A DNA stretch of 64,000 nucleotides. Source: Cytobacillus firmus (GTDB lineage: Bacteria; Bacillota; Bacilli; Bacillales; Cytobacillaceae). A model generated the notes under the pieces. It was not told where the DNA came from, ran no database searches, and worked only from the letters and a program-made list of their open reading frames with translations. Made by a program: the position numbers and the translations under genes. Of the stretch, positions 1-64,000 are shown in pieces. The stretch's first letter is position 1, and every line of letters begins with the position of its first letter. The stretch is from the NCBI RefSeq assembly GCF_023612095.1, contig NZ_CP086235.1:2243501-2307500 (forward strand), read 5' to 3'.

Positions 1-96
1 ATGGCAAAATTCTTAAAATCGAGCGAAGAAAATATTTCTTCATTGAAGCGCAATACTGAAGGAAAGCGGGGCGGCCGAGGCGGACGCCGCGGATAA
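1..96 (+). CDS. C-terminal end of an S1-domain RNA-binding protein (YabR-like), partial
   Basis: The first 96 bases read through to a TAA stop and encode a basic tail ending in GKRGGRGGRRG. From memory, S1-domain proteins of the YabR type in Bacillaceae end with a similar segment (AKFLKDSEDRLSSLKR followed by a GGRG-rich tail), so the first ATG here is probably an internal Met and the rest of the gene lies left of the window. No S1 domain is visible, so the assignment rests on the tail alone. A terminator hairpin follows at 171-198. Confidence 0.55.
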   Translation: MAKFLKSSEENISSLKRNTEGKRGGRGGRRG

Positions 97-170
97 GCAG
101 CCCTTTAGATAATGGGAAACTCCAATCAGGAGGGAAGTTTCCTGACTGATTGTTCGTGATCCTGTGATAA

Positions 171-198
171 AGGCAAGCCATAATAGGCTTGCCTCTTT
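171..198. terminator. Bidirectional intrinsic terminator
   Basis: A 9-bp inverted repeat (AGGCAAGCC / GGCTTGCCT) with a 6-nt loop is followed by CTTTTC. It lies between the convergent S1-protein gene and the RNase J-family gene and can serve both. Confidence 0.75.
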
Positions 199-202
199 TC
201 GT

Positions 203-1875
203 TTATATTTCAATTATGATCGGCAGGATCATTGGTTTGCGCTTTGTTTTTTCGAATAAAAACTGCCCAAGTGATTTCTTGATGCTCTGCTTGATGACAT
301 TCCACTGGCTTTTATCCTGCTCAGGAAGATCGTTGACAATTTTTTCTGCAATCCGGTTTATGTCTCTCAGCAGATCTTCGGATTCCCTTGCGTAAATAAA
401 GCCCCGGGATATAGTATCCGGCCTTGATATCATTTTGCGTTCACTCTTGCTCATGGTCAGTACGATCACAAGCATGCCATCCTCTGATAGCTGCTTCCTG
501 TCGCGGAGCACGATGCTGCCAATGTCCCCGACACCCACTCCATCCACATACGTATCTCCCGCAGGCACCCGCCTTGTCTGGCGTGCTTTTCCGTTTTCTA
601 TATCAACGACATCCCCATTTTTAATGATAAACGTGTTCCCTTTTTCAACACCGATCGATTCAGCAAGCAATTTATGGTGATGAAGCATTCTGTATTCACC
701 GTGAATGGGAATAAAATATTTCGGCTTCATCAATGTGAGCATAAGCTTTAAATCCTCCTGGTAGCCGTGGCCGGACACATGCATTCCCGTTGAGCTGCCT
801 GATCCGTAAATTACTCTGGCACCCAGTTTAAAGAGGTTATCAATGATTTTAGAAACATCACGCTCGTTGCCCGGGATTGGGAGGCAGCCAGAATCACGGT
901 ATCTTCAGGATGAATTTCAGCGTCACGGTAATTTCCGGAAGAAAGGCGTGAGAGGGCAGCCATCGGCTCACCCTGGCTGCCGGTACAAAGTATGCACACC
1001 TTTTCAGGAGCGAGATTCATCGCCTCTTTTGGGTTGATGATCATTCCCTCCGGTACGGTCAGATACCCGCGTTCAATGGCCACATTCACCACATTCACCA
1101 TGCTTCGGCCAAGCAGCACAAGCTTTCGGTTTGCTTTCATAGCTGCAGCCACGACCTGCTGGACCCGGCTCACATTGGAAGCGAAGGTGGAGATGATGAT
1201 TTTGCGGGGGGCTTTCATAAATGCTTCCTCAATGTTCTCCCCGACAATATGCTCGGTAGGCGAAAAGCCGGACCGCTCTGCGTTTGTGCTTTCTGAGAGA
1301 AGTGCGAGAACTCCTTCCCGCCCGATTTCAGCCATCCTGTGGATATCAGCATGCTCCTGGTTTACAGGTGTCAAATCAAATTTAAAGTCACCGGTATGGA
1401 CGACATTTCCCTCTGGTGTTTTAAACACAATTCCCAGACAGTCCGGGATGCTATGATTCACTTTAAAAAAGCTTACGCCTATTTCACCAAAATCAAGACT
1501 GGTATCAGAATCAATGGTGATCAGCTCAGAGTCACCAAGCAGGCGATGCTCCGATAGTTTTAGTTCTATGAGCCCCAGTGTAAATCTTGTTGCATACACA
1601 GGCATATTAATCTTTTTCAGGAGATAGGCAACCCCGCCGATGTGATCCTCATGTCCATGAGTGACAATCAGGCCTCGTATTTTTTCCCTGTTTTCTTCAA
1701 GGTAAGTAATATCCGGTATGATCAGATCAATCCCCAATAATGTTTCATCAGGAAATTTCCCTCCGGCGTCTATCACGACAATATCGTCATCATATTGAAT
1801 CACATACATGTTTTTCCCAATTTCATTGATGCCGCCAAGAGAAAAGAGGGATAACTGCTTTCCATTTGCCTCCAT
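203..1875 (-). pseudogene. RNase J-family ribonuclease, split by a single-base frameshift
   Basis: Metallo-beta-lactamase/beta-CASP ribonuclease of the RNase J family, which combines endo- and 5'-3' exonuclease activity in RNA decay. The N-terminal part (811-1875) has the Zn motif THGHEDH, the HTGDFKFD region and CTGSQGEP. The C-terminal part (203-784) has the SGHG and PIHGEYRM motifs and the KTKRKPMILPII ending typical of RNase J. The two parts are in different frames. Adding one base to the GGG run at 879-881 (plus strand) restores the expected SPIPGNERDVSK stretch and gives about 557 residues, the normal family length. Neighbours are unlike the B. subtilis rnjA or rnjB loci, so this may be an extra paralogue. 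All key residues are intact, so a sequencing error is as likely as a real mutation. Confidence 0.85.
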
Positions 1876-1993
1876 ATGTAAATCCTCCCGTTAGTCTTTT
1901 TTCTTAGCATTCCCGATTGGGTGTGCATTATCATGGGATTGCTTTTGAAAGTGGAAATTAGAACTTTATCCCTTTAAATCAGCAAATTAATCA

Positions 1994-2022
1994 TTGACAT
2001 AAAATACAGAAGCGTGCATAAT
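1994..2022 (+). promoter_or_regulatory. Sigma-A promoter of the proBA operon
   Basis: TTGACA (1994-1999) and CATAAT (2017-2022) are separated by 17 nt and lie just upstream of the T-box leader. This is a near-consensus housekeeping promoter. Confidence 0.75.
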
Positions 2023-2029
2023 AATTCTA

Positions 2030-2291
2030 ATATTATGAAAACATCAACAGCATTGACAGGGAATCAGTAAATAGAAATCAGGCAAGAAGAGAGCGGGATT
2101 CACCGGCTGAAAGATCCTGCAGCCTGCAAAGCTATTGAACCTATCCTTAGAGCTGCCAGACAAAACTGGCCGAATTTCCGGCGTTAACGGATTTTCAAAG
2201 CGGGCGCTTGCAGTATGGAGTGCCAATGAAGGTGGTACCGCGAAAGACAAAGCTCTTCCGTCCTTTTTTTAGGGATGGGAGGGCTTTTTTT
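2030..2291 (+). promoter_or_regulatory. T-box riboswitch (proline specifier) controlling proBA
   Basis: The leader has the T-box hallmarks: an AGAGAGC stem I entry near 2090, a specifier-loop segment GAA-CCT-ATCC whose codon would be CCU (Pro), and the conserved T-box sequence AATGAAGGTGGTACCGCG at 2225-2242. It ends in a 13-bp terminator stem (2251-2263 with 2273-2285) followed by a T run. Uncharged tRNA-Pro would bind the specifier and T-box and favour the antiterminator, so proline starvation switches on proB and proA. A proline T-box on proBA is known in B. subtilis; the specifier here is assigned by eye. Confidence 0.9.
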
Positions 2292-2344
2292 ATTCCGCTT
2301 TATGGAGCGGACGAACGCTTTTTAACATAAGGGTGGTGTCTGTT

Positions 2345-3475
2345 GTGAAGAAGGAACGGATTGTTGTGAAAATTGGAAGCAGTTCGCTGACTAATAACAA
2401 TGGCGGATTGTGCATGGAAAAGCTGGAGGAGCATGCAGCTGCCCTTTCACGGCTGAAGGAGAAGGGGCATGAGGTTATATTAATTTCATCCGGAGCCGTT
2501 GCTGCAGGGTTTGCAGATCTTGGATATCCTTCGCGCCCGGTGACCATTGCGGGAAAACAGGCGGCCGCCGCAGTGGGCCAGGGATTATTAATGCAGGGAT
2601 ATACGGAAGAATTCAAAAAGTATGGCATCGTTGCAGCGCAATTGCTGCTGACAAGGCAAAACTTCCTGCATAAGGAGCAATACCAAAATGCACATGCCAC
2701 ATTGTCCGAACTATTGAAGCGGAATGTACTTCCGATCATTAATGAAAATGATTCTGTATCGATTGAGGAGCTGGCCTTTGGTGATAACGATATGCTGTCA
2801 GCGCTTGTCTGCGGGCTGGTACAGGCACATCGCCTGATCATCCTGACAGATGTGAATGGAATTTATGATTCCAATCCCCGCACAAATTCAGAAGCAAAAA
2901 AGTTCAATTTTTTAACAGAAATAACGGAGGAATTGATGAATGCTGCCGCAGGGTCAGGCTCAAAGGTGGGAACCGGCGGAATGGTGACAAAGCTTGCGGC
3001 GGCAAGGACAGCATTAGCACTTGGTGTGCAGGTTTTCATAGGCGTGGGGCATGGCGCGGGAAAGCTGATTGAGATCCTTGAAGGCAAAGGGGATGGGACT
3101 TATATAGGCATCACATCACAGCCGAGTGTCAAAACCTCCAAGCAGTGGCTTGCGCTGCATTCTGTTCCGAATGGGAAAATTGAAGTGGATCACGGTGCTG
3201 CACAGGCCATATTAACTCAGGGGAAAAGCCTGCTGCCTGCAGGTGTGACCAGCATAACAGGCCATTTTCATATTCAGGATGTGGTGGAAGTGATTGGCCC
3301 AAAAGGTGATTTGATCGGCAAGGGGCAGGTTAATTTCACATCCGATGAGCTTCGGGCCATTAAAGGTCTATCCAGTGCAGAAGCTATGCAGATGGCCGGG
3401 AGCGACCGCCGGGTTGTCATTCACCGGGATCACTGGGTAACCCAAAAAAGAAAGGAGAAAAGTTCATGGAGTTAA
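2345..3475 (+). CDS. proB: Glutamate 5-kinase
   Basis: Phosphorylates glutamate at the gamma-carboxyl group in the first step of proline synthesis. The protein starts [14 protein letters not shown] (amino-acid kinase nucleotide loop) and carries [19 protein letters not shown] and FGDNDMLSA, plus a C-terminal PUA domain (about residues 275-360) as in long ProB forms. In-frame GTG codons exist at 2333, 2336 and 2345. GTG 2345 is preferred because AAGGGTGG lies 8 nt upstream and it reproduces the MKK start known from B. subtilis. The stop overlaps the start of proA by 10 nt, so translation is probably coupled. The gene is controlled by the upstream proline T-box. Confidence 0.95.
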
Positions 3476-4698
3476 TTCATAAAGGCCAAAAAGCGAAAAA
3501 GGCAGCAGCAGAGCTGGCAAAAAAGTCGACACAGCAAAAAAATCGTGCACTTGAACTGATCTCAGAGCAGCTGATGCAGGAGAAGGATTTTATTTTAACA
3601 GAAAATGAAAAGGACCTTGACGCAGGTAAGGAAAAGGGAATGAGCGATGCTCTATTGGACCGTCTGCGGTTAAATGAAGCCCGGCTTAAGGATATGGCGG
3701 ACGCACTTATCCAGCTTGCCCGGCTGGAAGATCCAGTTGGAGAGATTATTTCCGATTGGGAACGGCCAAACGGGCTTGAGATAACACAGGTTCGGGTCCC
3801 GCTTGGTGTTGTCGGCATGATCTATGAAGCGCGCCCAAATGTAACGGTCGATGCATCCAGCTTATGCTTGAAGACAGGCAATGCTGTGATGCTGCGCGGA
3901 AGTTCTACTGCCATTCATTCCAATAAGGCAATTGTGAAAGTGATTCATCATGCATTGGAAAAGAGTGACCTGCCGCGTGATGCGGTTCAGCTTATTGAGG
4001 ATACAAGCCGGGAAACTGCTTCAGCTATGTTCAAGCTGAACGAATACCTGGATGTCCTGATTCCGCGGGGAGGGGCAAAGCTGATTAAGACAGTTGTGGA
4101 ACAATCCACAGTCCCAGTGCTTGAGACAGGTGCCGGCAATTGCCATATTTATATTGATGAAAGTGCCCATAAGGAAATGGCAATTAGCATAGCGGTTAAT
4201 GCCAAAACCCAGCGTCCGTCCGTTTGCAATGCTTGTGAAACGATCCTTGTTCACAGAGAGTGGGAGGGGCTGAACGATCTTGTGAAAGCACTAAAGGAAA
4301 AAGGGGTTTTGATTCATGGCGGTGAAGGTGTCAGCGGGGAAGGGATCATCCCGGCCGCAGAAGAGGATTGGGCCGCTGAATATTTAGGGTTGGAAGTCGC
4401 ATTGAAAGTGACGGAAAGCGTGGAAGAGGCCATTGTTCATATCAACCGCTTTGGTACAAAACATTCTGAAGCGATTATCTCTTCAAACACAGAAAATGTG
4501 GAAAAATTTCTGAATGAAGTCGATGCAGCGGCCGTTTACCATAATGCCTCCACCCGTTTCACAGATGGATTCGAATTTGGGTTCGGCGCTGAAATCGGCA
4601 TCAGCACCCAAAAGCTTCATGCCCGGGGTCCGATGGGGCTGCCGGCTTTGACATCGACGAAATATATTGTGAAAGGAAATGGGCAGGTGAAGAAGTAA
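3466..4698 (+). CDS. proA: Glutamate-5-semialdehyde dehydrogenase (gamma-glutamyl phosphate reductase)
   Basis: Reduces gamma-glutamyl phosphate to glutamate-5-semialdehyde with NADPH, the second step of proline synthesis. The 410 residues match the family length. The aldehyde-dehydrogenase-type catalytic Cys sits in [10 protein letters not shown], and [14 protein letters not shown] and LRGSS are typical of ProA. An AAAGGAG site precedes ATG 3466. The start lies inside the end of proB, consistent with one proBA transcript. The final enzyme (ProC or ProI) is not in the window. Confidence 0.96.
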
Positions 4699-4819
4699 GC
4701 GGAATTTGGGGGCTTGATCTGCATGTGATTGCTTCAGGAATCCCCTTGTTCTAAAAAAATGATATCGCTTTCTTCACAATTGATGCTAAAATAATAGAAA
4801 AAACAAAAAAGAGGACTAT

Positions 4820-6073
4820 ATGTATAAACATACAGGTCAAATTTCACTTGTGCTTATTTCGGTTTTATTTACTTCCTATCAATCTATTATTTCGCATGAA
4901 AAGTTTCTTTCTTTTGACTTTTTTCTTTTTACAGGTATTGCCTGGTTTGTAGGCTGGCAGTTTGACAAAAGCAGGTACTATGCAAAAAAAGCGCGGGCCA
5001 GCGAGGGAAGCTATAAAATGCTTCTGGAATCACTTCCGGTTTCCGTGCTCATACATAAGGACTATGTAATTTTATATGCAAACTCTGCAGCTGTCAGTGC
5101 CATGTCGAAATTAAATACTGATTCATTAGTTGGCCTATCGCTTCTTGATATTGTTGAATCTGACTATCAGGGCCGCTTACATGAACGATATCAACACATA
5201 AGTACAGAGAAGGAGCTTCTCAACAATACTGAATATATGATTAAACGCAGTGATGGAACCAGGAGTTATTTTGAAATTTCATCACTTTATGTGGAATTTG
5301 AAGGAAAAGAGGCCATCCTCTCGATCGGGACAGATATTTCTGATAAAAAAAAGGAACAGGAACAGCTTCTGCAAAAATCGGAAAAGCTGGCACTTCTAGG
5401 TCAGATGGCAGCCGGCATTGCACATGAAATCCGGAACCCGCTTACATCGATCAAAGGGTTTGTTCAGCTTTTCAAGTCCAGCAGCCAAAAAGAAGAGTAT
5501 TTTGATATTGTGCTTTCGGAATTGGACCGCATTAATGGAATCGTTGGTGAATTTTTAGTGCTGGCCAAGCCGACTGCGAACATATTCGAAAAGCAAGACC
5601 TGACAAAATTAATCAGCGAAGTGATTCTCCTGAGCAATACCCAGTCTATTTTAAATAACGTGGAAATAAAGGTAGAAAATAAGGTTAATGCCCCAATGAT
5701 TCATTGTGAGAGAAATCAATTGAAGCAAGTATTCCTCAATATTATTAAGAATGCGATTGAAGCCATGCCGGACGGAGGCCAATTAACGATTAAAGTCATG
5801 AAAAAGACCGGCAATACCATTTCCGTTCAATTCATCGATCAAGGGGTTGGCATTTCAGAAGACCGTATCCCAAGCCTTGGGGAACCCTTTTACACAACAA
5901 AGGAAAAAGGAACCGGTCTGGGTCTGATGATTTGCTATAAAATTATCGAAAACCATAATGGCCGCTTAACCATCGAAAGCAAAGTGGGGGAAGGCACGAA
6001 GATGGAGATTGAACTTCCATTTGAAGGGGTTAATTTAGAAGGCAATGAAAATAGAAAAACAGTTTTGACCTAG
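4820..6073 (+). CDS. PAS-domain sensor histidine kinase (sporulation-kinase type)
   Basis: Two short hydrophobic segments near the N-terminus (about 8-25 and 31-46) precede a PAS domain (about 65-180). A HisKA domain follows, with phospho-acceptor His202 in GIAHEIRNPLTS, then a HATPase domain with N-box IKNAIEAMPDGG, DQGVGI and GTGLGLMICYKI. This arrangement resembles the KinA-KinE sporulation kinases of Bacillus. No response regulator is adjacent, as is usual for orphan kinases feeding the Spo0 phosphorelay. The specific partner is inferred. A terminator follows. Confidence 0.85.
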   Translation: MYKHTGQISLVLISVLFTSYQSIISHEKFLSFDFFLFTGIAWFVGWQFDKSRYYAKKARASEGSYKMLLESLPVSVLIHKDYVILYANSAAVSAMSKLNTDSLVGLSLLDIVESDYQGRLHERYQHISTEKELLNNTEYMIKRSDGTRSYFEISSLYVEFEGKEAILSIGTDISDKKKEQEQLLQKSEKLALLGQMAAGIAHEIRNPLTSIKGFVQLFKSSSQKEEYFDIVLSELDRINGIVGEFLVLAKPTANIFEKQDLTKLISEVILLSNTQSILNNVEIKVENKVNAPMIHCERNQLKQVFLNIIKNAIEAMPDGGQLTIKVMKKTGNTISVQFIDQGVGISEDRIPSLGEPFYTTKEKGTGLGLMICYKIIENHNGRLTIESKVGEGTKMEIELPFEGVNLEGNENRKTVLT

Positions 6074-6077
6074 GGAG

Positions 6078-6112
6078 CTGGCAGTGCATATAACATGCGC
6101 TGCCTTTTTTTC
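6078..6112 (+). terminator. Intrinsic terminator after the histidine kinase gene
   Basis: GGCAGTGCAT and ATGCGCTGCC pair around a short loop and are followed by a run of seven T. Confidence 0.8.
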
Positions 6113-6170
6113 GGCCGCAAAAGTGCCACTTGCATAGAATGTTATAATAATAGTAAATAAATTAAATACG

Positions 6171-7250
6171 GTGATTATAGTGTTATATTTCCTTTTACTT
6201 GGCTTTCTTTTTTTTGGGACTGTTTTATTTATCATACTTAAAAAAATTAATATCAATACGGCAGCAATGGCGGCTGTGATGGCATTTGGCATTGTGACAC
6301 AGGGCGTGCTGCTCAATTTCTTCGGGATGCCTTTCTATTTGGGAGGCTTCGGCAAGATTCTCAGTGTAGCAGATTTAGCGTTATGGCTGGCTTTCCTTGT
6401 ATCCATTGGGATGACCATTTTTAAAGGAGAGTTCAAGAGGCTGCATTACGCTAATCCCATTAATCGCTTTGGCATCGGAACGTGGGTAGCCGGCACTTCG
6501 ATTTGCTGCATCATGTTTTTCAGGCAGTTTGGTGCAGGTGCGGAAGCCCAGGCGCTGGCGATCCTGAATGCGGGCTTATGGGCAGTTTATATTTGGATCA
6601 GCTTAAGAGGTTTCAAGGAGCTGGGAGCTGCCCCTTTTGGACAGCAGGCACATGGTGTTCTGCTGCTGACCACGGTAAGTACACAGTCACTTGTGCTCCT
6701 GTTCAATACTGTCTTTAACGAGGTGCCTGGCTTTTTGAATGCTTCTCTTATTTTGGCTGGATTTCTTCTTTATTTAATCAGTGCCTGGTTTATTCTGAAG
6801 CGGTATGCTGTGCGCGGGTGGAATTTAGCGAAGGATTGGAATAATACCAACTGCATTTTTCACGGAGCGTTATCGATCAGCGGACTTGCTATGGTCAAAT
6901 CGGGTATTGCTTCAGGTTCTGCTGCCATGTGGTTTTGGCTGGCTGTGTTCCTGGTCTTCATGATTGTAGAGGGTATTGAAGTTATAAGGCTCGTTTGGCG
7001 CATTCGAATGTATGGCATAAAAGAGGGCATCTTCACCTACGATGTGACACAGTGGAGCCGGATCTTCACATTTGCAATGTTCTTTACGTTTACCTTTTTC
7101 ATCGAGAGCCCTTTTCAGGCTATCATCCTGAATACAGGAATTTGGATTATTTTATTGTTATTGGGGATTGAGGTATTTTTAAGTGCTGGTTCATTAAGAA
7201 GGAAACATGTCCAGGTTCAGCCCGTTTTCAGAAAGGAAAGTTCTGTCTAA
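6171..7250 (+). CDS. Multi-pass membrane protein, possibly TDT/TehA-like
   Basis: About 359 residues, with around ten hydrophobic segments over nearly the whole length and a basic tail (RRKHVQVQP). GIGTWVAGTS near residue 103 and VLLLTTVSTQS near residue 165 recall the tellurite-resistance / C4-dicarboxylate (TDT) family, but the match is from memory and weak. GTG 6171 or GTG 6180 could be the start; neither has a strong ribosome site. No substrate can be named. A short 21-bp-period repeat starts 8 bases after the stop codon. Confidence 0.55.
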   Translation: MIIVLYFLLLGFLFFGTVLFIILKKININTAAMAAVMAFGIVTQGVLLNFFGMPFYLGGFGKILSVADLALWLAFLVSIGMTIFKGEFKRLHYANPINRFGIGTWVAGTSICCIMFFRQFGAGAEAQALAILNAGLWAVYIWISLRGFKELGAAPFGQQAHGVLLLTTVSTQSLVLLFNTVFNEVPGFLNASLILAGFLLYLISAWFILKRYAVRGWNLAKDWNNTNCIFHGALSISGLAMVKSGIASGSAAMWFWLAVFLVFMIVEGIEVIRLVWRIRMYGIKEGIFTYDVTQWSRIFTFAMFFTFTFFIESPFQAIILNTGIWIILLLLGIEVFLSAGSLRRKHVQVQPVFRKESSV

Positions 7251-7258
7251 GTGCTGAA

Positions 7259-7321
7259 CGCAAGTAAAATAGAGCTATACGAAAGTAAATTTAAGTTATG
7301 CGCAAATAAATTTATTCCGAG
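7259..7321. repeat. Three tandem 21-bp units after a gene stop
   Basis: Units start at 7259, 7280 and 7301 (CGCAAGTAAA, CGAAAGTAAA, CGCAAATAAA), spaced exactly 21 bp. The array begins 8 bases past the stop of the membrane-protein gene. The period and the CGCAAATAA core resemble the longer array at 25180-25386. Confidence 0.6.
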
Positions 7322-7349
7322 TGACGGATCGTTCATAATTTCATAAAAA

Positions 7350-7396
7350 AAGAGCCAGTTACATGCAAATTTGCAATGCAGCTGGCTCTTTTTAGG
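7350..7396. terminator. Hairpin terminator
   Basis: AGAGCCAG pairs with CTGGCTCT, with an inner TGCAAA/TTTGCA pairing, followed by a T run. It ends transcription from the membrane-protein gene. Confidence 0.7.
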
Positions 7397-7486
7397 CCTT
7401 TTGAACGGATTTTCAATTAGGCACTCATCCTGAGTATAGGACAAGTTTGCTTCCGGGAAGGCTGAAGGTAAGGAGGCGATGTATAA

Positions 7487-7579
7487 ATGGGTACCTTTGA
7501 AGTGTTGTCTTTGATGATCAGTTTCGGTATGTTTGTTATCGCCATGCTCCAGTTCACAGATAGAGACAGGAATTCATGA
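7487..7579 (+). CDS. Putative holin-like toxin peptide (30 aa)
   Basis: ATG 7487 is preceded by AAGGAGG and opens a 30-residue peptide with MSFG-type hydrophobic core (LSLMISFGMFVIAML) and a charged tail (DRDRNS). The motif matches the small putative holin-like toxin family (Hol_Tox) common in Bacillaceae, whose members are thought to be type I toxins in the membrane. An antisense RNA antitoxin would be expected, but I cannot identify its promoter. A hairpin terminator begins at the stop codon. Confidence 0.75.
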   Translation: MGTFEVLSLMISFGMFVIAMLQFTDRDRNS

Positions 7580-7603
7580 ACACGCTCACAGGCGTGTTTT
7601 TTT
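7579..7603. terminator. Terminator shared by convergent genes
   Basis: AACACGC / GCGTGTT with a 6-nt loop and a seven-T run, overlapping the stop codons of the toxin peptide (plus) and the redox lipoprotein (minus). Confidence 0.8.
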
Positions 7604-8096
7604 AATTGGAGAGTTCCTTTTTTAGATCTTCTGCAGTTGTATCAATTTCTTCTCCCCAATGGTCATTGACCTTGTTGAACACGATCTCGCCTTTCGTATT
7701 CATTACAGCATAGCCCCTGTAGGCAGTATCGCCATTTTTCATTCCGGCCTGTTCGATGAGCTTCATTTCCGGATCAGAAATAAACGGGAGGCTTTTCCCC
7801 ATCTTTTCTTCCAGAGCCTGATAAAGCTCTAGCTGCTGCTCAGGCTGATTATTGCTGACGATATACATATTGGCATCCAGATCTTCTAATTTATCCATAT
7901 TCTCATGCAGCTCGACCAGCTGCTGCTGACAGAGTCCTCAGGTGTATGTTGTGATAAAGAAGAAGACAGAGGGCTTGTCCTGCGGGAAGGCAACTTCATT
8001 GCCGCTTTGATCTTTTAACGCAATCGCTTGATCTTTGCCGCAGGCTGTCAGAACAAGAAGGACGATTGCTAATAGAATCATGAATTTTTTCTTCAT
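7602..8096 (-). CDS. Candidate selenoprotein: thioredoxin-fold (redoxin/AhpC-TSA-like) lipoprotein with UxxC motif
   Basis: Reading from ATG 8096 (GGAG site 6 nt upstream), the frame is open for 164 codons except for one TGA at 7938-7940. The N-terminus is a lipoprotein signal (hydrophobic core then LTAC, Cys19). Residues 43-56 read SVFFFITTYT-X-GLC, where X is the TGA. In redoxin-fold proteins this position is the first Cys of a CxxC motif, so decoding as selenocysteine gives U53-G-L-C56. The downstream part (LPFISDPEMKLIEQAG, then a NTKGEIVFNK strand) fits a peroxiredoxin/TlpA-like fold. A hairpin with a GGUCG loop starts 15 nt after the TGA. A nonsense mutation of Cys (TGC or TGT to TGA) is the alternative, but no other lesion is present. 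The sel genes are not in the window. Confidence 0.75.
7907..7923 (-). promoter_or_regulatory. Candidate bacterial SECIS element
   Basis: On the minus strand, GCAGCU - GGUCG - AGCUGC forms a perfect 6-bp stem with a 5-nt loop. Fourteen nt separate the UGA codon from the stem and 20 nt separate it from the loop. The E. coli fdhF SECIS has a short upper stem, a loop containing GGUC and similar spacing. The hairpin lies within the coding sequence, as bacterial SECIS elements do. Confidence 0.7.
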
Positions 8097-8192
8097 ATGA
8101 TCTCCATTTCCTTTTAGTTATTATCTTATCATTATGGCGCTCTTTTTCGTTTTTCTCAATAAAAATGCACGATTGAGCGGTTAATCAAAAAA

Positions 8193-8224
8193 CAAACACA
8201 CTCCTTTTTAAAAGAGTGTGCGTT
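8193..8224 (-). terminator. Terminator of the Spo0E-like gene
   Basis: CACACTC / GAGTGTG with an A/T-rich loop. Read on the minus strand it is followed by TTTGTTTTTT, downstream of the Spo0E-like gene. Confidence 0.7.
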
Positions 8225-8245
8225 TCTGAATTATGGAGGGTTGTT

Positions 8246-8419
8246 CTAATGGATGAGCTTGCTTCGCTGCACTTTATAGATGAGCTTATCGAGCTCCTCT
8301 GAGTACATGAGCGTATCAGGGTGTGACAATCCCTTGTTTTTTCCAACAGAAATCATCTTTTTGCGCAGGACATCGATGTCATTGTGAAGTTTTTTTATAG
8401 CAGTCGAAGGTGTGGTCAT
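8246..8419 (-). CDS. Spo0E-family aspartyl-phosphate phosphatase (57 aa)
   Basis: Small helical-hairpin protein with the family signature SEELDKLIYKVQ near its C-terminus. Spo0E-type proteins remove phosphate from Spo0A~P and so delay sporulation. A TAGGAG site precedes the ATG at 8419. It is transcribed alone on the minus strand, with its own terminator toward 8193. A second family member lies at 25029-25229. Confidence 0.85.
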   Translation of the reverse strand: MTTPSTAIKKLHNDIDVLRKKMISVGKNKGLSHPDTLMYSEELDKLIYKVQRSKLIH

Positions 8420-8626
8420 TGATTCGGCTCCTAATCCGGGGATGAAATAATATATTCTATTATCGACAAATTAACTGGCAAATAAACAGATTCGACAAAA
8501 CTTATAAAAAGATTACAAGTTTCTACAACGCTTGCGATGTAAATCTATTAAACAATATGTCACTGATGAAAAATTGCTAAAAAAGGCTTGAAGAAGCTTT
8601 TTTAAAGTGATATGATTTTTAATAGT

Positions 8627-8806
8627 TCAAAAATCTGTCACATTTTGATTTGAGATAGCGAACCTGTCGTCGGTTAAAATGCCATCAGATTCTATTAGAT
8701 TAACAGTTGGTCCTTTAAGCAGCGCATCCTGCTTGATACTAACCGTCAATCCTTCTTCAGCATACCCCAATATGGGAATGCCGGAGAGATTGGCGGTTTT
8801 TTTGTT
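8627..8806 (-). other. Orphan open stretch without a start (possible gene remnant)
   Basis: Within the 445-base gap 8420-8864, the minus strand has a 59-codon open frame ending in TGA at 8627. It reads like protein (segments GIPILGYAEEGLTVSI, DGILTDDRFAISNQNV) but has no start codon or ribosome site. I do not recognise it. It may be the C-terminal remnant of a lost gene. The same DNA, read on the plus strand, forms a terminator-like hairpin, so the coding look may be coincidental. Confidence 0.3.
8742..8803 (+). terminator. Terminator-like long hairpin upstream of the OFA transporter gene
   Basis: ACCGTCAATC (8742-8751) pairs with GATTGGCGGT (8788-8797), with an inner GCAT/ATGC and CCC/GGG pairing, then seven T. 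It lies about 60 bp before the transporter start. A leader attenuator is possible, but no known riboswitch class was recognised. Confidence 0.5.
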
Positions 8807-8864
8807 TCAGGAAATTATCCTGAAACCGCTTTAAAATGGTTTGAGCATTACGAGGGGAAAAAGA

Positions 8865-10126
8865 GTGAAAAAGACAAAAAATCGGTGGCTGATTGCCGCC
8901 TCGGCCGTAGGGATTCATATCTCCATCGGTTCGGTTTACGCCTGGAGCAACTTTACCAATCCATTGATTGACCAGTTTGGCTGGACATCAAAGGAAGTAC
9001 AGCTGACTTTCAGTTTGGCGATTCTATTTCTGGGATTGTCAGCAGCATTTCTTGGCCACTTTGTTGAAAAGCACGGCCCAAAAAAGGCTGGTCTACTGGC
9101 AGCAGGATTTTTCGGTGCGGGCATGCTTGGAGCCGGATTAGCCGTAAATATGGGATCCTTGCCATTTTTGTACATAACTTACGGGGTACTGGGGGAATTG
9201 GTTTGGGAGTCGGCTATATTGCTCCGGTATCCACACTGGTAAAATGGTTCCCTGACCGCCGCGGATTTGCAACAGGTCTTGCCATCATGGGATTTGGCTT
9301 TGCTGCAGCGGTAGCGAGTCCGGTTATGGATGGATTAATTAAATCTGTTGGTACAGCAAACACATTCTTTATTTTAGGTGCTGCCTACTTGATCATTATG
9401 ACATTATCATCTTTATATCTAGAAAAACCGCCTGAAGGCTGGGCACCTGAAGGCATGAAGGAAAAAGCTGCAGCTGGAAAAATCAAAATTAAACAGGATT
9501 TAGCACAGTTAACGGCGAATGAAGCAGTAAAGACAACCCGATTCTATTATTTATGGTTCATGCTGTTCATTAATGTAACGTGCGGAATTGCAATTTTGTC
9601 TGCTGCAAAGCCGCTGGCACAGGAAAGCATAGGCCTGACAACGGCAGAAGCAGCTACGCTTGTCGGAGTGCTTGGCATCTTTAATGGACTTGGCCGTCTG
9701 GCATGGGCATCCATTTCTGATTATATTGGCCGCCCGAACACGTATACGATTTTCTTCGTATCACAGATCGCCCTATTCCTTTTGCTGCCGATCACAAAAG
9801 AAGCGATTCTATTCCAGATTATGCTTGCTGTTGTGTACACCATGTATGGCGGAGGATTCTCATCCATCCCGGCATTTATCGGCGACGTTTTTGGAACAAA
9901 GCAGCTTGGCGCCATTCATGGCTACATCCTTACAGCATGGGCAGCAGCAGGTCTTGCAGGCCCAATGTTTGCAGCATGGATGAAGGATTCAACTGGAAGC
10001 TATGCTTCAAGTCTGACAAGCTTTGCCGGACTTTTTGTAGTGGCACTCATTGTGTCAATCCTGATCCGTTTTGATATGAAAAAATTGCGCAGGCAAAATG
10101 AAGCAAATGAGCGTATAGCAAGTTAA
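8865..10126 (+). pseudogene. OFA-family (oxalate/formate antiporter-like) MFS transporter, frameshifted
   Basis: Twelve-helix MFS protein close to the intact gene at 43868-45130: both share NRWLIA-SAV, APVSTLVKWFPDRRG, KPPEGWAPEGM and FIGDLFGTKQLGAIHGY-type segments. The frame breaks at the five-G run 9191-9195. One extra G restores GGIGLGVGYIAPVS and gives 420 residues, exactly the length of the paralogue. GTG 8865, with GAGGGG 7 nt upstream, is the likely start. Location just before a formate dehydrogenase-like gene makes formate or oxalate a reasonable substrate guess. Assembly error is a likely cause of the break. Confidence 0.85.
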
Positions 10127-10213
10127 ATTTTATAAAAACAGTATGGAAAAGCTTTCAGCACCGCTTCCGCTTTTCTATTGGTATGGCACTTGGCAGCGAC
10201 CCTGCTAAAGACT

Positions 10214-10266
10214 AACCGCCGCAGAAATCAGCATCTAGAAGTAGAGGCTTTTTGCGGCGGTTTTTT
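10214..10266 (+). terminator. Terminator after the OFA transporter
   Basis: AACCGCCGCAGAAA pairs with TTTTTGCGGCGGTT and is followed by a T run. Confidence 0.8.
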
Positions 10267-10384
10267 ATCAGAAACGGCAAGTTTATAACATTTGCCTATA
10301 TACATTAATAAAAAGCAACTTAACCATTGAGAATTAAGAGATTCACGATCTCTATTAAATAGAAAAAACAAAGGAGTGTTTCAG

Positions 10385-12745
10385 GTGGGAAAAACAAAAC
10401 ATCCAGGACCTCAGAATAAAAAGGCCATGCCGGATCCAAAGCATTGGGTGAGTCCGATTCCATTCGGTCTTGGCAAAATCAAGCCAAAGCATATGAGGGA
10501 TACAGCAAAAATTCTTTGGGAAAACAAAGATAATATCGGCTATGCCACAAATATACTTACAAAAGGTGTCTGTGACGGCTGTGCGCTTGGCGTTTCCGGT
10601 CTTTATGACCAGACGCTTAAAGGGCCTCACGTGTGCACAACACGTTTAAATGTCCTTCGTTTAAACACGGCCGGTGCGATTAAACCGGACATCTTGCATG
10701 CTGATATCGATGAGCTGCGCAAATATGACAGCACGGAGCTTCGTAAATTGGGCCGCATTCCATATCCGATGATCCGCAGAAAAGGCGAGCGCAAATTCTC
10801 CCGGATCACCTGGGATGATGCGATGAACATGATCGCTGAAAAAATGAAGGTTCTTGATCCGAAGCAATATGCTTTTTACCTGACTAGCCGCGGAATTACG
10901 AATGAATCGTATTATGTGGCCGGCAAAGTTGCACGTTTCCTGGGAACGAACCACATTGATAATGCGAGCCGTATTTGCCATTCGCCTTCTAAAACCGCTT
11001 TAAAGCGTTCCATTGGGGTAGGAGCTTCCACAGCCAATTACCTGGACTGGATCGGAACAGATGTCCTGTTATTCTGGGGAAGCGTGGCTTCGAACAGCTC
11101 GCCTGTATCATCCAAATATATGCTTGAAGCGAAAAAGAACGGCACAAAAATTATCGTCGTTAATCCATATAAAGAGCCTGCGATGGACAAATACTGGATT
11201 CCTTCAAACCCTGAATCTGCTTTATTCGGCACAAAAATCGCAGATGACTTTTATCAGGTCAACATCGGCGGAGACATTGCCTTTATGCACGGCATCATGA
11301 AGCATTGGTTTGACATGGAGAAAGCAGAGCGCGGTTCTGCCGTCAACCATAACTTTGTGAATGAGCATGTGAATGGCTACGAGGATTTGAAAAAGAAAGT
11401 GAAAGAGCAGTCATGGGAAGAGATTATTAAATCTTCCGGTGTAACGAAAGAGCGTATCATTGAGCTTGCTGAACTGCTTGCGAACAGCAAAAACGCAGTC
11501 TATGCCTGGGCTCTTGGCCTGACCATGCACTCCTTTGCCACAGATAATATCTCACAGGTAGCGAATCTTGCGCTGCTTCGCGGCCATTTGGGCCGAAAGC
11601 ATAATGGCTTAATGCCTTTCCGCGGCCATTCATCTGTACAGGGAAGCGGTGAAATGGGTGCCGATCCATTTGTATTGCCTGGCGGAGATTTTTATGGTGA
11701 CACTTTTGACCGCATTCAAAATCTTTGGGGCTTTGAGCTTGAGAAATGGCAGGGCGATATTGTCGGTGTGACATTGGAAAATATCCTGCTGCCTGAAGAC
11801 CATGAACGAAAAATCAAGCTTTACTATCTATCAGGTGGCAACTTCCTTGAGACCATGCCGGATCCTGATTTTATCGAAAAAGCTCTTTCTGAACTGGATA
11901 TCCGTGTTCACCAGGATATCATCTTAAATACTTCTACCCTGGTTGATGCAAAAGAAGCGGTCATCGTGCTGCCTGCCAAAACAAGGTACGAGCAGGAGGG
12001 CGGCGGTACCTCCACTTCAACGGAGAGAATGGTGTACTTCAGTCCTGAAATTGAAGGAAATAAAAATAAAATTGCAGAGGCGCGCGAAGAGTGGAAAATT
12101 TATATTGATCTGGCGAAGCGCGTAAAGCCTGAAACGGCCCATCTGGTTGATTTTAAAGATGCACAGGAAATCCGGGATGAAATTGCTGTAGCGAATCCTA
12201 ATTATGATGGCATCCAGCATCTGAAAAAAGCAGGGGATGTCTTCCAATGGGGCGGAGCATGGCTTTGCGAGGACGGCATTTGCCCGACTCCGGATGGAAA
12301 AGGCACACTCGTTACCGTTGATATTCCAGACCTCGGCAAAAAAGAAGGCCAGTTCATCGTCACATCACGCCGCGGCAAGCAGTTCAATTCCATGGTCTAC
12401 AAAGAAGTGGACCCTCTGAATGGCGCCGGACGATACGATGTATTAATGAACGCAGAAGATGGAAAAGACTTAAGCATTGCAGAGGGTGAAGGGATCGTCC
12501 TTTACAACGGATTCGGTGTCTTCCAGGGAAGAGCCAAATTCGTCGACATCGCCCGTGGCAACGTTGAAGTCCACTTCCCGGAAGGAAACTTCCTGTTGCC
12601 AAGAGGCCGCTATGAAAAATTCGCGGGCATCCCTGACTACAACATCACGGTTACCCTCGAAAAAGCGGACCGCTACAATGCCCGCAAAGACGTGGAATAT
12701 AACGAAAAACACATCGCTGAAGATGAAATTGATGCACCAGCATAA
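10385..12745 (+). CDS. FdhF/YdeP-family molybdopterin oxidoreductase (formate dehydrogenase-like)
   Basis: 786-residue molybdopterin-guanine-dinucleotide enzyme. CDGCALG with a further Cys at GPHVC (about residues 63-84) is the likely cofactor or iron-sulfur region. The catalytic position is Cys198 in SRICHSPSK, where E. coli FdhF has selenocysteine. The C-terminal molydop-binding domain covers about residues 640-750. Members are annotated FdhF or YdeP; formate oxidation is inferred from the family, not proven, and YdeP members relate to acid resistance. GTG 10385 is preferred over GTG 10376 because AAGGAG (10371-10376) overlaps the latter and sits 8 nt before the former. No fdhD or maturation genes are adjacent. 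Confidence 0.85.
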   Translation: MGKTKHPGPQNKKAMPDPKHWVSPIPFGLGKIKPKHMRDTAKILWENKDNIGYATNILTKGVCDGCALGVSGLYDQTLKGPHVCTTRLNVLRLNTAGAIKPDILHADIDELRKYDSTELRKLGRIPYPMIRRKGERKFSRITWDDAMNMIAEKMKVLDPKQYAFYLTSRGITNESYYVAGKVARFLGTNHIDNASRICHSPSKTALKRSIGVGASTANYLDWIGTDVLLFWGSVASNSSPVSSKYMLEAKKNGTKIIVVNPYKEPAMDKYWIPSNPESALFGTKIADDFYQVNIGGDIAFMHGIMKHWFDMEKAERGSAVNHNFVNEHVNGYEDLKKKVKEQSWEEIIKSSGVTKERIIELAELLANSKNAVYAWALGLTMHSFATDNISQVANLALLRGHLGRKHNGLMPFRGHSSVQGSGEMGADPFVLPGGDFYGDTFDRIQNLWGFELEKWQGDIVGVTLENILLPEDHERKIKLYYLSGGNFLETMPDPDFIEKALSELDIRVHQDIILNTSTLVDAKEAVIVLPAKTRYEQEGGGTSTSTERMVYFSPEIEGNKNKIAEAREEWKIYIDLAKRVKPETAHLVDFKDAQEIRDEIAVANPNYDGIQHLKKAGDVFQWGGAWLCEDGICPTPDGKGTLVTVDIPDLGKKEGQFIVTSRRGKQFNSMVYKEVDPLNGAGRYDVLMNAEDGKDLSIAEGEGIVLYNGFGVFQGRAKFVDIARGNVEVHFPEGNFLLPRGRYEKFAGIPDYNITVTLEKADRYNARKDVEYNEKHIAEDEIDAPA

Positions 12746-12747
12746 AA

Positions 12748-12785
12748 GGAGGGAGATGGCTTTTGGGGCCATCTCTCTTTTGTTT
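12748..12785 (+). terminator. Terminator after the FdhF-like gene
   Basis: GGGAGATGGC pairs with GCCATCTCTC, followed by TTTTGTTT. Confidence 0.8.
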
Positions 12786-12896
12786 GGAAATGGAATTGAA
12801 AAAACGATAGCAGCCATGCTGCCCAATTTCTAAAATAGGCTCGTCCCTCTGCGACATCCATTATTTCCCTACGTCATATATAGTGAGGTGAATTTA

Positions 12897-13769
12897 ATGA
12901 AGAAAATCAAACAGGCAATTGCAGCAGGAGTCTTATCTCTGGCAGTTATTTTTTCAGGGGGATCAGTTTTAGCGGACCACAGCGGCGATAAAGAAATAGC
13001 TGTGGTCAAAAAAGGGGATACTTTATATTCCCTGTCTAAGAAGCATCATCTGAGTGTGACGCAGATTAAGGAGCTGAATGATTTAACAGGTACGACCATC
13101 TATCCCGGTCAGCGTCTCATTCTATCCGGAGAGGAGGCTTTATATCATAAGATTATTGCCGGTTCTTTCAGCAAAAAAGAGAATGCGGAAAAGCGGGCAG
13201 ACTTGCTGGAGGAAAAACAAATTCCAGCGGCAATTACCACGGCTGTCATTGATGACAAAACATATTACCGTGTGCAGGCAGGTGCTTTTAAGGACAGGAG
13301 GAATGCTGTGAAGCAGCTGGAGGCAGTCAAAAAAGCAGGAATTAAAGATGCCTTCATTCTTTCCAGCGGTGAGCTTCATATTTTTGGCTTAAAGCCTGGA
13401 GATGACTATGATGATATCTTAGCGAGAATGGGCAAGCCAAAAAAGACTGAGACTCAGCTCAATATTAAAAGCCTTTACTACCAGGCTGATGGTGCCGGTG
13501 TAAGAGCAACCTTAAATATGAAGGATGGTTCAATTGGCAGCCTTTCTGTATATCCGGAATATTTAAGCCCGCGTCTGTTCCCTGCTCTTCCCTTTACTAA
13601 GGCAGAAGCAGTTAAATTGTATGGCGAAGCTAACAAAACAGAAACGGTGACTTGTTACGAATCAGCCAAGTGTGAAGAGTTAACCTACCAGCTTGATGAT
13701 TTTGAACTCAAAGTCCGGATTGATAGGGATCAAGCAACTGTTCAGTTTTTGGAAATAACCGATCGTTAA
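12897..13769 (+). CDS. Secreted LysM and SPOR-domain protein
   Basis: Signal peptide (KKIKQA then a hydrophobic stretch ending SVLADH), a LysM peptidoglycan-binding module (VKKGDTLYSLSKKHH to YPGQRLIL, about residues 37-80) and a SPOR-like domain (about 85-160; IAGSF and RVQAGAF repeats). The C-terminal half is not recognised and has two Cys (CYESAKC). Likely bound to cell wall or spore cortex glycan; no catalytic domain seen. ATG 12897 has GTGAGGTG 6 nt upstream; GTG 12888 lies inside that site. Confidence 0.75.
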   Translation: MKKIKQAIAAGVLSLAVIFSGGSVLADHSGDKEIAVVKKGDTLYSLSKKHHLSVTQIKELNDLTGTTIYPGQRLILSGEEALYHKIIAGSFSKKENAEKRADLLEEKQIPAAITTAVIDDKTYYRVQAGAFKDRRNAVKQLEAVKKAGIKDAFILSSGELHIFGLKPGDDYDDILARMGKPKKTETQLNIKSLYYQADGAGVRATLNMKDGSIGSLSVYPEYLSPRLFPALPFTKAEAVKLYGEANKTETVTCYESAKCEELTYQLDDFELKVRIDRDQATVQFLEITDR

Positions 13770-13790
13770 AACTGACGCGGCGGCTTTAAA

Positions 13791-13828
13791 CCCTGGCTCC
13801 AATTAGTGTTTTGGAGCTGGGGTTCTTT
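13791..13828 (+). terminator. Terminator after the LysM-SPOR gene
   Basis: CCCTGGCTCCAA pairs with TTGGAGCTGGGG, followed by TTCTTT. The stretch 13830-14015 holds only a possible 49-codon membrane-like fragment on the minus strand with no start codon. Confidence 0.75.
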
Positions 13829-14015
13829 GCTTTTCCGAAGATTTACTAATCACACCCATTATTCCGCGTGTGAGCAGGAAGGTCGCTAAAATCGAAATAA
13901 AGCTATAATAGGAATTCCATGATTTCTTATATCTAGGAAAAAAATAATATAGTTAAATAGTACACTGACATCAAACGTTTTACATAGATTAATCGGGGAC
14001 AGGAAGAAACTTCTA

Positions 14016-14044
14016 TTGAAACACCCAGCAAATTATATTATTAT
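14016..14044 (+). promoter_or_regulatory. Promoter of the structured RNA, copy 1
   Basis: TTGAAA (14016-14021), a 17-nt spacer, then TATTAT (14039-14044). The second copy of the RNA has an equivalent TTGAAA-17-TAATAT promoter although the flanks differ. Confidence 0.7.
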
Positions 14045-14050
14045 AATAAA

Positions 14051-14288
14051 ACAAGCTGCATTGTACGTAATCTTACTAAAGTTTTAACCTTTAAGCTGAA
14101 ATAGGGAGTTTAACATCGGAACAGGAATGACAAGCCTCCGTCTATATGACAAGGAGGACAGACAGGAATGTTTCTGCGAACACCCACTTTGAGGAGTGGT
14201 GGTTTAAAACTTTCTTATACCAGTTACGGCAAAAGCGGCTACATACTTATGTTATCAAACCAGTTTCCAATCGGGGGCTGGTTTTTTT
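14051..14288 (+). ncRNA. Structured small RNA, 6S-2 (BsrB)-like candidate, copy 1
   Basis: About 238 nt from a sigma-A promoter to a terminator (AAACCAG / CTGGTTTTTTT). There is no ORF, and a second copy lies at 45263-45499. AAAGTTTTAACC near the 5' end can pair with GGTTTAAAACTTT about 130 nt later, enclosing hairpins such as GTC-TATAT-GAC flanked by CCTCC/GGAGG and CCACT-TTGAGG-AGTGG. The stretch AGTTTTAACCTTT is what I recall as the product-RNA template of B. subtilis 6S-2 RNA, which binds sigma-A RNA polymerase. The ncRNA call is solid; the 6S-2 identity is moderate. Confidence 0.6.
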
Positions 14289-14336
14289 ACGTATTTAAAT
14301 TATAATTACTCTGTAACTAAAGCATTAGGAGGAAAA

Positions 14337-15047
14337 ATGAAAAAACTGCTTAAAATTATCCTATGGATTATCTTGCTATTAGGAATTGCCTTTTTGCTCT
14401 TTGAAGTATCGAAGTCCAGGAACTTTCAGTTTTTCGGCGGCCTTGTTAATAAAGCAGAAACAGAGGACAAAGTTGTAGCCGTGACTTTTGATGATGGACC
14501 TGACGTTAATACTGATGAAATCTTAACAATTTTACGGGAAGAGGATGTTAAAGCCACTTTCTATTTAACAGGAAAAGAGATTGAACATCATATGGAAGAT
14601 GCGAAAAAAATTGTGGGAGAAGGGCATGAAATCGGCAATCATTCCTACTCTCATTCACGTATGGTATTAAAATCTCCCACTTTTATCAAAGAAGAAATTG
14701 AGAAAACAGATGATTTAATCAGGCAGACAGGCTATAAAGGAGAAATTCATTTTCGTCCTCCATACGGGAAAAAGTTATTTCTCCTGCCTTACTACTTGTC
14801 TAAACAGGAGCGAAAAACGGTTTTGTGGAATATCGAGCCTGAAAGTTTTCCGGACATAGAAGGGGATGCAGATAAAATCACGGAGTATGTAGAGGAAAAT
14901 ATAGAACCAGGCTCCATCATTCTTCTTCATGTCATGTATGAAAGCCGGGATGAGTCTCTGAAATCTGTTAAGAAAATAATTGCTTCATTAAAAGAGCAAG
15001 GATACCAAATGACCACCGTTTCGGACTTGCTGAAACATCAAAAATAG
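14337..15047 (+). CDS. Polysaccharide deacetylase (NodB/CE4 domain), membrane-anchored
   Basis: One N-terminal membrane segment (residues 3-23) anchors a CE4 domain outside the cell. Metal and catalytic motifs are present: TFDDGPD (motif 1), HEIGNHSYSHS (H-x3-H zinc site), RPPYG (motif 3) and ILLH (motif 5). Such enzymes remove acetyl groups from GlcNAc or MurNAc in peptidoglycan or other glycans; the substrate is not deducible here. ATG 14337 follows TAGGAGGAAAA. The gene sits alone between the 6S-like RNA and a shared terminator. Confidence 0.88.
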   Translation: MKKLLKIILWIILLLGIAFLLFEVSKSRNFQFFGGLVNKAETEDKVVAVTFDDGPDVNTDEILTILREEDVKATFYLTGKEIEHHMEDAKKIVGEGHEIGNHSYSHSRMVLKSPTFIKEEIEKTDDLIRQTGYKGEIHFRPPYGKKLFLLPYYLSKQERKTVLWNIEPESFPDIEGDADKITEYVEENIEPGSIILLHVMYESRDESLKSVKKIIASLKEQGYQMTTVSDLLKHQK

Positions 15048-15070
15048 AGCTGTCTATGCAGCTCTATCTC
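15044..15070. terminator. Bidirectional terminator
   Basis: ATAGAGCTG pairs with CAGCTCTAT between two convergent genes and overlaps the stop region of the YqhV-like gene. T-rich flanks occur on both strands. Confidence 0.75.
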
Positions 15071-15339
15071 CCTTTAACCCCATACAGAATGCAGCCAACC
15101 CCGCAAATCACCCACAGGATCTTGCTTAATGAAACTTTATCAGCCATTCCGGTCAATCCAATGACTGTCGTCAGGAGAAGCACAGGCGGTCCAATAAGGG
15201 CCAGTGAACTATTCATAATCAAGGCTTTTTCGATATCATTCATTTTTAAGATTAATAGTGCCACAAAAATTTCAATGCTTCCGGAAATAAGGCGCAGAAT
15301 GGCCATACCGAGAATTGCTTTATCAAGAAACAGGAACAT
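15064..15339 (-). CDS. YqhV-like membrane protein (DUF2619)
   Basis: 91 residues with three hydrophobic segments. MAILRLISGSIEIFVALLIL, then AL-MNSSLALIGPPVLL, parallels B. subtilis YqhV, a small integral membrane protein of unknown function from the spoIIIA region. Start chosen at 15339 because AGGAGG lies a normal distance upstream; longer starts extend through that site. Confidence 0.75.
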   Translation of the reverse strand: MFLFLDKAILGMAILRLISGSIEIFVALLILKMNDIEKALIMNSSLALIGPPVLLLTTVIGLTGMADKVSLSKILWVICGVGCILYGVKGR

Positions 15340-15683
15340 CACGTACCTCCTAAACCTTCTTGTCGTCATTATATGAGAGCTGACCGAAATGAAGGACAAG
15401 TTTTCAAAAGAATATATTTCTTAAGTGTTACAAATATTACAAAAAGCAATGAATGGATGTTTATCCAGAGCCCCTAGGATGCGTCTGGAAGTAATTCTCT
15501 TTGCTTTAAGACTTTAGTATTTCTTATACTATAAAACTTAAAAATACCCATTTTCAGGAATCCCAGATGGAAGAATAATGCAAAATATACCTAGAGCTTT
15601 TACTTAAATAATCTATTCTTAACGCTGCTGTAATCCTTTCCCATTAGGGTTTAAGTAAAATAAAAGAAAGGGGGAGGATGGCT
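15340..15683 (+). other. Intergenic stretch with one weak promoter candidate
   Basis: No gene seen. TTGCTT (15501-15506), 18 nt, TATACT (15525-15530) could drive the methyltransferase gene about 150 bp downstream. A GGGGGAGG ribosome site lies at 15671. Confidence 0.35.
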
Positions 15684-16382
15684 ATGGAAAAAGCTATTTT
15701 AAGTCATAATGACTTATTGGAAATGCTGGATGGATTGTTAAGAGAACCAAAAATATTCTGGGAAAACTTCTACGAAGACCGGGACAAAGAGATTCCATTT
15801 TTCAAAGTAAAAGGACCGGATGAAAATCTTTTTGAGTATATGCAAAATGGCCTGCACGCGGGGAAGGTGATGGAAATTGGATGCGGCCCTGGAAGGAATG
15901 CCATATTTCTGGCAAAGAATGGGGTACAAGTGGATGCCATCGATTTTTCCGAAAGGGCGATCAAATGGGCAGGTGAAAGAGCAAATGAAGCACAGGTGGA
16001 AATTAATTTTGAATGTATATCTCTATTCGACTTTCATTTTGAACCTCAAAGCTATGATTTTATTTATGACAGCGGCATGTTTCATCACCTTCCGCCGCAT
16101 AGAAGGCTTACATACCTGGAAATAATCAAAGCTGCACTAAAGCCTGGAGGAAAATTTGGGCTGGTATGCTTTAATCCCGATGGAGCACTTCCCACGCCGG
16201 ACTGGGAGGTGTATCGCATTGGCAGCCTAAAGGGAGGCATCGGATATACGGAAGAACGATTGAAAGAGATCTTTCAAGATGACTTCCATTTTCTGAAGCT
16301 TAGAACGATGAAAAAAATGCAGCAGCCCAATGATCTATTCGGGGAAAATTTTTTATGGGCGTGTTTGATGAGCTTAAGATAA
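15684..16382 (+). CDS. Class I SAM-dependent methyltransferase
   Basis: Rossmann-type methyltransferase with motif I MEIGCGPGRNAIFLA (about residue 64), acidic motif II VDAIDFS and the FDFIYD-like post-I region SYDFIYDSGMFHH. The fold resembles TehB/UbiE small-molecule methyltransferases; the substrate is unknown. ATG 15684 is chosen over ATG 15678 since GGGGGAGG ends right against the latter. The truncated GrpB-like gene follows 15 bases later. Confidence 0.8.
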   Translation: MEKAILSHNDLLEMLDGLLREPKIFWENFYEDRDKEIPFFKVKGPDENLFEYMQNGLHAGKVMEIGCGPGRNAIFLAKNGVQVDAIDFSERAIKWAGERANEAQVEINFECISLFDFHFEPQSYDFIYDSGMFHHLPPHRRLTYLEIIKAALKPGGKFGLVCFNPDGALPTPDWEVYRIGSLKGGIGYTEERLKEIFQDDFHFLKLRTMKKMQQPNDLFGENFLWACLMSLR

Positions 16383-16397
16383 ATTCGGGAGGACAAC

Positions 16398-16465
16398 ATG
16401 ACCAGGAAAGTGACTGTTACCCGCTATAATCCTGATTGGGAATTCAGATTTCAAAGTGAGGCAGA
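16398..16465 (+). pseudogene. N-terminal stub of a GrpB-family (UPF0157) protein
   Basis: ATG 16398 has a good GGGAGGA site and opens with KVTVTRYNPDWEFRFQSEAE, which matches the conserved start of GrpB/UPF0157 nucleotidyltransferase-like proteins (V-x-YNPDW). After about 23 codons the sequence turns into the 52-bp tandem array. The frame stays open to 16697, but only because the repeats happen to be open. The functional domain is gone. Confidence 0.6.
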
Positions 16466-16740
16466 GTCAGAACCTGGATCAACTTCGGACACAAAAAGCA
16501 GAAATCCCTGTCCTACAGTCAGAACCCGGGCCAACTTCGGACACAAAAAGCGGAGATCCCTGTCATACAGTCAGAACCCGGGCCAACTTCTGACACAAAA
16601 AGCAGAAACCGCGCTGCTAGAGTCAGAACCTGGGTCAACTTCTGACACAAAAAGCGGAAATCACTGTCATAGAGTCAGAACCCGGTCCAACTTCTGACAC
16701 AAAAAGTGGAAATCCTGGAGACTGAGTCAGAACCTCCAAA
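16466..16740. repeat. Tandem array A: 52-bp units (5.3 copies)
   Basis: GTCAGAACC starts recur at 16466, 16518, 16570, 16622, 16674 and 16726, exactly 52 bp apart with no indels. Each unit carries an imperfect inverted repeat, GTCAGAA - 11 nt - TTCTGAC (or TTCGGAC), then ACAAAAAGC and a more variable 18-22 bp. Flanking parts resemble each other, so this is not a CRISPR array. The same unit makes array B at 61708-62105. Confidence 0.9.
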
Positions 16741-16766
16741 ATCGGCTGGCATTTTCAGTCCATCTA

Positions 16767-17498
16767 TTATTCATAATTCCGTTCAATAATAAAATGAGCA
16801 TAATCCCCGCGGAACATCGTTTTGGAATACTCGATTAAGCTTCCGTCCTCAATATGGGCATAGGTCTCAAGAGAGAAACACGGTGTTTCAGGTTTGATTT
16901 TTAGCAGTTCACTAATTTCTTCTTCGGGATACCCAATTTCTAAATGCTCCACAGTTTTTTTGATTTTTAAACTATATTGTGTCTGCAGCAAATGGTATAA
17001 GGATTTTTCACAGGCCTGCCGGTTCAAGCTGGGGGTCTTTTTCCATGGCAGGAAGGCTTTTTCATATTGAAGGGGCTCTTCATCAGCGTACCTGATCCGT
17101 TCGAGAACATTAACCGGATCACCTTCTGACAGGTCAAAGACATCTGCTAAGAAGGAATCGGCAGGGATGACTTCCAGGTTTATGACTTTTATGAGCGGAT
17201 TCTTTCCCTGCATTGCCATTTGCTTTGAAAAGTTTTCGACTGTAGAAGTCAGGCGCTGCTTTACTTTATTGCTTGATACAAATGTGCCTCTGCCTTGCTG
17301 GCGGTAAATATGGCCTTCTGTGCTCAGCTGCTGGAGTGCTGTTCTAATAGTTGTCCGGCTGACTCCGTATTTTTCACAAAACTCCGCTTCTGTCGGCAAT
17401 TTTGTATCCGGCTTGTATTCTCCGTTTCTAATAAGTTCAAGTATGCTTTCTTTGACCTTTAAGTGCAGGGCACTTTCCTCGGTGAAACCGTCTTTCAT
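16767..17498 (-). CDS. GntR-family (HutC/NagR-like) transcriptional regulator
   Basis: Winged-helix DNA-binding domain (about residues 10-75: LPTEAEFCEKYGVSRTTIRTAL) followed by a UTRA effector domain (about 95-235: LERIRYADEEPLQYEKAFLP). UTRA domains in this subfamily bind phosphorylated sugars. Divergent from the chb operon, so it likely represses that operon and itself through the palindromes at 17568-17626. Start at 17498 is supported by AGGAGG 8 nt upstream; the longer frame from 17525 starts before that site. Confidence 0.85.
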   Translation of the reverse strand: MKDGFTEESALHLKVKESILELIRNGEYKPDTKLPTEAEFCEKYGVSRTTIRTALQQLSTEGHIYRQQGRGTFVSSNKVKQRLTSTVENFSKQMAMQGKNPLIKVINLEVIPADSFLADVFDLSEGDPVNVLERIRYADEEPLQYEKAFLPWKKTPSLNRQACEKSLYHLLQTQYSLKIKKTVEHLEIGYPEEEISELLKIKPETPCFSLETYAHIEDGSLIEYSKTMFRGDYAHFIIERNYE

Positions 17499-17567
17499 AC
17501 CCGTTCCTCCTACTCTGTTCTTCATTCTATTATTTCATAAATCATGTTGTTATATCAATTAAAATTA

Positions 17568-17626
17568 AATTTGTAATAACAAATTATATAAAAGGTATTG
17601 AATAAATATATATTTGTCATTACAAT
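17568..17626 (+). promoter_or_regulatory. chb operon promoter with candidate GntR operators
   Basis: TTGAAT (17598-17603), 17 nt, TACAAT (17621-17626). AATTTGT-AATA-ACAAATT (17568-17585) is a near-perfect palindrome. TTTGTCATTACAAT (17613-17626) repeats it over the -10 box, and a weaker TTGTTATATCAATT lies near 17547. The layout fits repression by the divergent GntR protein. Confidence 0.6.
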
Positions 17627-17774
17627 TAGTTTAAGGCATAGGATATTGAAGGGGTGATGACTTCAAAAAGGAAACCATCACGATCAAAATTGACTGAATA
17701 ATCTGTTTAATTGTCGTTATTATTAGGATAAGCAATCATTTATTCTGTAATCGCTTAAAAAGAGGGGGGCAATC

Positions 17775-18080
17775 ATGAATATTTTATTATGCTGTTCGGC
17801 TGGAATGTCTACAAGTCTCCTGGTGACAAAAATGGAGGCAAGTGCTAAAAGCCAGGGTATCGACTGTAAAATTTGGGCTGTTGGCAACGGGGAGGTTCGA
17901 AGGCATATTGATTCTGCAGATGTATTGCTGCTGGGACCGCAGATTCGGTTTATGACCGAGCAATTAAAGAAGGAAGCAGGAGGCCGAATTCCTGTAGCTC
18001 CCATAAATCCGATGCATTATGGCTTATGCAATGGCGAGGAAGTATTAAAGCAAGCTATTTCATTAATAAAGGGTGAATAG
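17775..18080 (+). CDS. chbB: PTS lactose/cellobiose-type EIIB (chitobiose/cellobiose)
   Basis: 101 residues with the phospho-acceptor Cys in [15 protein letters not shown] near the N-terminus, as in LicB/CelA/ChbB. Accepts phosphate from EIIA and passes it to the disaccharide imported by EIIC. First gene of the operon; GAGGGGGG precedes the ATG. Gene order B-C-A-glycosidase-ChbG matches the E. coli chb operon, which favours chitobiose over cellobiose. Confidence 0.88.
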
Positions 18081-18082
18081 TG

Positions 18083-19417
18083 ATGATGACGTTTATTGAG
18101 AAATATATCATGCCTTATGCTATGAAATTCGGCAATAACAGGCATTTGCTTGCTATCCGGGATGCTTTGATCGGGATGATCGCCATCACAATGGTAGGAT
18201 CATTTGCTGTTCTGTTTAATAATTTGGGGGAAATCATTAAGCCATACGGCAGACTCATGGAAAGTATTTTCGGCGAATCTTGGAAAACACTTGGCGGAGA
18301 TATCTGGTGGGGTACCTTTGCCTTCTTAACCATATTCGCCGTGTTTGGCATTTCCCACAGGCTTGCCAAATCGTATGGGGACGATGGTTTTGAGGCAATG
18401 CTGGTTGCCGCAGCCTGTTTCTTCCTCTTAGTTCCTCAAGTAGGCCAGGTGCCGGAAACAGAAGGTGTCTGGGGGTTCATTGGCTATGGATATTTTAACG
18501 CTACAGCTCTATTTACCGGGATTGTAGTAGCTCTTCTTGCAACTGAATTATTTATCCGTCTTACAAAGGTGAAAGCCTTTATTATCAAACTTCCGGATGG
18601 AGTTCCTCCTGCCGTTTCAGGGGCTTTTGCCAAACTGGTGCCGGGCATGCTGACGATTTTCGTATTTGGAGTGGCTGGTCTTCTGTTCAGAAAAATGACA
18701 GATGGGGAATTTTTGAATGACTGGCTGAATACAACACTTGTAGCACCATTGACAAATGCTGCCGATTCACTGCCATTTGCGATCCTTATTGTCTTTCTTG
18801 TCCACGGTTTTTGGTCGGTTGGCCTTCATGGTCCTAACATTCTTGGGGGTGTTACAACGCCATTATTTACATCTCTCGGAACCAAAAATACCGATTTATA
18901 TGCTCAGGGAGTGACGGATCTGGATCAGTATGCCATTATGGCAGGCCCATTTCTGGATGCCTTCGTCTATCTGGGCGGCTCAGGAGCAACTCTTGGACTT
19001 ATCATTTCCATGTTTATTGCAGGACGAAAGAGGCACAAGCAGCTGCTTGCATTGGGAACGCCGCCTGGAATTTTTCAAATCAATGAACCATTATTATTCG
19101 GACTTCCAATTGTGTTAAATCCAATCTGGCTGATTCCGTTTGTTTCTGCACCAGTCATCATGACGGTTGTGGCGTATCTGGCCATTAAATGGGGCCTGGT
19201 TTATCCGGTCGTAGTGGCAAGCATCCCTTGGGTAACACCGGCAGGAATTGGAGGCTACCTTGCGACAGGAGGACATGTCTCCGGTGCAGTGCTGGCACTT
19301 GTAAATTTAACGATTTCTATTGTGATTTATCTTCCATTTGTCTATATAACAGGAAAATTGGATGAAAAGAAGAAGAAGCAGGTGCAGCCGGAACAGTCAC
19401 CAACAATTCAAGGTTAG
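18083..19417 (+). CDS. chbC: PTS lactose/cellobiose-type EIIC permease
   Basis: About 444 residues with around ten membrane segments. HGFWSVGLHGPNI and FQINEPLLFGLPIVLNP are conserved signatures of the EIIC pore in the lactose/cellobiose PTS family. The EIIB stop codon is directly followed by ATG 18083; a GTG at 18080 overlaps it but is badly spaced from AAGGGTG. Confidence 0.9.
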   Translation: MMTFIEKYIMPYAMKFGNNRHLLAIRDALIGMIAITMVGSFAVLFNNLGEIIKPYGRLMESIFGESWKTLGGDIWWGTFAFLTIFAVFGISHRLAKSYGDDGFEAMLVAAACFFLLVPQVGQVPETEGVWGFIGYGYFNATALFTGIVVALLATELFIRLTKVKAFIIKLPDGVPPAVSGAFAKLVPGMLTIFVFGVAGLLFRKMTDGEFLNDWLNTTLVAPLTNAADSLPFAILIVFLVHGFWSVGLHGPNILGGVTTPLFTSLGTKNTDLYAQGVTDLDQYAIMAGPFLDAFVYLGGSGATLGLIISMFIAGRKRHKQLLALGTPPGIFQINEPLLFGLPIVLNPIWLIPFVSAPVIMTVVAYLAIKWGLVYPVVVASIPWVTPAGIGGYLATGGHVSGAVLALVNLTISIVIYLPFVYITGKLDEKKKKQVQPEQSPTIQG

Positions 19418-19428
19418 GCGGGTTATAA

Positions 19429-19743
19429 ATGGATAAAGAAAAGCTCTATCAAATCTCATTTCAGCTTATTCTGCACAGCGGGAATGCCCGAAGTCTTGCC
19501 ATGGAATCCATCCGGGAAGCAAAGTCAGGAAAGCTCGAAGCCGCTGAAGTTAAAATCCGGGAAGCCGAGGAGGAGTTTGTGCTGGCACACAGACATCAAA
19601 CGGAGTTAATTCAGGGAGAGGCTTCCGGGGCTCAATTCGATCTGCCCATCATTCTTGTCCATGCCCAGGATCATTTGATGAATGCATTGACTGTCAAAGA
19701 TATGGCACAGGAATTCATCGACTTATACAAGAAATTAGACTAA
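19429..19743 (+). CDS. chbA: PTS lactose/cellobiose-type EIIA
   Basis: 104 residues, all-helical EIIA. The phosphorylated His is in the conserved VHAQDHLM segment near the C-terminus. Receives phosphate from HPr and hands it to EIIB. Lies 11 bases after EIIC. Confidence 0.9.
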   Translation: MDKEKLYQISFQLILHSGNARSLAMESIREAKSGKLEAAEVKIREAEEEFVLAHRHQTELIQGEASGAQFDLPIILVHAQDHLMNALTVKDMAQEFIDLYKKLD

Positions 19744-19756
19744 GAGAGGTAACAGA

Positions 19757-21079
19757 ATGGCACAGCAACCAGAAGGTATTAAAATAGCCGTGATTGGCGG
19801 AGGTTCAAGCTATACACCTGAATTAATCGAGGGCTTTATCAAAAGACAGCAGGAATTGCCTGTCAGGAAAATTTGGCTAGTGGATGTGGAGGAAGGACGA
19901 AATAAGCTGGAGATTGTCGGCCAATTAGCAAAGCGAATGGTAGAAAAAGCCGGAGTTCCTATTCAGATTCACCTCACTTTAAATAGGAAAGAAGCGCTTG
20001 AAAATGCCGATTTTGTTACAACCCAATTTCGTGTCGGTCTTCTGGATGCAAGAGCGAAAGACGAGAGAATTCCGCTGAAATATGGAGTCCTGGGCCAGGA
20101 AACCAATGGCCCGGGAGGATTCTTTAAGGCACTCAGAACCATTCCCGTCATAATGGAGATCTGCCGTGAAATGGAAGTATTGTGCCCTAATGCATGGCTC
20201 ATCAATTTTACCAATCCCGCAGGAATCATTACAGAAGCAGTATTGCGATACAGCAATATCAAAAAAATAGTTGGTTTATGCAATGTGCCTATTGGGATGG
20301 AGATGGGGGCAGCTCAGTTATTGAATGTGGATCACAGCAGAGTAAGGATCGATTTTGCAGGACTCAATCACCTGGTCTACGGCCTTGATGTCTATGTTGA
20401 TGGAGTAAGCGTTATGGATGAACTGCTGAAGAAGCTTACAGACAAAGAAAAATCAATCACCATGAAAAACATCCATGCTATGGGATGGGAGCCGGAATTC
20501 CTGCAGGCCTTAAATGTGCTTCCATGTCCTTACCATAATTATTATTATAAGACGCGCGAAATGGTAGAAGAAGAAATCAATGCCGCATCAGAAGGCGGAA
20601 CCCGGGCTGAAGTGGTTAAAAAGCTGGAGGAAGAGCTATTCCAGTTATATCAGAATCCCAACCTTGCTGAAAAGCCTCCCCAGCTTGAAAAAAGGGGAGG
20701 GGCTTATTACAGTGATGCAGCATGCAGACTCATTCACTCGATTTATACAGATAAAAGGGATATACAGCCGGTTAACACCCGGAATAATGGTGCTATTGCT
20801 GGCCTTCCGTCAGATTCAGCCGTGGAAGTCAGCTGTATTATAACGAAAGACGGACCTAAGCCAATAGCGGTTGGGGAACTTCCAGTAGCAGTCAGAGGGC
20901 TGGTTCAATCCATTAAATCCTTTGAAAGGGTGACCATAGAAGCGGCCCTTACAGGTGATTACAATACTGCATTACTGGCACTGACAATCAATCCACTGGT
21001 GGGTTCAGACGTGATAGCGAAAAAAATTCTTGATGAAATGCTCGAAGCCCATCGTTCCTATTTGCCGCAATTTCAATAA
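19757..21079 (+). CDS. chbF: GH4 family 6-phospho-beta-glycosidase (ChbF/LicH-like)
   Basis: 440-residue GH4 enzyme that needs NAD+ and a divalent metal. The Rossmann start is IAVIGGGSSYTPELIEG. NPAGIITEAV, the metal-binding Cys in VGLCNVPIGM and the NHL segment are family landmarks. It would hydrolyse the 6-phospho-disaccharide imported by the PTS. GH4 sequence alone does not separate cellobiose-6-P from chitobiose-6-P; the adjacent ChbG supports the latter. Confidence 0.85.
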   Translation: MAQQPEGIKIAVIGGGSSYTPELIEGFIKRQQELPVRKIWLVDVEEGRNKLEIVGQLAKRMVEKAGVPIQIHLTLNRKEALENADFVTTQFRVGLLDARAKDERIPLKYGVLGQETNGPGGFFKALRTIPVIMEICREMEVLCPNAWLINFTNPAGIITEAVLRYSNIKKIVGLCNVPIGMEMGAAQLLNVDHSRVRIDFAGLNHLVYGLDVYVDGVSVMDELLKKLTDKEKSITMKNIHAMGWEPEFLQALNVLPCPYHNYYYKTREMVEEEINAASEGGTRAEVVKKLEEELFQLYQNPNLAEKPPQLEKRGGAYYSDAACRLIHSIYTDKRDIQPVNTRNNGAIAGLPSDSAVEVSCIITKDGPKPIAVGELPVAVRGLVQSIKSFERVTIEAALTGDYNTALLALTINPLVGSDVIAKKILDEMLEAHRSYLPQFQ

Positions 21080-21088
21080 AATTTGCAG

Positions 21089-21118
21089 GGCAGCATTATT
21101 TTCATGCTGCCTTGTTGT
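21089..21118 (+). terminator. Hairpin between the GH4 gene and chbG
   Basis: GGCAGCAT pairs with ATGCTGCC, followed by TTGTTGTTT. The T run is interrupted, so it may only attenuate transcription into chbG. Confidence 0.6.
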
Positions 21119-21140
21119 TTAGTAATCGGAGGAAAAAACC

Positions 21141-21839
21141 ATGATAAACCTCATCGTCAATGCTGATGATTTCGGCTATAGCCCCGGCGTCAATTATGGG
21201 ATTTTGCACAGCTATTTATATGGGATAGTCAATTCCGCCACTATGATGATGAATATGGCTGGAACGGAGCAGGCCCTTTCTATGGCTAAAAAATATCCGA
21301 GATTACGAACCGGCGTCCATTTAGTCCTCACATGCGGGAAGCCGTTATTATCAGATATAATTACTTTAACTAAAAAAGATGGATACTTCAGATCGCAGGG
21401 GGAGTTGGAGGGAATCTCTCTTGAAGAACTGGAGCGGGAGTGGTCTGCACAAATTGACCGGTTTATCGGGGCAGGTCTTACCCCTTCCCACCTGGATAGC
21501 CATCACCACGTTCATACACGGGATGAGTTTCTCCCAGTAGTACAATACCTGTCCAAAAAGTACGGTCTCCCTTTCAGAGTAAATGGCGATTTTGCGCTTG
21601 AAGGGGTCAAGAGCCATACGGACAGGTGCTTATTGGATTTTTACGGAGATGGCATTCAGGAAGACTATTTCATCACTCTTGCAGAAAAGGCTGAAGACGG
21701 GGAAACGGTGGAAGTCATGTGCCATCCGGCATTTGCAGATCAATTGCTGATGGAGGGTTCTTCTTATAATTTAATGCGTTTAAAGGAGCTCGATATACTC
21801 TGCACTGCAAAACTTCCGTCTAATATTAAGCTGATCTAA
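21141..21839 (+). CDS. chbG: ChbG/YdjC-family chitooligosaccharide deacetylase
   Basis: 232-residue YdjC-fold protein. Metal-site motifs are NADDFGYSPG (Asp-Asp), a TGVHLVLT His and SHLDSHHHVH. E. coli ChbG removes one acetyl group from diacetylchitobiose or its 6-phosphate, which is needed for induction and for hydrolysis by ChbF. Its presence here is the main argument that the operon handles chitin disaccharide. GGAGG precedes the ATG. Confidence 0.85.
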   Translation: MINLIVNADDFGYSPGVNYGILHSYLYGIVNSATMMMNMAGTEQALSMAKKYPRLRTGVHLVLTCGKPLLSDIITLTKKDGYFRSQGELEGISLEELEREWSAQIDRFIGAGLTPSHLDSHHHVHTRDEFLPVVQYLSKKYGLPFRVNGDFALEGVKSHTDRCLLDFYGDGIQEDYFITLAEKAEDGETVEVMCHPAFADQLLMEGSSYNLMRLKELDILCTAKLPSNIKLI

Positions 21840-21841
21840 TA

Positions 21842-21874
21842 AAAACCCAGTGTCAACAAGGGACACTGGGTTTT
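21842..21874. terminator. Bidirectional terminator between chbG and nagE
   Basis: AAAACCCAGTGTC pairs with GACACTGGGTTTT around a 7-nt loop, with A and T runs on both sides. Confidence 0.9.
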
Positions 21875-21881
21875 CAGTCAA

Positions 21882-23258
21882 TTACTTCTTTATTTTCTTC
21901 ATCTCATCTGCAACAAACTCAACGTCTGTTCCAACAATGATCTGCAGATTCGTCTTGCTTAATTTCATGATTCCTTTTGCACCATGTGCTTTCAGTGCGC
22001 TTTCCTTTACTTTTTCCATATCAGCAATGGTTAAGCGAAGGCGTGTTGCACAGTTATCAATAGAAGTAATGTTGTCAGTACCGCCAATATCTTTAATAAA
22101 TTGGCTGGCCATAACTTCATACTTGTTGTTGCCGGTTGAGACATGTGCATCTTCATCTTCCACGATATCTTCGTCCTCTTCACGGCCAGGCGTTTTCAGG
22201 TCTAATGCTTTAATTAGGGCATAGAAGATAACGAAGTACAGAATAGCGTAGATGACGCCAATTCCCAATAGCAGCATCGGCTTTTCAGCGATATTAAAGT
22301 TCAGTGCAAAATCGAGCGCGCCTGCTGAGAATGTGAATCCATCTCGTATGCCAAGTAAGGATGTTACCCACATGGAAACCCCGGTTAAGATGGCATGCAC
22401 TCCATATAATAGAGGTGCGATAAACATAAAGGAGAACTCAATCGGCTCTGTAATACCAGTCAGGAATGAAGTCAGTGCAAGACCGATGAACATTCCGGAT
22501 ACCGCTTTTCTTTTTTCAGGCTTAGCTGTTGCAATGATCGCAAATGCGGCAGCCGGAAGACCGAACATCATCACTGGGAAGAATCCAGTCATATAAGCGC
22601 CAGCTGATGGATCTCCTGCGAAGAAGCGGGCTATATCTCCATTAACTCCTTCAAATTCTCCGAACTGGAACCAGAATAAACTGTTCAATACATGATGCAG
22701 ACCCAATGGAATTAAAAGACGGTTCATAAAGCCGAATATACCTGAACCCAAAGCCCCAAGGCCAATAATCCAATTGCCCAGTGCATCGATCGCACCCTGA
22801 ATTGGAGGCCAGGCAAACCCTGCGATTGCAGCAAGCAAAATCATAGTTACGGATGTAATAATCGGAACAAAGCGGCGTCCGCTGAAGAATCCGAGCCAAT
22901 CCGGAAGCTTGATATCATGGAACCGGTTATATAATAACCCGGCTATAATACCGGCAATAATACCGCCGAGTACTCCCATATTGATATTTTCATCGATGGC
23001 AATTGCACCCTCGGTCAGCACCAGAAAACCGATGGCACCGGAAAGGGCAGCAGCCCCATTATTATCCTTCGCAAATCCCATCGCAACCCCAATGGCAAAA
23101 ATAAGTGCCAGGTTTGCGAAAATGGCATTGCCGGCATTGGCGATGAACGGAATACCCAATAAATCATCCTGTCCAAAGCGGAGCAAAAGACCAGCCGCAG
23201 GCAGGACGGCAATAGGAAGCATTAATGCCTTACCAATTCGTTGTAAGAATCCTAACAT
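21882..23258 (-). CDS. nagE: PTS N-acetylglucosamine-specific EIICB
   Basis: 458 residues: an EIIC domain with around ten membrane segments (about 1-350; LGLHHVLNS and FLTGITEPIEFSF are glucose-family signatures), a linker rich in acidic residues, and an EIIB domain with phospho-Cys in SIDNCATRLRL. No EIIA domain, so a separate glucose-type EIIA is needed. Imports GlcNAc as GlcNAc-6-P. Equivalent to B. subtilis nagP. Divergent from nagB, with two NagR-type sites between them. Confidence 0.9.
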   Translation of the reverse strand: MLGFLQRIGKALMLPIAVLPAAGLLLRFGQDDLLGIPFIANAGNAIFANLALIFAIGVAMGFAKDNNGAAALSGAIGFLVLTEGAIAIDENINMGVLGGIIAGIIAGLLYNRFHDIKLPDWLGFFSGRRFVPIITSVTMILLAAIAGFAWPPIQGAIDALGNWIIGLGALGSGIFGFMNRLLIPLGLHHVLNSLFWFQFGEFEGVNGDIARFFAGDPSAGAYMTGFFPVMMFGLPAAAFAIIATAKPEKRKAVSGMFIGLALTSFLTGITEPIEFSFMFIAPLLYGVHAILTGVSMWVTSLLGIRDGFTFSAGALDFALNFNIAEKPMLLLGIGVIYAILYFVIFYALIKALDLKTPGREEDEDIVEDEDAHVSTGNNKYEVMASQFIKDIGGTDNITSIDNCATRLRLTIADMEKVKESALKAHGAKGIMKLSKTNLQIIVGTDVEFVADEMKKIKK

Positions 23259-23287
23259 ATTGATCTCTCCTTAATAAAAAATAATGA

Positions 23288-23303
23288 ATAAGAAAGCGTT
23301 TTA
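23288..23303. promoter_or_regulatory. Possible CcpA cre site upstream of nagE
   Basis: AAGAAAGCGTTTTACT resembles the cre consensus with about two mismatches, 30 bp before the nagE start. Catabolite repression would be expected for a PTS gene. Confidence 0.35.
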
Positions 23304-23335
23304 CTAAACTGTCGTAATCATACCAAAATATAAAT

Positions 23336-23353
23336 ATAGTTGTCTATACCATT
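23336..23353. promoter_or_regulatory. NagR-type (dre) operator 1
   Basis: ATAGTTGTCTATACCATT is the reverse complement of site 2 (AATTGGTATAGACAACTAT). These match the ATTGGTATAGACAACT-type sites recognised by NagR (YvoA) in Bacillus. This copy is nearer nagE. Confidence 0.75.
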
Positions 23354-23403
23354 TTCAAAAGAAAAAGTTATTACATTTTAAAATAAGGTTTTCTTTAGTG
23401 ATT

Positions 23404-23422
23404 AAATTGGTATAGACAACTA
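23404..23422. promoter_or_regulatory. NagR-type (dre) operator 2
   Basis: AATTGGTATAGACAACTAT lies about 110 bp before nagB. With site 1 it forms an inverted pair in the divergent nagE-nagB region. The nagR gene is not in the window, unless the GntR protein at 16767 also acts here; its own presumed sites differ in sequence. Confidence 0.75.
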
Positions 23423-23531
23423 TACTTTGTGGTGGTACGATAAGAATTATAAATGGGTATAATTGATTCCAATATTTTGCCTTCATTAGTGCAAATATAT
23501 ACTTATTCAGCTTTTTTGCAGGGAGGAACTC

Positions 23532-24272
23532 ATGATGGAGATCATCAAAGTAAACAACTATGAAGAAATGAGTAAAACCGCAGCGGAGTACATCATCAGG
23601 ATGGTCCGCCAATTTCCAGAAGCGACGTTCGGATTGGCAACCGGGAGCACACCTGTGGGAACATATAAACGATTGATTGAAGATTATAAGGATAACGGGA
23701 CATCATATAAAAAGGTTACTACCTTTAATTTGGATGAATATATCGGCCTTTCTGGAGAAAACCCGCAAAGCTACCGATATTTTATGGATTCTCAATTGTT
23801 TGACCATCTCGACATTCGTAAGGAAAATACTTTTGTCCCAAGCGGTACGGCCGGGGATTTGGAAGCAGAATGCAGAAATTATGAGAGTAAGCTTAAAAAC
23901 CACGGCGGGATTGATCTGCAGATTTTGGGGATCGGCAATAATGGACACATTGGCTTTAATGAGCCTGGCACATCTTTTTCATCTAAAACTCATATCGTTG
24001 ATTTAGCAGACTCAACTATTAAAGCCAATGCCAGGTTTTTTAATACGATTGAAGAGGTGCCGACCCAAGCCATTACCATGGGAATCGCTACGATCATGCA
24101 GAGCAGGGAGATTCTCCTGCTTGCTTCAGGTGAAGCAAAAGCCGATGCCATTGGGCAGCTTCTTGGAAATGGAGTTAATGAGCAGTTTCCTGCATCAGTA
24201 TTAAGAAATCATCCGAATGTAAAAGTGATTGCAGACGAAGCAGCACTAAGCGCATCCAAAGTCAGGATATAA
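23532..24272 (+). CDS. nagB: Glucosamine-6-phosphate deaminase
   Basis: Converts glucosamine-6-P to fructose-6-P and ammonia. Motifs: FGLATGSTPVGTY, FNLDEYIGL (catalytic Asp region), GIGNNGHIGFNEPG (catalytic His). 246 residues, as expected. GGGAGGAACTC precedes ATG 23532; ATG 23535 directly follows and is an equal candidate. nagA, needed to deacetylate GlcNAc-6-P, is not in the window. Confidence 0.95.
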   Translation: MMEIIKVNNYEEMSKTAAEYIIRMVRQFPEATFGLATGSTPVGTYKRLIEDYKDNGTSYKKVTTFNLDEYIGLSGENPQSYRYFMDSQLFDHLDIRKENTFVPSGTAGDLEAECRNYESKLKNHGGIDLQILGIGNNGHIGFNEPGTSFSSKTHIVDLADSTIKANARFFNTIEEVPTQAITMGIATIMQSREILLLASGEAKADAIGQLLGNGVNEQFPASVLRNHPNVKVIADEAALSASKVRI

Positions 24273-24286
24273 ATGGGGTAGGAAAT

Positions 24287-25024
24287 ATGCTGGAGAAATA
24301 TCTAAATGACATAAAAGAATTATTGTCACTGGTGGAAAAAGAAGAGGGACAAAAAATGAAGAAAGCAGCCCATGCAGTGGCTGAGTCTATCCAAAACAAT
24401 GGAATTATACATGTGTTTGGCTGCGGGCATTCACATATGCTCGCCGAAGAGCTGTTTTACCGTGCAGGCGGTCTTGCTCCCATTAAACCCATTTTTGTTG
24501 AGGATTTAATGCTGCATAAGGGCGCAGTCCGTTCTTCTTCCTTGGAAAAAGAAAACAATTTTGCCGGAGGATTCATGGAAAATGCTGATATCCGGCCGAA
24601 TGATATTGTGATTGTGGCTTCCACTTCAGGACGGAATCCAGTACCGGTGGATGTAGCTGAAATCTCTAAATCCAGGGGGGCATACGTGATTGGGATAACT
24701 TCCCCGCTCTATGCTGAAACGCAGTCCTCCCGCCATAATGATGGAAAGTATCTGTTTTCATCAGTGAACCTGGCGATTGACAACCATATCGAGCCAGGGG
24801 ACGCATTAATGCAGCACCCAGCTTTGGGGATTAGCTTCGGCTCCGCCTCATCTATAATTGGCTTTGCGATTGTAAACAGCCTGATGGTGGAAGCAGTGGA
24901 TGTGATGATTGAAAACGGGTTCGAACCGCCGATATTTAAAAGTGGAAATGTAGATGGAGCAGACCAGCATAACAGCGAGCTGGTGAAAAGATATAAATCC
25001 CGAATTCCGCTTCTGGAAGGATAA
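24287..25024 (+). CDS. SIS-domain sugar-phosphate protein (UPF0309-like)
   Basis: 245 residues with a SIS sugar-phosphate isomerase fold: HVFGCGHSHMLAEEL near residue 43 and VASTSGRNPVPVDVA near residue 107 form the phosphosugar-binding loops. Similar to the UPF0309 family, of unknown reaction. It follows nagB by 14 bases, so a role in amino-sugar phosphate metabolism is inferred. Confidence 0.75.
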   Translation: MLEKYLNDIKELLSLVEKEEGQKMKKAAHAVAESIQNNGIIHVFGCGHSHMLAEELFYRAGGLAPIKPIFVEDLMLHKGAVRSSSLEKENNFAGGFMENADIRPNDIVIVASTSGRNPVPVDVAEISKSRGAYVIGITSPLYAETQSSRHNDGKYLFSSVNLAIDNHIEPGDALMQHPALGISFGSASSIIGFAIVNSLMVEAVDVMIENGFEPPIFKSGNVDGADQHNSELVKRYKSRIPLLEG

Positions 25025-25028
25025 CGGA

Positions 25029-25229
25029 ATGGATTTTACAGAGGCAATTGAACAGAGTAGGCAGGCAATGATTCAAAGCATATATTCCAAGGGACTGACA
25101 GATGAAGAGACCTTGAAATTAAGCCAGGAGTTGGATAAGTTAATTATTGAATCACAGCGAATGAAACGAGAGGCCAATTTGCAAATAGATATGAAGAAAT
25201 TGCAAATAAATAAGGTGATTTGCAAATAG
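25029..25229 (+). CDS. Spo0E-family phosphatase with a repeat-derived C-terminus
   Basis: 66 residues. The core (LSQELDKLIIESQRMK) is the Spo0E signature, implying a phosphatase of Spo0A~P. The last 17 or so residues (from NLQIDMKKLQ to the end) are encoded by the first units of the adjacent 21-bp-period array, so the natural stop codon appears to have been replaced. It is tightly linked to the SIS gene (4 bases), which suggests co-transcription with nagB. Confidence 0.75.
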   Translation: MDFTEAIEQSRQAMIQSIYSKGLTDEETLKLSQELDKLIIESQRMKREANLQIDMKKLQINKVICK

Positions 25230-25386
25230 CCTGGTCAAACCTGCAAATAAACTGGAAAACTTGCAAATAGAGTGGGAAGACCTGCAAATAAAAAGAAATT
25301 CTGAAGACCAGCAAGGACCAATTTGCAAATAGCCTGGGAAAACTTGCAAATAGACATAGAAAACCCGCAAATAAGCCATTCAAACT
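25180..25386. repeat. Tandem array C: about 20.7-bp period, TGCAAATA core
   Basis: TGCAAATA (or CGCAAATA) starts at 25180, 25201, 25221, 25242, 25262, 25283, 25324, 25345 and 25366; the one gap equals two periods. Spacings of 20-21 bp average about two helical turns. Several units contain the palindrome ATTTGCAAAT. The first units lie inside the Spo0E-like coding sequence. Confidence 0.85.
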
Positions 25387-25413
25387 CGATAACGAAGCCA
25401 AATTCCAACACAT

Positions 25414-25449
25414 AAAAACCGCTCAGGCTATCATACCTGAGCGGTTTTT
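25414..25449. terminator. Bidirectional terminator
   Basis: AAAAACCGCTCAGG pairs with CCTGAGCGGTTTTT, between the array and the convergent bceB gene. Confidence 0.9.
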
Positions 25450-25454
25450 CCGTC

Positions 25455-27395
25455 CTAAAGTGCATCCTTTATCACTTTTTTCGAATACATCACTGACAGT
25501 ATTCCGAAAATCGAATAAAGCACGGTGTAAAGCACCATAACCAGGATCATCGGCATCCAAAGCTCACTGCCGAAGAAGAACCAGCCTGATTTTACGGCAA
25601 AGTAGCTGTGCAGAAGGCCGACCACCAGCGGAATTCCAAAGTTGAATGCCATTTTGGATCGAATTCCGCGCAGCAGGTCTCCCTGTGTGAAGCCAAGCTT
25701 TCTCAAGATCGTATAGTTTGGTTTTTCATCCTCACTCTGATCCATTTGTTTGAAATAGAGGATGCAGCCTGAAGTGACAAGGAAGGTCAAGCCGAGAAAG
25801 CCGACAATAAACATGACTAACCCCATATTCATTTTTTGACTTGTGCTCATCTCCAGCTGTGAATCGGCTCTGCCGCTGAACTCCATCTCTTTAAAAAGTG
25901 CATTGGCTGTCACCATATCGCTTTCATTCTTCAAATCCACCCCGATGAATAGCGAATTCTCCAGTTGGATTTCAGGATCAAGGTCAGCTTTCAGCTCTTC
26001 ATACACCTTCTCATCCACAATGGCCACCGGCAGCCCGCCTGCTGTAAAATAAAACGGGATGACAAAGTCTTTATATAGCCCTATATAATTTTGTTTAATG
26101 GTATTTGTTTTTCCCTTGAAATCAAGTTTTCCTGAGTCCTTCAGCGTCATGAACTTCTGGAGTGCATCATTATATCCAGTAAGCACGGTTTCTTTAGGGG
26201 AAAGTTCCATGCCAGGTATGGACTTTTCGCTTACAACCGGCAAAAGCATGGTTGGCGAATCAAAATTCATTTCTTCCAGATTGACATCCAGAATGTCCTC
26301 CATATCAGCATTCACCTGCAATACCTCAATGCGTTGTTCCTTATAGCCTAATCCATTTTCTTCAAGCCTGTTCGCAAACTTATCTGCATCCTCCCGGCTT
26401 GTGAACGAAAAGTGGGAGGGGAGGCTATCCTGAGCTGATTTTTCCGCTGAGTAGTAGGAAATATAGCTTAAAGACAGCAGCCCGATTGCAAGGGCGGACA
26501 CAGTTGTAATAATCGTTAAAAGCAGTGCACTCGACTTCATTCGGAACATGATGGAGGACAGTGAAAGTACTTCATTTACATTCAGGTATCCGTCCTTCTT
26601 ATTGCGGATCAGGCTTGCGACAAAGCTGACAGATCCTTTGTAGAAAAGATAGGTTCCAATGATAACGGAAGCAAGGATGAAAACCATCGCCATAAACAAC
26701 TGATTCATGGATGTGAAATCCCCGCCAAATAAAAGGGAAGAGATGTAATAGCCGGCAATGATCAGGGCTAAACCAAGAACGCCCAGGATCATTTCCCAAA
26801 TGGACAGCTTTTTCACTTTTCCCTCGGCAACCGATACCACCCTGAATAAAGATAGAATGGTTTGCCTCTTGATAAATACAAAGTTCATAAGCATGATGAA
26901 AACATAAATTACCGTAAAGACGATGACAGTCTGCAAAAGCGCCTCACTTGAAAAATGCAAGGATGCTACTCCCTCAACACCTGTTAATTTAAAAAGAACC
27001 ATTAGTATCAATTTTGAAACCGAAAAGCCGATAAAGATTCCAATGACCAAGGATCCAAAATACAAGGTAAGATTTTCCAGACTAAGCAGCCTGAAGATTT
27101 CATTCTTGGTCATTCCGATCAGCTGAAACAGCCCAATTTCCTTGCTCCGCCTTTTAATAAAAATAGTGTTGGCGTACAAAAGAAAGATAGAAACAATCGC
27201 AACAAGAAGGATGGAGGCTGTTTTGATCGCAGCCGCCCCTTTAATAGAGCCCTTTGCTTCAGTCATCGATGGGTCATATTGAAGGGTGACAAAGGCAAAA
27301 TAGAGAGCAACACTGAAAATGAGCGCAAACACATAGAGATAATAATGTTTCAGATTCTTTTTCAGATTGCGGAGAATGATGGTATTAATGCTCAT
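25455..27395 (-). CDS. bceB: BceB-type ABC transporter permease
   Basis: About 646 residues with ten predicted membrane segments and a large extracellular domain (roughly residues 305-520) between segments 7 and 8, the BceB layout. Two FtsX-like regions flank that domain. BceAB-type transporters detect cell-wall-active peptides such as bacitracin, remove them from their lipid target and signal flux to the BceS kinase. Start taken at 27395, where GGCGGTG precedes ATG; it overlaps the end of bceA by 11 bases. Confidence 0.88.
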
Positions 27396-28146
27396 GCTGC
27401 ACACCGCCCAAAACACCTTGTGTTTTCATAATATCCTTGAAAAAAGCCTGTCTTGATTGATCACCTTTATTAAGCTGCGTATAGATCTGGCCATCCTTGA
27501 TAAAAATAACCCGGCTGCAGAAGCTGGCAGCCACCGGATCATGGGTGACCATGATAATCGTTGCTTTCCTTTTCTGATTTAAATCACTTAACTTATTTAA
27601 TAAGTCTGAAGCTGATTTCGAATCGAGCGCACCTGTCGGCTCATCAGCGAAAATGATGCTTGGCTCATGAATATACGCACGAGCTGCAGAAGTGCGCTGC
27701 TTTTGCCCGCCGGAAATTTCATTCGGATATTTATCCTTTAACTCTAAAATACCAAGCTCAGCCGCCACCGCTGCAAACTTTTCATCGGCCTCTTTTTTTG
27801 GTGTTTTGCTGATGGAAAGCGGAAGAAGGATATTTTCCTTCACTGTCAAGGTATCAAGGAGATTATATTCCTGAAAGATAAATCCGAGATGCTTCTTGCG
27901 GAACTCAGCGAGCTGTTTTTCCTTCAGCCTTGTCATTTCCTTTCCTTCAATGTTGATTTCTCCGCCGCTTGCACTGTCAATAGACGAGAGCACATTGAGA
28001 AGTGTGGTCTTCCCTGAACCGGAAGCGCCCATAATGCTTACAAATTCACCGGTTTCAATCTTCAAATCAATTCCTTTTAATACTTCCTGCCTATTAAATT
28101 TATTGCCGTAGCTTTTATGAATTTTTTTGGCTTCAAGTACAGTCAT
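27385..28146 (-). CDS. bceA: BceA-type ABC transporter ATPase
   Basis: Walker [14 protein letters not shown]-loop [12 protein letters not shown], Walker [13 protein letters not shown] and H-loop IMVTHDP. The LSGGQ position reads [10 protein letters not shown]. 253 residues from ATG 28146, which has AAAGGATGG upstream. Powers BceB. Likely transcribed from a BceR-activated promoter in the gap after bceS. Confidence 0.93.
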
Positions 28147-28230
28147 GTGCAACCATCCTTTCTTTGATAGCTTTAGTATAGAAGGTTACATTTATGTAAT
28201 TCCTTCGATTGAACGAACAAACAGCAAAAG

Positions 28231-28252
28231 CATGTGACATTTTTGTCACATG
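28231..28252. promoter_or_regulatory. Candidate BceR operator overlapping the bceS terminator
   Basis: CATGTGACA-TTTT-TGTCACATG is a perfect 9-bp inverted repeat, about 90 bp upstream of bceA. It overlaps the bceS stop codon, and on the minus strand it is followed by CTTTTGCTGTTTG, so it may act as a weak terminator of bceRS as well. A TATACT -10 box lies between it and bceA. Confidence 0.5.
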
Positions 28253-29250
28253 CCTGTTATGCTGTTGAAATCATTGCGGGTTGGGAAGACAAGTGTCATG
28301 ATGGTGCCTTTGTTTAAAAAAGACTCCGCATGGATTTGTATTTTCAGCTGGTCTGCTGCTTTTTTGGCTAAATATAACCCCATGCCAGTTGCTGCGTTTT
28401 CATGATGATTGGCAGTAGAGGTGAATCCCTTCTCAAAGATCCACGGCAAATCTCTCGGATCAATGCCTCTGCCAAAATCCTGTATCCTCAAGGATATTTT
28501 ACCGTCATGACTGGAGCATGAAATCAAAATGTCTGAGTCCTCACTATACTTTACAGCGTTAGTTAAAAGCTGGCGAATGATAAAGCTTAGCCATTTGGCG
28601 TCGCTCATGGCTTCCATTTCTTCCATTTCCATTTCAAAGCCAATGCCTTTTTGCATGCACCAGGACTGCAGAGATTTGATCTCACTAAATAGGATACCTT
28701 CAAGATTAACTATTTCAATATACAGGTCATTTTCCATAGAAGGAATCCGCTTTTGATGCAGCTGCTGATCCAGAAGAAGGTGGATGCGCAGCCATTCGTA
28801 CGTCAGCGCGGATTTAAGGTTCTGATCCTCGATCCGGTCAATCATGAGATGCAAGGCAGTCAAGGGTGTTTTAACCTCATGAATCCAGGAGAGCAGTTCA
28901 TCTTTTTCCTGCTCGAGCAGTGTCCAATTCCGGGTGTACTCCTGTTTAAACCGCTCGGTTTGGCTAACCAGGCCCGATTCTATTATTTTTTCAAAGGGAC
29001 TTACAGACTCTGGTATGCTTGACAGATCTAAATTATCTTCCCGCTCGGCTACTTCTCTGTAAAATCGTGTTTCTTTTTGATAACGGAGAAAAATGAACCC
29101 AGTAAAAATAATGGCAGATAAAAAGGTGTAATAAAGGAAGGGCTTAAGGGATATGGCTGAATCGATATATACGACAAAGGCAGCAAGCACCTGAAGGAAA
29201 CTGAACAACAGGATCCAGCTTAACCGCTCCCTGATATATTTCCTAAACAT
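28246..29250 (-). CDS. bceS: BceS-type intramembrane-sensing histidine kinase
   Basis: 334 residues with two membrane helices and almost no extracellular loop (about residues 12-50), then HisKA with His in LLSWIHEVKTPLTALH and HATPase with N-box RQLLTNAVKYS, QDFGRGID and GMGLYLAKK. Kinases of this type get their signal from the BceAB transporter. ATG 29250 overlaps the end of bceR by 8 bases. Confidence 0.9.
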   Translation of the reverse strand: MFRKYIRERLSWILLFSFLQVLAAFVVYIDSAISLKPFLYYTFLSAIIFTGFIFLRYQKETRFYREVAEREDNLDLSSIPESVSPFEKIIESGLVSQTERFKQEYTRNWTLLEQEKDELLSWIHEVKTPLTALHLMIDRIEDQNLKSALTYEWLRIHLLLDQQLHQKRIPSMENDLYIEIVNLEGILFSEIKSLQSWCMQKGIGFEMEMEEMEAMSDAKWLSFIIRQLLTNAVKYSEDSDILISCSSHDGKISLRIQDFGRGIDPRDLPWIFEKGFTSTANHHENAATGMGLYLAKKAADQLKIQIHAESFLNKGTIMTLVFPTRNDFNSITGM

Positions 29251-29938
29251 GCGGGGCTTCCTCTTCAATTGCCATATAACCCTGGCCGACCTTTGTTTCG
29301 ATCCTGGTGCCAAGCCCAAGTTCTTCAAGCTTTTTCCTTAGTCTGTTAACATTCACGGTCAGAGTATTATCACTAATGAATCGCTTGTCATCCCATAGGC
29401 TATTAATAATCTCATCCCGGGTGACTATTTGATTTTTTCTTTCTATTAGAAGCTTTAAAATGTAAATTTCATTTTTCGTTAATTCTATGGAACCATTCTC
29501 ATTTGTTACGGTATTCTTTTCGAAATCAACCGCCGCACCGCACCAGGTCTTCAGGTTATTTTGAACGGCACTATAGTTGTAGACACGTCTAAGGATTGCC
29601 TGTATTTTGGCAATCAGAACTTCGAAGTGAAAGGGCTTTTGGACAAAATCGTCCGCGCCAAGTTGCATGGACATGACCTGGTCTGAGGGGTGATCACGGG
29701 ATGACAGAAAAATGATCGGCACATTCGAATGTGAACGGATCATCCGGCACCAATGAAACCCGTCGAACTTAGGAAGCTGGATATCAATAATGACCAAATC
29801 TGGCTGAATGCCGGCAAACTCCTTCATAACATCACTGAAATCCTGAATTCCATGAACTTCATAAGACCACTGGGAAAGCCGGTCTTTGATTTCAGTAAAA
29901 AGGGAGGCATCATCCTCAATTAAAAGCACTTTAAACAA
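29243..29938 (-). CDS. bceR: BceR response regulator (OmpR family)
   Basis: Receiver domain with phospho-Asp in DLVIIDIQLPKFDG and a C-terminal winged helix (SDNTLTVNVNRLRKKL). Very close in order and sequence to B. subtilis BceR, which is 231 residues and begins MFK. TTG 29938 gives the same start and length, with GGTGAG 5 nt upstream; ATG 29971 would add 11 residues. Confidence 0.92.
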   Translation of the reverse strand: MFKVLLIEDDASLFTEIKDRLSQWSYEVHGIQDFSDVMKEFAGIQPDLVIIDIQLPKFDGFHWCRMIRSHSNVPIIFLSSRDHPSDQVMSMQLGADDFVQKPFHFEVLIAKIQAILRRVYNYSAVQNNLKTWCGAAVDFEKNTVTNENGSIELTKNEIYILKLLIERKNQIVTRDEIINSLWDDKRFISDNTLTVNVNRLRKKLEELGLGTRIETKVGQGYMAIEEEAPHV

Positions 29939-30049
29939 TTTGCTCACCACACTTTTGCATATTCCTTCCATTATTGTATAGGAAAAGCTGAAGGTGTGCC
30001 AGAACGATTCCGGGCTGTGGTAAAATAGGGTAAAAAGCAGGTTTTGAAC

Positions 30050-30766
30050 ATGGAAATCTTTCTTTTTATCCTTATTATTTTAATTGCATCTATTATGCAG
30101 ACAAGCACGGGATTTGGCTTCTCAATCCTGGCCACACCGTTTTTGCTGATGCTTTTTGAGCCAAGAGAAGCCATTCAAATCAATTTGTTTTTATCTTTTA
30201 GTATTTCAGCTGCCTTATTTTCTAAAATCAAGAAGGATACAGACTTCGGAGTTTTGAAAAGGTTCGCAATTGGCAGTTCAGCCGGGCTGCCCATCGGTAT
30301 TGCCATTTTTTTATTTTTGGACATTTCCCGGCTGAAGGTAGCTGTCAGTTTCATTATTTTGCTTTTAACACTCCTTTTGATGGCGAATTTCCGTGTGAAA
30401 GAAACAAGCCGGAGGGATTATTCAGTGGGCGGATTGTCAGGAATCATGACAACCAGCATTGGCATGCCCGGCCCGCCGCTTCTGTTGTATTTTTCAGGAA
30501 CGGATACCGAAAAAGAGCGGCTTAGGGGAACCACTTTGGCTTTTTACTTGTTTATCTACTCGGCCAGTCTGGTAGTTCAGATCATCTTTGCAGGAACCAA
30601 TAAGACGATTTGGCTTTCAAGCTTGTATGCTTTGCCCCTGGTGCTGCTGGGTCTATATCTGGGACAAATTTTATTTGTCAAAATCAATCAGCGGTTTTTT
30701 AAGTTTTTTACATATATTATATTGTTTTTTACAGGGATTTACCTGCTGGCTGCGAGTGTAAGGTAG
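30050..30766 (+). CDS. TSUP-family (TauE/SafE) membrane transporter
   Basis: About 238 residues with seven to eight hydrophobic segments. STGFGFSILATPFLLMLFEP and the repeated GIMTTSIGMPGPPLLLY are the duplicated signature of sulfite/anion exporters of the TauE/SafE family. Substrate unknown; sulfite or organosulfur anions are typical. Divergent from bceRS. Confidence 0.8.
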   Translation: MEIFLFILIILIASIMQTSTGFGFSILATPFLLMLFEPREAIQINLFLSFSISAALFSKIKKDTDFGVLKRFAIGSSAGLPIGIAIFLFLDISRLKVAVSFIILLLTLLLMANFRVKETSRRDYSVGGLSGIMTTSIGMPGPPLLLYFSGTDTEKERLRGTTLAFYLFIYSASLVVQIIFAGTNKTIWLSSLYALPLVLLGLYLGQILFVKINQRFFKFFTYIILFFTGIYLLAASVR

Positions 30767-30845
30767 AATGCGGGGACGCAATTAAAGACGGGGCTAATAA
30801 AAGTGCTAATTAGTATTAATTGAACCATGAAAAGGGTGTCTGATC

Positions 30846-31313
30846 TTGAATAAAAAAATGATTTATTGGATTCTGTGCTTCCTGTTTTCATTCCTTGGTT
30901 TTTACCTTATAGAACATGTATTTACGGTAAAGCCCCATGTGGTTTCCGGCAATGGAAATTTAGGCATCCTCATAATTTTTCTTTTTACACCTGTCTTTAT
31001 TTCCAGTTGGGTTTATACTTTTAAACGGGCAAAAGCAACACTATTGAAAAATAACAAAATTGCTATAGGACTTTTGCTGCTTTCGCTTGCTGTCAGTGCT
31101 TTGCTGATGATCGGAATTTATGATTACACAAGTGAACTGATCATGGCTCTTGGAGGAAAACCGGATAACCCGGAATCAAGAATTTACCGTTTTGGCTGGT
31201 TCAATCAATACACTAATAGTCTTTATTTTAATGTTTATACCTTTTTCTTATCGCAAATCGCAGCAGTGGTTTTTGGTATTTTTTCAGCTATGAGGAGCTC
31301 AAAGCTATATTAA
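30846..31313 (+). CDS. Membrane protein of unknown function
   Basis: 155 residues with four hydrophobic segments and a short loop with GGKPDNPESRIYRFGWF. No family recognised. TTG 30846 has AAGGGTG 7 nt upstream. A terminator follows. Confidence 0.6.
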   Translation: MNKKMIYWILCFLFSFLGFYLIEHVFTVKPHVVSGNGNLGILIIFLFTPVFISSWVYTFKRAKATLLKNNKIAIGLLLLSLAVSALLMIGIYDYTSELIMALGGKPDNPESRIYRFGWFNQYTNSLYFNVYTFFLSQIAAVVFGIFSAMRSSKLY

Positions 31314-31343
31314 TATTTTAAAAACTGATTTTGGCACAGTGGA

Positions 31344-31385
31344 AAAAGGCTATCCATTTGGGGTAATTTAAAAAGCCTTTTGTAC
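31344..31385 (+). terminator. Hairpin terminator
   Basis: AAAAGGCT pairs with AGCCTTTT across a 22-nt loop. The stretch on to 31585 shows no gene. Confidence 0.5.
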
Positions 31386-31585
31386 CGCAGAGTTATAAGG
31401 TTAACGAGTCTTTTATACTATTAGTACACGAAGATATACCGTGTTTTAGATACAAAGCTATGAAATTTAACAGGCCCTTCCCATTAAATTCCCCCAATTT
31501 ACATCTCTCAGGCCCGGCCCTACAATTAATTTTATGAAAAGTTAAAAAATTTATTTTTCCATATGGAGGAAAGGGCGGGAGAGAG

Positions 31586-34500
31586 ATGAAGGCGAAAAAA
31601 GGGGTACCCTATAAGGTGCTGACTTCTGCATTGGCAGCAGCCTTATTATTTGGGGGAACCGTATCGGCACAAGGAGATCAGGATGATCAGATCCAGGCTC
31701 CAAGTGTAGAAGAAATTGTTAAGCAGGGACAAAAAATATTTTTGGATCAGCAATATCAGGCTGGATCACAGGCAGTGGACAAGCTTGGGTATACAGATTT
31801 GCAAGAAAAAGGATTAGTGGCGCCTTATAAGCCAAATGAAATTCTGCGTGTAATCGTTGAGGTCGAACAGCCGGCAGATACAGAGAAAACAAAGCAAAGC
31901 AAAAAAAGTAAAATGAAAGCAAAACAGGACGAAGTCATTTCAACGCTCTCCAGGAAAAAATCCTTCAAGAAAGTGAAGCATCGCTTCTATGAGGGATTTA
32001 ATGGGTTTAGCTTAGATACAGAGTTTCGTAATGTAAAAGAAATTCAGGCAATACCTGGTGTCACAAACGTACATATTGCGAGAACCTTCCAGCCATCCAT
32101 GGGGGCCAGCAAGGAGTTAGTGCAGGCGCAAAAGGTCTGGGAGCGGCATGGCTATGAAGGAGAAGGGCTGCTTGTTGCAGTAGTTGATTCCGGATTGGAT
32201 TATACACACCAGGATATGACATTGACGGATGATGGGAAAGATAAGCAGAAATGGTCGGAGCAAGGAATACAGGGAAAACTCACTGAAACGGCTATAAATG
32301 ACGTCTGGTATAGTGACAAAGTGCCGACAGGCTATGACTGGGCAGATGAGGATACGGATGTCATTCCCCGCGGGCAGTATGGAAGCCCGCATGGCATGCA
32401 TGTCGCCGGTACTGTAGGTGCCAATGGAGATGAAGATAATGATGGAGTTAAGGGGATTGCTCCCGGTGTTCAGCTCCTGGCAGAAAAAGTCTTTTCTGAT
32501 AACGGCGGGGGAGCTTATGAAGATGATATTATTGCCGGAATTGAACATGCTGTCACAATGGGGGCTGATGTCATTAACATGAGTCTTGGATCTGATGCCG
32601 GCTTTGTTGGAGAAGAAAATGATCCGATCCAAAAGTCAATCCGGGAAGCAACTGAGCAGGGTACCCTGGTAGTAGTAGCTGGAGGCAATTCCTCTTACAG
32701 TACTAAAAATAATATTTTGGAGTCCTCTGCTAAGCCATATGCGGAAAATCCGGATATTGGCACAGTCGGGGAACCTTCTGTCAGCCCGTTTGCGCTATCT
32801 GTTGCTTCCTATGAAAATAGTAAATTGTATAGGAACGTCCTTTCGGATGAAAATGGTTTCAAGCTTCCATACCAGGATCAGACCCATGTGGATTTAAAGC
32901 TTTCAAAGGTATTAACTCCTGGTGAGAGCTATGAATTTGTGTATGTGGGGGAAGGCAAAAGAGAAGATTTTACAGGCATAGATGTAGCAGGCAAAATTGT
33001 TATAGCAAAGCCAACACTTAACTATTTTTCCTATACACATGTACAATCTGAAGCCGAAAAAAATGGAGCCAAGGCAGTTATCCTTGTTCCGCCGCCTGAA
33101 AAAGGGGACTATTCTTTCTTGTATTTTAGTCCATACTTTATCCCTGCAGCAACAACAGGCAAAGAGGCAGGAGAGGCCTTAATTTCCAAGCTTACAAAGG
33201 GACAAACAGTAAAAATGCAGATGAGCAAAGGGATTTGGCTGGAAAATGCGGAAAAGGATAATATGTCAGACTTTTCATCGTTTGGAACACCGCACACGCT
33301 GGATTTCAAACCTGAGCTATCCGCACCTGGCGGCGGAATTTATTCGACTGTTCCCGGCAATGAATATGAAATCATGAGCGGAACATCCATGGCAGCACCT
33401 CATGTTGCAGGAGGGTCAGCACTGCTGCTTCAGGCACTATATGAAAAAGGATTAAAACAATCAAAAGAAACGGCGCTTAAAGCGAAAATTGCTTTAATGA
33501 ATACGTCAAAAGTCGTACGGGATCCGCGTGCAAATAACCAGGTTCCATACTCACCGCGCGTTCAGGGTTCCGGCATGATGCAAATACAAAATGCGATCAA
33601 AACACCTGTACTTGTTACAAATAAAAATGCTCCTTTGGAACAGGCTGGAGCCGTTGCTCTTAAGGAGATCAACGGTAAAGCACACTTCAAACTGAATGTC
33701 GAAGCACTTCGTGATGCTGATGTGAAAGATCTTGAATATCAAGTGTACGTTGATGTTTTAACAGATGAAACAGAAACAAAAGAGTTTGATTTGGACAACG
33801 ACGGTAAATTAGACTCTAAAGAATATTTAACGATGACAAGCAAGAGAATTTCAGGGGCTGCTGCCATCGTTAACGGTGATAAAGTAACGGAATTCAAAGG
33901 AAAAAAGCTGAAAATTAAGCCAGGACAAAATAAGAGTTTGGATGTACAGATTCAATTGCCGAAAAACTTAAAGAAGGGCTCATTTGTAGAAGGCTTTGTC
34001 CGTCTTGTGCCATCCGGGAAAAATAGCGAAGCAGCTGTTCCGCTAACGGTGCCTTATATGGGTTACTATGGAGAATGGGACAAGCCTCAAAACCTGGACC
34101 CAGCTGCCTGGGAAAAAGATGCATTCCTTGGGTACACCATTCTTTGGAACGATGAAGGGGCACGATTTCCAATGGGATATGACCCATATACCGGAACCTT
34201 TAATATGGACCGCATTGTGATTTCCCCTAATGCTGCTTTGCCGGGTGTTTTCCCATCTTTTACAGCTCTTCGCAATTTACAAAAGACAGAAATGTATGTT
34301 GAGAATGATAAAGGTGAAGTGATCAATTATTTAGGTGACTTCAGTGAATATACCGGCAAGCCATGGAAGTTCCGAAAAAATATTATGGCACTTGGGGATA
34401 ATATGATTTACGGATATTTATGGGATGTTAAGAATCAAAACGGGCAATTCGTTGAGGATGGAACCTATCAGTATGTAATCAAAACAACACTTGATTACAA

Positions 34501-35097
34501 GGATGCCAAACCGCAGGAAGTAAGGCTTCCGGTTCACGTAGATTCAGTTGCACCAGTCGTCTCGGATATTCAGGTACAGCCAAAGGACGGCCAATATGAG
34601 ATTTCCTTCAAGTCTGAAGATAACGAGGGGGAAGCGGCTATAATGGGGCCATCATCTGGTATAACGGCAAGTATATGCCGCTCGAGCCTGGAAAAACGTC
34701 AGCCCTTGTAAAAGAAGAACCGAAAAGCATTGTCGTTTTGGGTGTCGACCATGCCTTAAACCATAGCTATGCTGTATGGGGGGATCCTTCCTATATTCAT
34801 GAAAGCATGCTGGTGAGCTACTTCAGTGTTTATCCTAATAAAAATGTGAATGCAAACACACCTGCCGGGATCAATGCATTTGCAAACAACCGCTTAAACT
34901 GGAAGGTGTACGTTAAAGATGAAGCAGGAAACATTGTTGACACCTTTAATGTAGAAAATGAACTTGAAATTCACTTAAAGTGGACTCCTGATGCTGATCT
35001 TCCGGATGGGACTTACACGATTAGTGCGGATGTATCAAATAAACAGGGCTTTAAAGTAAGCACTAGCCCTCAGACTGTTACAGTTGTTCAGAAATAA
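31586..35097 (+). pseudogene. Secreted S8 (subtilisin-like, lactocepin/C5a-type) protease, frameshifted near the C-terminus
   Basis: Signal peptide (about 1-29, cut near VSAQG), an inhibitor_I9-like propeptide (about 80-170) and an S8 domain with catalytic Asp201 (VVDSGLDY), His269 (PHGMHVAG), oxyanion Asn in AGGNSS and Ser601 (SGTSMAAPHVAG). A PA domain is inserted at about 430-545. Fn3-like wall-protease domains follow. The frame breaks at the five-G run 34627-34631. One more G gives EGGSGYNGAIIWYNGKY and joins the last 140 residues, for about 1170 in total. The catalytic part is intact either way. Probable role: breakdown of extracellular protein. Confidence 0.88.
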
Positions 35098-35164
35098 ATG
35101 AATAAAAGCCATGGACAGCGGGTTAAAGGGTTTCGTTTTCGGGTGCTTTATTGATAAATGGCAA

Positions 35165-35211
35165 AAAGAATGACGTGTGAAATTGGCACACGTCATTTTC
35201 CTTATTTTTTA
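35165..35211 (+). terminator. Terminator after the protease gene
   Basis: AATGACGTGTG pairs with CACACGTCATT, followed by TTCCTTATTTTTT. Confidence 0.85.
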
Positions 35212-35856
35212 GGGTTTTTAGCCTCTTTCATCATTTTTGAAATAGCAATTGACATTATATTTTATATGGACAATAAGTATTGTACCCTTAAAATGCAGGC
35301 CAAAATAGCTGTCGGTTTCAATGCCGCTTTGGCTGCCGGCAATATCCTTATCCCAGTGTCCATTCATCACCATGTGTACAAATATATCCTTTTTAGTGGT
35401 GACTATCCTCCAACTGTAATCCATTTACAAGCAGGTAAATAGCTATGAAAATCTAACAAATCAGGAGTAATCGGGTGTGTACGCTTCTGTAGAGAGAGGT
35501 TAGTTGAAAAAACATGTGTTAAAATATGGTAAAGAGAAATAAGTATTGATTAGGTTAGTAAAAGGGGATGTTTTTGAAATAGTTACACCTAAGGTATAGG
35601 ATTATTTCAGTATGTTCATAAGGATGAAACAATGGGTCAATTAATCCGTATCATTCCCAGCCTAAATGAAAAAGGGTATATCTAATGTCGGAGTCAACAA
35701 AGGGAGTTAAGTTACTCCCCGTGCAAACTAATTTGAATTATAGGTCAATTTTTTATAATCTACTGAGATCAATAACCTTTCAATAATATGGCATACTTCT
35801 TTAATTAGAATATTTAAAACTGAGTCCAAAAGACCATACCAAGCCTTATACCTGAA
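35212..35856. other. 645-base gap without a convincing gene
   Basis: Short frames on both strands lack ribosome sites. A minus-strand frame at 35218-35424 and a plus-strand 30-codon stretch ending near 35685 (FQYVHKDETMGQLIRII) look faintly protein-like but have no start. They may be remnants of lost genes. Confidence 0.3.
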
Positions 35857-37020
35857 TCACTTTTTGGATTTACTATTTTCATGCAATTTATACCTTCCAG
35901 AGTAAACAATGTTCACATCAACATCTACGTTGCGAAGAGAATCTTGGTTTAAAACGAGTTGGTTCTTTCCTGTGGCAATGTGCTTCCATTGATGTGGATG
36001 TTGGCGATATAATGTTTCACCCAAGTTGTAAATATCTATCCCCTTATTAAACGCGGTTTGATACGTATTACGGATTTGCTCTTCTATTGTTTTTTGAGCA
36101 ATTTGTTTGAGCTTATGTTCTGTAAGGTCAGTGTGTAATTCATTGATTCCGGCTTTCACACTCACAGATATATCGAAAAACACTTTGTCCAATTTAACAA
36201 TGGGGGTCACTTCAAACTTGGGTTTTTCGGCGACAAGAATAGCAGCAAGCTTTTCTTCGGCAAAAAGATTAAGAGGAACTCGGATGGTGTGAGTACTTAG
36301 CCAAGGCAATCCAGACAAATCCTCGAGATCCATTCGACCATAATAATTGTCCTGATCATATATATGTATACCTGAATATTTAAGCAACTCTTTGGGTTTA
36401 TTACTTTCCTGCCACTGACCTCTGCGAATCGATAATTCAGGTATATAACTAGTCCTGGGCTTTTCGTTTGAGTCTAATACAAATTGTTTCAGGCGGATCG
36501 GAGTAAGGATGGATCGCTGTCTATAATTTTGTTCGGGATTGTGAAGAATCGATGCTTTCGGAGACAATCTAAAAAAGGGTGTAGCCAGAAGAATTTCTTC
36601 TATAGGCTCTCTTGTACTGAAAAGCCAAGATATGTACCTTATTTCACGATAACGATTGATTAATTCCAGCACTTCCCCTACTTTGTTTTCTTTTATCATT
36701 CTCTCGCTAAACAAGATAGCAGAGACTTGTCCAAAGTTTAGGCGCTGTTGTGATGTACTATACAAATCATTTACGGCATCAGTAAATGAAGCACCCTGAC
36801 CTTTGCCCACCCAAACCGGGGGCTGTTCCTCTTTTTGCTGTCCCTCCAGCTTTGCCACTGTCGTGAAATCTAGTAATTGCACAAAAACTGTATATTTGTC
36901 ATTGATATAGTCAATACCAACAGCAGTTGCATAGTTCATGTTCTGTACTTCATATCTGCTCCAACATCCGGTAAGGTTGAGGAGAAGAAGAAAAACAAAA
37001 ATACTTTTATATCCCCGCAT
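35857..37020 (-). CDS. Ger(x)C-family spore germination lipoprotein
   Basis: 387 residues with a lipoprotein signal (FLLLLNLTGC, Cys19) and the Ger(x)C landmarks: AVGIDY early and TPIRLKQFVLD in the middle. C subunits of GerA-type nutrient receptors sit on the outer face of the spore inner membrane. It follows the A subunit by 2 bases. Confidence 0.9.
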   Translation of the reverse strand: MRGYKSIFVFLLLLNLTGCWSRYEVQNMNYATAVGIDYINDKYTVFVQLLDFTTVAKLEGQQKEEQPPVWVGKGQGASFTDAVNDLYSTSQQRLNFGQVSAILFSERMIKENKVGEVLELINRYREIRYISWLFSTREPIEEILLATPFFRLSPKASILHNPEQNYRQRSILTPIRLKQFVLDSNEKPRTSYIPELSIRRGQWQESNKPKELLKYSGIHIYDQDNYYGRMDLEDLSGLPWLSTHTIRVPLNLFAEEKLAAILVAEKPKFEVTPIVKLDKVFFDISVSVKAGINELHTDLTEHKLKQIAQKTIEEQIRNTYQTAFNKGIDIYNLGETLYRQHPHQWKHIATGKNQLVLNQDSLRNVDVDVNIVYSGRYKLHENSKSKK

Positions 37021-37022
37021 TT

Positions 37023-38540
37023 TTACCTATCCCCTTGATTTGTAGAATCTTTAGTATTTAACATATCTGGGCGAGATTTTCTCCATTGCCAAGGTAATCT
37101 AATTAATGCATTGGCTAAGTCTTTATAAGGCGGTGAAATCGGAGCCAAGTAAGGCAAACCGCATGAACGTAAAGATGCTAAATGGCTGATCAAAATAAAT
37201 AATCCAAGGAAGAACCCGTAGATCCCCAGGATGGAAGACAGCGCGAAAATGAAGAAGCGTAAAAGGCTAATCGTTCCAGCCAATGACTGGTTTGATAAAG
37301 TTGAACCAAACACTTGCGTAATGGCTCCGATGACAACAATACCAGGGGATAGGAATCCTGCACGAATAGCCGCATCACCCAGAATAAGTCCGCCTACAAC
37401 GGTTACGGTGCTGCCGACTGCAGAAGGCAATCGGATACCAGCTTCTCGCAGGATTTCTAAGAAGACAAGTCCAATAAACATTTCCACTACTACATCAAAC
37501 GGAATTCCCAATCGGTTAACGCCTAATATCGCAAGTAGATAATAGGGTAGTTGATCTTGATGATAGGCAAGAATACCAACCCAAAATCCAGGAAGTAGAA
37601 GTGAAACGGACAATCCTAATAAACGAAGAAATTGACCAAAAGTTGCCGATAATGCAGTATGATGGATATCTTCTGGAGTTTTCACGATTAGGAACAAATT
37701 GGCAGGTGCGATTAAAGCAGCGGGTGTACCATCCACAATCAACGCCACACGACCATTTAGCATACAGTTAACGGTAAAGTCTGGTCTTCCTGTATACCCC
37801 ATTAAAGGAAACAAGGTTTTTGTCGGTTCCATTAATTCTTCTAGATGAGTGGCACTGAAAGCCCCGTCAACTTGAATTTTATCTAATTTATTCCTTATAG
37901 TTTGAACAATTTTTGGTTCAACAATGTCACGCATATATAGAATCGCAATGGTTGTTTTTGTGCGAACGCCTACTTTTTTAGTTTCATAAACCATGCTGTT
38001 TGATTTGATACGTTTCCGAATTAATGCCACATTGACTCCCAATTCTTCTACAAATCCATCTTTTGGTCCCCTTACTGAAACCTCAATGCTGGATTCTTCC
38101 GGATTTCGTGACGGTTTTTTAGAGATATCGAGGGAGAACAAGATTTGTAAGCTAGGAATAAACAATAGTAGTTTACCTTCATAGATATCTGTTTCGGCCG
38201 TTTGCTCCCACTCTTCAGGATTGACTAATTCTAATTGTAATTGACTCGATTCGGCAATTTCCTTATGATGTTGAAATCCATAGTTTTCGTAAAATCGGGT
38301 CAAATGAGGGAGCGCTGTCTCATGAATGAACGTTTGGTTGTCACTTAAGCCCTCACAATAAATCAATAGGACTCTCGAATGTTCATCATTAGGTATTAAT
38401 TTGTAAAAATGATGCTTTACATCTTGACTCATTTTAAAGTGTTGGATCAATGATTGTTCATTAAGAGGTAACCCTGTTGCCTCTGGATTAGTTGATGACC
38501 TTTTGCCATTTACTCTCTTATTTCTTAATATTTTCATCAT
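37023..38540 (-). CDS. GerA-family germination receptor A subunit
   Basis: 505 residues. A soluble N-terminal half (about 1-300, with VYETKKVGVRTKTTIAILYMRDI and MGYTGRPDFT) precedes five or so membrane segments (about 310-480, including REAGIRLPSAVGSTVTVVGG). Part of a nutrient-sensing receptor that triggers spore germination. Adjacent ATG codons at 38540 and 38537 are both possible starts. Confidence 0.92.
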   Translation of the reverse strand: MMKILRNKRVNGKRSSTNPEATGLPLNEQSLIQHFKMSQDVKHHFYKLIPNDEHSRVLLIYCEGLSDNQTFIHETALPHLTRFYENYGFQHHKEIAESSQLQLELVNPEEWEQTAETDIYEGKLLLFIPSLQILFSLDISKKPSRNPEESSIEVSVRGPKDGFVEELGVNVALIRKRIKSNSMVYETKKVGVRTKTTIAILYMRDIVEPKIVQTIRNKLDKIQVDGAFSATHLEELMEPTKTLFPLMGYTGRPDFTVNCMLNGRVALIVDGTPAALIAPANLFLIVKTPEDIHHTALSATFGQFLRLLGLSVSLLLPGFWVGILAYHQDQLPYYLLAILGVNRLGIPFDVVVEMFIGLVFLEILREAGIRLPSAVGSTVTVVGGLILGDAAIRAGFLSPGIVVIGAITQVFGSTLSNQSLAGTISLLRFFIFALSSILGIYGFFLGLFILISHLASLRSCGLPYLAPISPPYKDLANALIRLPWQWRKSRPDMLNTKDSTNQGDR

Positions 38541-38560
38541 CTGCTGTTACCCCTTTTACT

Positions 38561-39619
38561 CTATTTAGAGAATATGATTCGAACTACATACAAGATCAAG
38601 GTCGCTATTGTAAAAATGCAAAATGAAGGTAAATAAAATTTGCCCAACAGGTCTAGAAAAGCCATGTCACTAATCGGCAACAAAATAGCAACAAGCATAG
38701 CGATTGTGCCTAATAACATTGGAAACCATCTGCGCTTTTTTAAATTCCATAATTCTCCCAAGAGAAAGATAGAGAGACACACACGAATGAATGTACCTGA
38801 TAGCCATTGGTAAATCGAAAAAAAATCGACATGCTCCACATATTCTCCCATCCTAACTATTCTCCATTGAGCGTAAGGGGGGTAACGCTGGTTAGCTGCT
38901 TCATCAGGGCCAAATATCGTAATCGAGCCAATCAATGGTCCTAATGTAAGTCCTGTAAGGATGAGGCACAGCAGCATCAAGCTTCCGAATCCTGGTTTCT
39001 TTGATAAATTGTGCTGAAGCAGCAACATCAATAAAAACAACTCCATCAATCCTCCGGCAACATAAGGAACACCTTTCCATAATGGAGCAACTCCGTTTTC
39101 CAACAAAGGAAAAAGTAAGGTATATTCTTTAAACTGAATATTTACAAACGACACAAGGAAACCAAAAATAACCACAAAAGGCAACAATATCCCGCTCACA
39201 ATCGCAATCGTGCTGAGCCCTTGACAAGTGACAAAGAAGCAAGCAACAAGTGTGGTTCCCGCGAGAAAAAGCATTGGAGTTTGAGGCAAGTATGCTGCAG
39301 TAGTCCATGTTAGAGTATCTTTTAAGGTAATAAAGCCAATGACCCATACAAACAAACTATAGATAATAACTAAAAGTGCAGATACAAACTTTCCAAAGTG
39401 GTGCTCTAGCCACTTCTTAAAGTGTTGATTCTTCATATATTTTAATATGTAGTTCAAACAACCGATCCATATAGGGGAAGCGACAAAAACAAGAAGCACT
39501 ACTAGCCAAGAATCTCGCCCTGATGCTCCTAGCAGTAATGGGATAATAATAACGTGGTTCATCAATCCAACAGAAAGAATAATCATCATGTATGCCTGAA
39601 TAGGAGATATCTTAGTCAA
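38561..39619 (-). CDS. GerB-family germination receptor B subunit (endospore permease)
   Basis: 352 residues with ten membrane segments, of the amino-acid-permease-like spore germination family (starts KISPIQAYMMIILSVGLMNHVI). The B subunit is thought to bind the germinant. It starts with TTG 39619, with GAGGTG 6 nt upstream. It comes first in this operon, giving the order B-A-C rather than the usual A-B-C. Confidence 0.88.
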   Translation of the reverse strand: MTKISPIQAYMMIILSVGLMNHVIIIPLLLGASGRDSWLVVLLVFVASPIWIGCLNYILKYMKNQHFKKWLEHHFGKFVSALLVIIYSLFVWVIGFITLKDTLTWTTAAYLPQTPMLFLAGTTLVACFFVTCQGLSTIAIVSGILLPFVVIFGFLVSFVNIQFKEYTLLFPLLENGVAPLWKGVPYVAGGLMELFLLMLLLQHNLSKKPGFGSLMLLCLILTGLTLGPLIGSITIFGPDEAANQRYPPYAQWRIVRMGEYVEHVDFFSIYQWLSGTFIRVCLSIFLLGELWNLKKRRWFPMLLGTIAMLVAILLPISDMAFLDLLGKFYLPSFCIFTIATLILYVVRIIFSK

Positions 39620-39819
39620 AAATTCACCTCATTTCCAAACAATGGGAACGTATTATCATGTGCTATAGTTCCCTCAACAACTTCGTTCTATTCATTGCCC
39701 CCAAACACTTCTCAATATACTGGAAACACCTGATTCAAAACGGCTTGAAATTGCAGTTTTGTTTACACATAAATCCCTTAATGGTTTTACTTTAAAAAGA
39801 ACCGGAATTAATAACAAAG
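39620..39819 (-). other. Upstream region of the ger operon
   Basis: No gene. A forespore (sigma-G) promoter is expected here. CATGATAATA near 39650 could be a -10 element, but no matching -35 at good spacing was found. Confidence 0.3.
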
Positions 39820-39850
39820 AAAACTCGCCCAGTTTTGGGGCGAGTTTTGC
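39820..39850 (-). terminator. Terminator of the marR-MFS operon
   Basis: AAAACTCGCCC pairs with GGGGCGAGTTTT. Read leftward it is followed by CTTTGTTATT. Confidence 0.7.
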
Positions 39851-39976
39851 TTTTTTATTTGCCATTTAGATGTCAAAAGAACTGTCTCTTAGTCCATATT
39901 TTTAGAAAAGCACCTCAAAACGGAACCCATTAACAGTGGGTCCATGACTCTTTTTCAATTTTGCAATGCTTTATTT

Positions 39977-41170
39977 TCAGGCTGAAACCGATGTGTTCAC
40001 TTTCTTCAAAGTGTCAGATTCTTTCTTCCCATGAAGGAAATAATATAAAATCGCTGATAATAAAACAAAGATTGCCATCATTCCATAGAGCTTGCCATAG
40101 CCTGTAACCGGAATAATGAATCCAAGCAAATAGGGGCCAAATCCCAGTCCTGCGTCAAGGAAGATAAAGAATGTAGACGTCGCCAACCCCATCCGATGAG
40201 CGGGTGTCAGCTTGACGGCCACTGCCTGGGTGCACGACTGCATATTTCCAAAGCCTAGCCCAATCAGCGCTCCAGCTAAAAGCAGGGTGAAGCTGCTGCT
40301 TGCTGTGCTGAGGACAAACATGCCTGCCGCAAATAAGATAAAAGCGGGGTACATGACATAATTGGCTCCTTTAAGATCCATCAGCCGCCCGGTAAATGGG
40401 CGTGAAACCAGGACAGCGGCAGAGTAGATGAGAAAGAAAAAGCTCGCAGCCTCCACTAAGTCGACTTCTTTCGCATAAAAATTGATAAAAGAAAGGACGC
40501 CTGAATAACCGAATGCGATTGCCAATGTGATGAATGCAATCGGGACTGCTTTTGGCTCAATAAAGCTGGAAATTTGGAAGCCCTGCTTTTTCACACCAGA
40601 GGTTTCTATTGCAGGAACATACAAGAAGAAGGATGTAATCAGAGCAATGATGCCGATGATCAGACAGAAGGCAAAAATCAGCTGGAAAGATACCTTTTGC
40701 ATCATCAACAAGCCGATAAATGGGCCAACAGCTGTCGCCAGCGTTGTGCTCATGCTGAAATAGCCAATTCCTTCACCTTTACGGGTCGCCGGTATAATCT
40801 GTGCTGCAATGGTTCCAGTCGCCGTACTTGCGACACCTAAAGCAATGCCGTGTATAAACCTGGTGCCAAGCAGGAAAGCAATCCCGATGTTCACGAAATA
40901 TAAAAGGGTCGTCAGTGTAAATAAGATCAAACCGATAGAAAGTGTTTTCTTACGGCCGATGGTATCAATGGCCCGCCCGATATAAAGCCTGCCAATGAGC
41001 GTTCCTATAATAAAGATGCCTGTCACAAGCCCGGCCTGGCTGGTTGTGGCACTATAGTAATCCACTGCAAAGACTGCAATGGTCACCATCAGCAAATAGA
41101 AAATCAATGTTAAGAAAAAATTAACGGAGGAAACAATAATAAAATCCTTTGTCCAAAGCTTGGAATTCAA
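39977..41170 (-). CDS. MFS efflux-type transporter
   Basis: 397 residues with twelve membrane segments. The loop 2-3 motif is GRLYIGRAIDTIGRKKTL, of the drug:proton antiporter type. Co-transcribed with the MarR gene (1 base between them), which suggests export of the compound sensed by MarR. Resembles the MFS protein at 62208-63392 (shared WTKDFIIV/WSRDFVLIL start, IIPATRKGEGIGYF/IPAKRRGEGMGYF). Confidence 0.85.
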   Translation of the reverse strand: MNSKLWTKDFIIVSSVNFFLTLIFYLLMVTIAVFAVDYYSATTSQAGLVTGIFIIGTLIGRLYIGRAIDTIGRKKTLSIGLILFTLTTLLYFVNIGIAFLLGTRFIHGIALGVASTATGTIAAQIIPATRKGEGIGYFSMSTTLATAVGPFIGLLMMQKVSFQLIFAFCLIIGIIALITSFFLYVPAIETSGVKKQGFQISSFIEPKAVPIAFITLAIAFGYSGVLSFINFYAKEVDLVEAASFFFLIYSAAVLVSRPFTGRLMDLKGANYVMYPAFILFAAGMFVLSTASSSFTLLLAGALIGLGFGNMQSCTQAVAVKLTPAHRMGLATSTFFIFLDAGLGFGPYLLGFIIPVTGYGKLYGMMAIFVLLSAILYYFLHGKKESDTLKKVNTSVSA

Positions 41171-41171
41171 T

Positions 41172-41567
41172 TTATAACTCTCCCTGCAGTAAATTTTTGC
41201 GGATTAAGCTCATCAGACGAATCCCTTCCAGCTGTTCCTCCTCTGAAACCCCTCTTAGAATTTCCTGTTCGAATTCATCGATTGTGGCCCGGATTTCCTG
41301 ATAAACCTTCCTGCCGGATTCAGTCAGCTGCATTCTTTTTTCCCGTTTGTCTTTAGTCGGAACAGGTTCTAAGTAGCCCATTTCCTCCAATTTTGCAATC
41401 GTCCTTGTCACCGTTGGTTTTTCAACGCCAAGGTAATGGGAAAGCTCCACCAATGTAACGGAACCATCATTATTCAAGTAATACAGGATGGACCATTGAG
41501 CCCGGTATAATTGATGCTTGCTTAACTCAGTATTCAGCCTATTTTCAAATGGGCGATACAATAGCAC
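41172..41567 (-). CDS. MarR-family regulator; true start uncertain
   Basis: Winged-helix protein (VTLVELSHYLGVEKPTVTRTIAKLEEMGYL; wing DKREKRMQLT). The first usual start in frame is GTG 41567, which has no ribosome site and cuts off the first helix. Reading on upstream gives ETFQRFFHQLVLLYRPFEN, a normal MarR N-terminus, back to an ATC codon at 41600. AGGAGG lies 8 nt before that ATC. So the protein may start at ATC or the base may be misread ATG. Palindromic GTTACT/AGTAAC repeats at 41620-41652 are likely operators. Confidence 0.8.
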   Translation of the reverse strand: MLLYRPFENRLNTELSKHQLYRAQWSILYYLNNDGSVTLVELSHYLGVEKPTVTRTIAKLEEMGYLEPVPTKDKREKRMQLTESGRKVYQEIRATIDEFEQEILRGVSEEEQLEGIRLMSLIRKNLLQGEL

Positions 41568-41619
41568 AAGCTGATGAAAAAAACGCTGGAATGTTTCGAT
41601 CTTAAAAACCTCCTAAATG

Positions 41620-41652
41620 GTTACTTTGAGTAATAGTTATCGAGAGTAACTA
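41620..41652. promoter_or_regulatory. Candidate MarR operator
   Basis: GTTACTTTGAGTAAT and TATCGAGAGTAACTA form overlapping inverted repeats just upstream of the MarR ribosome site. Confidence 0.4.
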
Positions 41653-41750
41653 ATTATTTATCCATTATACAGTTCTCATCAGTGATATGTAAATAGGCCA
41701 AATCTTTGTTTCCAAAACAGCTTTCCATTCAATAAAAGAAGGCAATTTTG

Positions 41751-41826
41751 TGACATCGTGTCATATTTAGTTGACGTATGACACGATGTCATATACAATT
41801 TAATTGTAAGAATGACACAGTGTCAT
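41751..41826 (+). promoter_or_regulatory. Promoter with three matching palindromes (TetR operators) before the alarmone synthetase operon
   Basis: TTGACG (41771-41776), 17 nt, TACAAT (41794-41799). The 17-nt spacer is filled by ATGACACGATGTCAT (41778-41792). TGACATCGTGTCA (41751-41763) lies upstream and ATGACACAGTGTCAT (41812-41826) just downstream of the start point. The TetR gene is the third gene of the operon, so autorepression is likely. Confidence 0.75.
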
Positions 41827-41962
41827 ATAGAGGTGAAAGCATTGTTCAAAATTCATTTGCTTATTTCTAAATTGCAAAAACAGGGGGTAAATGCTGCAAT
41901 CTGCAAAAAGCCATCCAGTCTTAAGCCACCCAAAAATAAGGATAAAATTCAAAGGAGTCCAT

Positions 41963-42682
41963 ATGGCCACAAATACGCCCGAGCAAATTACACTGAGGGA
42001 ACTAAGGACAGATCTAGTGCGTTTTATGATGTCCTACAAGTTCGCATTGGAAGAAATAAACACGAAATTAAATATCCTTAAAGAAGAATTTCAGTATGTG
42101 CATGACTATAATCCAATTGAGCATGTAAAATCACGTATTAAATCTCCAGAAAGTATATTTAAAAAGCTGCAAAGAAAAAAATTGGAGATTTCTTTGGAAT
42201 CCATTAAGCAGAATATTAGAGATATTGCGGGCGTCCGCATTACATGTTCCTTTGTATCCGATATCTATAAAATCAAAGCCATGCTTGAAAACCAGAAAGA
42301 TATAACCGTGCTCGAATGCAAGGATTATATTCAGCATCCCAAGCCAAATGGCTACCAAAGCCTTCATCTAATTGTCCAGATCCCCATTTTTATGTCTGAC
42401 AGGGAAGAGCTGGTTCCTGTCGAGATTCAAATACGGACGATTGCGATGGATTTCTGGGCGAGCCTCGAGCACAAGATTTACTACAAGTACAATAAAGAAA
42501 TTCCGCAAAGAATAGTGAAAGAACTGAAAGAGGCAGCTGACACAGCTTCCCGCCTCGATCGGAAAATGGAGAATCTCCATGATGAAATGATTGCTTTAAA
42601 ACGGCTGGATGATAATGAAGCCATGACTTTTTCGCCCGAAAGCCTGCAATTTCTACTGGGCCATAAAGGGATTAAAACTTAA
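41963..42682 (+). CDS. Small alarmone synthetase, (p)ppGpp synthetase (YwaC/SasA/RelP-like)
   Basis: 239 residues with only the RelA/SpoT synthetase domain: KSRIKSPESIFKKL, RDIAGVRITCSF, DYIQHPKPNGYQSLHLI (G-loop) and EIQIRTIAMDFWASLEHKIYYK. Transfers pyrophosphate from ATP to GTP or GDP. Segments are closer to B. subtilis YwaC than to YjbM. No hydrolase domain. AAAGGAG lies 6 nt before ATG 41963; longer starts are unlikely. In B. subtilis ywaC is under sigma-M/W control, so the TetR-type promoter here differs. Confidence 0.92.
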   Translation: MATNTPEQITLRELRTDLVRFMMSYKFALEEINTKLNILKEEFQYVHDYNPIEHVKSRIKSPESIFKKLQRKKLEISLESIKQNIRDIAGVRITCSFVSDIYKIKAMLENQKDITVLECKDYIQHPKPNGYQSLHLIVQIPIFMSDREELVPVEIQIRTIAMDFWASLEHKIYYKYNKEIPQRIVKELKEAADTASRLDRKMENLHDEMIALKRLDDNEAMTFSPESLQFLLGHKGIKT

Positions 42683-42696
42683 AGGAGACGAAATAA

Positions 42697-43122
42697 ATGC
42701 AAGTGTGGACAGATATGCCGAATTTCGTAAAAAGAGAGCTTGAGCAGCTTGAAGAAATAGTATCTCCCATCATGAAAAAAGCTTCCAGATATATTTTTTG
42801 GTCTACACCTTTGATTATTCTGTCACTAATCAATCTCATGACCTTGTTTTTCACCGTTCAGGATGAGAAAACATCGCCGGCAGCCATTTTGATTTACGCT
42901 ATTATTGGTGCGCTCGGTTTCGCACTTTCGAAAGAAGGGAAGCATAAGCAGCTGGAGATTCAAAAACTGAGCTTACAGTACATGAAAGAACGGATTTCTA
43001 AAAGCCAATGGGCTTCTGACCCTATTAAAGCGAGATATCAAGCATTGATCAATGAGAACCCCAGAAAGGCTGTCCCTTATTTTATCCAATTCTTAAAGGA
43101 GGAAAAAAGAGACTGGCAATAA
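42697..43122 (+). CDS. Two-helix membrane protein of unknown function
   Basis: 141 residues. Two hydrophobic segments (about 31-52 and 62-80) split an N-terminal amphipathic region and a charged C-terminal part (KEGKHKQLEIQKLSLQYMKER). Not recognised with confidence; resembles DUF5392-type Bacillus proteins. Lies between the alarmone synthetase and the TetR gene with 14-base gaps, so it belongs to the same operon. Confidence 0.65.
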   Translation: MQVWTDMPNFVKRELEQLEEIVSPIMKKASRYIFWSTPLIILSLINLMTLFFTVQDEKTSPAAILIYAIIGALGFALSKEGKHKQLEIQKLSLQYMKERISKSQWASDPIKARYQALINENPRKAVPYFIQFLKEEKRDWQ

Positions 43123-43135
43123 GGAGGAACAAAGT

Positions 43136-43744
43136 TTGCCGAAAATTACTTTTTTCAATTTGCCTGAAGACAAACGGGAAAACTTAGTCCATGCGGCCAA
43201 AAAGGAATTTGCCCGCGTGCCGCTTTACCAGGCATCCATATCCAATATCATAAAAGATGCCAAAATCCCGCGTGGCAGCTTCTATCAGTATTTTGATGAC
43301 AAAGAAGATGCGTTTTTCTACTTATTAAATAGCCATGTGTCTGCTTATAAGAAGTACTTCCTTGAAACGCTGCAAAAAAATAATGGTGATCTTTTTGATG
43401 CGATGACCGATTTTTATACAGCCATCATTACAGAAGAAAAAGAAAACCTGCAGTTTTTGAGGAATTTGTTTCTTAATATGACGCACCGGATCGAAAATGT
43501 TATGGCAAGAAGCTTCGGAGAAAATGACCTGAATGAGAATTTTAAGAAGATCAGCAATCTGATTAATAAGGAACGGCTGAATATTCAGGACGAGCAGGAG
43601 TTATTTCATATGATGCAGATTCTTTCCTCTGTCACGTTTCATAATATCGTTAAAAAATTTGCGGGGGAGCTGCCATTCGACGAGGCTGTCCATAATTACA
43701 AAACAGAAATCTATTTACTGAAAAAAGGGTTCGTATCAGAATAA
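43136..43744 (+). CDS. TetR-family regulator of the alarmone synthetase operon
   Basis: 202 residues, N-terminal helix-turn-helix (ASISNIIKDAKIPRGSFYQYFDDKEDAF). TTG start with AAGGAGG upstream. Last gene of the three-gene operon; the three palindromes at the operon promoter are its likely targets. The ligand is unknown. Confidence 0.85.
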   Translation: MPKITFFNLPEDKRENLVHAAKKEFARVPLYQASISNIIKDAKIPRGSFYQYFDDKEDAFFYLLNSHVSAYKKYFLETLQKNNGDLFDAMTDFYTAIITEEKENLQFLRNLFLNMTHRIENVMARSFGENDLNENFKKISNLINKERLNIQDEQELFHMMQILSSVTFHNIVKKFAGELPFDEAVHNYKTEIYLLKKGFVSE

Positions 43745-43752
43745 TTTTCAGA

Positions 43753-43790
43753 AAGCCTGTCTCTAAAAGGATTAGAGACAGGCTTTTTTG
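43753..43790 (+). terminator. Terminator of the alarmone synthetase operon
   Basis: AAGCCTGTCTCTAA pairs with TTAGAGACAGGCTT, followed by TTTTT. Confidence 0.9.
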
Positions 43791-43867
43791 GGAAGGTAAA
43801 AAATAGCATGGAGCTTATTCCTTAAAAGGGGAGTAAACAAAACAATATTCAGGGGAAGGGGTTATTT

Positions 43868-45130
43868 ATGGCGAACAAGAACAGATGGCTGATTGCCCTT
43901 TCAGCCGTCGCCATTCATTTATCAATTGGTTCGGTCTATGCATACAGCGTTTATCAAAATCCATTGAAAGAAACGCTAGGCTGGGAAAAAACCGACGTCT
44001 CACTGGCATTTACCATTGCCATATTTATTCTGGGGATTGCGGCAGCCTTTTTTGGCCGGTTTGTAGAAAAGCGGGGGCCAAGAGTGTCAGCCATGATTGC
44101 TGCTGTCTTCTTTGGAATTGGGATTATTGGATCCGGGTTTGCCATTCAATTGGAGAACTATATCCTATTCCTTATTTTCTTCGGTGTCATTGGGGGATTG
44201 GGTCTCGGCTTCGGCTATATTGCACCTGTCTCCACATTGGTAAAATGGTTTCCTGACAGAAGGGGACTTGCCACCGGGATGGCAGTTATGGGCTTCGGTG
44301 CAGGGGCTCTCATTACAAGCCCAATTGCCAGCAGATTAATGATTGCCACATCGATTCCGACAACCTTCTATATCCTTGGAATCAGTTATTTTGTACTGAT
44401 GATTTTGGGAGCACTTTACATCGCTAAACCGCCAGAAGGATGGGCACCTGAAGGAATGGAAGAGAACAGGGAAGAGCGGCCGGTAAAAGCGGACCTGGCA
44501 CAGCTGACTGCAAATGAAGCAATTAAGACGAAGCGTTTCTGGCTGCTTTGGTTTATGATGTTCATCAATATTTCTGCAGGCATCATGATCCTCTCCGTTG
44601 CCGCACCAATGGCACAGGAAATCACTGGAGCCAGCGCCATCACCGCAGCAAGCATCGTTGGCATAATGGGTCTCTTTAATGGAGGCGGAAGAATTGGCTG
44701 GGCATCTGCATCCGATTATCTTGGAAGAGGAAATACATATATGACCTTCTTCCTGATACAGGTGGCAGCATTCTTCATTCTTCCATTCATCACAAACTCG
44801 TTTATCTTTTCTGTTTTCCTCTATATCATTGTTTCATGCTATGGGGGAGGATTTGCATCGCTTCCGGCCTTTATCGGAGACCTGTTTGGAACTAAACAGC
44901 TTGGTGCCATTCATGGTTATCTGCTTACATCGTGGTCCATTGCAGGTGTGGTCGGACCGATGCTTGTCTCGAGCATCTATGAAAATACGCAAAGCTATAC
45001 GATTACCTTCTATGTATTTGGCACCATGCTTGCCATCGGTTTCATTGTTTCTCTGCTCATGAAGCGTGACATTAAGGAAATCCGTACTGTTAAGAAGCAA
45101 AAAAGAGCAAGCGGTCAGCTTTCACTATAA
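43868..45130 (+). CDS. OFA-family (oxalate/formate antiporter-like) MFS transporter
   Basis: 420 residues with twelve membrane segments, intact paralogue of the frameshifted gene at 8865-10126. KWFPDRRGLATGMAVMGFG and FIGDLFGTKQLGAIHGY are conserved in the OFA family. Substrate could be a carboxylate; no enzyme gene is adjacent. GGGAAGGGG precedes the ATG. Confidence 0.85.
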   Translation: MANKNRWLIALSAVAIHLSIGSVYAYSVYQNPLKETLGWEKTDVSLAFTIAIFILGIAAAFFGRFVEKRGPRVSAMIAAVFFGIGIIGSGFAIQLENYILFLIFFGVIGGLGLGFGYIAPVSTLVKWFPDRRGLATGMAVMGFGAGALITSPIASRLMIATSIPTTFYILGISYFVLMILGALYIAKPPEGWAPEGMEENREERPVKADLAQLTANEAIKTKRFWLLWFMMFINISAGIMILSVAAPMAQEITGASAITAASIVGIMGLFNGGGRIGWASASDYLGRGNTYMTFFLIQVAAFFILPFITNSFIFSVFLYIIVSCYGGGFASLPAFIGDLFGTKQLGAIHGYLLTSWSIAGVVGPMLVSSIYENTQSYTITFYVFGTMLAIGFIVSLLMKRDIKEIRTVKKQKRASGQLSL

Positions 45131-45227
45131 TTGGAGGAAAGGCTCAAAAAAGAGAGAGCGCGGAGAAAACGATGGCTTAGAGCGCTCACTCCCTTGCTCA
45201 ACCAAATAAAATACCTGAGCAAGCCCA

Positions 45228-45256
45228 TTGAAAAATCCGCCGGCATCCGTTAATAT
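45228..45256 (+). promoter_or_regulatory. Promoter of the structured RNA, copy 2
   Basis: TTGAAA (45228-45233), 17 nt, TAATAT (45251-45256), at the same distance from the conserved ACAAGCTGCATTG start as in copy 1. Confidence 0.7.
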
Positions 45257-45262
45257 ATAAAT

Positions 45263-45499
45263 ACAAGCTGCATTGTTCGTAATCATAATAAAGTTTTAAC
45301 CTTTAAGCTGTAATAGGGAGTTTTACATTGAAACGGGAATGACAGGCCTCCGTCTATATGACAAGGAGGACAGGCAGGAATGTTTCTGCGAACACCCACT
45401 TTGAGGAGTGGTGGTTTAAAACTTTCTTATCATTATTTACGGCAATGGCGGCTGTACATACTGTAATCAAGCCAGTTCCTGATGGGAGCTGGTTTTTTT
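45263..45499 (+). ncRNA. Structured small RNA, 6S-2 (BsrB)-like candidate, copy 2
   Basis: Same structure and nearly the same sequence as 14051-14288, including AAAGTTTTAACC / GGTTTAAAACTTT pairing, the CCTCC-GTC-TATAT-GAC-GGAGG hairpin, and a terminator (CCAG / CTGG then TTTTTTT). Copies differ at scattered positions and more in the 3' third, so this is an old duplication or transfer. A mobile hairpin element lies 38 bp downstream. Confidence 0.6.
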
Positions 45500-45537
45500 A
45501 CGTTTAGAAACTGAAATTCTGGTTAAACCAAGATAAA

Positions 45538-45689
45538 GTGAAACTTCAATCAGTGGGGGTTTTCCTTATCCCCACTGATTGTTAGTTGAACCAATCGGGC
45601 CTTTACGGGCAGTTTGACCCCAACTTATCCTCTTTAAATTCCTCTGAGTCTTGAAGTGGGGGTCTTACTGCCCGTTAGACTGCGATAAA
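45538..45689 (-). mobile_element. Hairpin mobile element, copy A (about 150 bp)
   Basis: Reverse-complement match, with only a few differences, to 55610-55762. It is flanked by ATAAA (45533-45537 and 45685-45689), the complement of TTTAT seen at copy B. It contains two palindromes: ACGGGCAGT-AA-GACCCCCACTT with its complement, and CAATCAGTGGGG with CCCCCACTGATTG near the other end. There is no terminal inverted repeat and no ORF. It resembles non-autonomous IS200/IS605-type elements. Lies 26 bp upstream of the next small gene. Confidence 0.8.
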
Positions 45690-45715
45690 CGACATATGAA
45701 CAGGAGTTGGAATAA

Positions 45716-45856
45716 ATGAAGGAAGTTACGGAAAAGAGATATTGCGAAGTCTGCGGAAAAGAAACGGTCCATATCGCCAGGGAGGATGCGCTGGAAATCG
45801 AGTACATCTGCAAGGAATGCAATCATGAGGAAGACATTATTAAATCCTTTTTCTAG
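45716..45856 (+). CDS. Small zinc-ribbon protein (46 aa)
   Basis: Two CxxC pairs (YCEVCG and ICKECN) 22 residues apart make a zinc ribbon. Acidic C-terminus. CAGGAG site upstream of ATG 45716. Family not recognised. The mobile element inserted just upstream probably changed its promoter. Confidence 0.65.
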   Translation: MKEVTEKRYCEVCGKETVHIAREDALEIEYICKECNHEEDIIKSFF

Positions 45857-45870
45857 GACCCCGGGTAATA

Positions 45871-45922
45871 TTGACACCAGCAATATGCCGTGATAAAGTA
45901 AAATTATCTCGAATTAAAGATA
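45871..45922 (+). promoter_or_regulatory. Promoter and MhqR-like operator of the dioxygenase gene
   Basis: TTGACA (45871-45876), 17 nt, TAAAGT (45894-45899), then TATCTCGAATTAAAGATA (45905-45922) at the start point. The last sequence resembles the ATCTCGAAT half-site of MhqR operators in Bacillus. Confidence 0.55.
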
Positions 45923-45961
45923 TTTTATTTTAAGATAGATAACAAAGGGGAGGAAGTACAC

Positions 45962-46939
45962 TTGAATCAATTAAAAGGTATTCACCATGTTACAGCCATC
46001 ACCAGTAGTGCGGAAAAAAATTATGAGTTTTTCACATATACATTAGGCATGCGTTTAGTAAAGAAGACCGTCAATCAGGATGACATTCAAACCTATCACT
46101 TATTTTTTGCAGATGATACAGGAAGTCCGGGAACGGATATGACATTTTTTGATTTTCCCGGTATTCCGAAGGGCTCTCACGGAACAGATGAAATATCGAA
46201 AACGTCATTCCGGGTTCCGACAGATGAAGCGCTCGATTATTGGGTAAAGCGATTTGACCGCTTAGAGGTTCCACATTCCGGCATTCAGGAGCAGTTCGGC
46301 AAGAAAACTCTGTCATTCACAGATTTCGATGATCAAAAATACCAATTGATCTCGGATAAAGCCAATAAAGGAGTACCATCCGGAACACCATGGCAGAAAG
46401 GGCCAATCCCGCTGGAGTACGCGATCACCGGTCTGGGGCCGCTTTTTGTAAGGGTTGCTCAATTTGATTATTTTAAAGAAATGATGGAAAAAGTGCTGCA
46501 CTTTAAGGAAATCGCTCAAGAAGGAGATTTCCATTTGTTTGAAGTTGGTGAAGGCGGAAATGGGGCACAGGTGGTTGTGGAATTTAATCCATCTCTTCCG
46601 CAGGCGCGCCAGGGCTACGGAACCGTTCATCATGCTGCATTCCGCGTCGAAGATAAATCGGTTCTCGAGGAATGGGATCAGCATTTGAGAGGCTTTGGTT
46701 TCCAGACTTCAGGTTTTGTCGACCGCTTCTTCTTCGGTTCTTTATATTCCCGTGTTGCTCCGCAGATTTTATTTGAATTCGCAACGGATGGACCTGGTTT
46801 CATGGGTGACGAGCCTTATGAAACACTTGGGGAAAAGCTGTCACTGCCTCCATTCCTTGAGCCGAAAAGGGAGCAAATCGAAAGCTTTGTCCGTCCAATT
46901 GATACAGTAAGAAGCACGAAGGATTTTGTGAAAGAATAA
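45962..46939 (+). CDS. Ring-cleaving dioxygenase (glyoxalase fold, MhqO-like)
   Basis: 325 residues made of paired VOC modules: GIHHVTAI with a first metal His, and GTVHHAAFRV with a second; a Glu in ILFEFATDGPGF completes the usual site. Proteins of this type (MhqA/E/O in B. subtilis) are induced by quinones and catechols via MhqR, and probably cleave hydroquinones. TTG start with GGGGAGG. The MhqR-like site upstream fits this role. Confidence 0.85.
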   Translation: MNQLKGIHHVTAITSSAEKNYEFFTYTLGMRLVKKTVNQDDIQTYHLFFADDTGSPGTDMTFFDFPGIPKGSHGTDEISKTSFRVPTDEALDYWVKRFDRLEVPHSGIQEQFGKKTLSFTDFDDQKYQLISDKANKGVPSGTPWQKGPIPLEYAITGLGPLFVRVAQFDYFKEMMEKVLHFKEIAQEGDFHLFEVGEGGNGAQVVVEFNPSLPQARQGYGTVHHAAFRVEDKSVLEEWDQHLRGFGFQTSGFVDRFFFGSLYSRVAPQILFEFATDGPGFMGDEPYETLGEKLSLPPFLEPKREQIESFVRPIDTVRSTKDFVKE

Positions 46940-46948
46940 CAAGGCCAA

Positions 46949-47001
46949 AGGCATCTGTCAGTCCACTGCTTTAACGCAGTGGAGGACAGCTGCCTTTTTT
47001 T
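46949..47001 (+). terminator. Terminator after the dioxygenase gene
   Basis: AAAGGCA-CTGTC...CCACTGC pairs with GCAGTGG...GACAG-TGCCTTT, followed by a T run. Confidence 0.85.
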
Positions 47002-47047
47002 AGGGTATAATGGTGGGTATTCACTAAAAAAGTAGGAGCAGAGAGCA

Positions 47048-48289
47048 GTGGAGAAACATAACAGCAAATACAGGTGGCTTGTCTTTGGCGCGGTTTTATT
47101 TGCATACTTTTTGATCGTGAGCCAAAGGACAGCCCCTGGTTTAATTACAGATCAATTAATGAAGGAATTCGGCGTGACAGCTGCGGCAATTGGGCTTCTG
47201 ACGAGCATCCAATTTTTTGCCTATGCCAGCCTGCAGGTTCCCATTGGAATATTATCCGACCGTTTCGGCCCTAATGTATTTTTAATCGCCGGAACACTTC
47301 TGAATGGAATAGGGACGCTATTATTTAGCTTCGCCGCGAATGAATACATTCTTTTTGCAGCAAGAATGCTGGTTGGAATAGGTGATGCAACGATCTGGAT
47401 TAATGTTGTCATCATTTTAGGCAGATGGTTTAAGGTAAATGAATTCGTGAAGCTGCTAGGCTTTGCGGGCATGTCCGGCAGCTTTGGATTTTTGCTCGCG
47501 ACTGTCCCATTTTCCATTTGGATTTCCATATGGGGCTGGCGCATCCCGTTTTTGGCCGTAGGCATTATTTTGACTCTTCTTGCCGTATTGCTGTATATCA
47601 TTTTAATCTGGCAGCCTTCGCGATTGGGCATAGAGCCTAAAAAAACGAAAGGTAAGAAAGAGCCAAAAGAAAAAACAGCAAGCATATTAAAAAGAATTTT
47701 TTCTGACCGCCAGGCATGGGCCACGTTCTTCTGTCATTTCGGCCTGGTCGGCACTTATGTAGGTTTCATCGGCTCGTGGGCTGTTCCGTATGGCATGGAT
47801 ATGTATGATCTGAGCCGTAAGGATTCCAGCCAGCTTGTCATGATCGGATTGTTTGGTGCCATCATTGGTGCTCCGTTAATGAGTTTTATATCAGGCCGGA
47901 TGGGCAGCATCAAACGTCCTTACCTTTTTGCCCACTCCATCGCCGTCCTTGGATGGGCAACTTTTCTGTTATTTCAGGGTAAGCCTCCATATCCGCTCCT
48001 GATTGTCCTTTTCCTGATCATGGGCTATGGAAATGGAGCAAGTACGCTGACGTTCGCTATTGTCAGAAAATCATTTGACATTCGGGACGTAGGTGTCGTT
48101 TCAGGATTTGCCAACACCGGCGGATTTCTGAGCGCAGTTCTGCTGCCATTTATCTTCGGAAAGGTTTTAGATACATTTGAAGCAGGCTACCAGTATGGAT
48201 TTATTATACCGGTCATCTTTTCATTGATGGGACTGATGGGCGCTGGGTTAATAAAGGAAAAAGTACGCGCACGGGCTGTAAATGAATAA
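47048..48289 (+). CDS. MFS transporter
   Basis: 413 residues with twelve membrane segments. Motif A reads PIGILSDRFGPNVFL and motif GWRIPFLAVGI follows helix 5. Resembles anion:cation symporter/NarK-type MFS proteins. Substrate not deducible. GTG 47048 with AGGAG upstream. Confidence 0.8.
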   Translation: MEKHNSKYRWLVFGAVLFAYFLIVSQRTAPGLITDQLMKEFGVTAAAIGLLTSIQFFAYASLQVPIGILSDRFGPNVFLIAGTLLNGIGTLLFSFAANEYILFAARMLVGIGDATIWINVVIILGRWFKVNEFVKLLGFAGMSGSFGFLLATVPFSIWISIWGWRIPFLAVGIILTLLAVLLYIILIWQPSRLGIEPKKTKGKKEPKEKTASILKRIFSDRQAWATFFCHFGLVGTYVGFIGSWAVPYGMDMYDLSRKDSSQLVMIGLFGAIIGAPLMSFISGRMGSIKRPYLFAHSIAVLGWATFLLFQGKPPYPLLIVLFLIMGYGNGASTLTFAIVRKSFDIRDVGVVSGFANTGGFLSAVLLPFIFGKVLDTFEAGYQYGFIIPVIFSLMGLMGAGLIKEKVRARAVNE

Positions 48290-48320
48290 GGAGGCTGACA
48301 CCTTGAGTCAGCCTCCTTAT
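48288..48320. terminator. Bidirectional terminator
   Basis: AAGGAGGCTGAC pairs with GTCAGCCTCCTT between convergent genes. Confidence 0.85.
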
Positions 48321-48323
48321 TCT

Positions 48324-49976
48324 TTATTTCATAAACGGTTTCATATTTGATTTCTTAGGATCAATGGTGAAACGGTAAATCGGCAATTCCTGCCCAACTT
48401 CCGAAGGAACATAGCCAAAGGTGGTATAACTGTCTACAGATTCAGGCTCAAGCGACAGGGAAAGCAGATTGGATTGAGGCTGAGCGGTCAGAAATACATA
48501 AGTTCCTTTCGGGAAGGTAATGTCCTTCTTAGTCAGCTCTGTTTCAACTTCTGCAAGATCCCTGCCTTCATAACTACCTGAATTTTCCTTAGAGGTAACT
48601 GTAAAGGCTTCAGCTGGAAGGCTTACATTTCTCGGAAGCTTAAAGCCTTTTAAACCTTGAGTTTTTAATTTTTCCGCAACATCCTCATGACCAGGTTTAA
48701 TCAAATAGGCAGTTGGTCTGTCTCTTACCAATGTTGGTTCAGCATCTGTAGCACTTAAGTATTTAACAGGAATATCCTGAACAGTGCCCGTTGCGATGTC
48801 TACCATTTCAAGAGTTTCATTCTCCAGTTCTTTGTTTTCGCTGTCAATGATGATTGGGTCGTTGTCATTTGGCAGTAAGCCTTTTTTGATCAGGTTTAGT
48901 CTTTCAAATGCTACCAGATTTTTAATTTGTCTTGCATGACTGGCTGTTTGCTTAAGAATGCTCTCATGGGTGGCAATTTGGGCATTCACTCTGCGCTTAA
49001 AATCCTCACGTCCAATGCCAATTCCTCTGCTTTCTACAAGAAAGGAGAATGCAGGCTGAAGTCCAAATGCATTCCGGCCAATTCTTGGTTCAGTGGAGCC
49101 CTCGATAATTTCAATTTCACCCTGGTCATCCAGGCCGGCAGTATAGTAAATTTCCGCGGATATGCCATTATTCTCAAGCTCTTCCATGGTTGGTCCGACA
49201 AATAAACTGTCAGATGCCTGACGGATTTTTTCCGGGATATTGAGGTTTCGACCTGACTGGATCAGAATATCGTGGTACTTCAAAGCGCCCTGTTCTCCAA
49301 CTTGATTAAATGCGCTGCTGTAAACGGAATATTCATGAGCATCAATCACAACTTCAGGTGAATACTTATTGAATTCCTTATGAATGGCCTGGACCTCAGG
49401 TGATTCAAGTTTGATGTGATCGCGGTTACCGTCAAGGCCGTTGGCAAGCTGTCGCTTAAAATCAAAGGAGCCATCAGGATTTACCCTTGGAATCACGATA
49501 ATATTGATATCATCCAGCAACTCTTTGCCTAAATCACCTGTAAGCCTATTAGCCAGGGCCAGGATGGATTCACCGCTGGCAGGTTCGTTTCCATGGATCT
49601 GGCTCTGAACCCATACAATCGGCTTTTTTGATAAATAACCTGATCTGATCTGCTTGTCCTTTGTGAAATAAAGGGCTGGTATGTCACGGCCTTCCTGAGA
49701 AGTTCCGATTGTTTTCACAGTGAGGTAAGGACTTTTGGCTTCGAGCTGTTTTATGTAAGACATCATTTCTTCTTGAGAAGTAAATGCTGCTTCACCTTCC
49801 CTTGAAAAGGCAGGAGTATTGTCCTTTACCTCAATGGCTGGAAAAAGGTGTCTGATTTGTTCAGGCTGGCTGTATGATTTCCCGTAGTAGGGGGTTTCAG
49901 CCTGTACGGCGGGTGCAGCCAGCAAGGCTACAGACAGAATCACCGGAATAGTTCGTTTCTTTATTGATTTTTTCAT
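48324..49976 (-). CDS. Secreted M14-family zinc carboxypeptidase
   Basis: 550 residues. Signal peptide (KKSIKKR, hydrophobic core, cut near VQAE). M14 zinc ligands: His and Glu in QSQIHGNEPASG and His in VIDAHEY. The catalytic Glu is in FLVESRGIGIG. Substrate-binding RVNPDGS and NRDH are present. A C-terminal domain (about 400-550) of unknown role follows. Likely trims peptides outside the cell. GGAGGAACT precedes the ATG. Confidence 0.88.
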   Translation of the reverse strand: MKKSIKKRTIPVILSVALLAAPAVQAETPYYGKSYSQPEQIRHLFPAIEVKDNTPAFSREGEAAFTSQEEMMSYIKQLEAKSPYLTVKTIGTSQEGRDIPALYFTKDKQIRSGYLSKKPIVWVQSQIHGNEPASGESILALANRLTGDLGKELLDDINIIVIPRVNPDGSFDFKRQLANGLDGNRDHIKLESPEVQAIHKEFNKYSPEVVIDAHEYSVYSSAFNQVGEQGALKYHDILIQSGRNLNIPEKIRQASDSLFVGPTMEELENNGISAEIYYTAGLDDQGEIEIIEGSTEPRIGRNAFGLQPAFSFLVESRGIGIGREDFKRRVNAQIATHESILKQTASHARQIKNLVAFERLNLIKKGLLPNDNDPIIIDSENKELENETLEMVDIATGTVQDIPVKYLSATDAEPTLVRDRPTAYLIKPGHEDVAEKLKTQGLKGFKLPRNVSLPAEAFTVTSKENSGSYEGRDLAEVETELTKKDITFPKGTYVFLTAQPQSNLLSLSLEPESVDSYTTFGYVPSEVGQELPIYRFTIDPKKSNMKPFMK

Positions 49977-50243
49977 AGGCTAAGTTCCTCCTCTTCTAAT
50001 TTCAAATCAATAATAGAGTAAGAGTGTTTTAGGTGTCAAAAAATTTAGAATAGTATAAATTGAGGAGTTTAAAGTTGAATTTCCTTAAAAAGAATTAATT
50101 ATAGGTGCATAGTTCTAAGATGATTCGGGGAGCGAAATAGAATAATAGGTAACTAGCAAAAATTCCCTATTTTCTTTCTCTATAAAAACAGTGCTTAGGA
50201 TGTGGCAATGGAATAGCAAAAAAATAAATTTTCTGAAAACAAG

Positions 50244-50301
50244 TTGATTATTTTTCGATATTGTTTATACTAAACTTGTAACATACCGACCGGTCAGTTA
50301 G
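50244..50301 (+). promoter_or_regulatory. Promoter and TetR operator of the fatty-acid degradation cluster
   Basis: TTGATT (50244-50249), 16 nt, TATACT (50266-50271). The palindrome ACCGACCGGTCAGT (50285-50298) lies just after the start point. The same site with small changes occurs at 54607-54620. The rest of 49977-50243 shows no gene. Confidence 0.7.
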
Positions 50302-50319
50302 TGGAGGAGGGACAGGAAT

Positions 50320-51528
50320 TTGGATTTCTCATACTCACCAAAAGTGCAGCATCTCATAAGGAAATTAAATGTGTTTATGGAAGAAAACGTTTATCGAAAC
50401 GAAGCTTTATATGAACAGCAATTGAATGAACAGGAAAATCGATGGAGTGCTATTCCGCGCATAATGGAGGAGCTGAAACTCAAGGCGAAAGAAGCAGGGT
50501 TATGGAATTTATTTTTGCCGGATAGCGACTATGGTGCAGGCCTTACGAACGTAGAGTATGCGCCGCTTTGCGAAATTATGGGGCGCTCGATGATTGCTCC
50601 GGAGATCTTCAATTGCAATGCACCTGATACCGGCAACATGGAGGTGCTTGCAAGATACGGCACCGATCGGCAAAAGAATGAATGGTTAAAGCCGCTTTTA
50701 GAAGGGGACATCAGATCCTGCTTTTCGATGACAGAGCCGGATGTGGCCTCCGCTGATGCCACAAATATTGAAGCAAGGATTGAAAAACAAGGTTCGGAGT
50801 ATGTCATCAATGGACGGAAGTGGTGGTCCTCAGGTGCGGGAGATCCGAGGTGCCGGATAGCGATTGTTATGGGAAAAACCGATCCGGACGCAAGCCGTCA
50901 TGAACAGCAATCGATGATTCTCGTTCCTATGGATACCCCTGGAGTAAAAATAGAGAGGATGCTTCCGGTGTTTGGCTATGATCACGCTCCCCATGGCCAT
51001 GCTGAAATTACATACGACAATGTCAGAGTCCCTGCTGAAAATATCATTTGGGGTGAAGGGAAAGGGTTCGCCATTGCACAGGGCAGGCTTGGTCCGGGGC
51101 GCATCCATCATTGCATGAGGCTGATTGGGGCAGCAGAGCGCGCTCTTGAGGAATTATGTAAGCGTGTACAAAACCGAACTGCTTTTGGCCAAACGCTCGC
51201 AAGCCAGGGTGTCATCCGTGAATGGATAGCCGATTCCCGGATTGAAATTGAGCAGGCAAGACTATTAACGCTTAAAGCGGCACATATGATGGATACAGCC
51301 GGCAACAAAGTGGCAAAAACCGAGATTGCTATGATCAAGGTTGTGGCGCCTTCTATGGCCCTTAAGGTGATTGATCGGGCAATCCAGGCGTTTGGAGCAG
51401 CAGGAGTGAGTGAGGATGTTCCGCTTGCCGCATTGTGGGCAAATGCCAGAACGCTGAGATTGGCAGACGGTCCTGATGAAGTCCACCGGGCACAGATTGC
51501 TAAGCTTGAATTGAAAAAATACCAATAG
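50320..51528 (+). CDS. Acyl-CoA dehydrogenase
   Basis: 402-residue FAD enzyme that introduces the first double bond in an acyl-Co[15 protein letters not shown] and [12 protein letters not shown] are the substrate and flavin regions; [17 protein letters not shown] and [15 protein letters not shown] follow. Its closest look is to the ACAD11-like group. TTG 50320, with GGAGGAGGG upstream. First gene of the cluster under the TetR operator. Confidence 0.88.
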
Positions 51529-51541
51529 GAGCTGAAAAATC

Positions 51542-52315
51542 ATGAAGGTAATGGAGCTATTTGACCTAACCGGAAAGACTGCACTCATAACCGGCGGAGG
51601 GCGAGGGCTGGGTGCCCAGATTGCCGAAGGATTAGCCGAGGCAGGTGCAAATGTCGTGCTTTGTTCAAGAAAGGTGGAGGCATGTCAGGAAACCGCTGAC
51701 CGCCTTGCAGCACTTGGTGTGAAAACATTAGCCCTTGTCTGTGACATCAGCAAACAGGAGGATGTTCGGAAAGTGGTTGAAGAAACGGTTCAGGAATTTG
51801 GAACTATCGATATTCTTGTCAACAACAGCGGTGCTACCTGGGGAGCTCCCGCTGAGGAGATGCCGTTTGAAGCATGGCAAAAAGTCATCAATGTAAATGT
51901 GACAGGGACGTTTTTAATGAGTCAGGCTGCAGGCAAGGTCATGATCGGACAGGGATCCGGAAAAATCATTAATATTGCCTCTGTTGCCGGACTTGGAGGC
52001 ACGGACCCCAGGGTGATGGATACAATCGGCTATAACACCAGCAAAGGGGCTGTCATCACGATGACAAAGGATCTGGCTGTAAAATGGGGCAGGTATGGGA
52101 TCAATGTGAATGCCATTGCACCAGGTTTTTTCCCTACAAAAATGTCATCGGCGATTATGGAGCAGGGACGTAACCCCATTCTGGATGCAACACCGCTCAG
52201 ACGCTTCGGCTCTGATGATGATTTGAAAGGCGCCGCATTGTTTCTTGCTTCTAATGCTTCAAATTATGTGACCGGAGACGTCTTAATCGTCGATGGCGGC
52301 ACACATGCAATGTAA
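51542..52315 (+). CDS. SDR-family oxidoreductase
   Basis: 257 residues. NAD(P)-binding TGGGRGLGAQIA, NNSGA, and catalytic Ser (NIASVAG), Tyr and Lys (GYNTSKGAV). Likely a 3-hydroxyacyl dehydrogenase or reductase in the pathway, by position between the acyl-CoA dehydrogenase and the CoA ligase. Lies 13 bases after the previous gene. Confidence 0.85.
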   Translation: MKVMELFDLTGKTALITGGGRGLGAQIAEGLAEAGANVVLCSRKVEACQETADRLAALGVKTLALVCDISKQEDVRKVVEETVQEFGTIDILVNNSGATWGAPAEEMPFEAWQKVINVNVTGTFLMSQAAGKVMIGQGSGKIINIASVAGLGGTDPRVMDTIGYNTSKGAVITMTKDLAVKWGRYGINVNAIAPGFFPTKMSSAIMEQGRNPILDATPLRRFGSDDDLKGAALFLASNASNYVTGDVLIVDGGTHAM

Positions 52316-52344
52316 AACGGCAAATTATGATGGAGGGATTTCAA

Positions 52345-53955
52345 ATGAGCGATAAAAAAACCTGGCATGCACACTATCCAGAATCCATTGCAGCTGAAGT
52401 AACCATTCCAAGTAAGTCGATGCCTGAGATGCTTCAGGAAGTGACAGCGATGTATCCGCAGAATATGGCACTATCTTTTTATGGACAAAAGATGAATTAC
52501 GCGGAACTTCAAAAAGCCGTCTATGGATTTGCCGCATCCCTGCAGAAAAATGGTATACAAAAAGGCGACCGTGTTGCCATTATGCTGCCCAATTGCCCGC
52601 AATATGTGATTGCTTATTATGGAATACTTGCAGCAGGCGCGATTGTGACTCAAGTAAACCCGATGCTGGTTGAGCGTGAGATCGAGCATATCATGAATGA
52701 CTCTGGTGCTGAAACTCTTGTCGTTTTTGATGCCCTGTATCCCCGGGTTAAGGGTGTTCAAGGCAGAACGAAGGTTAGAAATATAGTCATTGTCAGTCTG
52801 CAGCCAACAGAAGCCGATTTTTCACCTGACAAAACATTCGAAGGCTTTTTACAGGAAGGCAGAGGACAATATACCCCTGTCAACATTGAGCCCCAGCAGG
52901 ATATTGCCGTCCTCCAGTATACAGGCGGTACAACCGGACGGTCAAAAGGAGCCATGCTGACACATTCCAATGTTCTCGCAAATGTGGTGCAGTCCTATGA
53001 GTTTTTTAAAGAAAGAACGGAAATAGGCGGAGAAAAATTCCTAACCGTCATTCCGCTGTTCCATGTTTTTGGCATGACTGCCTGTATGAACTTTGCCATT
53101 TATACGGCCAATGAATCGATTTTATTGCCGCGCTTTGATGTGGAGGAAGTGTTAAATACAATTAAAAATGAGCAGCCATCTGTATTTCCCGGTGTTCCAA
53201 CTATGTATGTGGCCATCACCAATCATCCGCATGCAGAGGAATTTGGCATTGACAGCATTGAAACCTGCAATAGCGGAAGTGCGCCAATGCCTGTTGAACT
53301 TCTGCGCGATTTTGAAAAAAAGACGGGGGCACAAATTCTCGAAGGCTATGGTTTATCAGAAGCTTCCCCGGTAACACACTGCAATCCGCCTTTTTCAGAA
53401 AGAAAGCCTGGAAGCGTTGGGATCGGCTTTCCTTCAACTGATTATAAAGTAGTCGATCTGGCAGCAGGTACTGAAGAGGTCCCGAATGGAGAACTGGGTG
53501 AGGTCATTATCAAGGGTCCGCAGATTATGAAAGGCTATTGGAATATGCCTGAGGAGACGGCCGTTACATTACGGGATGGGTGGCTCTACACCGGTGATAT
53601 TGCGAGAATGGACGAAGATGGCTTTCTATACATTGTCGACCGCAAAAAAGATCTGATTATTGCCAGCGGATATAATATTTATCCGCGCGATATTGAGGAA
53701 GTGCTCTATGAGCATCCGGCTGTCCAGGAGGCCGTAGTCATTGGCGTCCCGGATCCTTACCGGGGTGAAACAGTTAAAGCTTTCGTCGTGCTGAAAGCCG
53801 GTAAAACGGCGACTGAAGAAGAAATCATTTCATACTGCAGGCAGAACCTGGCTGCCTATAAAATTCCATCGGCCGTAGAATTCCGCCAGGAGCTTCCAAA
53901 AACCAATGTCGGAAAAATCCTTCGAAGAGCTCTGAGGGATGAAGTCCGGAGTTAA
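52345..53955 (+). CDS. Long-chain fatty-acid-CoA ligase (AMP-forming)
   Basis: About 536 residues. The P-loop is LQYTGGTTGRSKGAMLTHSN. GYGLSEASPVTHCNP, GWLYTGDIARMDEDGF and the final PKTNVGKILRR lysine motif are those of acyl-CoA synthetases. Activates fatty acids for beta-oxidation. ATG 52345 has GGAGGG 9 nt upstream; the earlier ATG 52327 precedes that site. Confidence 0.92.
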   Translation: MSDKKTWHAHYPESIAAEVTIPSKSMPEMLQEVTAMYPQNMALSFYGQKMNYAELQKAVYGFAASLQKNGIQKGDRVAIMLPNCPQYVIAYYGILAAGAIVTQVNPMLVEREIEHIMNDSGAETLVVFDALYPRVKGVQGRTKVRNIVIVSLQPTEADFSPDKTFEGFLQEGRGQYTPVNIEPQQDIAVLQYTGGTTGRSKGAMLTHSNVLANVVQSYEFFKERTEIGGEKFLTVIPLFHVFGMTACMNFAIYTANESILLPRFDVEEVLNTIKNEQPSVFPGVPTMYVAITNHPHAEEFGIDSIETCNSGSAPMPVELLRDFEKKTGAQILEGYGLSEASPVTHCNPPFSERKPGSVGIGFPSTDYKVVDLAAGTEEVPNGELGEVIIKGPQIMKGYWNMPEETAVTLRDGWLYTGDIARMDEDGFLYIVDRKKDLIIASGYNIYPRDIEEVLYEHPAVQEAVVIGVPDPYRGETVKAFVVLKAGKTATEEEIISYCRQNLAAYKIPSAVEFRQELPKTNVGKILRRALRDEVRS

Positions 53956-54008
53956 TCGTTTTGTGATATAATGCTGTCGATATTTTCTAACAGAAGCGGG
54001 GACTGACA

Positions 54009-54572
54009 TTGAAAGAAAAAATTACTGAAAAGAGCATCCGGCTATTTGATCAGAAAGGTTTCAGCGAGACATCGATTCAGGATATCGTCGATAGCCTCAG
54101 TGTCACGAAAGGCACCTTTTATTACTATTTCTCGAGTAAAGAACAACTGCTGATGGACATCCATCTTCGCTATATAGATGACATGCTTGCCAATCAGCAG
54201 GAAATCCTTCGGGAAGAGTCAAAATCCTGCAAAGACAAACTCCTGTCGATTGTTCAAATGCTGCTGGGCAATATCAAAACCCAGGGAGCGAGCGCAAAAG
54301 TCTTTTTCAGGGAAATGCGCAACCTTAGTGAAGCAAGCTTATCGGAAATCATTCCAAAAAGGGACCAATTCAGACTGAATATCGAAAAATTAATAGAAGA
54401 AGGCAAGCAGAACGGAGAGTTCCGTGCAAACCTCAACTCTCCGATTATCGCCTTTGGCATCTTAGGCGTCACCAACTGGAGCTATCAGTGGTTCAATCCG
54501 GAGGGAAGCATATCCGACCGGGAAGTGGCAGAGATCTTTACGGAAATGATATTAAAGGGGATAGAAATGTAA
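54009..54572 (+). CDS. TetR-family regulator of fatty-acid degradation (FadR-like)
   Basis: 187 residues. N-terminal helix-turn-helix: TSIQDIVDSLSVTKGTFYYYFSSKEQLL. TTG start. Lies inside the beta-oxidation cluster, with matching palindromes before its first operon (50285) and just after itself (54607). Likely released by acyl-CoA, as for Bacillus FadR; the ligand is inferred. Confidence 0.85.
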   Translation: MKEKITEKSIRLFDQKGFSETSIQDIVDSLSVTKGTFYYYFSSKEQLLMDIHLRYIDDMLANQQEILREESKSCKDKLLSIVQMLLGNIKTQGASAKVFFREMRNLSEASLSEIIPKRDQFRLNIEKLIEEGKQNGEFRANLNSPIIAFGILGVTNWSYQWFNPEGSISDREVAEIFTEMILKGIEM

Positions 54573-54597
54573 TTAAGAGAGGATGCTCCTCTCTAAC
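54573..54597 (+). terminator. Short hairpin after the TetR gene
   Basis: AGAGAGGA pairs with TCCTCTCT around a 3-nt loop, without a strong T run. Confidence 0.45.
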
Positions 54598-54602
54598 CAG
54601 TA

Positions 54603-54622
54603 ACATACCAACTGGTCAGTAT
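54603..54622 (+). promoter_or_regulatory. Second TetR operator
   Basis: ACATACCAACTGGTCAGTAT repeats the operator at 50281 (ACATACCGACCGGTCAGT). It lies right before the ribosome site of the 3-hydroxyacyl-CoA dehydrogenase gene. Confidence 0.7.
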
Positions 54623-54636
54623 AAGGAGGCTAAACG

Positions 54637-55521
54637 ATGAATGCAAAAGATGTTAAGCAAATTACCGTTATAGGTGCCGGGCAGATGGGCCACCAGATTG
54701 GGATGCTTTGTGCACTGGGAGGCTATGAGACGATTATTCAGGATCTGAGCGAACCCGCATTGCAGGATGCCGAGGCTAAGCTGCAGATGATTATGTCTAA
54801 ATGGGTTGCCAAGGGAAAGCTTGATGAAGATGCGAAAGCCGCTGCTTTCGGGAGGCTTCGTTTCTCCAGCAGCGTTCAGCAAAGTGTCCAAAGCTCCGAC
54901 TTAATCATTGAAGCCGTAACCGAAAAGCTTGATGTGAAAAAAGAGGTATTCAGAAAACTGGAAGAGTACGCCCCTCCTCATGCCATTTTTGCAACCAATA
55001 GCTCTACAATCGTTAATAGTTTAATAGCCGGTGAAACTGAACGGCCTGAAAAAGTCGTAAACATGCATTTCTTCTTTCCGCCTCTTGTGATGGACTGCGT
55101 GGAAGTAGTTATGAGTGAACAGACGTCTGAAGAAACGGCACAAATAGCGATGGAAGTCTGTGAAAAGATTAATAGAACAGCCGTCCTTTTGAAAAAAGAA
55201 ATTTCCGGCTTCGTCGCAAACCGGATTCTTGGTGCGCTCCAAAAAGAGGCAGTGGCTCTGTATGAACAGGGGATAGCCGACTATAAAGATATCGATATCA
55301 TTTGCCGGAAAGCCTTGAATCACCCTATCGGCCCATTTGAACTCATGGATTTATCCGGACTGGATGTGGCCTATTATGTAATGGATCAGCGCTATCGGGA
55401 GACAGGAGATCCTGCCGATAAACCGTTTGACTGTGTGGCTGAAAAGGTGGAAAAAGGAGAATTAGGCAGAAAGACTGGCAAGGGATGGTACGAATATCAA
55501 TCCAATAAGGTGAAGAGTTAA
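54637..55521 (+). CDS. 3-hydroxyacyl-CoA (3-hydroxybutyryl-CoA) dehydrogenase
   Basis: 294 residues. Rossmann start ITVIGAGQMGHQIGM, FATNSSTI, catalytic His in NMHFFFPP and the C-terminal NRILGALQKEAVALYEQG domain. Oxidises 3-hydroxyacyl-CoA with NAD+. AAGGAGG precedes ATG 54637. Begins the second operon of the cluster. Confidence 0.93.
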   Translation: MNAKDVKQITVIGAGQMGHQIGMLCALGGYETIIQDLSEPALQDAEAKLQMIMSKWVAKGKLDEDAKAAAFGRLRFSSSVQQSVQSSDLIIEAVTEKLDVKKEVFRKLEEYAPPHAIFATNSSTIVNSLIAGETERPEKVVNMHFFFPPLVMDCVEVVMSEQTSEETAQIAMEVCEKINRTAVLLKKEISGFVANRILGALQKEAVALYEQGIADYKDIDIICRKALNHPIGPFELMDLSGLDVAYYVMDQRYRETGDPADKPFDCVAEKVEKGELGRKTGKGWYEYQSNKVKS

Positions 55522-55532
55522 GGGGTGTCATC

Positions 55533-56087
55533 ATGCATGAAATGCAGGTAACAGTAAGGTTTTGCGAGACTGATGCTCTTGGCCATATCAACAATACAAG
55601 TTATTTTATCGCAGTCTAACGGGCAGTAAGACCCCCACTTCAAGACTCAGAGGAATCAAAGGAGGATAAGTGGGGGTCAAACTGTCCGTAAAGGCCCGAT
55701 TGGTTCAACTAACAATCAGTGGGGGATAAGGAAAACCCCCACTGATTGAAGTTTCACTTTATTTACCTTGAAGAAGCACGTGTGAAATATTTCGAGACAC
55801 TTGGCTACAGCATGGATGTGAAAAAATGGAGTTTTATTCTGGCCTCCACTAAGTGCGATTTTCTAAGCCAGGGATATTTTAACCAAATCCTTACGGTCAA
55901 GACCTGGGTATCAAGGATTGGCAGCAAAAGCTTTCAGCTCGATCATGAAATTGTCTGCAGCCAGACAGGCACTCATATTGCCAGAGGGAACGCCTTAATC
56001 GTCTATTTTGATTTCGCCAAACAGGAAAGTGCTGTTATACCTGATCCTCTTCGGGAAGGTCTAAATCAAAATGTAAGAGAAGCATAA
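55533..56087 (+). pseudogene. Acyl-CoA thioesterase (hotdog fold, YbgC-like), split by a mobile element
   Basis: ATG 55533 starts a 4HBT-type thioesterase (VRFCETDALGHINNTSYF with the catalytic Asp). After 27 codons, mobile-element DNA begins and a TAA follows at 55617. The gene resumes at 55763 (YLEEARVKYFETLGYS) and runs to 56087. Removing 55610-55762 joins the halves exactly in frame, so the insertion is recent. Loss would stop hydrolysis of some acyl-CoA in this pathway. Confidence 0.88.
55610..55762 (+). mobile_element. Hairpin mobile element, copy B (about 150 bp)
   Basis: Inserted in the thioesterase gene right after TTTAT (55605-55609) and ending with TTTAT (55758-55762). The gene restored by removing the element keeps one TTTAT. 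Contains a long imperfect palindrome (ACGGGCAGT..GACCCCCACTT with AAGTGGGGGTC..ACTGTCCGT) on the left and a perfect 13-bp hairpin (CAATCAGTGGGGG / CCCCCACTGATTG) near the right end. No ORF. Fits a passenger of an IS200/IS605-type transposase that cuts at TTTAT, or a MITE with a 5-bp target duplication. Confidence 0.85.
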
Positions 56088-56116
56088 ATTAATTTTCCTA
56101 TAAAAAGGAGGATCAC

Positions 56117-57190
56117 ATGCCGAAGCAAATGTACCTGGATACCATTCCCGTTAGAAAAGGAGAGCAATTGAACACCGCTCCATTGGAAAAATTCCTGCGG
56201 AGCGAGATTGCTAATCTTCCAAATCAGCCGCTTGAGATTATGCAATTCCATGCTGGGCACTCAAATCTTACCTATCAGCTGAAAATGGGAGAGTGGGAAG
56301 CCGTGCTGCGCCGGCCTCCGCTTGGACCTGTCGCACCGAAAGCTCATGACATGGAGAGGGAATTCAGGGTGATTTCTGAGATACATCCCTTTTTCAAAGA
56401 AGCACCGAAGCCGCTCCTGTTTACGAATAATAGTGAAATTACAGGTGCACCATTTTTCATTATGGAACGGCGGCATGGAATTGTTTTAGATACCTCTTTC
56501 CCTGAAGGCATGGAGCCGGACGAGGGAGTTTGCAGCAGATTATCTCAAATTATGGTTGATAAGCTGGCAGAACTTCATTCCATTGACTATAAAAGGACAG
56601 GTCTAGCGGAAATCAGCAATCCTGATGGATTCATGGAAAGGCAGGTGCATGGCTGGATCGGCCGGTATGAGCGGGCAAAGACGGATGAAGTTTCCGAAGC
56701 GGATACGCTGAAAAAGTGGCTGACCCATCATATCCCGGTAAGTCCCGATCCTTCCATCATCCATTATGATTACAAGCTGAACAATGCAATGTTCAATGAG
56801 GATTTATCAGAAATGACAGGCCTTTTCGATTGGGAGATGGCCACGGCAGGCGATCCGCTTGCAGACCTTGGGGCCGCAATGAGCTATTGGATTCAGGGAG
56901 ACGATCCCGATCTGCTCAAGTTTGGATTAGGAAAACCCCCGGTAACCGTTCTTAGCGGTTTTTACTCCCGCAGAGAATTTATGGAGGCCTATGCTGGAAA
57001 AACAGGCCGTGATCTCAGCAGCATGAACTTTTATTTAACATTTGCCTATTTTAAGCTGGCCGTCATTTGCCAGCAAATCTATTACCGCTACAAGAAAGGC
57101 CAAACAGCAGATCCGCGGTTTTCACAATTCAATAGATTCGTTAAAGTGCTCCTGAAACATGCTATACAGGCGGCAGATGAAGAAATTTAA
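56117..57190 (+). CDS. APH-family phosphotransferase (ACAD10/11 N-domain-like)
   Basis: 357 residues with an aminoglycoside-phosphotransferase/kinase fold: VLRRPP early, catalytic IIHYDYKLNNAMF and metal-binding GLFDWEMATAGDPLADLG. Stand-alone relatives of the kinase domain in ACAD10/ACAD11, which phosphorylates 4-hydroxyacyl-CoA. Lying next to acyl-CoA dehydrogenases, it may help break down hydroxy fatty acids. AAGGAGG upstream. Confidence 0.82.
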   Translation: MPKQMYLDTIPVRKGEQLNTAPLEKFLRSEIANLPNQPLEIMQFHAGHSNLTYQLKMGEWEAVLRRPPLGPVAPKAHDMEREFRVISEIHPFFKEAPKPLLFTNNSEITGAPFFIMERRHGIVLDTSFPEGMEPDEGVCSRLSQIMVDKLAELHSIDYKRTGLAEISNPDGFMERQVHGWIGRYERAKTDEVSEADTLKKWLTHHIPVSPDPSIIHYDYKLNNAMFNEDLSEMTGLFDWEMATAGDPLADLGAAMSYWIQGDDPDLLKFGLGKPPVTVLSGFYSRREFMEAYAGKTGRDLSSMNFYLTFAYFKLAVICQQIYYRYKKGQTADPRFSQFNRFVKVLLKHAIQAADEEI

Positions 57191-57223
57191 GATGAAGAGA
57201 TGATGAGGAGAGTGAATCCGTTA

Positions 57224-58999
57224 ATGGAAAAAGTAAATACAGCCAATACTGGTGCAAGCTTTTTGTTCACAAAGCTTGATCCTGAATCACTTTTCACACC
57301 CGAGGAATTTACAGATGAGCATATCTTAATCGGAAGAACAGCTAAACAATTTACTGAAAAAATGGTTCACCCTGAAAAGGACCGGATCGAAAACCAGGAA
57401 TTCGAGCTGGTAACGGATTTACTGAGGAAGGCAGGCGAACTTGGCCTGCTTGCCCATAGCATCCCCGAAAAATACGGCGGTCTTGGCTTCGATAAAATCA
57501 GCAAGGGGATCGTCGGAGAAAACATTGCCTCATCAGGCGGTTACGGGGTAGCCCACTCAAACCATACCTGCATTGCAACCCTGCCGATCACTTACTTCGG
57601 AACTCCTGAGCAAAAAGAAAAGTACTTGCCGAAGCTTGCCTCAGGGGAGTACATAGGCGCTTACTGTCTGACAGAACCGAACGCAGGGTCTGATGCCCTA
57701 TCCTCCCAGACTACAGCCGTTTTGAATGAGGATGGGACCCATTACATTTTAAATGGCACGAAAATTTATATTACGAATGCTGTATTTTCAGATACATTCA
57801 TTGTATATGCCAAAGTGGACAGACGGCATTTTACCGCATTTATTGTCGAACGGGACACACCAGGATTATCCCTTGGCCCGGAAGAAAATAAGATGGGCAT
57901 CAAAGGATCTTCAACCAGATCGGTCATTTTTGAGGATTGTCCTGTGCCAGCAGAGAATCTGCTTGGGGAAGTTGGCAAAGGGCATATCATTGCTTTGAAC
58001 GTTTTAAATTTAGGCCGTTTCAACTTAGGTTCAGCCTGCATGGGGGCAGCAAAAACCGGATTGAAGAAAGCCCTCCAGTTTACAGGGGAAAGAAAGCAAT
58101 TTGGGAAATCGATCGCTGATTTTCCGGCTACCAAGGAAAAAACGGCGAAGATGGCAGCAAGAATTTACGCCGCTGAATCACTTCAATACCGCACCGCAAG
58201 CCTGCTGGAGGAATCATTGGGAGACTTATATGATTCATCTGATTTAAAGCTTATTGGAAAAAGAATGAGCGAATATGCCACAGAATGTGCGATCTGTAAG
58301 GTGTTTGGCTCGGAAACACTGGACTTTACGGCAGATGAAGCACTCCAGCTTCATGGAGGCGCTGGATTCATCAAGGAATACGGCGTGGAACAAATGTATC
58401 GGGATTCCCGCATTAACCGGATTTTTGAGGGAACAAATGAGATTAATAGACTGCTGATTCCTACACACCTTTTCCGTAAAGCGCTTAAGGGTGAAATCGA
58501 TTTAGCCGCCAGAGTGGAGGAGGCGATTGTTCGCTTGAGCAAACCGGATCCAATCGGCCAGAATATTTTTGAGAAAGAGAGAGCAGCGGTTGATACGATA
58601 AGAAACCTGTTCCTGCTGAATGCAGGACTCGCTTATGAAGCATTTGGCGATACCCTTGTTCATGAACAGGAAGCCCTAATGAAGCTTGCGGATCTCGCCA
58701 TTGCCCTGTATGCAGCAGAATCAGCAGTTTATCGGACATATAAAGCCATTCAGAAAAATGGTGAAGAAAAAGAAGAATTGAAGATTCAGCTGACCAGGAC
58801 TTTTCTGGAAGGTGAAATATGGGAAGCTGAAAGGCTATCCCGCCAATTAGTGTCCGAATTGGCTTCAGATAAGAAAAAGGATGTGCTGATCGGATTAGTC
58901 ATCCGGGAATGCAGCAGGTTCAGCTCCTTTGGGAAAGAAAGTGCAAGGAACCGTAGAATAGCTGAGCTTGTTTTTGAAAAAGGCGAATATTGCTGCTAG
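57224..58999 (+). CDS. Acyl-CoA dehydrogenase (FadE/YusJ-like)
   Basis: About 591 residues, the long bacterial form. GAYCLTEPNAGSDALS, GTKIYITNA, catalytic-region HGGAGFIKEYGVEQMYRDSRINRIFEGTNEI split across the domain, and an extra C-terminal domain (about 440-590). Similar to B. subtilis FadE. ATG 57224 follows GAGGAGAG by 11 nt and gives the best N-terminus (MEKVNTANTGASFLF); ATG 57200 is the longer option. Confidence 0.9.
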   Translation: MEKVNTANTGASFLFTKLDPESLFTPEEFTDEHILIGRTAKQFTEKMVHPEKDRIENQEFELVTDLLRKAGELGLLAHSIPEKYGGLGFDKISKGIVGENIASSGGYGVAHSNHTCIATLPITYFGTPEQKEKYLPKLASGEYIGAYCLTEPNAGSDALSSQTTAVLNEDGTHYILNGTKIYITNAVFSDTFIVYAKVDRRHFTAFIVERDTPGLSLGPEENKMGIKGSSTRSVIFEDCPVPAENLLGEVGKGHIIALNVLNLGRFNLGSACMGAAKTGLKKALQFTGERKQFGKSIADFPATKEKTAKMAARIYAAESLQYRTASLLEESLGDLYDSSDLKLIGKRMSEYATECAICKVFGSETLDFTADEALQLHGGAGFIKEYGVEQMYRDSRINRIFEGTNEINRLLIPTHLFRKALKGEIDLAARVEEAIVRLSKPDPIGQNIFEKERAAVDTIRNLFLLNAGLAYEAFGDTLVHEQEALMKLADLAIALYAAESAVYRTYKAIQKNGEEKEELKIQLTRTFLEGEIWEAERLSRQLVSELASDKKKDVLIGLVIRECSRFSSFGKESARNRRIAELVFEKGEYCC

Positions 59000-59024
59000 T
59001 AATACAGAGAAGGAGTGTTTGAAA

Positions 59025-60002
59025 ATGAAAGCCATTCAATTCAAAGAATATGGGGGACCTGAAGTCCTTAACGTTATCGAAATGGAGCGGCCGCAGCCGA
59101 CCGGACGAGAAGTTTTAATCGAAGTGCATGCGATCGGAGTGAACTATGCCGACACCGCAAGAAGAGAAGGGCAATATGTTGTGCCGACACCTCTGCCGTT
59201 CATTCCCGGTGCCGAGGTGGCAGGTGTTGTCGCAGCCGCAGGTGAAGAGGCAAGTATTCCGGTTGGCACAAGAGTGGTGACGCTAATTGAATCTGGCGGA
59301 TATTCAGAGTATGTCACAGCCGATGAAAGGGGTCTGATTCCGCTGCCGGAGGGACTGGATTTCAATCTTGCTGCGGCACTGCCTCTACAAGGACTGAGTG
59401 CCTATCATATTTTAAAAACAATGGGCCGGCTTGAACCGGGTGAAAGCGTCCTTGTCCATGCAGCGGCAGGCGGGGTGGGAACAATTGCTGTTCAGCTCGC
59501 AAAATTATTCGGGGCCGGGACGGTCATTGCTACAGCCAGCACTGATGAAAAACTTCAGCTTGCAAAAGAAATGGGGGCCGATGTCCTCGTCAACTACACA
59601 AATGAAGGCTGGGAACATGAAGTACTCGAAGCAACTGGCGGAAAAGGTGTGAATGTGGCCCTCGAAATGGCAGGCGGGGAAATTTTTAATAAAACCCTGA
59701 AAAGCCTTGCCACCTTTGGCCGCCTTGTTATTTACGGCGTGGCAAGCGGGGAGCAGAGCCGATTTTATCCTTCATCCTTAATGGGCCGGAACCAATCGGT
59801 CATTGGATTTTTCCTGCCGCAGATTATGAGGAAACCGGAACTGCTGCAGCCGAGCATGAAGGAATTATTAACGTACACAGCCCAAGGAAAGCTGAAGCTG
59901 ACTATTGGAGAAATTCATCCTCTTGAGGACGCTGCCAAAGTACATGAGCGGATGCAGTCCAGGCAAACAAAAGGGAAGCTAATTCTTGTCGCTGCAAGAT
60001 AA
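59025..60002 (+). CDS. Quinone oxidoreductase-like zinc-independent MDR enzyme
   Basis: 325 residues, medium-chain dehydrogenase/reductase fold. GVNYADTARREG, IPGAEVAGVV and the NADPH loop HAAAGGVGTIAVQLAK are those of quinone oxidoreductase (QOR/CurA-like). No zinc ligands. Could reduce quinones or enoyl-CoA-type substrates. ATG 59025 has AGAAGGAG upstream. Confidence 0.88.
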   Translation: MKAIQFKEYGGPEVLNVIEMERPQPTGREVLIEVHAIGVNYADTARREGQYVVPTPLPFIPGAEVAGVVAAAGEEASIPVGTRVVTLIESGGYSEYVTADERGLIPLPEGLDFNLAAALPLQGLSAYHILKTMGRLEPGESVLVHAAAGGVGTIAVQLAKLFGAGTVIATASTDEKLQLAKEMGADVLVNYTNEGWEHEVLEATGGKGVNVALEMAGGEIFNKTLKSLATFGRLVIYGVASGEQSRFYPSSLMGRNQSVIGFFLPQIMRKPELLQPSMKELLTYTAQGKLKLTIGEIHPLEDAAKVHERMQSRQTKGKLILVAAR

Positions 60003-60003
60003 A

Positions 60004-60040
60004 GGGAAGCCTGCCATTTCACCAAGTGGCAGGCTCTTTT
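60004..60040 (+). terminator. Terminator of the fatty-acid degradation operon
   Basis: AAGCCTGCCA-TT pairs with AAGTGGCAGGCT, followed by CTTTTC. Confidence 0.8.
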
Positions 60041-60117
60041 CTATTAAACTGAGAGGATTATAGGGATTTGTATAGAAAATAAGTATATAGGTGAATTTTT
60101 GATGGTGGTGATTACAT

Positions 60118-60891
60118 ATGGAAAAAGAAGAGATCAAGAAAAAGGTTCAAAATACCTTCGGAAAAAATGCTGAAAAATATGTGACAAGCAAAATACATGG
60201 AGATGCGGCTGAATTATCTCAGCTCGTTCAAACTTTGAATCCGCAGAAGGATTGGGTGGTGCTCGATATCGCAACAGGCGGCGGGCATGTGGCCAAAAGT
60301 CTCTCACCATTTGTTTCCCAGGTCTTCGCAGCTGATTTGACAAAAGAAATGCTTGCCAATACGGCACGCCATCTGGAAAGCTATGAAAATATCTGGTATA
60401 TCGTTGCAGATGCGGAAGCTCTGCCATTTTTGGATGAGATCTTTGATGCTGTCACGTGCCGGATTGCGCCCCATCATTTTCCCCATCCGGAAAAGTTTAT
60501 CGCCGAAGCTGGCAGGGTTTTAAAGCCGGGGGGATGCTTTTTGTTAGTTGATAATGTATCACCCGATGAAAAAGAGCTCGCAGATTATATGAACACTGTT
60601 GAGAAATTGCGGGATGACAGCCATTACCGGTGTTTGTCAACGGCAGAATGGAGAAAGCTGTTTGCTGCTTCGGGACTAAATGAAACGAAGACAAAAAGCA
60701 GGAAGAAAACCTTTGAATTCCCGTCCTGGGTAAAGAGGACTGCTGAAAGCGATGAACAGATTAAGGCAGTCGAACAGTATATTCTGCAGGCTGATCAGGC
60801 TGCTGCGGATTATTTCCAAATTGAACTTCAAGAAGGCAAGGTACAATCCTTTAAAGTGGATGAATGGATGGTACTTTGCATAAAACAATAG
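60118..60891 (+). CDS. Class I SAM-dependent methyltransferase (UbiE-like)
   Basis: 257 residues. Motif I is VVLDIATGGGHVAKSL, acidic loop VFAADLTKEML and motif RVLKPGGCFLLVDN. Substrate unknown. ATG 60118 is preceded by GGTGGTGATTAC. Followed after 12 bases by an SDR gene. Confidence 0.85.
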   Translation: MEKEEIKKKVQNTFGKNAEKYVTSKIHGDAAELSQLVQTLNPQKDWVVLDIATGGGHVAKSLSPFVSQVFAADLTKEMLANTARHLESYENIWYIVADAEALPFLDEIFDAVTCRIAPHHFPHPEKFIAEAGRVLKPGGCFLLVDNVSPDEKELADYMNTVEKLRDDSHYRCLSTAEWRKLFAASGLNETKTKSRKKTFEFPSWVKRTAESDEQIKAVEQYILQADQAAADYFQIELQEGKVQSFKVDEWMVLCIKQ

Positions 60892-60903
60892 GAGGAAACG
60901 ATC

Positions 60904-61689
60904 ATGGATTTAAACCTGAAAAATAAAAAAGCGCTTGTGGTGGCTTCAAGTCAGGGCCTCGGAAAAGCCATTGCGGCACAGCTTGCAAAAGAAGGCACCA
61001 GGGTAATGATAACAAGCAGGGACGAAGCAAAACTAAAGAGCGTTCAAGATGAATTCCGTGAACAATTTAATGCAGATGTTGAGTATTACCGTGCAGATGT
61101 TACGAACCCTGAGGATATAAAAAACCTGATTCAGCATACAGCTGAAACACTTGGGGGAATTGATATTTTAATCAATAATGCCGGAGGGCCTCCCGGGGGA
61201 ACGTTCGAAAACCTGACAGATGAAGACTGGGAAAAAGCGTTTCAGCTTAATCTATTAAGCCATGTCAGACTGATACGCGAGGCACTCCCTGAATTAAAGA
61301 AAAATGGCGGCAGGATCATTAATATAGCATCATCAAGCATTAAGCAGCCGATACCGGGCCTGCTCTTATCCAATACATTCCGCCTTGGAATTGTCGGACT
61401 GACCAAAACACTATCAGAGGAATTGGGAGCTCATAATATCTTAATTAATACAGTAGCTCCGGGAAGAATTGCGACCGACCGCGTTGATTATCTCGATCAG
61501 CATAACGCGGACCGGCAGAATATTACTAAAGAAGAAGTGGCGGAAAGAGCCAAAAGCAAAATTCCGCTGGGCAGATACGGAACCCCGGAGGAATTTGCGA
61601 ATGTGGTCACCTTCCTTGCATCTGATGCCAGCAGCTACGTGACCGGAAGCTCTATTTTAGTCGATGGCGGGATGGTGAAAGCTTTATAG
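60904..61689 (+). CDS. Divergent SDR-family protein lacking the YxxxK motif
   Basis: 261 residues with a Rossmann fold (VVASSQGLGKAIA in place of the usual TGxxxGIG) and NNAGGPPGG. Aligned on GLTK, the catalytic Tyr and Lys are replaced (LSNTFRLGIVGLTK: Tyr to Ser, Lys to Arg). This is known for a beta-ketoacyl-reductase-like SDR subgroup whose reaction is unclear. AGGAGG precedes the ATG. The 52-bp array B begins soon after the stop. Confidence 0.82.
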   Translation: MDLNLKNKKALVVASSQGLGKAIAAQLAKEGTRVMITSRDEAKLKSVQDEFREQFNADVEYYRADVTNPEDIKNLIQHTAETLGGIDILINNAGGPPGGTFENLTDEDWEKAFQLNLLSHVRLIREALPELKKNGGRIINIASSSIKQPIPGLLLSNTFRLGIVGLTKTLSEELGAHNILINTVAPGRIATDRVDYLDQHNADRQNITKEEVAERAKSKIPLGRYGTPEEFANVVTFLASDASSYVTGSSILVDGGMVKAL

Positions 61690-61707
61690 GAGGGGGATCT
61701 GGCGGAA

Positions 61708-62105
61708 ACTTCAACCCGGTTCGGCTTTGGACACAGAAAGCAGCAAAAGGCGCTCTAGTGTCAGAACCCGGGCCAACTTCGGACACAAGAAGGAAAAAAA
61801 GGCGCGCTGGAGTCAGAACCTGGTTCAACTTCTGACAAAAAAAGGAGAAAATGGTCCGCTAGAGTCAGAACCCGAGCCAACTTCTGACACAAAAAGGAGA
61901 AAAAGGTGCGCTAGAGTCAGAACCCGGTTCAACTTCTGACACAAAAAGCAGAAAGAGGCGCTCCAAAGTCAGAACCCGGTTCAACTTCTGACACAGAAAG
62001 CAGAAAAAGGCGCTCCAGAGTCAGAACCCGGACCAACTTCTGACACAAAACGCAGAAAAAGGCGCTCTAGAGTCAGAACCCGGGCCAACTTCGGACACAA
62101 AGTGC
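61708..62105. repeat. Tandem array B: 52-bp units (7 plus a degenerate one)
   Basis: GTCAGAACC starts at 61760, 61812, 61864, 61916, 61968, 62020 and 62072, all exactly 52 bp apart; a degraded unit fills 61708-61759. Unit: GTCAGAA - 11 nt - TTCTGAC, then ACAAAAAG, A-rich part, GGCGC. Same family as array A 45 kb away. Starts about 19 bases after the SDR stop codon. Confidence 0.92.
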
Positions 62106-62165
62106 GAAAATCACAAGATCAAAGCCCGAACCCAGCTCACCACCTAAAAATCACAGCCAAAATAA

Positions 62166-62203
62166 AAGACGATTTTCCCCATCACCTTGGGAAAATCGTC
62201 TTT
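62166..62203. terminator. Bidirectional terminator
   Basis: AAAGACGATTTTCCC pairs with GGGAAAATCGTCTTT around a 9-nt loop, next to the MFS stop codon. Confidence 0.9.
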
Positions 62204-62207
62204 CACA

Positions 62208-63392
62208 TTACCCTCTATTTGTCATCAGGATCCAGATATACAATAGAATTGAAATCACAACCGATCCGGCTGCTGTTATATAAATCGTGCTATACCCAAA
62301 CAAATAAGCGATCTGCCCAAACACGATGGCGCCAATTCCAACCCCCAGATCGAAAAAGGAAAAGAACGTAGCATTGGCCATTCCGCGCCGATTGGCAGGC
62401 GCTTCTTTTACAGACCAGGCTTGAAGGGCGGGCTGGACTGATCCAAATCCGAGACCATAAAGAATCGCAGCTATATACATAATCATGCTGCTCGGAAGCC
62501 ATGCAAGCAGGAACATGGCTGCCAAAATCAGCACCGCCCCTGGTAAAAATACAGCCTGGTGACCTCTTTGATCATATAATCTGCCGGCAAAAGTCCGGGA
62601 AAGCATTAAGGCTATAGCAAACAGCAGGAAGTACCAGTGGATCCCGCCTATCCCTTTTTGGGCTGAATAGATAGGAAGAAATGATGCGATTCCCCCAAAG
62701 GTGACGGTGATGAAAAATAATAGAAATGAAGGCCTTAAAGCACTCTTTTCATAGATGTCCCAGCGCTTGTGAGGCACACTTTGTTTTTCAGCCTGCTTGT
62801 AGTTGATCCTCGATGACAACACCAGTGCGGCTAAACCCAGCAGGGCACAAATTAAGAATAAGAGTTTAAAAGAGATGACTCCGGCGAGCGCCAGTCCGAG
62901 GGTGGGGCCGAATGCAAGGGCAATGTTCCCGGAAAGCCCGAAGTAGCCCATTCCTTCACCCCGCCGCTTAGCAGGAATTAAATCAGTGGCAATGGTTCCT
63001 GAGGCTGTAGTGGAGAAACCCCAGCCAAATCCCTGGATAATCCTTAAAACAAATAAGAAGATTAAACTATTAATAAAACCAAATGACCCAACTGAGAGCA
63101 CGAAAATTGCCAGGCCAGTTAAATACACAAAGCGCCTGCCTTTCGTCTCCAGCGTATGCCCTGCATAAGGACGCAATAGCAGAGCCGAAAAGGTAAAGAT
63201 ACCGACCACTATCCCGATCAGCTGGTCATTCCCGCCCAATTTTTCCACAAAAAGAGGGATAGTGGGCAATGTCATTTGAAATCCGAGAAAAATAAAAAAG
63301 TTGGACATCAAGATGAGAACAAAATCCCTTGACCATATCTTTTCGGAACCTGCAATCTGTTTTTTTGCTTCTCCTGATAAAGTATCAGCCAT
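62208..63392 (-). CDS. MFS transporter
   Basis: 394 residues with twelve membrane segments. RPYAGHTLETKGRRFVY is the loop 2-3 motif. Similar to the MarR-linked MFS at 39977-41170, so probably drug or metabolite efflux. Start at 63392, with GGGAGGAAT upstream; the longer frame from 63461 has no ribosome site. Confidence 0.82.
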   Translation of the reverse strand: MADTLSGEAKKQIAGSEKIWSRDFVLILMSNFFIFLGFQMTLPTIPLFVEKLGGNDQLIGIVVGIFTFSALLLRPYAGHTLETKGRRFVYLTGLAIFVLSVGSFGFINSLIFLFVLRIIQGFGWGFSTTASGTIATDLIPAKRRGEGMGYFGLSGNIALAFGPTLGLALAGVISFKLLFLICALLGLAALVLSSRINYKQAEKQSVPHKRWDIYEKSALRPSFLLFFITVTFGGIASFLPIYSAQKGIGGIHWYFLLFAIALMLSRTFAGRLYDQRGHQAVFLPGAVLILAAMFLLAWLPSSMIMYIAAILYGLGFGSVQPALQAWSVKEAPANRRGMANATFFSFFDLGVGIGAIVFGQIAYLFGYSTIYITAAGSVVISILLYIWILMTNRG

Positions 63393-63490
63393 ATAATTCC
63401 TCCCACAATGCTGTAAAATGATTAGGTAATCTAAATATTTTTCTATTATAAAGGAAAACAAATGGAAATTCTATTTTAAGGAGCGGCCAG

Positions 63491-64000
63491 ATGAAGATTA
63501 GAGAAAGAGGAGTAACAATTGGAACACTGAGACCTGGAAAAAAGAATTGCATTACAGATATAGATGGAGTCATGGCAGGCCACATCACTCTGGATTATCC
63601 TCTGGATGATGACCAATATGTCTGTACGGGCGTAACTGCCGTTTTGCCGCATGGAGGAAATCTTTTTCGTGAAAAAGTTCCGGCAGCCTCCTATGTCATC
63701 AATGGCTTTGGTAAAACGACGGGGCTGGTGCAGGTGGAAGAACTGGGTGTGATTGAATCTCCGATTATGCTGACCAATACATTCGGGGTGCCTGCAGTCA
63801 CACAGGGAACGCTGGAATACCTGCTAAAAACCACACCGGAAATTGGAGACACAACCGGAACCGTAAATATCGTCACAGGGGAATGCAATGACGGATTTTT
63901 GAATTCCATCCGAACACTCCCTGTAAAACCTGAACATGCAATAGCAGCCATTCAAAATGCCAAGCCGGGAAAAGTGGAAGAAGGTGCGGTCGGAGCTGGT
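63491..64000 (+). CDS. P1-family (DmpA-like) aminopeptidase, N-terminal part
   Basis: 170 residues are visible before the window ends. ITDIDGVMAGHITLDYP, CTGVTAVLPHGGN, VINGFGKTTGLVQVEELG and ECNDGFLN are typical of P1 (S58) peptidases, which self-cleave before a catalytic Ser. The visible end EEGAVGAG leads into the region where that site is expected. AAGGAG precedes ATG 63491. Confidence 0.88.
   Translation, partial: MKIRERGVTIGTLRPGKKNCITDIDGVMAGHITLDYPLDDDQYVCTGVTAVLPHGGNLFREKVPAASYVINGFGKTTGLVQVEELGVIESPIMLTNTFGVPAVTQGTLEYLLKTTPEIGDTTGTVNIVTGECNDGFLNSIRTLPVKPEHAIAAIQNAKPGKVEEGAVGAG

Follow-up and report, generated by a model that had tools for sequence, protein, structure and literature searches.

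In Cytobacillus firmus, a gene for a lipoprotein with a predicted peroxiredoxin fold is interrupted by a single in-frame TGA codon. Our explanation, which we consider very probable as a whole, is that this UGA is read as selenocysteine (Sec) by the Sel system with the help of a hairpin in the message, that the product is a lipoprotein on the outer face of the membrane, and that in part of its family it probably takes part in copper-centre assembly. The gene lies in the 64,000-nucleotide stretch of DNA that was analysed, here called the window (bases 2243501-2307500 in a genome of 4.38 Mb assembled as one contig). Computation gave us the TGA and a conserved frame on both sides of it, an RNA element, the decoding genes, the predicted fold and the gene neighbours in relatives; from these we infer the incorporation of selenium and the chemistry and partner of the protein.

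The reading frame, its family and the RNA element

The coding sequence (7602-8096, minus strand) comprises 164 residues and a stop when the TGA at codon 53 is read as Sec: from 8096 down to 7602 it gives MKKKFMILLAIVLLVLTACGKDQ...SVFFFITTYT-U-GLCQQQLVELHEN... to the stop, the local context being SVFFFITTYT-U-GLC. The TGA at 7940-7938 is the only in-frame stop within this frame, which confirms a preliminary description of a 164-codon gene interrupted once; the strand, unstated there, is minus. The upstream signals it named are likewise in place, with a ribosome site GGAG (8102-8105, minus strand) 5 nt ahead of the ATG and a lipoprotein signal peptide (8040-8096) carrying the lipobox LTAC at residues 16-19. 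Cys19 is expected to be lipidated, and the lipobox Cys is found in 62 of the 63 family members below 88% identity. Pfam matches to AhpC-TSA (52.5 bits, cut-off 26) and Redoxin (40.3 bits, cut-off 26.6) run across the TGA.

Under the standard code, the sole piece of at least 60 residues is a 98-codon C-terminal ORF (7898-7602), and it had been anticipated that automated annotation would call just this fragment. The searched databases indeed hold the family mostly in truncated form: 29 of 38 matches are such C-terminal fragments of 91-135 residues, one of which is named by NCBI 'MULTISPECIES: redoxin domain-containing protein [Bacillales]'. The closest named record with the TGA gene is NZ_MRTQ01000008.1 (labelled Paenibacillus sp. 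FSL R5-0490), which is 93% identical in its best segment, followed by Cytobacillus firmus at 88% identity.

Among 61 near relatives, our own genome counted, 33 match the gene at 1e-10 or better; 32 of these have a TGA-bearing gene, and the remaining one (G034) has only a 34-residue fragment. Matches occur in 64 of 397 genomes of the order, spread over 27 genera, and exactly one TGA is present in 66 of 68 of them, while the two that lack it (a piece of a frameshifted copy in G010 and a remnant in G178) do not reach the site. When 398 genomes of the phylum were searched with a profile under the strict limit of 1e-15, only the window's genome and one of the same family were returned; that set included few genomes of the window's order and says little on spread. 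The gene had no match in 72,556 plasmid records.

For conservation and dN/dS, 101 rows were reduced to 91 distinct genes, with L033 (the frameshifted copy), L077, L080, L083 and L126 excluded and L123 and L124 included. The TGA falls in a single alignment column in 91 of 91 genes, and no second in-frame TGA occurs before the end; homologues thus carry the Sec codon without exception wherever the site is covered, as the preliminary description would have it. In all 63 members below 88% identity, Phe46, Thr49 (7950-7952, the T of a TxxU motif), residue 53, Cys56 (7929-7931, the C of a UxxC motif and likely the resolving thiol), Gln59, Leu60 and Leu63 are invariant, and so are Ser81, Asp108, Arg127 (7716-7718) and Gly128. 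Pooled dN/dS for 16 genes of the window's genus is 0.146 before the TGA and 0.096 after it.

A read error at the TGA codon is untenable, since the same TGA is present in 90 other distinct genes, and conservation and dN/dS together reject both a read error and a pseudogene. The related idea that UGA is a true stop, so that the locus is a pseudogene or yields two products, a short lipopeptide and a C-terminal fragment with a start of its own, could draw on the database annotation of the C-terminal ORF alone and on the frameshifted copy, the remnant and the 34-residue fragment mentioned above. We give it practically no chance, because dN/dS is low on both sides (0.15 before, 0.10 after), no second in-frame TGA has accumulated in any of the 91 genes, active-site residues are kept before and after the codon, and a product that lacks the initial strands of the fold would no longer be a redoxin.

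The site had been described as one where redox proteins have Cys. The Sec codon at this position stands; a Cys form in the close family does not, as no Cys orthologue was found there among 5.8 billion proteins, searched with a single sequence (38 matches) and with a profile (alignment A1; 53 matches) built from 57 of the 63 members under 88% identity. Full-length matches beyond the close family are distant peroxiredoxins or similar redoxins (sequences of 28 of the 53 proteins inspected), and the alignment places a Cys of the distant peroxiredoxins near the Sec53 position. Our reading is that the family may exist only with Sec, given searches of limited sensitivity; it is unusual for a thiol-redox family to have no Cys form.

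Ten full-length database proteins (P0003-P0010, P0014 and P0040) have Trp at the site. Taken at face value, they would suggest that a near-cognate or suppressor tRNA reads UGA as Trp or Cys and that read-through yields an ordinary redoxin. The longest contigs behind these proteins span 712-1575 bases, however, and the Trp most simply reflects translation-table-4 gene calls on short contigs; moreover, a UxxC redox site would have no use for a Trp, the gene tracks tRNA-Sec, and the hairpin is under selection, as described below. We therefore regard such read-through as highly improbable. It may be that gene-calling programs change to table 4 when they meet a selenoprotein gene, which is a possible route to missed selenoproteins.

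A SECIS-like hairpin follows the TGA at 7923-7907, with the 6-bp stem and GGUCG loop (7917-7913) described previously; the stem begins 14 nt and the loop 20 nt after the TGA. By itself one sequence proves little, since the hairpin is ordinary when 45 nt are folded alone (z -0.24; the excised 27 nt give z -2.32). We therefore turn to 90 distinct sequences (from 100 rows; L077, L080 and L126 were excluded because they either are not this gene or do not extend over the site, and L123 and L124 because they lie outside the automatic bounds). The codons 3' of the TGA follow the stem-forming pattern CAR-CTN-GTN-VAG-YTG, with GTN in 86 of 90, and the five inner stem pairs are all formed in 90 of 90 sequences; when synonymous codons are drawn at random with the family frequencies, the inner stem forms in 12.3 (sd 3.2, maximum 23; 2000 draws). 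If one arm is slid by 1 to 4 bases, no full stem remains. The synonymous-codon null and the slid controls reject a chance hairpin.

Four of the six stem pairs are invariant and hence uninformative alone, while the outer pair is G-C in 76 sequences, U-A in 8 and unpaired in 6. Where position three of the Gln codon pairs with position one of the Leu codon, two sites at which these changes are silent, the combination is G-C in 45, A-U in 40, G-U in 5 and never A-C; shuffling of the partners never matched the observed pairing in 5000 trials. Across 50 clusters at 80% DNA identity, the codon combinations are CAG/CTG in 24, CAA/TTG in 23 and CAG/TTG in 3, and parsimony requires 11 changes on each side of this pair, so that the pairing does not go back to a single ancient event. 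Of the 90 sequences, 27 have the loop GGUCG and 23 have GGUUC, 20 nt from the UGA. These compensatory changes back the earlier SECIS reading. In E. coli fdhF, the SECIS element is a stem-loop just after the UGA with GGU in its loop; the family hairpin is alike in position and GGU, whereas its stem is shorter and its loop bases vary. That members of this family contain Sec is, in our judgement, close to certain.

Decoding genes and the split selB

The window's genome has a tRNA-Sec (59.7 bits, cut-off 47; called tRNA-SeC with anticodon tca by ARAGORN), SelA in a single 465-residue frame (467 bits), SelD (422 bits, with one TGA of its own in KGGUGCKIGP) and the winged-helix domain of SelB (57.4 bits). 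The search for selABCD that had been proposed thus finds selA, selC and selD, as well as selB, with the reservation that the assembly has selB in two overlapping frames: a 388-residue ORF for the GTPase part, overlapped by a 254-codon open frame for the winged-helix part. The two pieces, as cut in L010, score 197.8 and 36.7 bits against a selB model whose cut-off of 242 applies to the whole protein. The split gene lies outside the window, in L010 (1492-3092) and L148 (1991-3879).

Within the window, two further genes are split: that for RNase J1 (203-1875, minus strand; ORFs 811-1875 and 203-784, covering profile positions 3-325 and 356-548) and that for an MFS transporter, OxlT-like by eye (8841-10126, plus strand; ORFs 8841-9242 and 9203-10126). 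Since both are broken as well, we suspect an assembly error in selB. Loss of RNase J1 is costly in B. subtilis, and the split in its gene may reflect a genuine defect or a fault of the assembly.

The overlapping selB frames might instead mean that the family is a selenoprotein family while this isolate has lost SelB function and no longer decodes the UGA. We consider this unlikely: two window genes, RNase J1 among them, are split alike, selA, selC, selD and the TGA genes have all been kept, and an assembly error is the simpler reading. The earlier proposal that UGA is read as Sec is supported by the homologues, the selABCD gene content and the compensatory stem changes, and the split selB is the reservation that attaches to it; for this isolate in particular, we lower our confidence on that account and still hold decoding as Sec to be highly likely.

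Across the order, tRNA-Sec above the cut-off is present in 63 of the 64 gene-matching genomes vs 116 of the 333 non-matching ones (Fisher P 5e-24, with related genomes counted as independent); the model also matches below its cut-off in genomes without the system, and only matches above it were counted. One of the 63 (G178) matches the gene by its remnant only. Among the 61 near relatives, all 33 matching genomes have tRNA-Sec, and none of the 14 without it matches the gene at 1e-10. The single exception, G068, has the TGA gene and a SelA of 475.7 bits in an assembly of 200 contigs, and its missing tRNA-Sec is likely an assembly gap. SelA was scored in 12 genomes: eight exceed 469 bits, G014 and G022 have no match, and the matches of 21-24 bits in G015 and G036 pass Pfam's low cut-off and are not a convincing SelA. 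Five relatives (G002, G003, G006, G009 and G023) have two above-cut-off tRNA-Sec genes each.

The preliminary description called a secreted selenolipoprotein unusual in Bacillaceae, a view that needs correcting: 179 of 397 genomes of the order have tRNA-Sec, and 63 of these match the gene. A 2006 survey of far fewer genomes lists, in its excerpted text, 3 selenoproteins in Bacillales (PMC1794560), and it is against that number that the present count is to be set.

Three of the 13 AhpC-TSA matches in the window's genome contain a TGA: the gene described here and two candidate selenoproteins encoded outside the window, each with a possible hairpin after its TGA. One is an AhpC-like peroxiredoxin with the motif TFVUPTE (L083); the other (L086) has the motif HLGUPVC and scores 93.5 bits against the SelL-related model (cut-off 120). 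In L011 (1471-3494), selD is followed by the gene for an ABC substrate-binding protein of the phosphonate/selenate type (221 bits for TIGR01098; 177 bits, with a cut-off of 250, for the putative selenate model TIGR04553), a candidate selenium importer.

Gene neighbours and a proposed role

Twenty loci were available with wide flanks. In nine of them (L128-L136; eight genera, four families), ctaG, sco and the TGA gene lie in this order on one strand, in two cases with a YtkA-type lipoprotein between sco and the TGA gene; Pfam scores on representatives are 181.5 bits for CtaG, 114 for Sco, and 34.9 and 83.7 for YtkA. YtkA adjoins the TGA gene in L143. In L138 and L139, from one genus, the gene is directly followed by a cupredoxin lipoprotein (31.0 bits, cut-off 27), whose CSIPCGNGHADM resembles a CuA site. 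In the remaining eight, no CtaG, Sco, YtkA or cupredoxin neighbour is present. Among 121 loci scanned, many with flanks of only 600 or 1500 bases, 40 have a copper-related neighbour; they come from 28 genomes, of which 15 have Sco directly upstream, 2 YtkA directly upstream, 1 more YtkA, and 10 a cupredoxin. The cluster of ctaG, sco, sometimes ytkA, and the TGA gene in L128-L136 sits just before an arginine-biosynthesis cluster (arg names assigned by eye). Within the flanks examined, the window's genus has no copper neighbours; it has several conserved ones (GlpQ-like, an MFS transporter and a membrane protein, partly recognised by eye), none evidently linked.

Sco, Caa3_CtaG and CtaK (YtkA) are the three caa3-specific assembly proteins in B. 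subtilis named in the excerpted text of one paper (PMC9145763). The same text states that TlpA keeps the CuA thiols and Sco reduced elsewhere, that B. subtilis has no TlpA, and that the reductant of the CuA thiols in bacteria without TlpA is an open question. A link of the TGA gene with Sco, CtaG and YtkA/CtaK bears on this question.

We propose that SelA, SelB, SelC and SelD decode UGA codon 53 as selenocysteine, steered by the short in-frame hairpin, and that export and lipidation of Cys19 would place the protein on the outer face of the cytoplasmic membrane. There it would adopt a peroxiredoxin fold of the PrxQ/AhpE type, in which the selenolate of Sec53, beside Thr49 and Arg127, may attack either a peroxide or a disulfide. 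Cys56, at the third position after Sec53, would then resolve the product by forming a selenenylsulfide, and the protein would be recycled by an outer-face thiol donor. That it is a redox enzyme of the outer face is, in our judgement, very likely. Part of the family probably serves CuA assembly of cytochrome c oxidase together with Sco, CtaG and YtkA/CtaK, either by keeping the thiols of these three proteins reduced or by clearing peroxide; a selenol reductase or peroxidase beside them is a natural guess.

For the protein itself, a partnership with a copper centre is a tentative idea on which we lean towards doubt, the more so as the window's genus shows no such link. A simpler account is that it is a plain selenoperoxidase of the outer face, acting on environmental peroxide with no part in copper-centre assembly, and that the copper neighbours are accidents of a few lineages. 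The peroxiredoxin fold with its Thr and Arg is in keeping with this, as are the window's genus and the eight wide loci in which copper neighbours are absent; on the other hand, three distinct copper contexts, each in different families, would be hard to obtain by accident (CtaG-Sco, in which YtkA may be present or absent; YtkA by itself; and a cupredoxin). We put the plain peroxidase at a little under an even chance. Going further along the copper reading, this Sec-only, peroxiredoxin-fold branch anchored on the outer face might be the missing reductant or guard of the Sco and CuA thiols in bacilli with CuA oxidases, the job that TlpA does in Bradyrhizobium. We offer this as a conjecture that is more likely wrong than right; if it is true, maturation of the respiratory oxidase would depend partly on selenium.

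Comparison with known redox proteins and selenoproteins

The protein has the AhpC/TSA domain and the predicted fold of a peroxiredoxin. The Thr and Arg of peroxiredoxins are active-site residues, and both have counterparts here in 63 of 63 members: Thr49 in TxxU position, and Arg127, which aligns with the conserved Arg in an alignment with Prx1. The Pro of PxxxTxxC is absent, Phe46 taking its place in all 63. The PrxU/AhpC type (TxxU) therefore has the fold, the TxxU motif and the Arg in common with our protein, which differs in lacking the Pro of PxxxTxxU, in its extra Cys at +3 and in being a lipoprotein; the separate PrxU/AhpC-like gene of the same genome is L083, mentioned above.

Two other redoxin (seleno)protein families are weakly similar. 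Our protein scores 30.6 bits against the SelL-related model NF040769 (cut-off 120) and 20.6 bits against the TUGYCR redoxin model NF053656 (cut-off 100), and membership of either is rejected at these scores. Neither the window protein nor P0003 scores above the cut-off of any NCBIfam model.

Kinds of protein that combine PF00578 with UxxC are already known, according to the excerpted texts of several studies (PMC13188914, PMC9312934, PMC1794560, PMC5029168, PMC1242214, PMC5322559). Among them, the Prx-like thiol:disulfide oxidoreductase selenoproteins share PF00578 and UxxC with our protein (PMC13188914, excerpt); they are described as PF00578 proteins with UxxC or UxxU, the members named in the excerpt coming from Geobacter and other anaerobes (PMC1794560). 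The present family differs from them in that no Cys form was found in it. A 2026 table of prokaryotic selenoprotein families, of which 119 are stated, contains in its excerpted part no entry that could be matched to this family (PMC13188914). Titles and the beginnings of abstracts gave no paper on it; most subscription journals lie outside the scope of that search, and an earlier description is possible. What we would call new is the combination of features: a family that was found only with Sec, is anchored by a lipid, lacks the peroxiredoxin Pro and has a Cys at +3.

With respect to the thioredoxin-like proteins, the list of 14 families for the window protein includes neither the ResA nor the StoA model, and at E values up to 1e-5 these models match 3 of 57 (ResA) and 1 of 57 (StoA) members. 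TlpA of Bradyrhizobium is the reductant of ScoI and of subunit II, according to excerpts of two papers (PMC6696091, PMC9145763). Like TlpA, our protein is predicted to be anchored to the membrane, belongs to the thioredoxin superfamily and has a pair of redox residues with two others between them, and its gene adjoins that for Sco in some lineages; it differs from TlpA in that its best fold and profile matches are peroxiredoxins, in having Sec in place of Cys, and in a function that we infer from sequence and neighbours.
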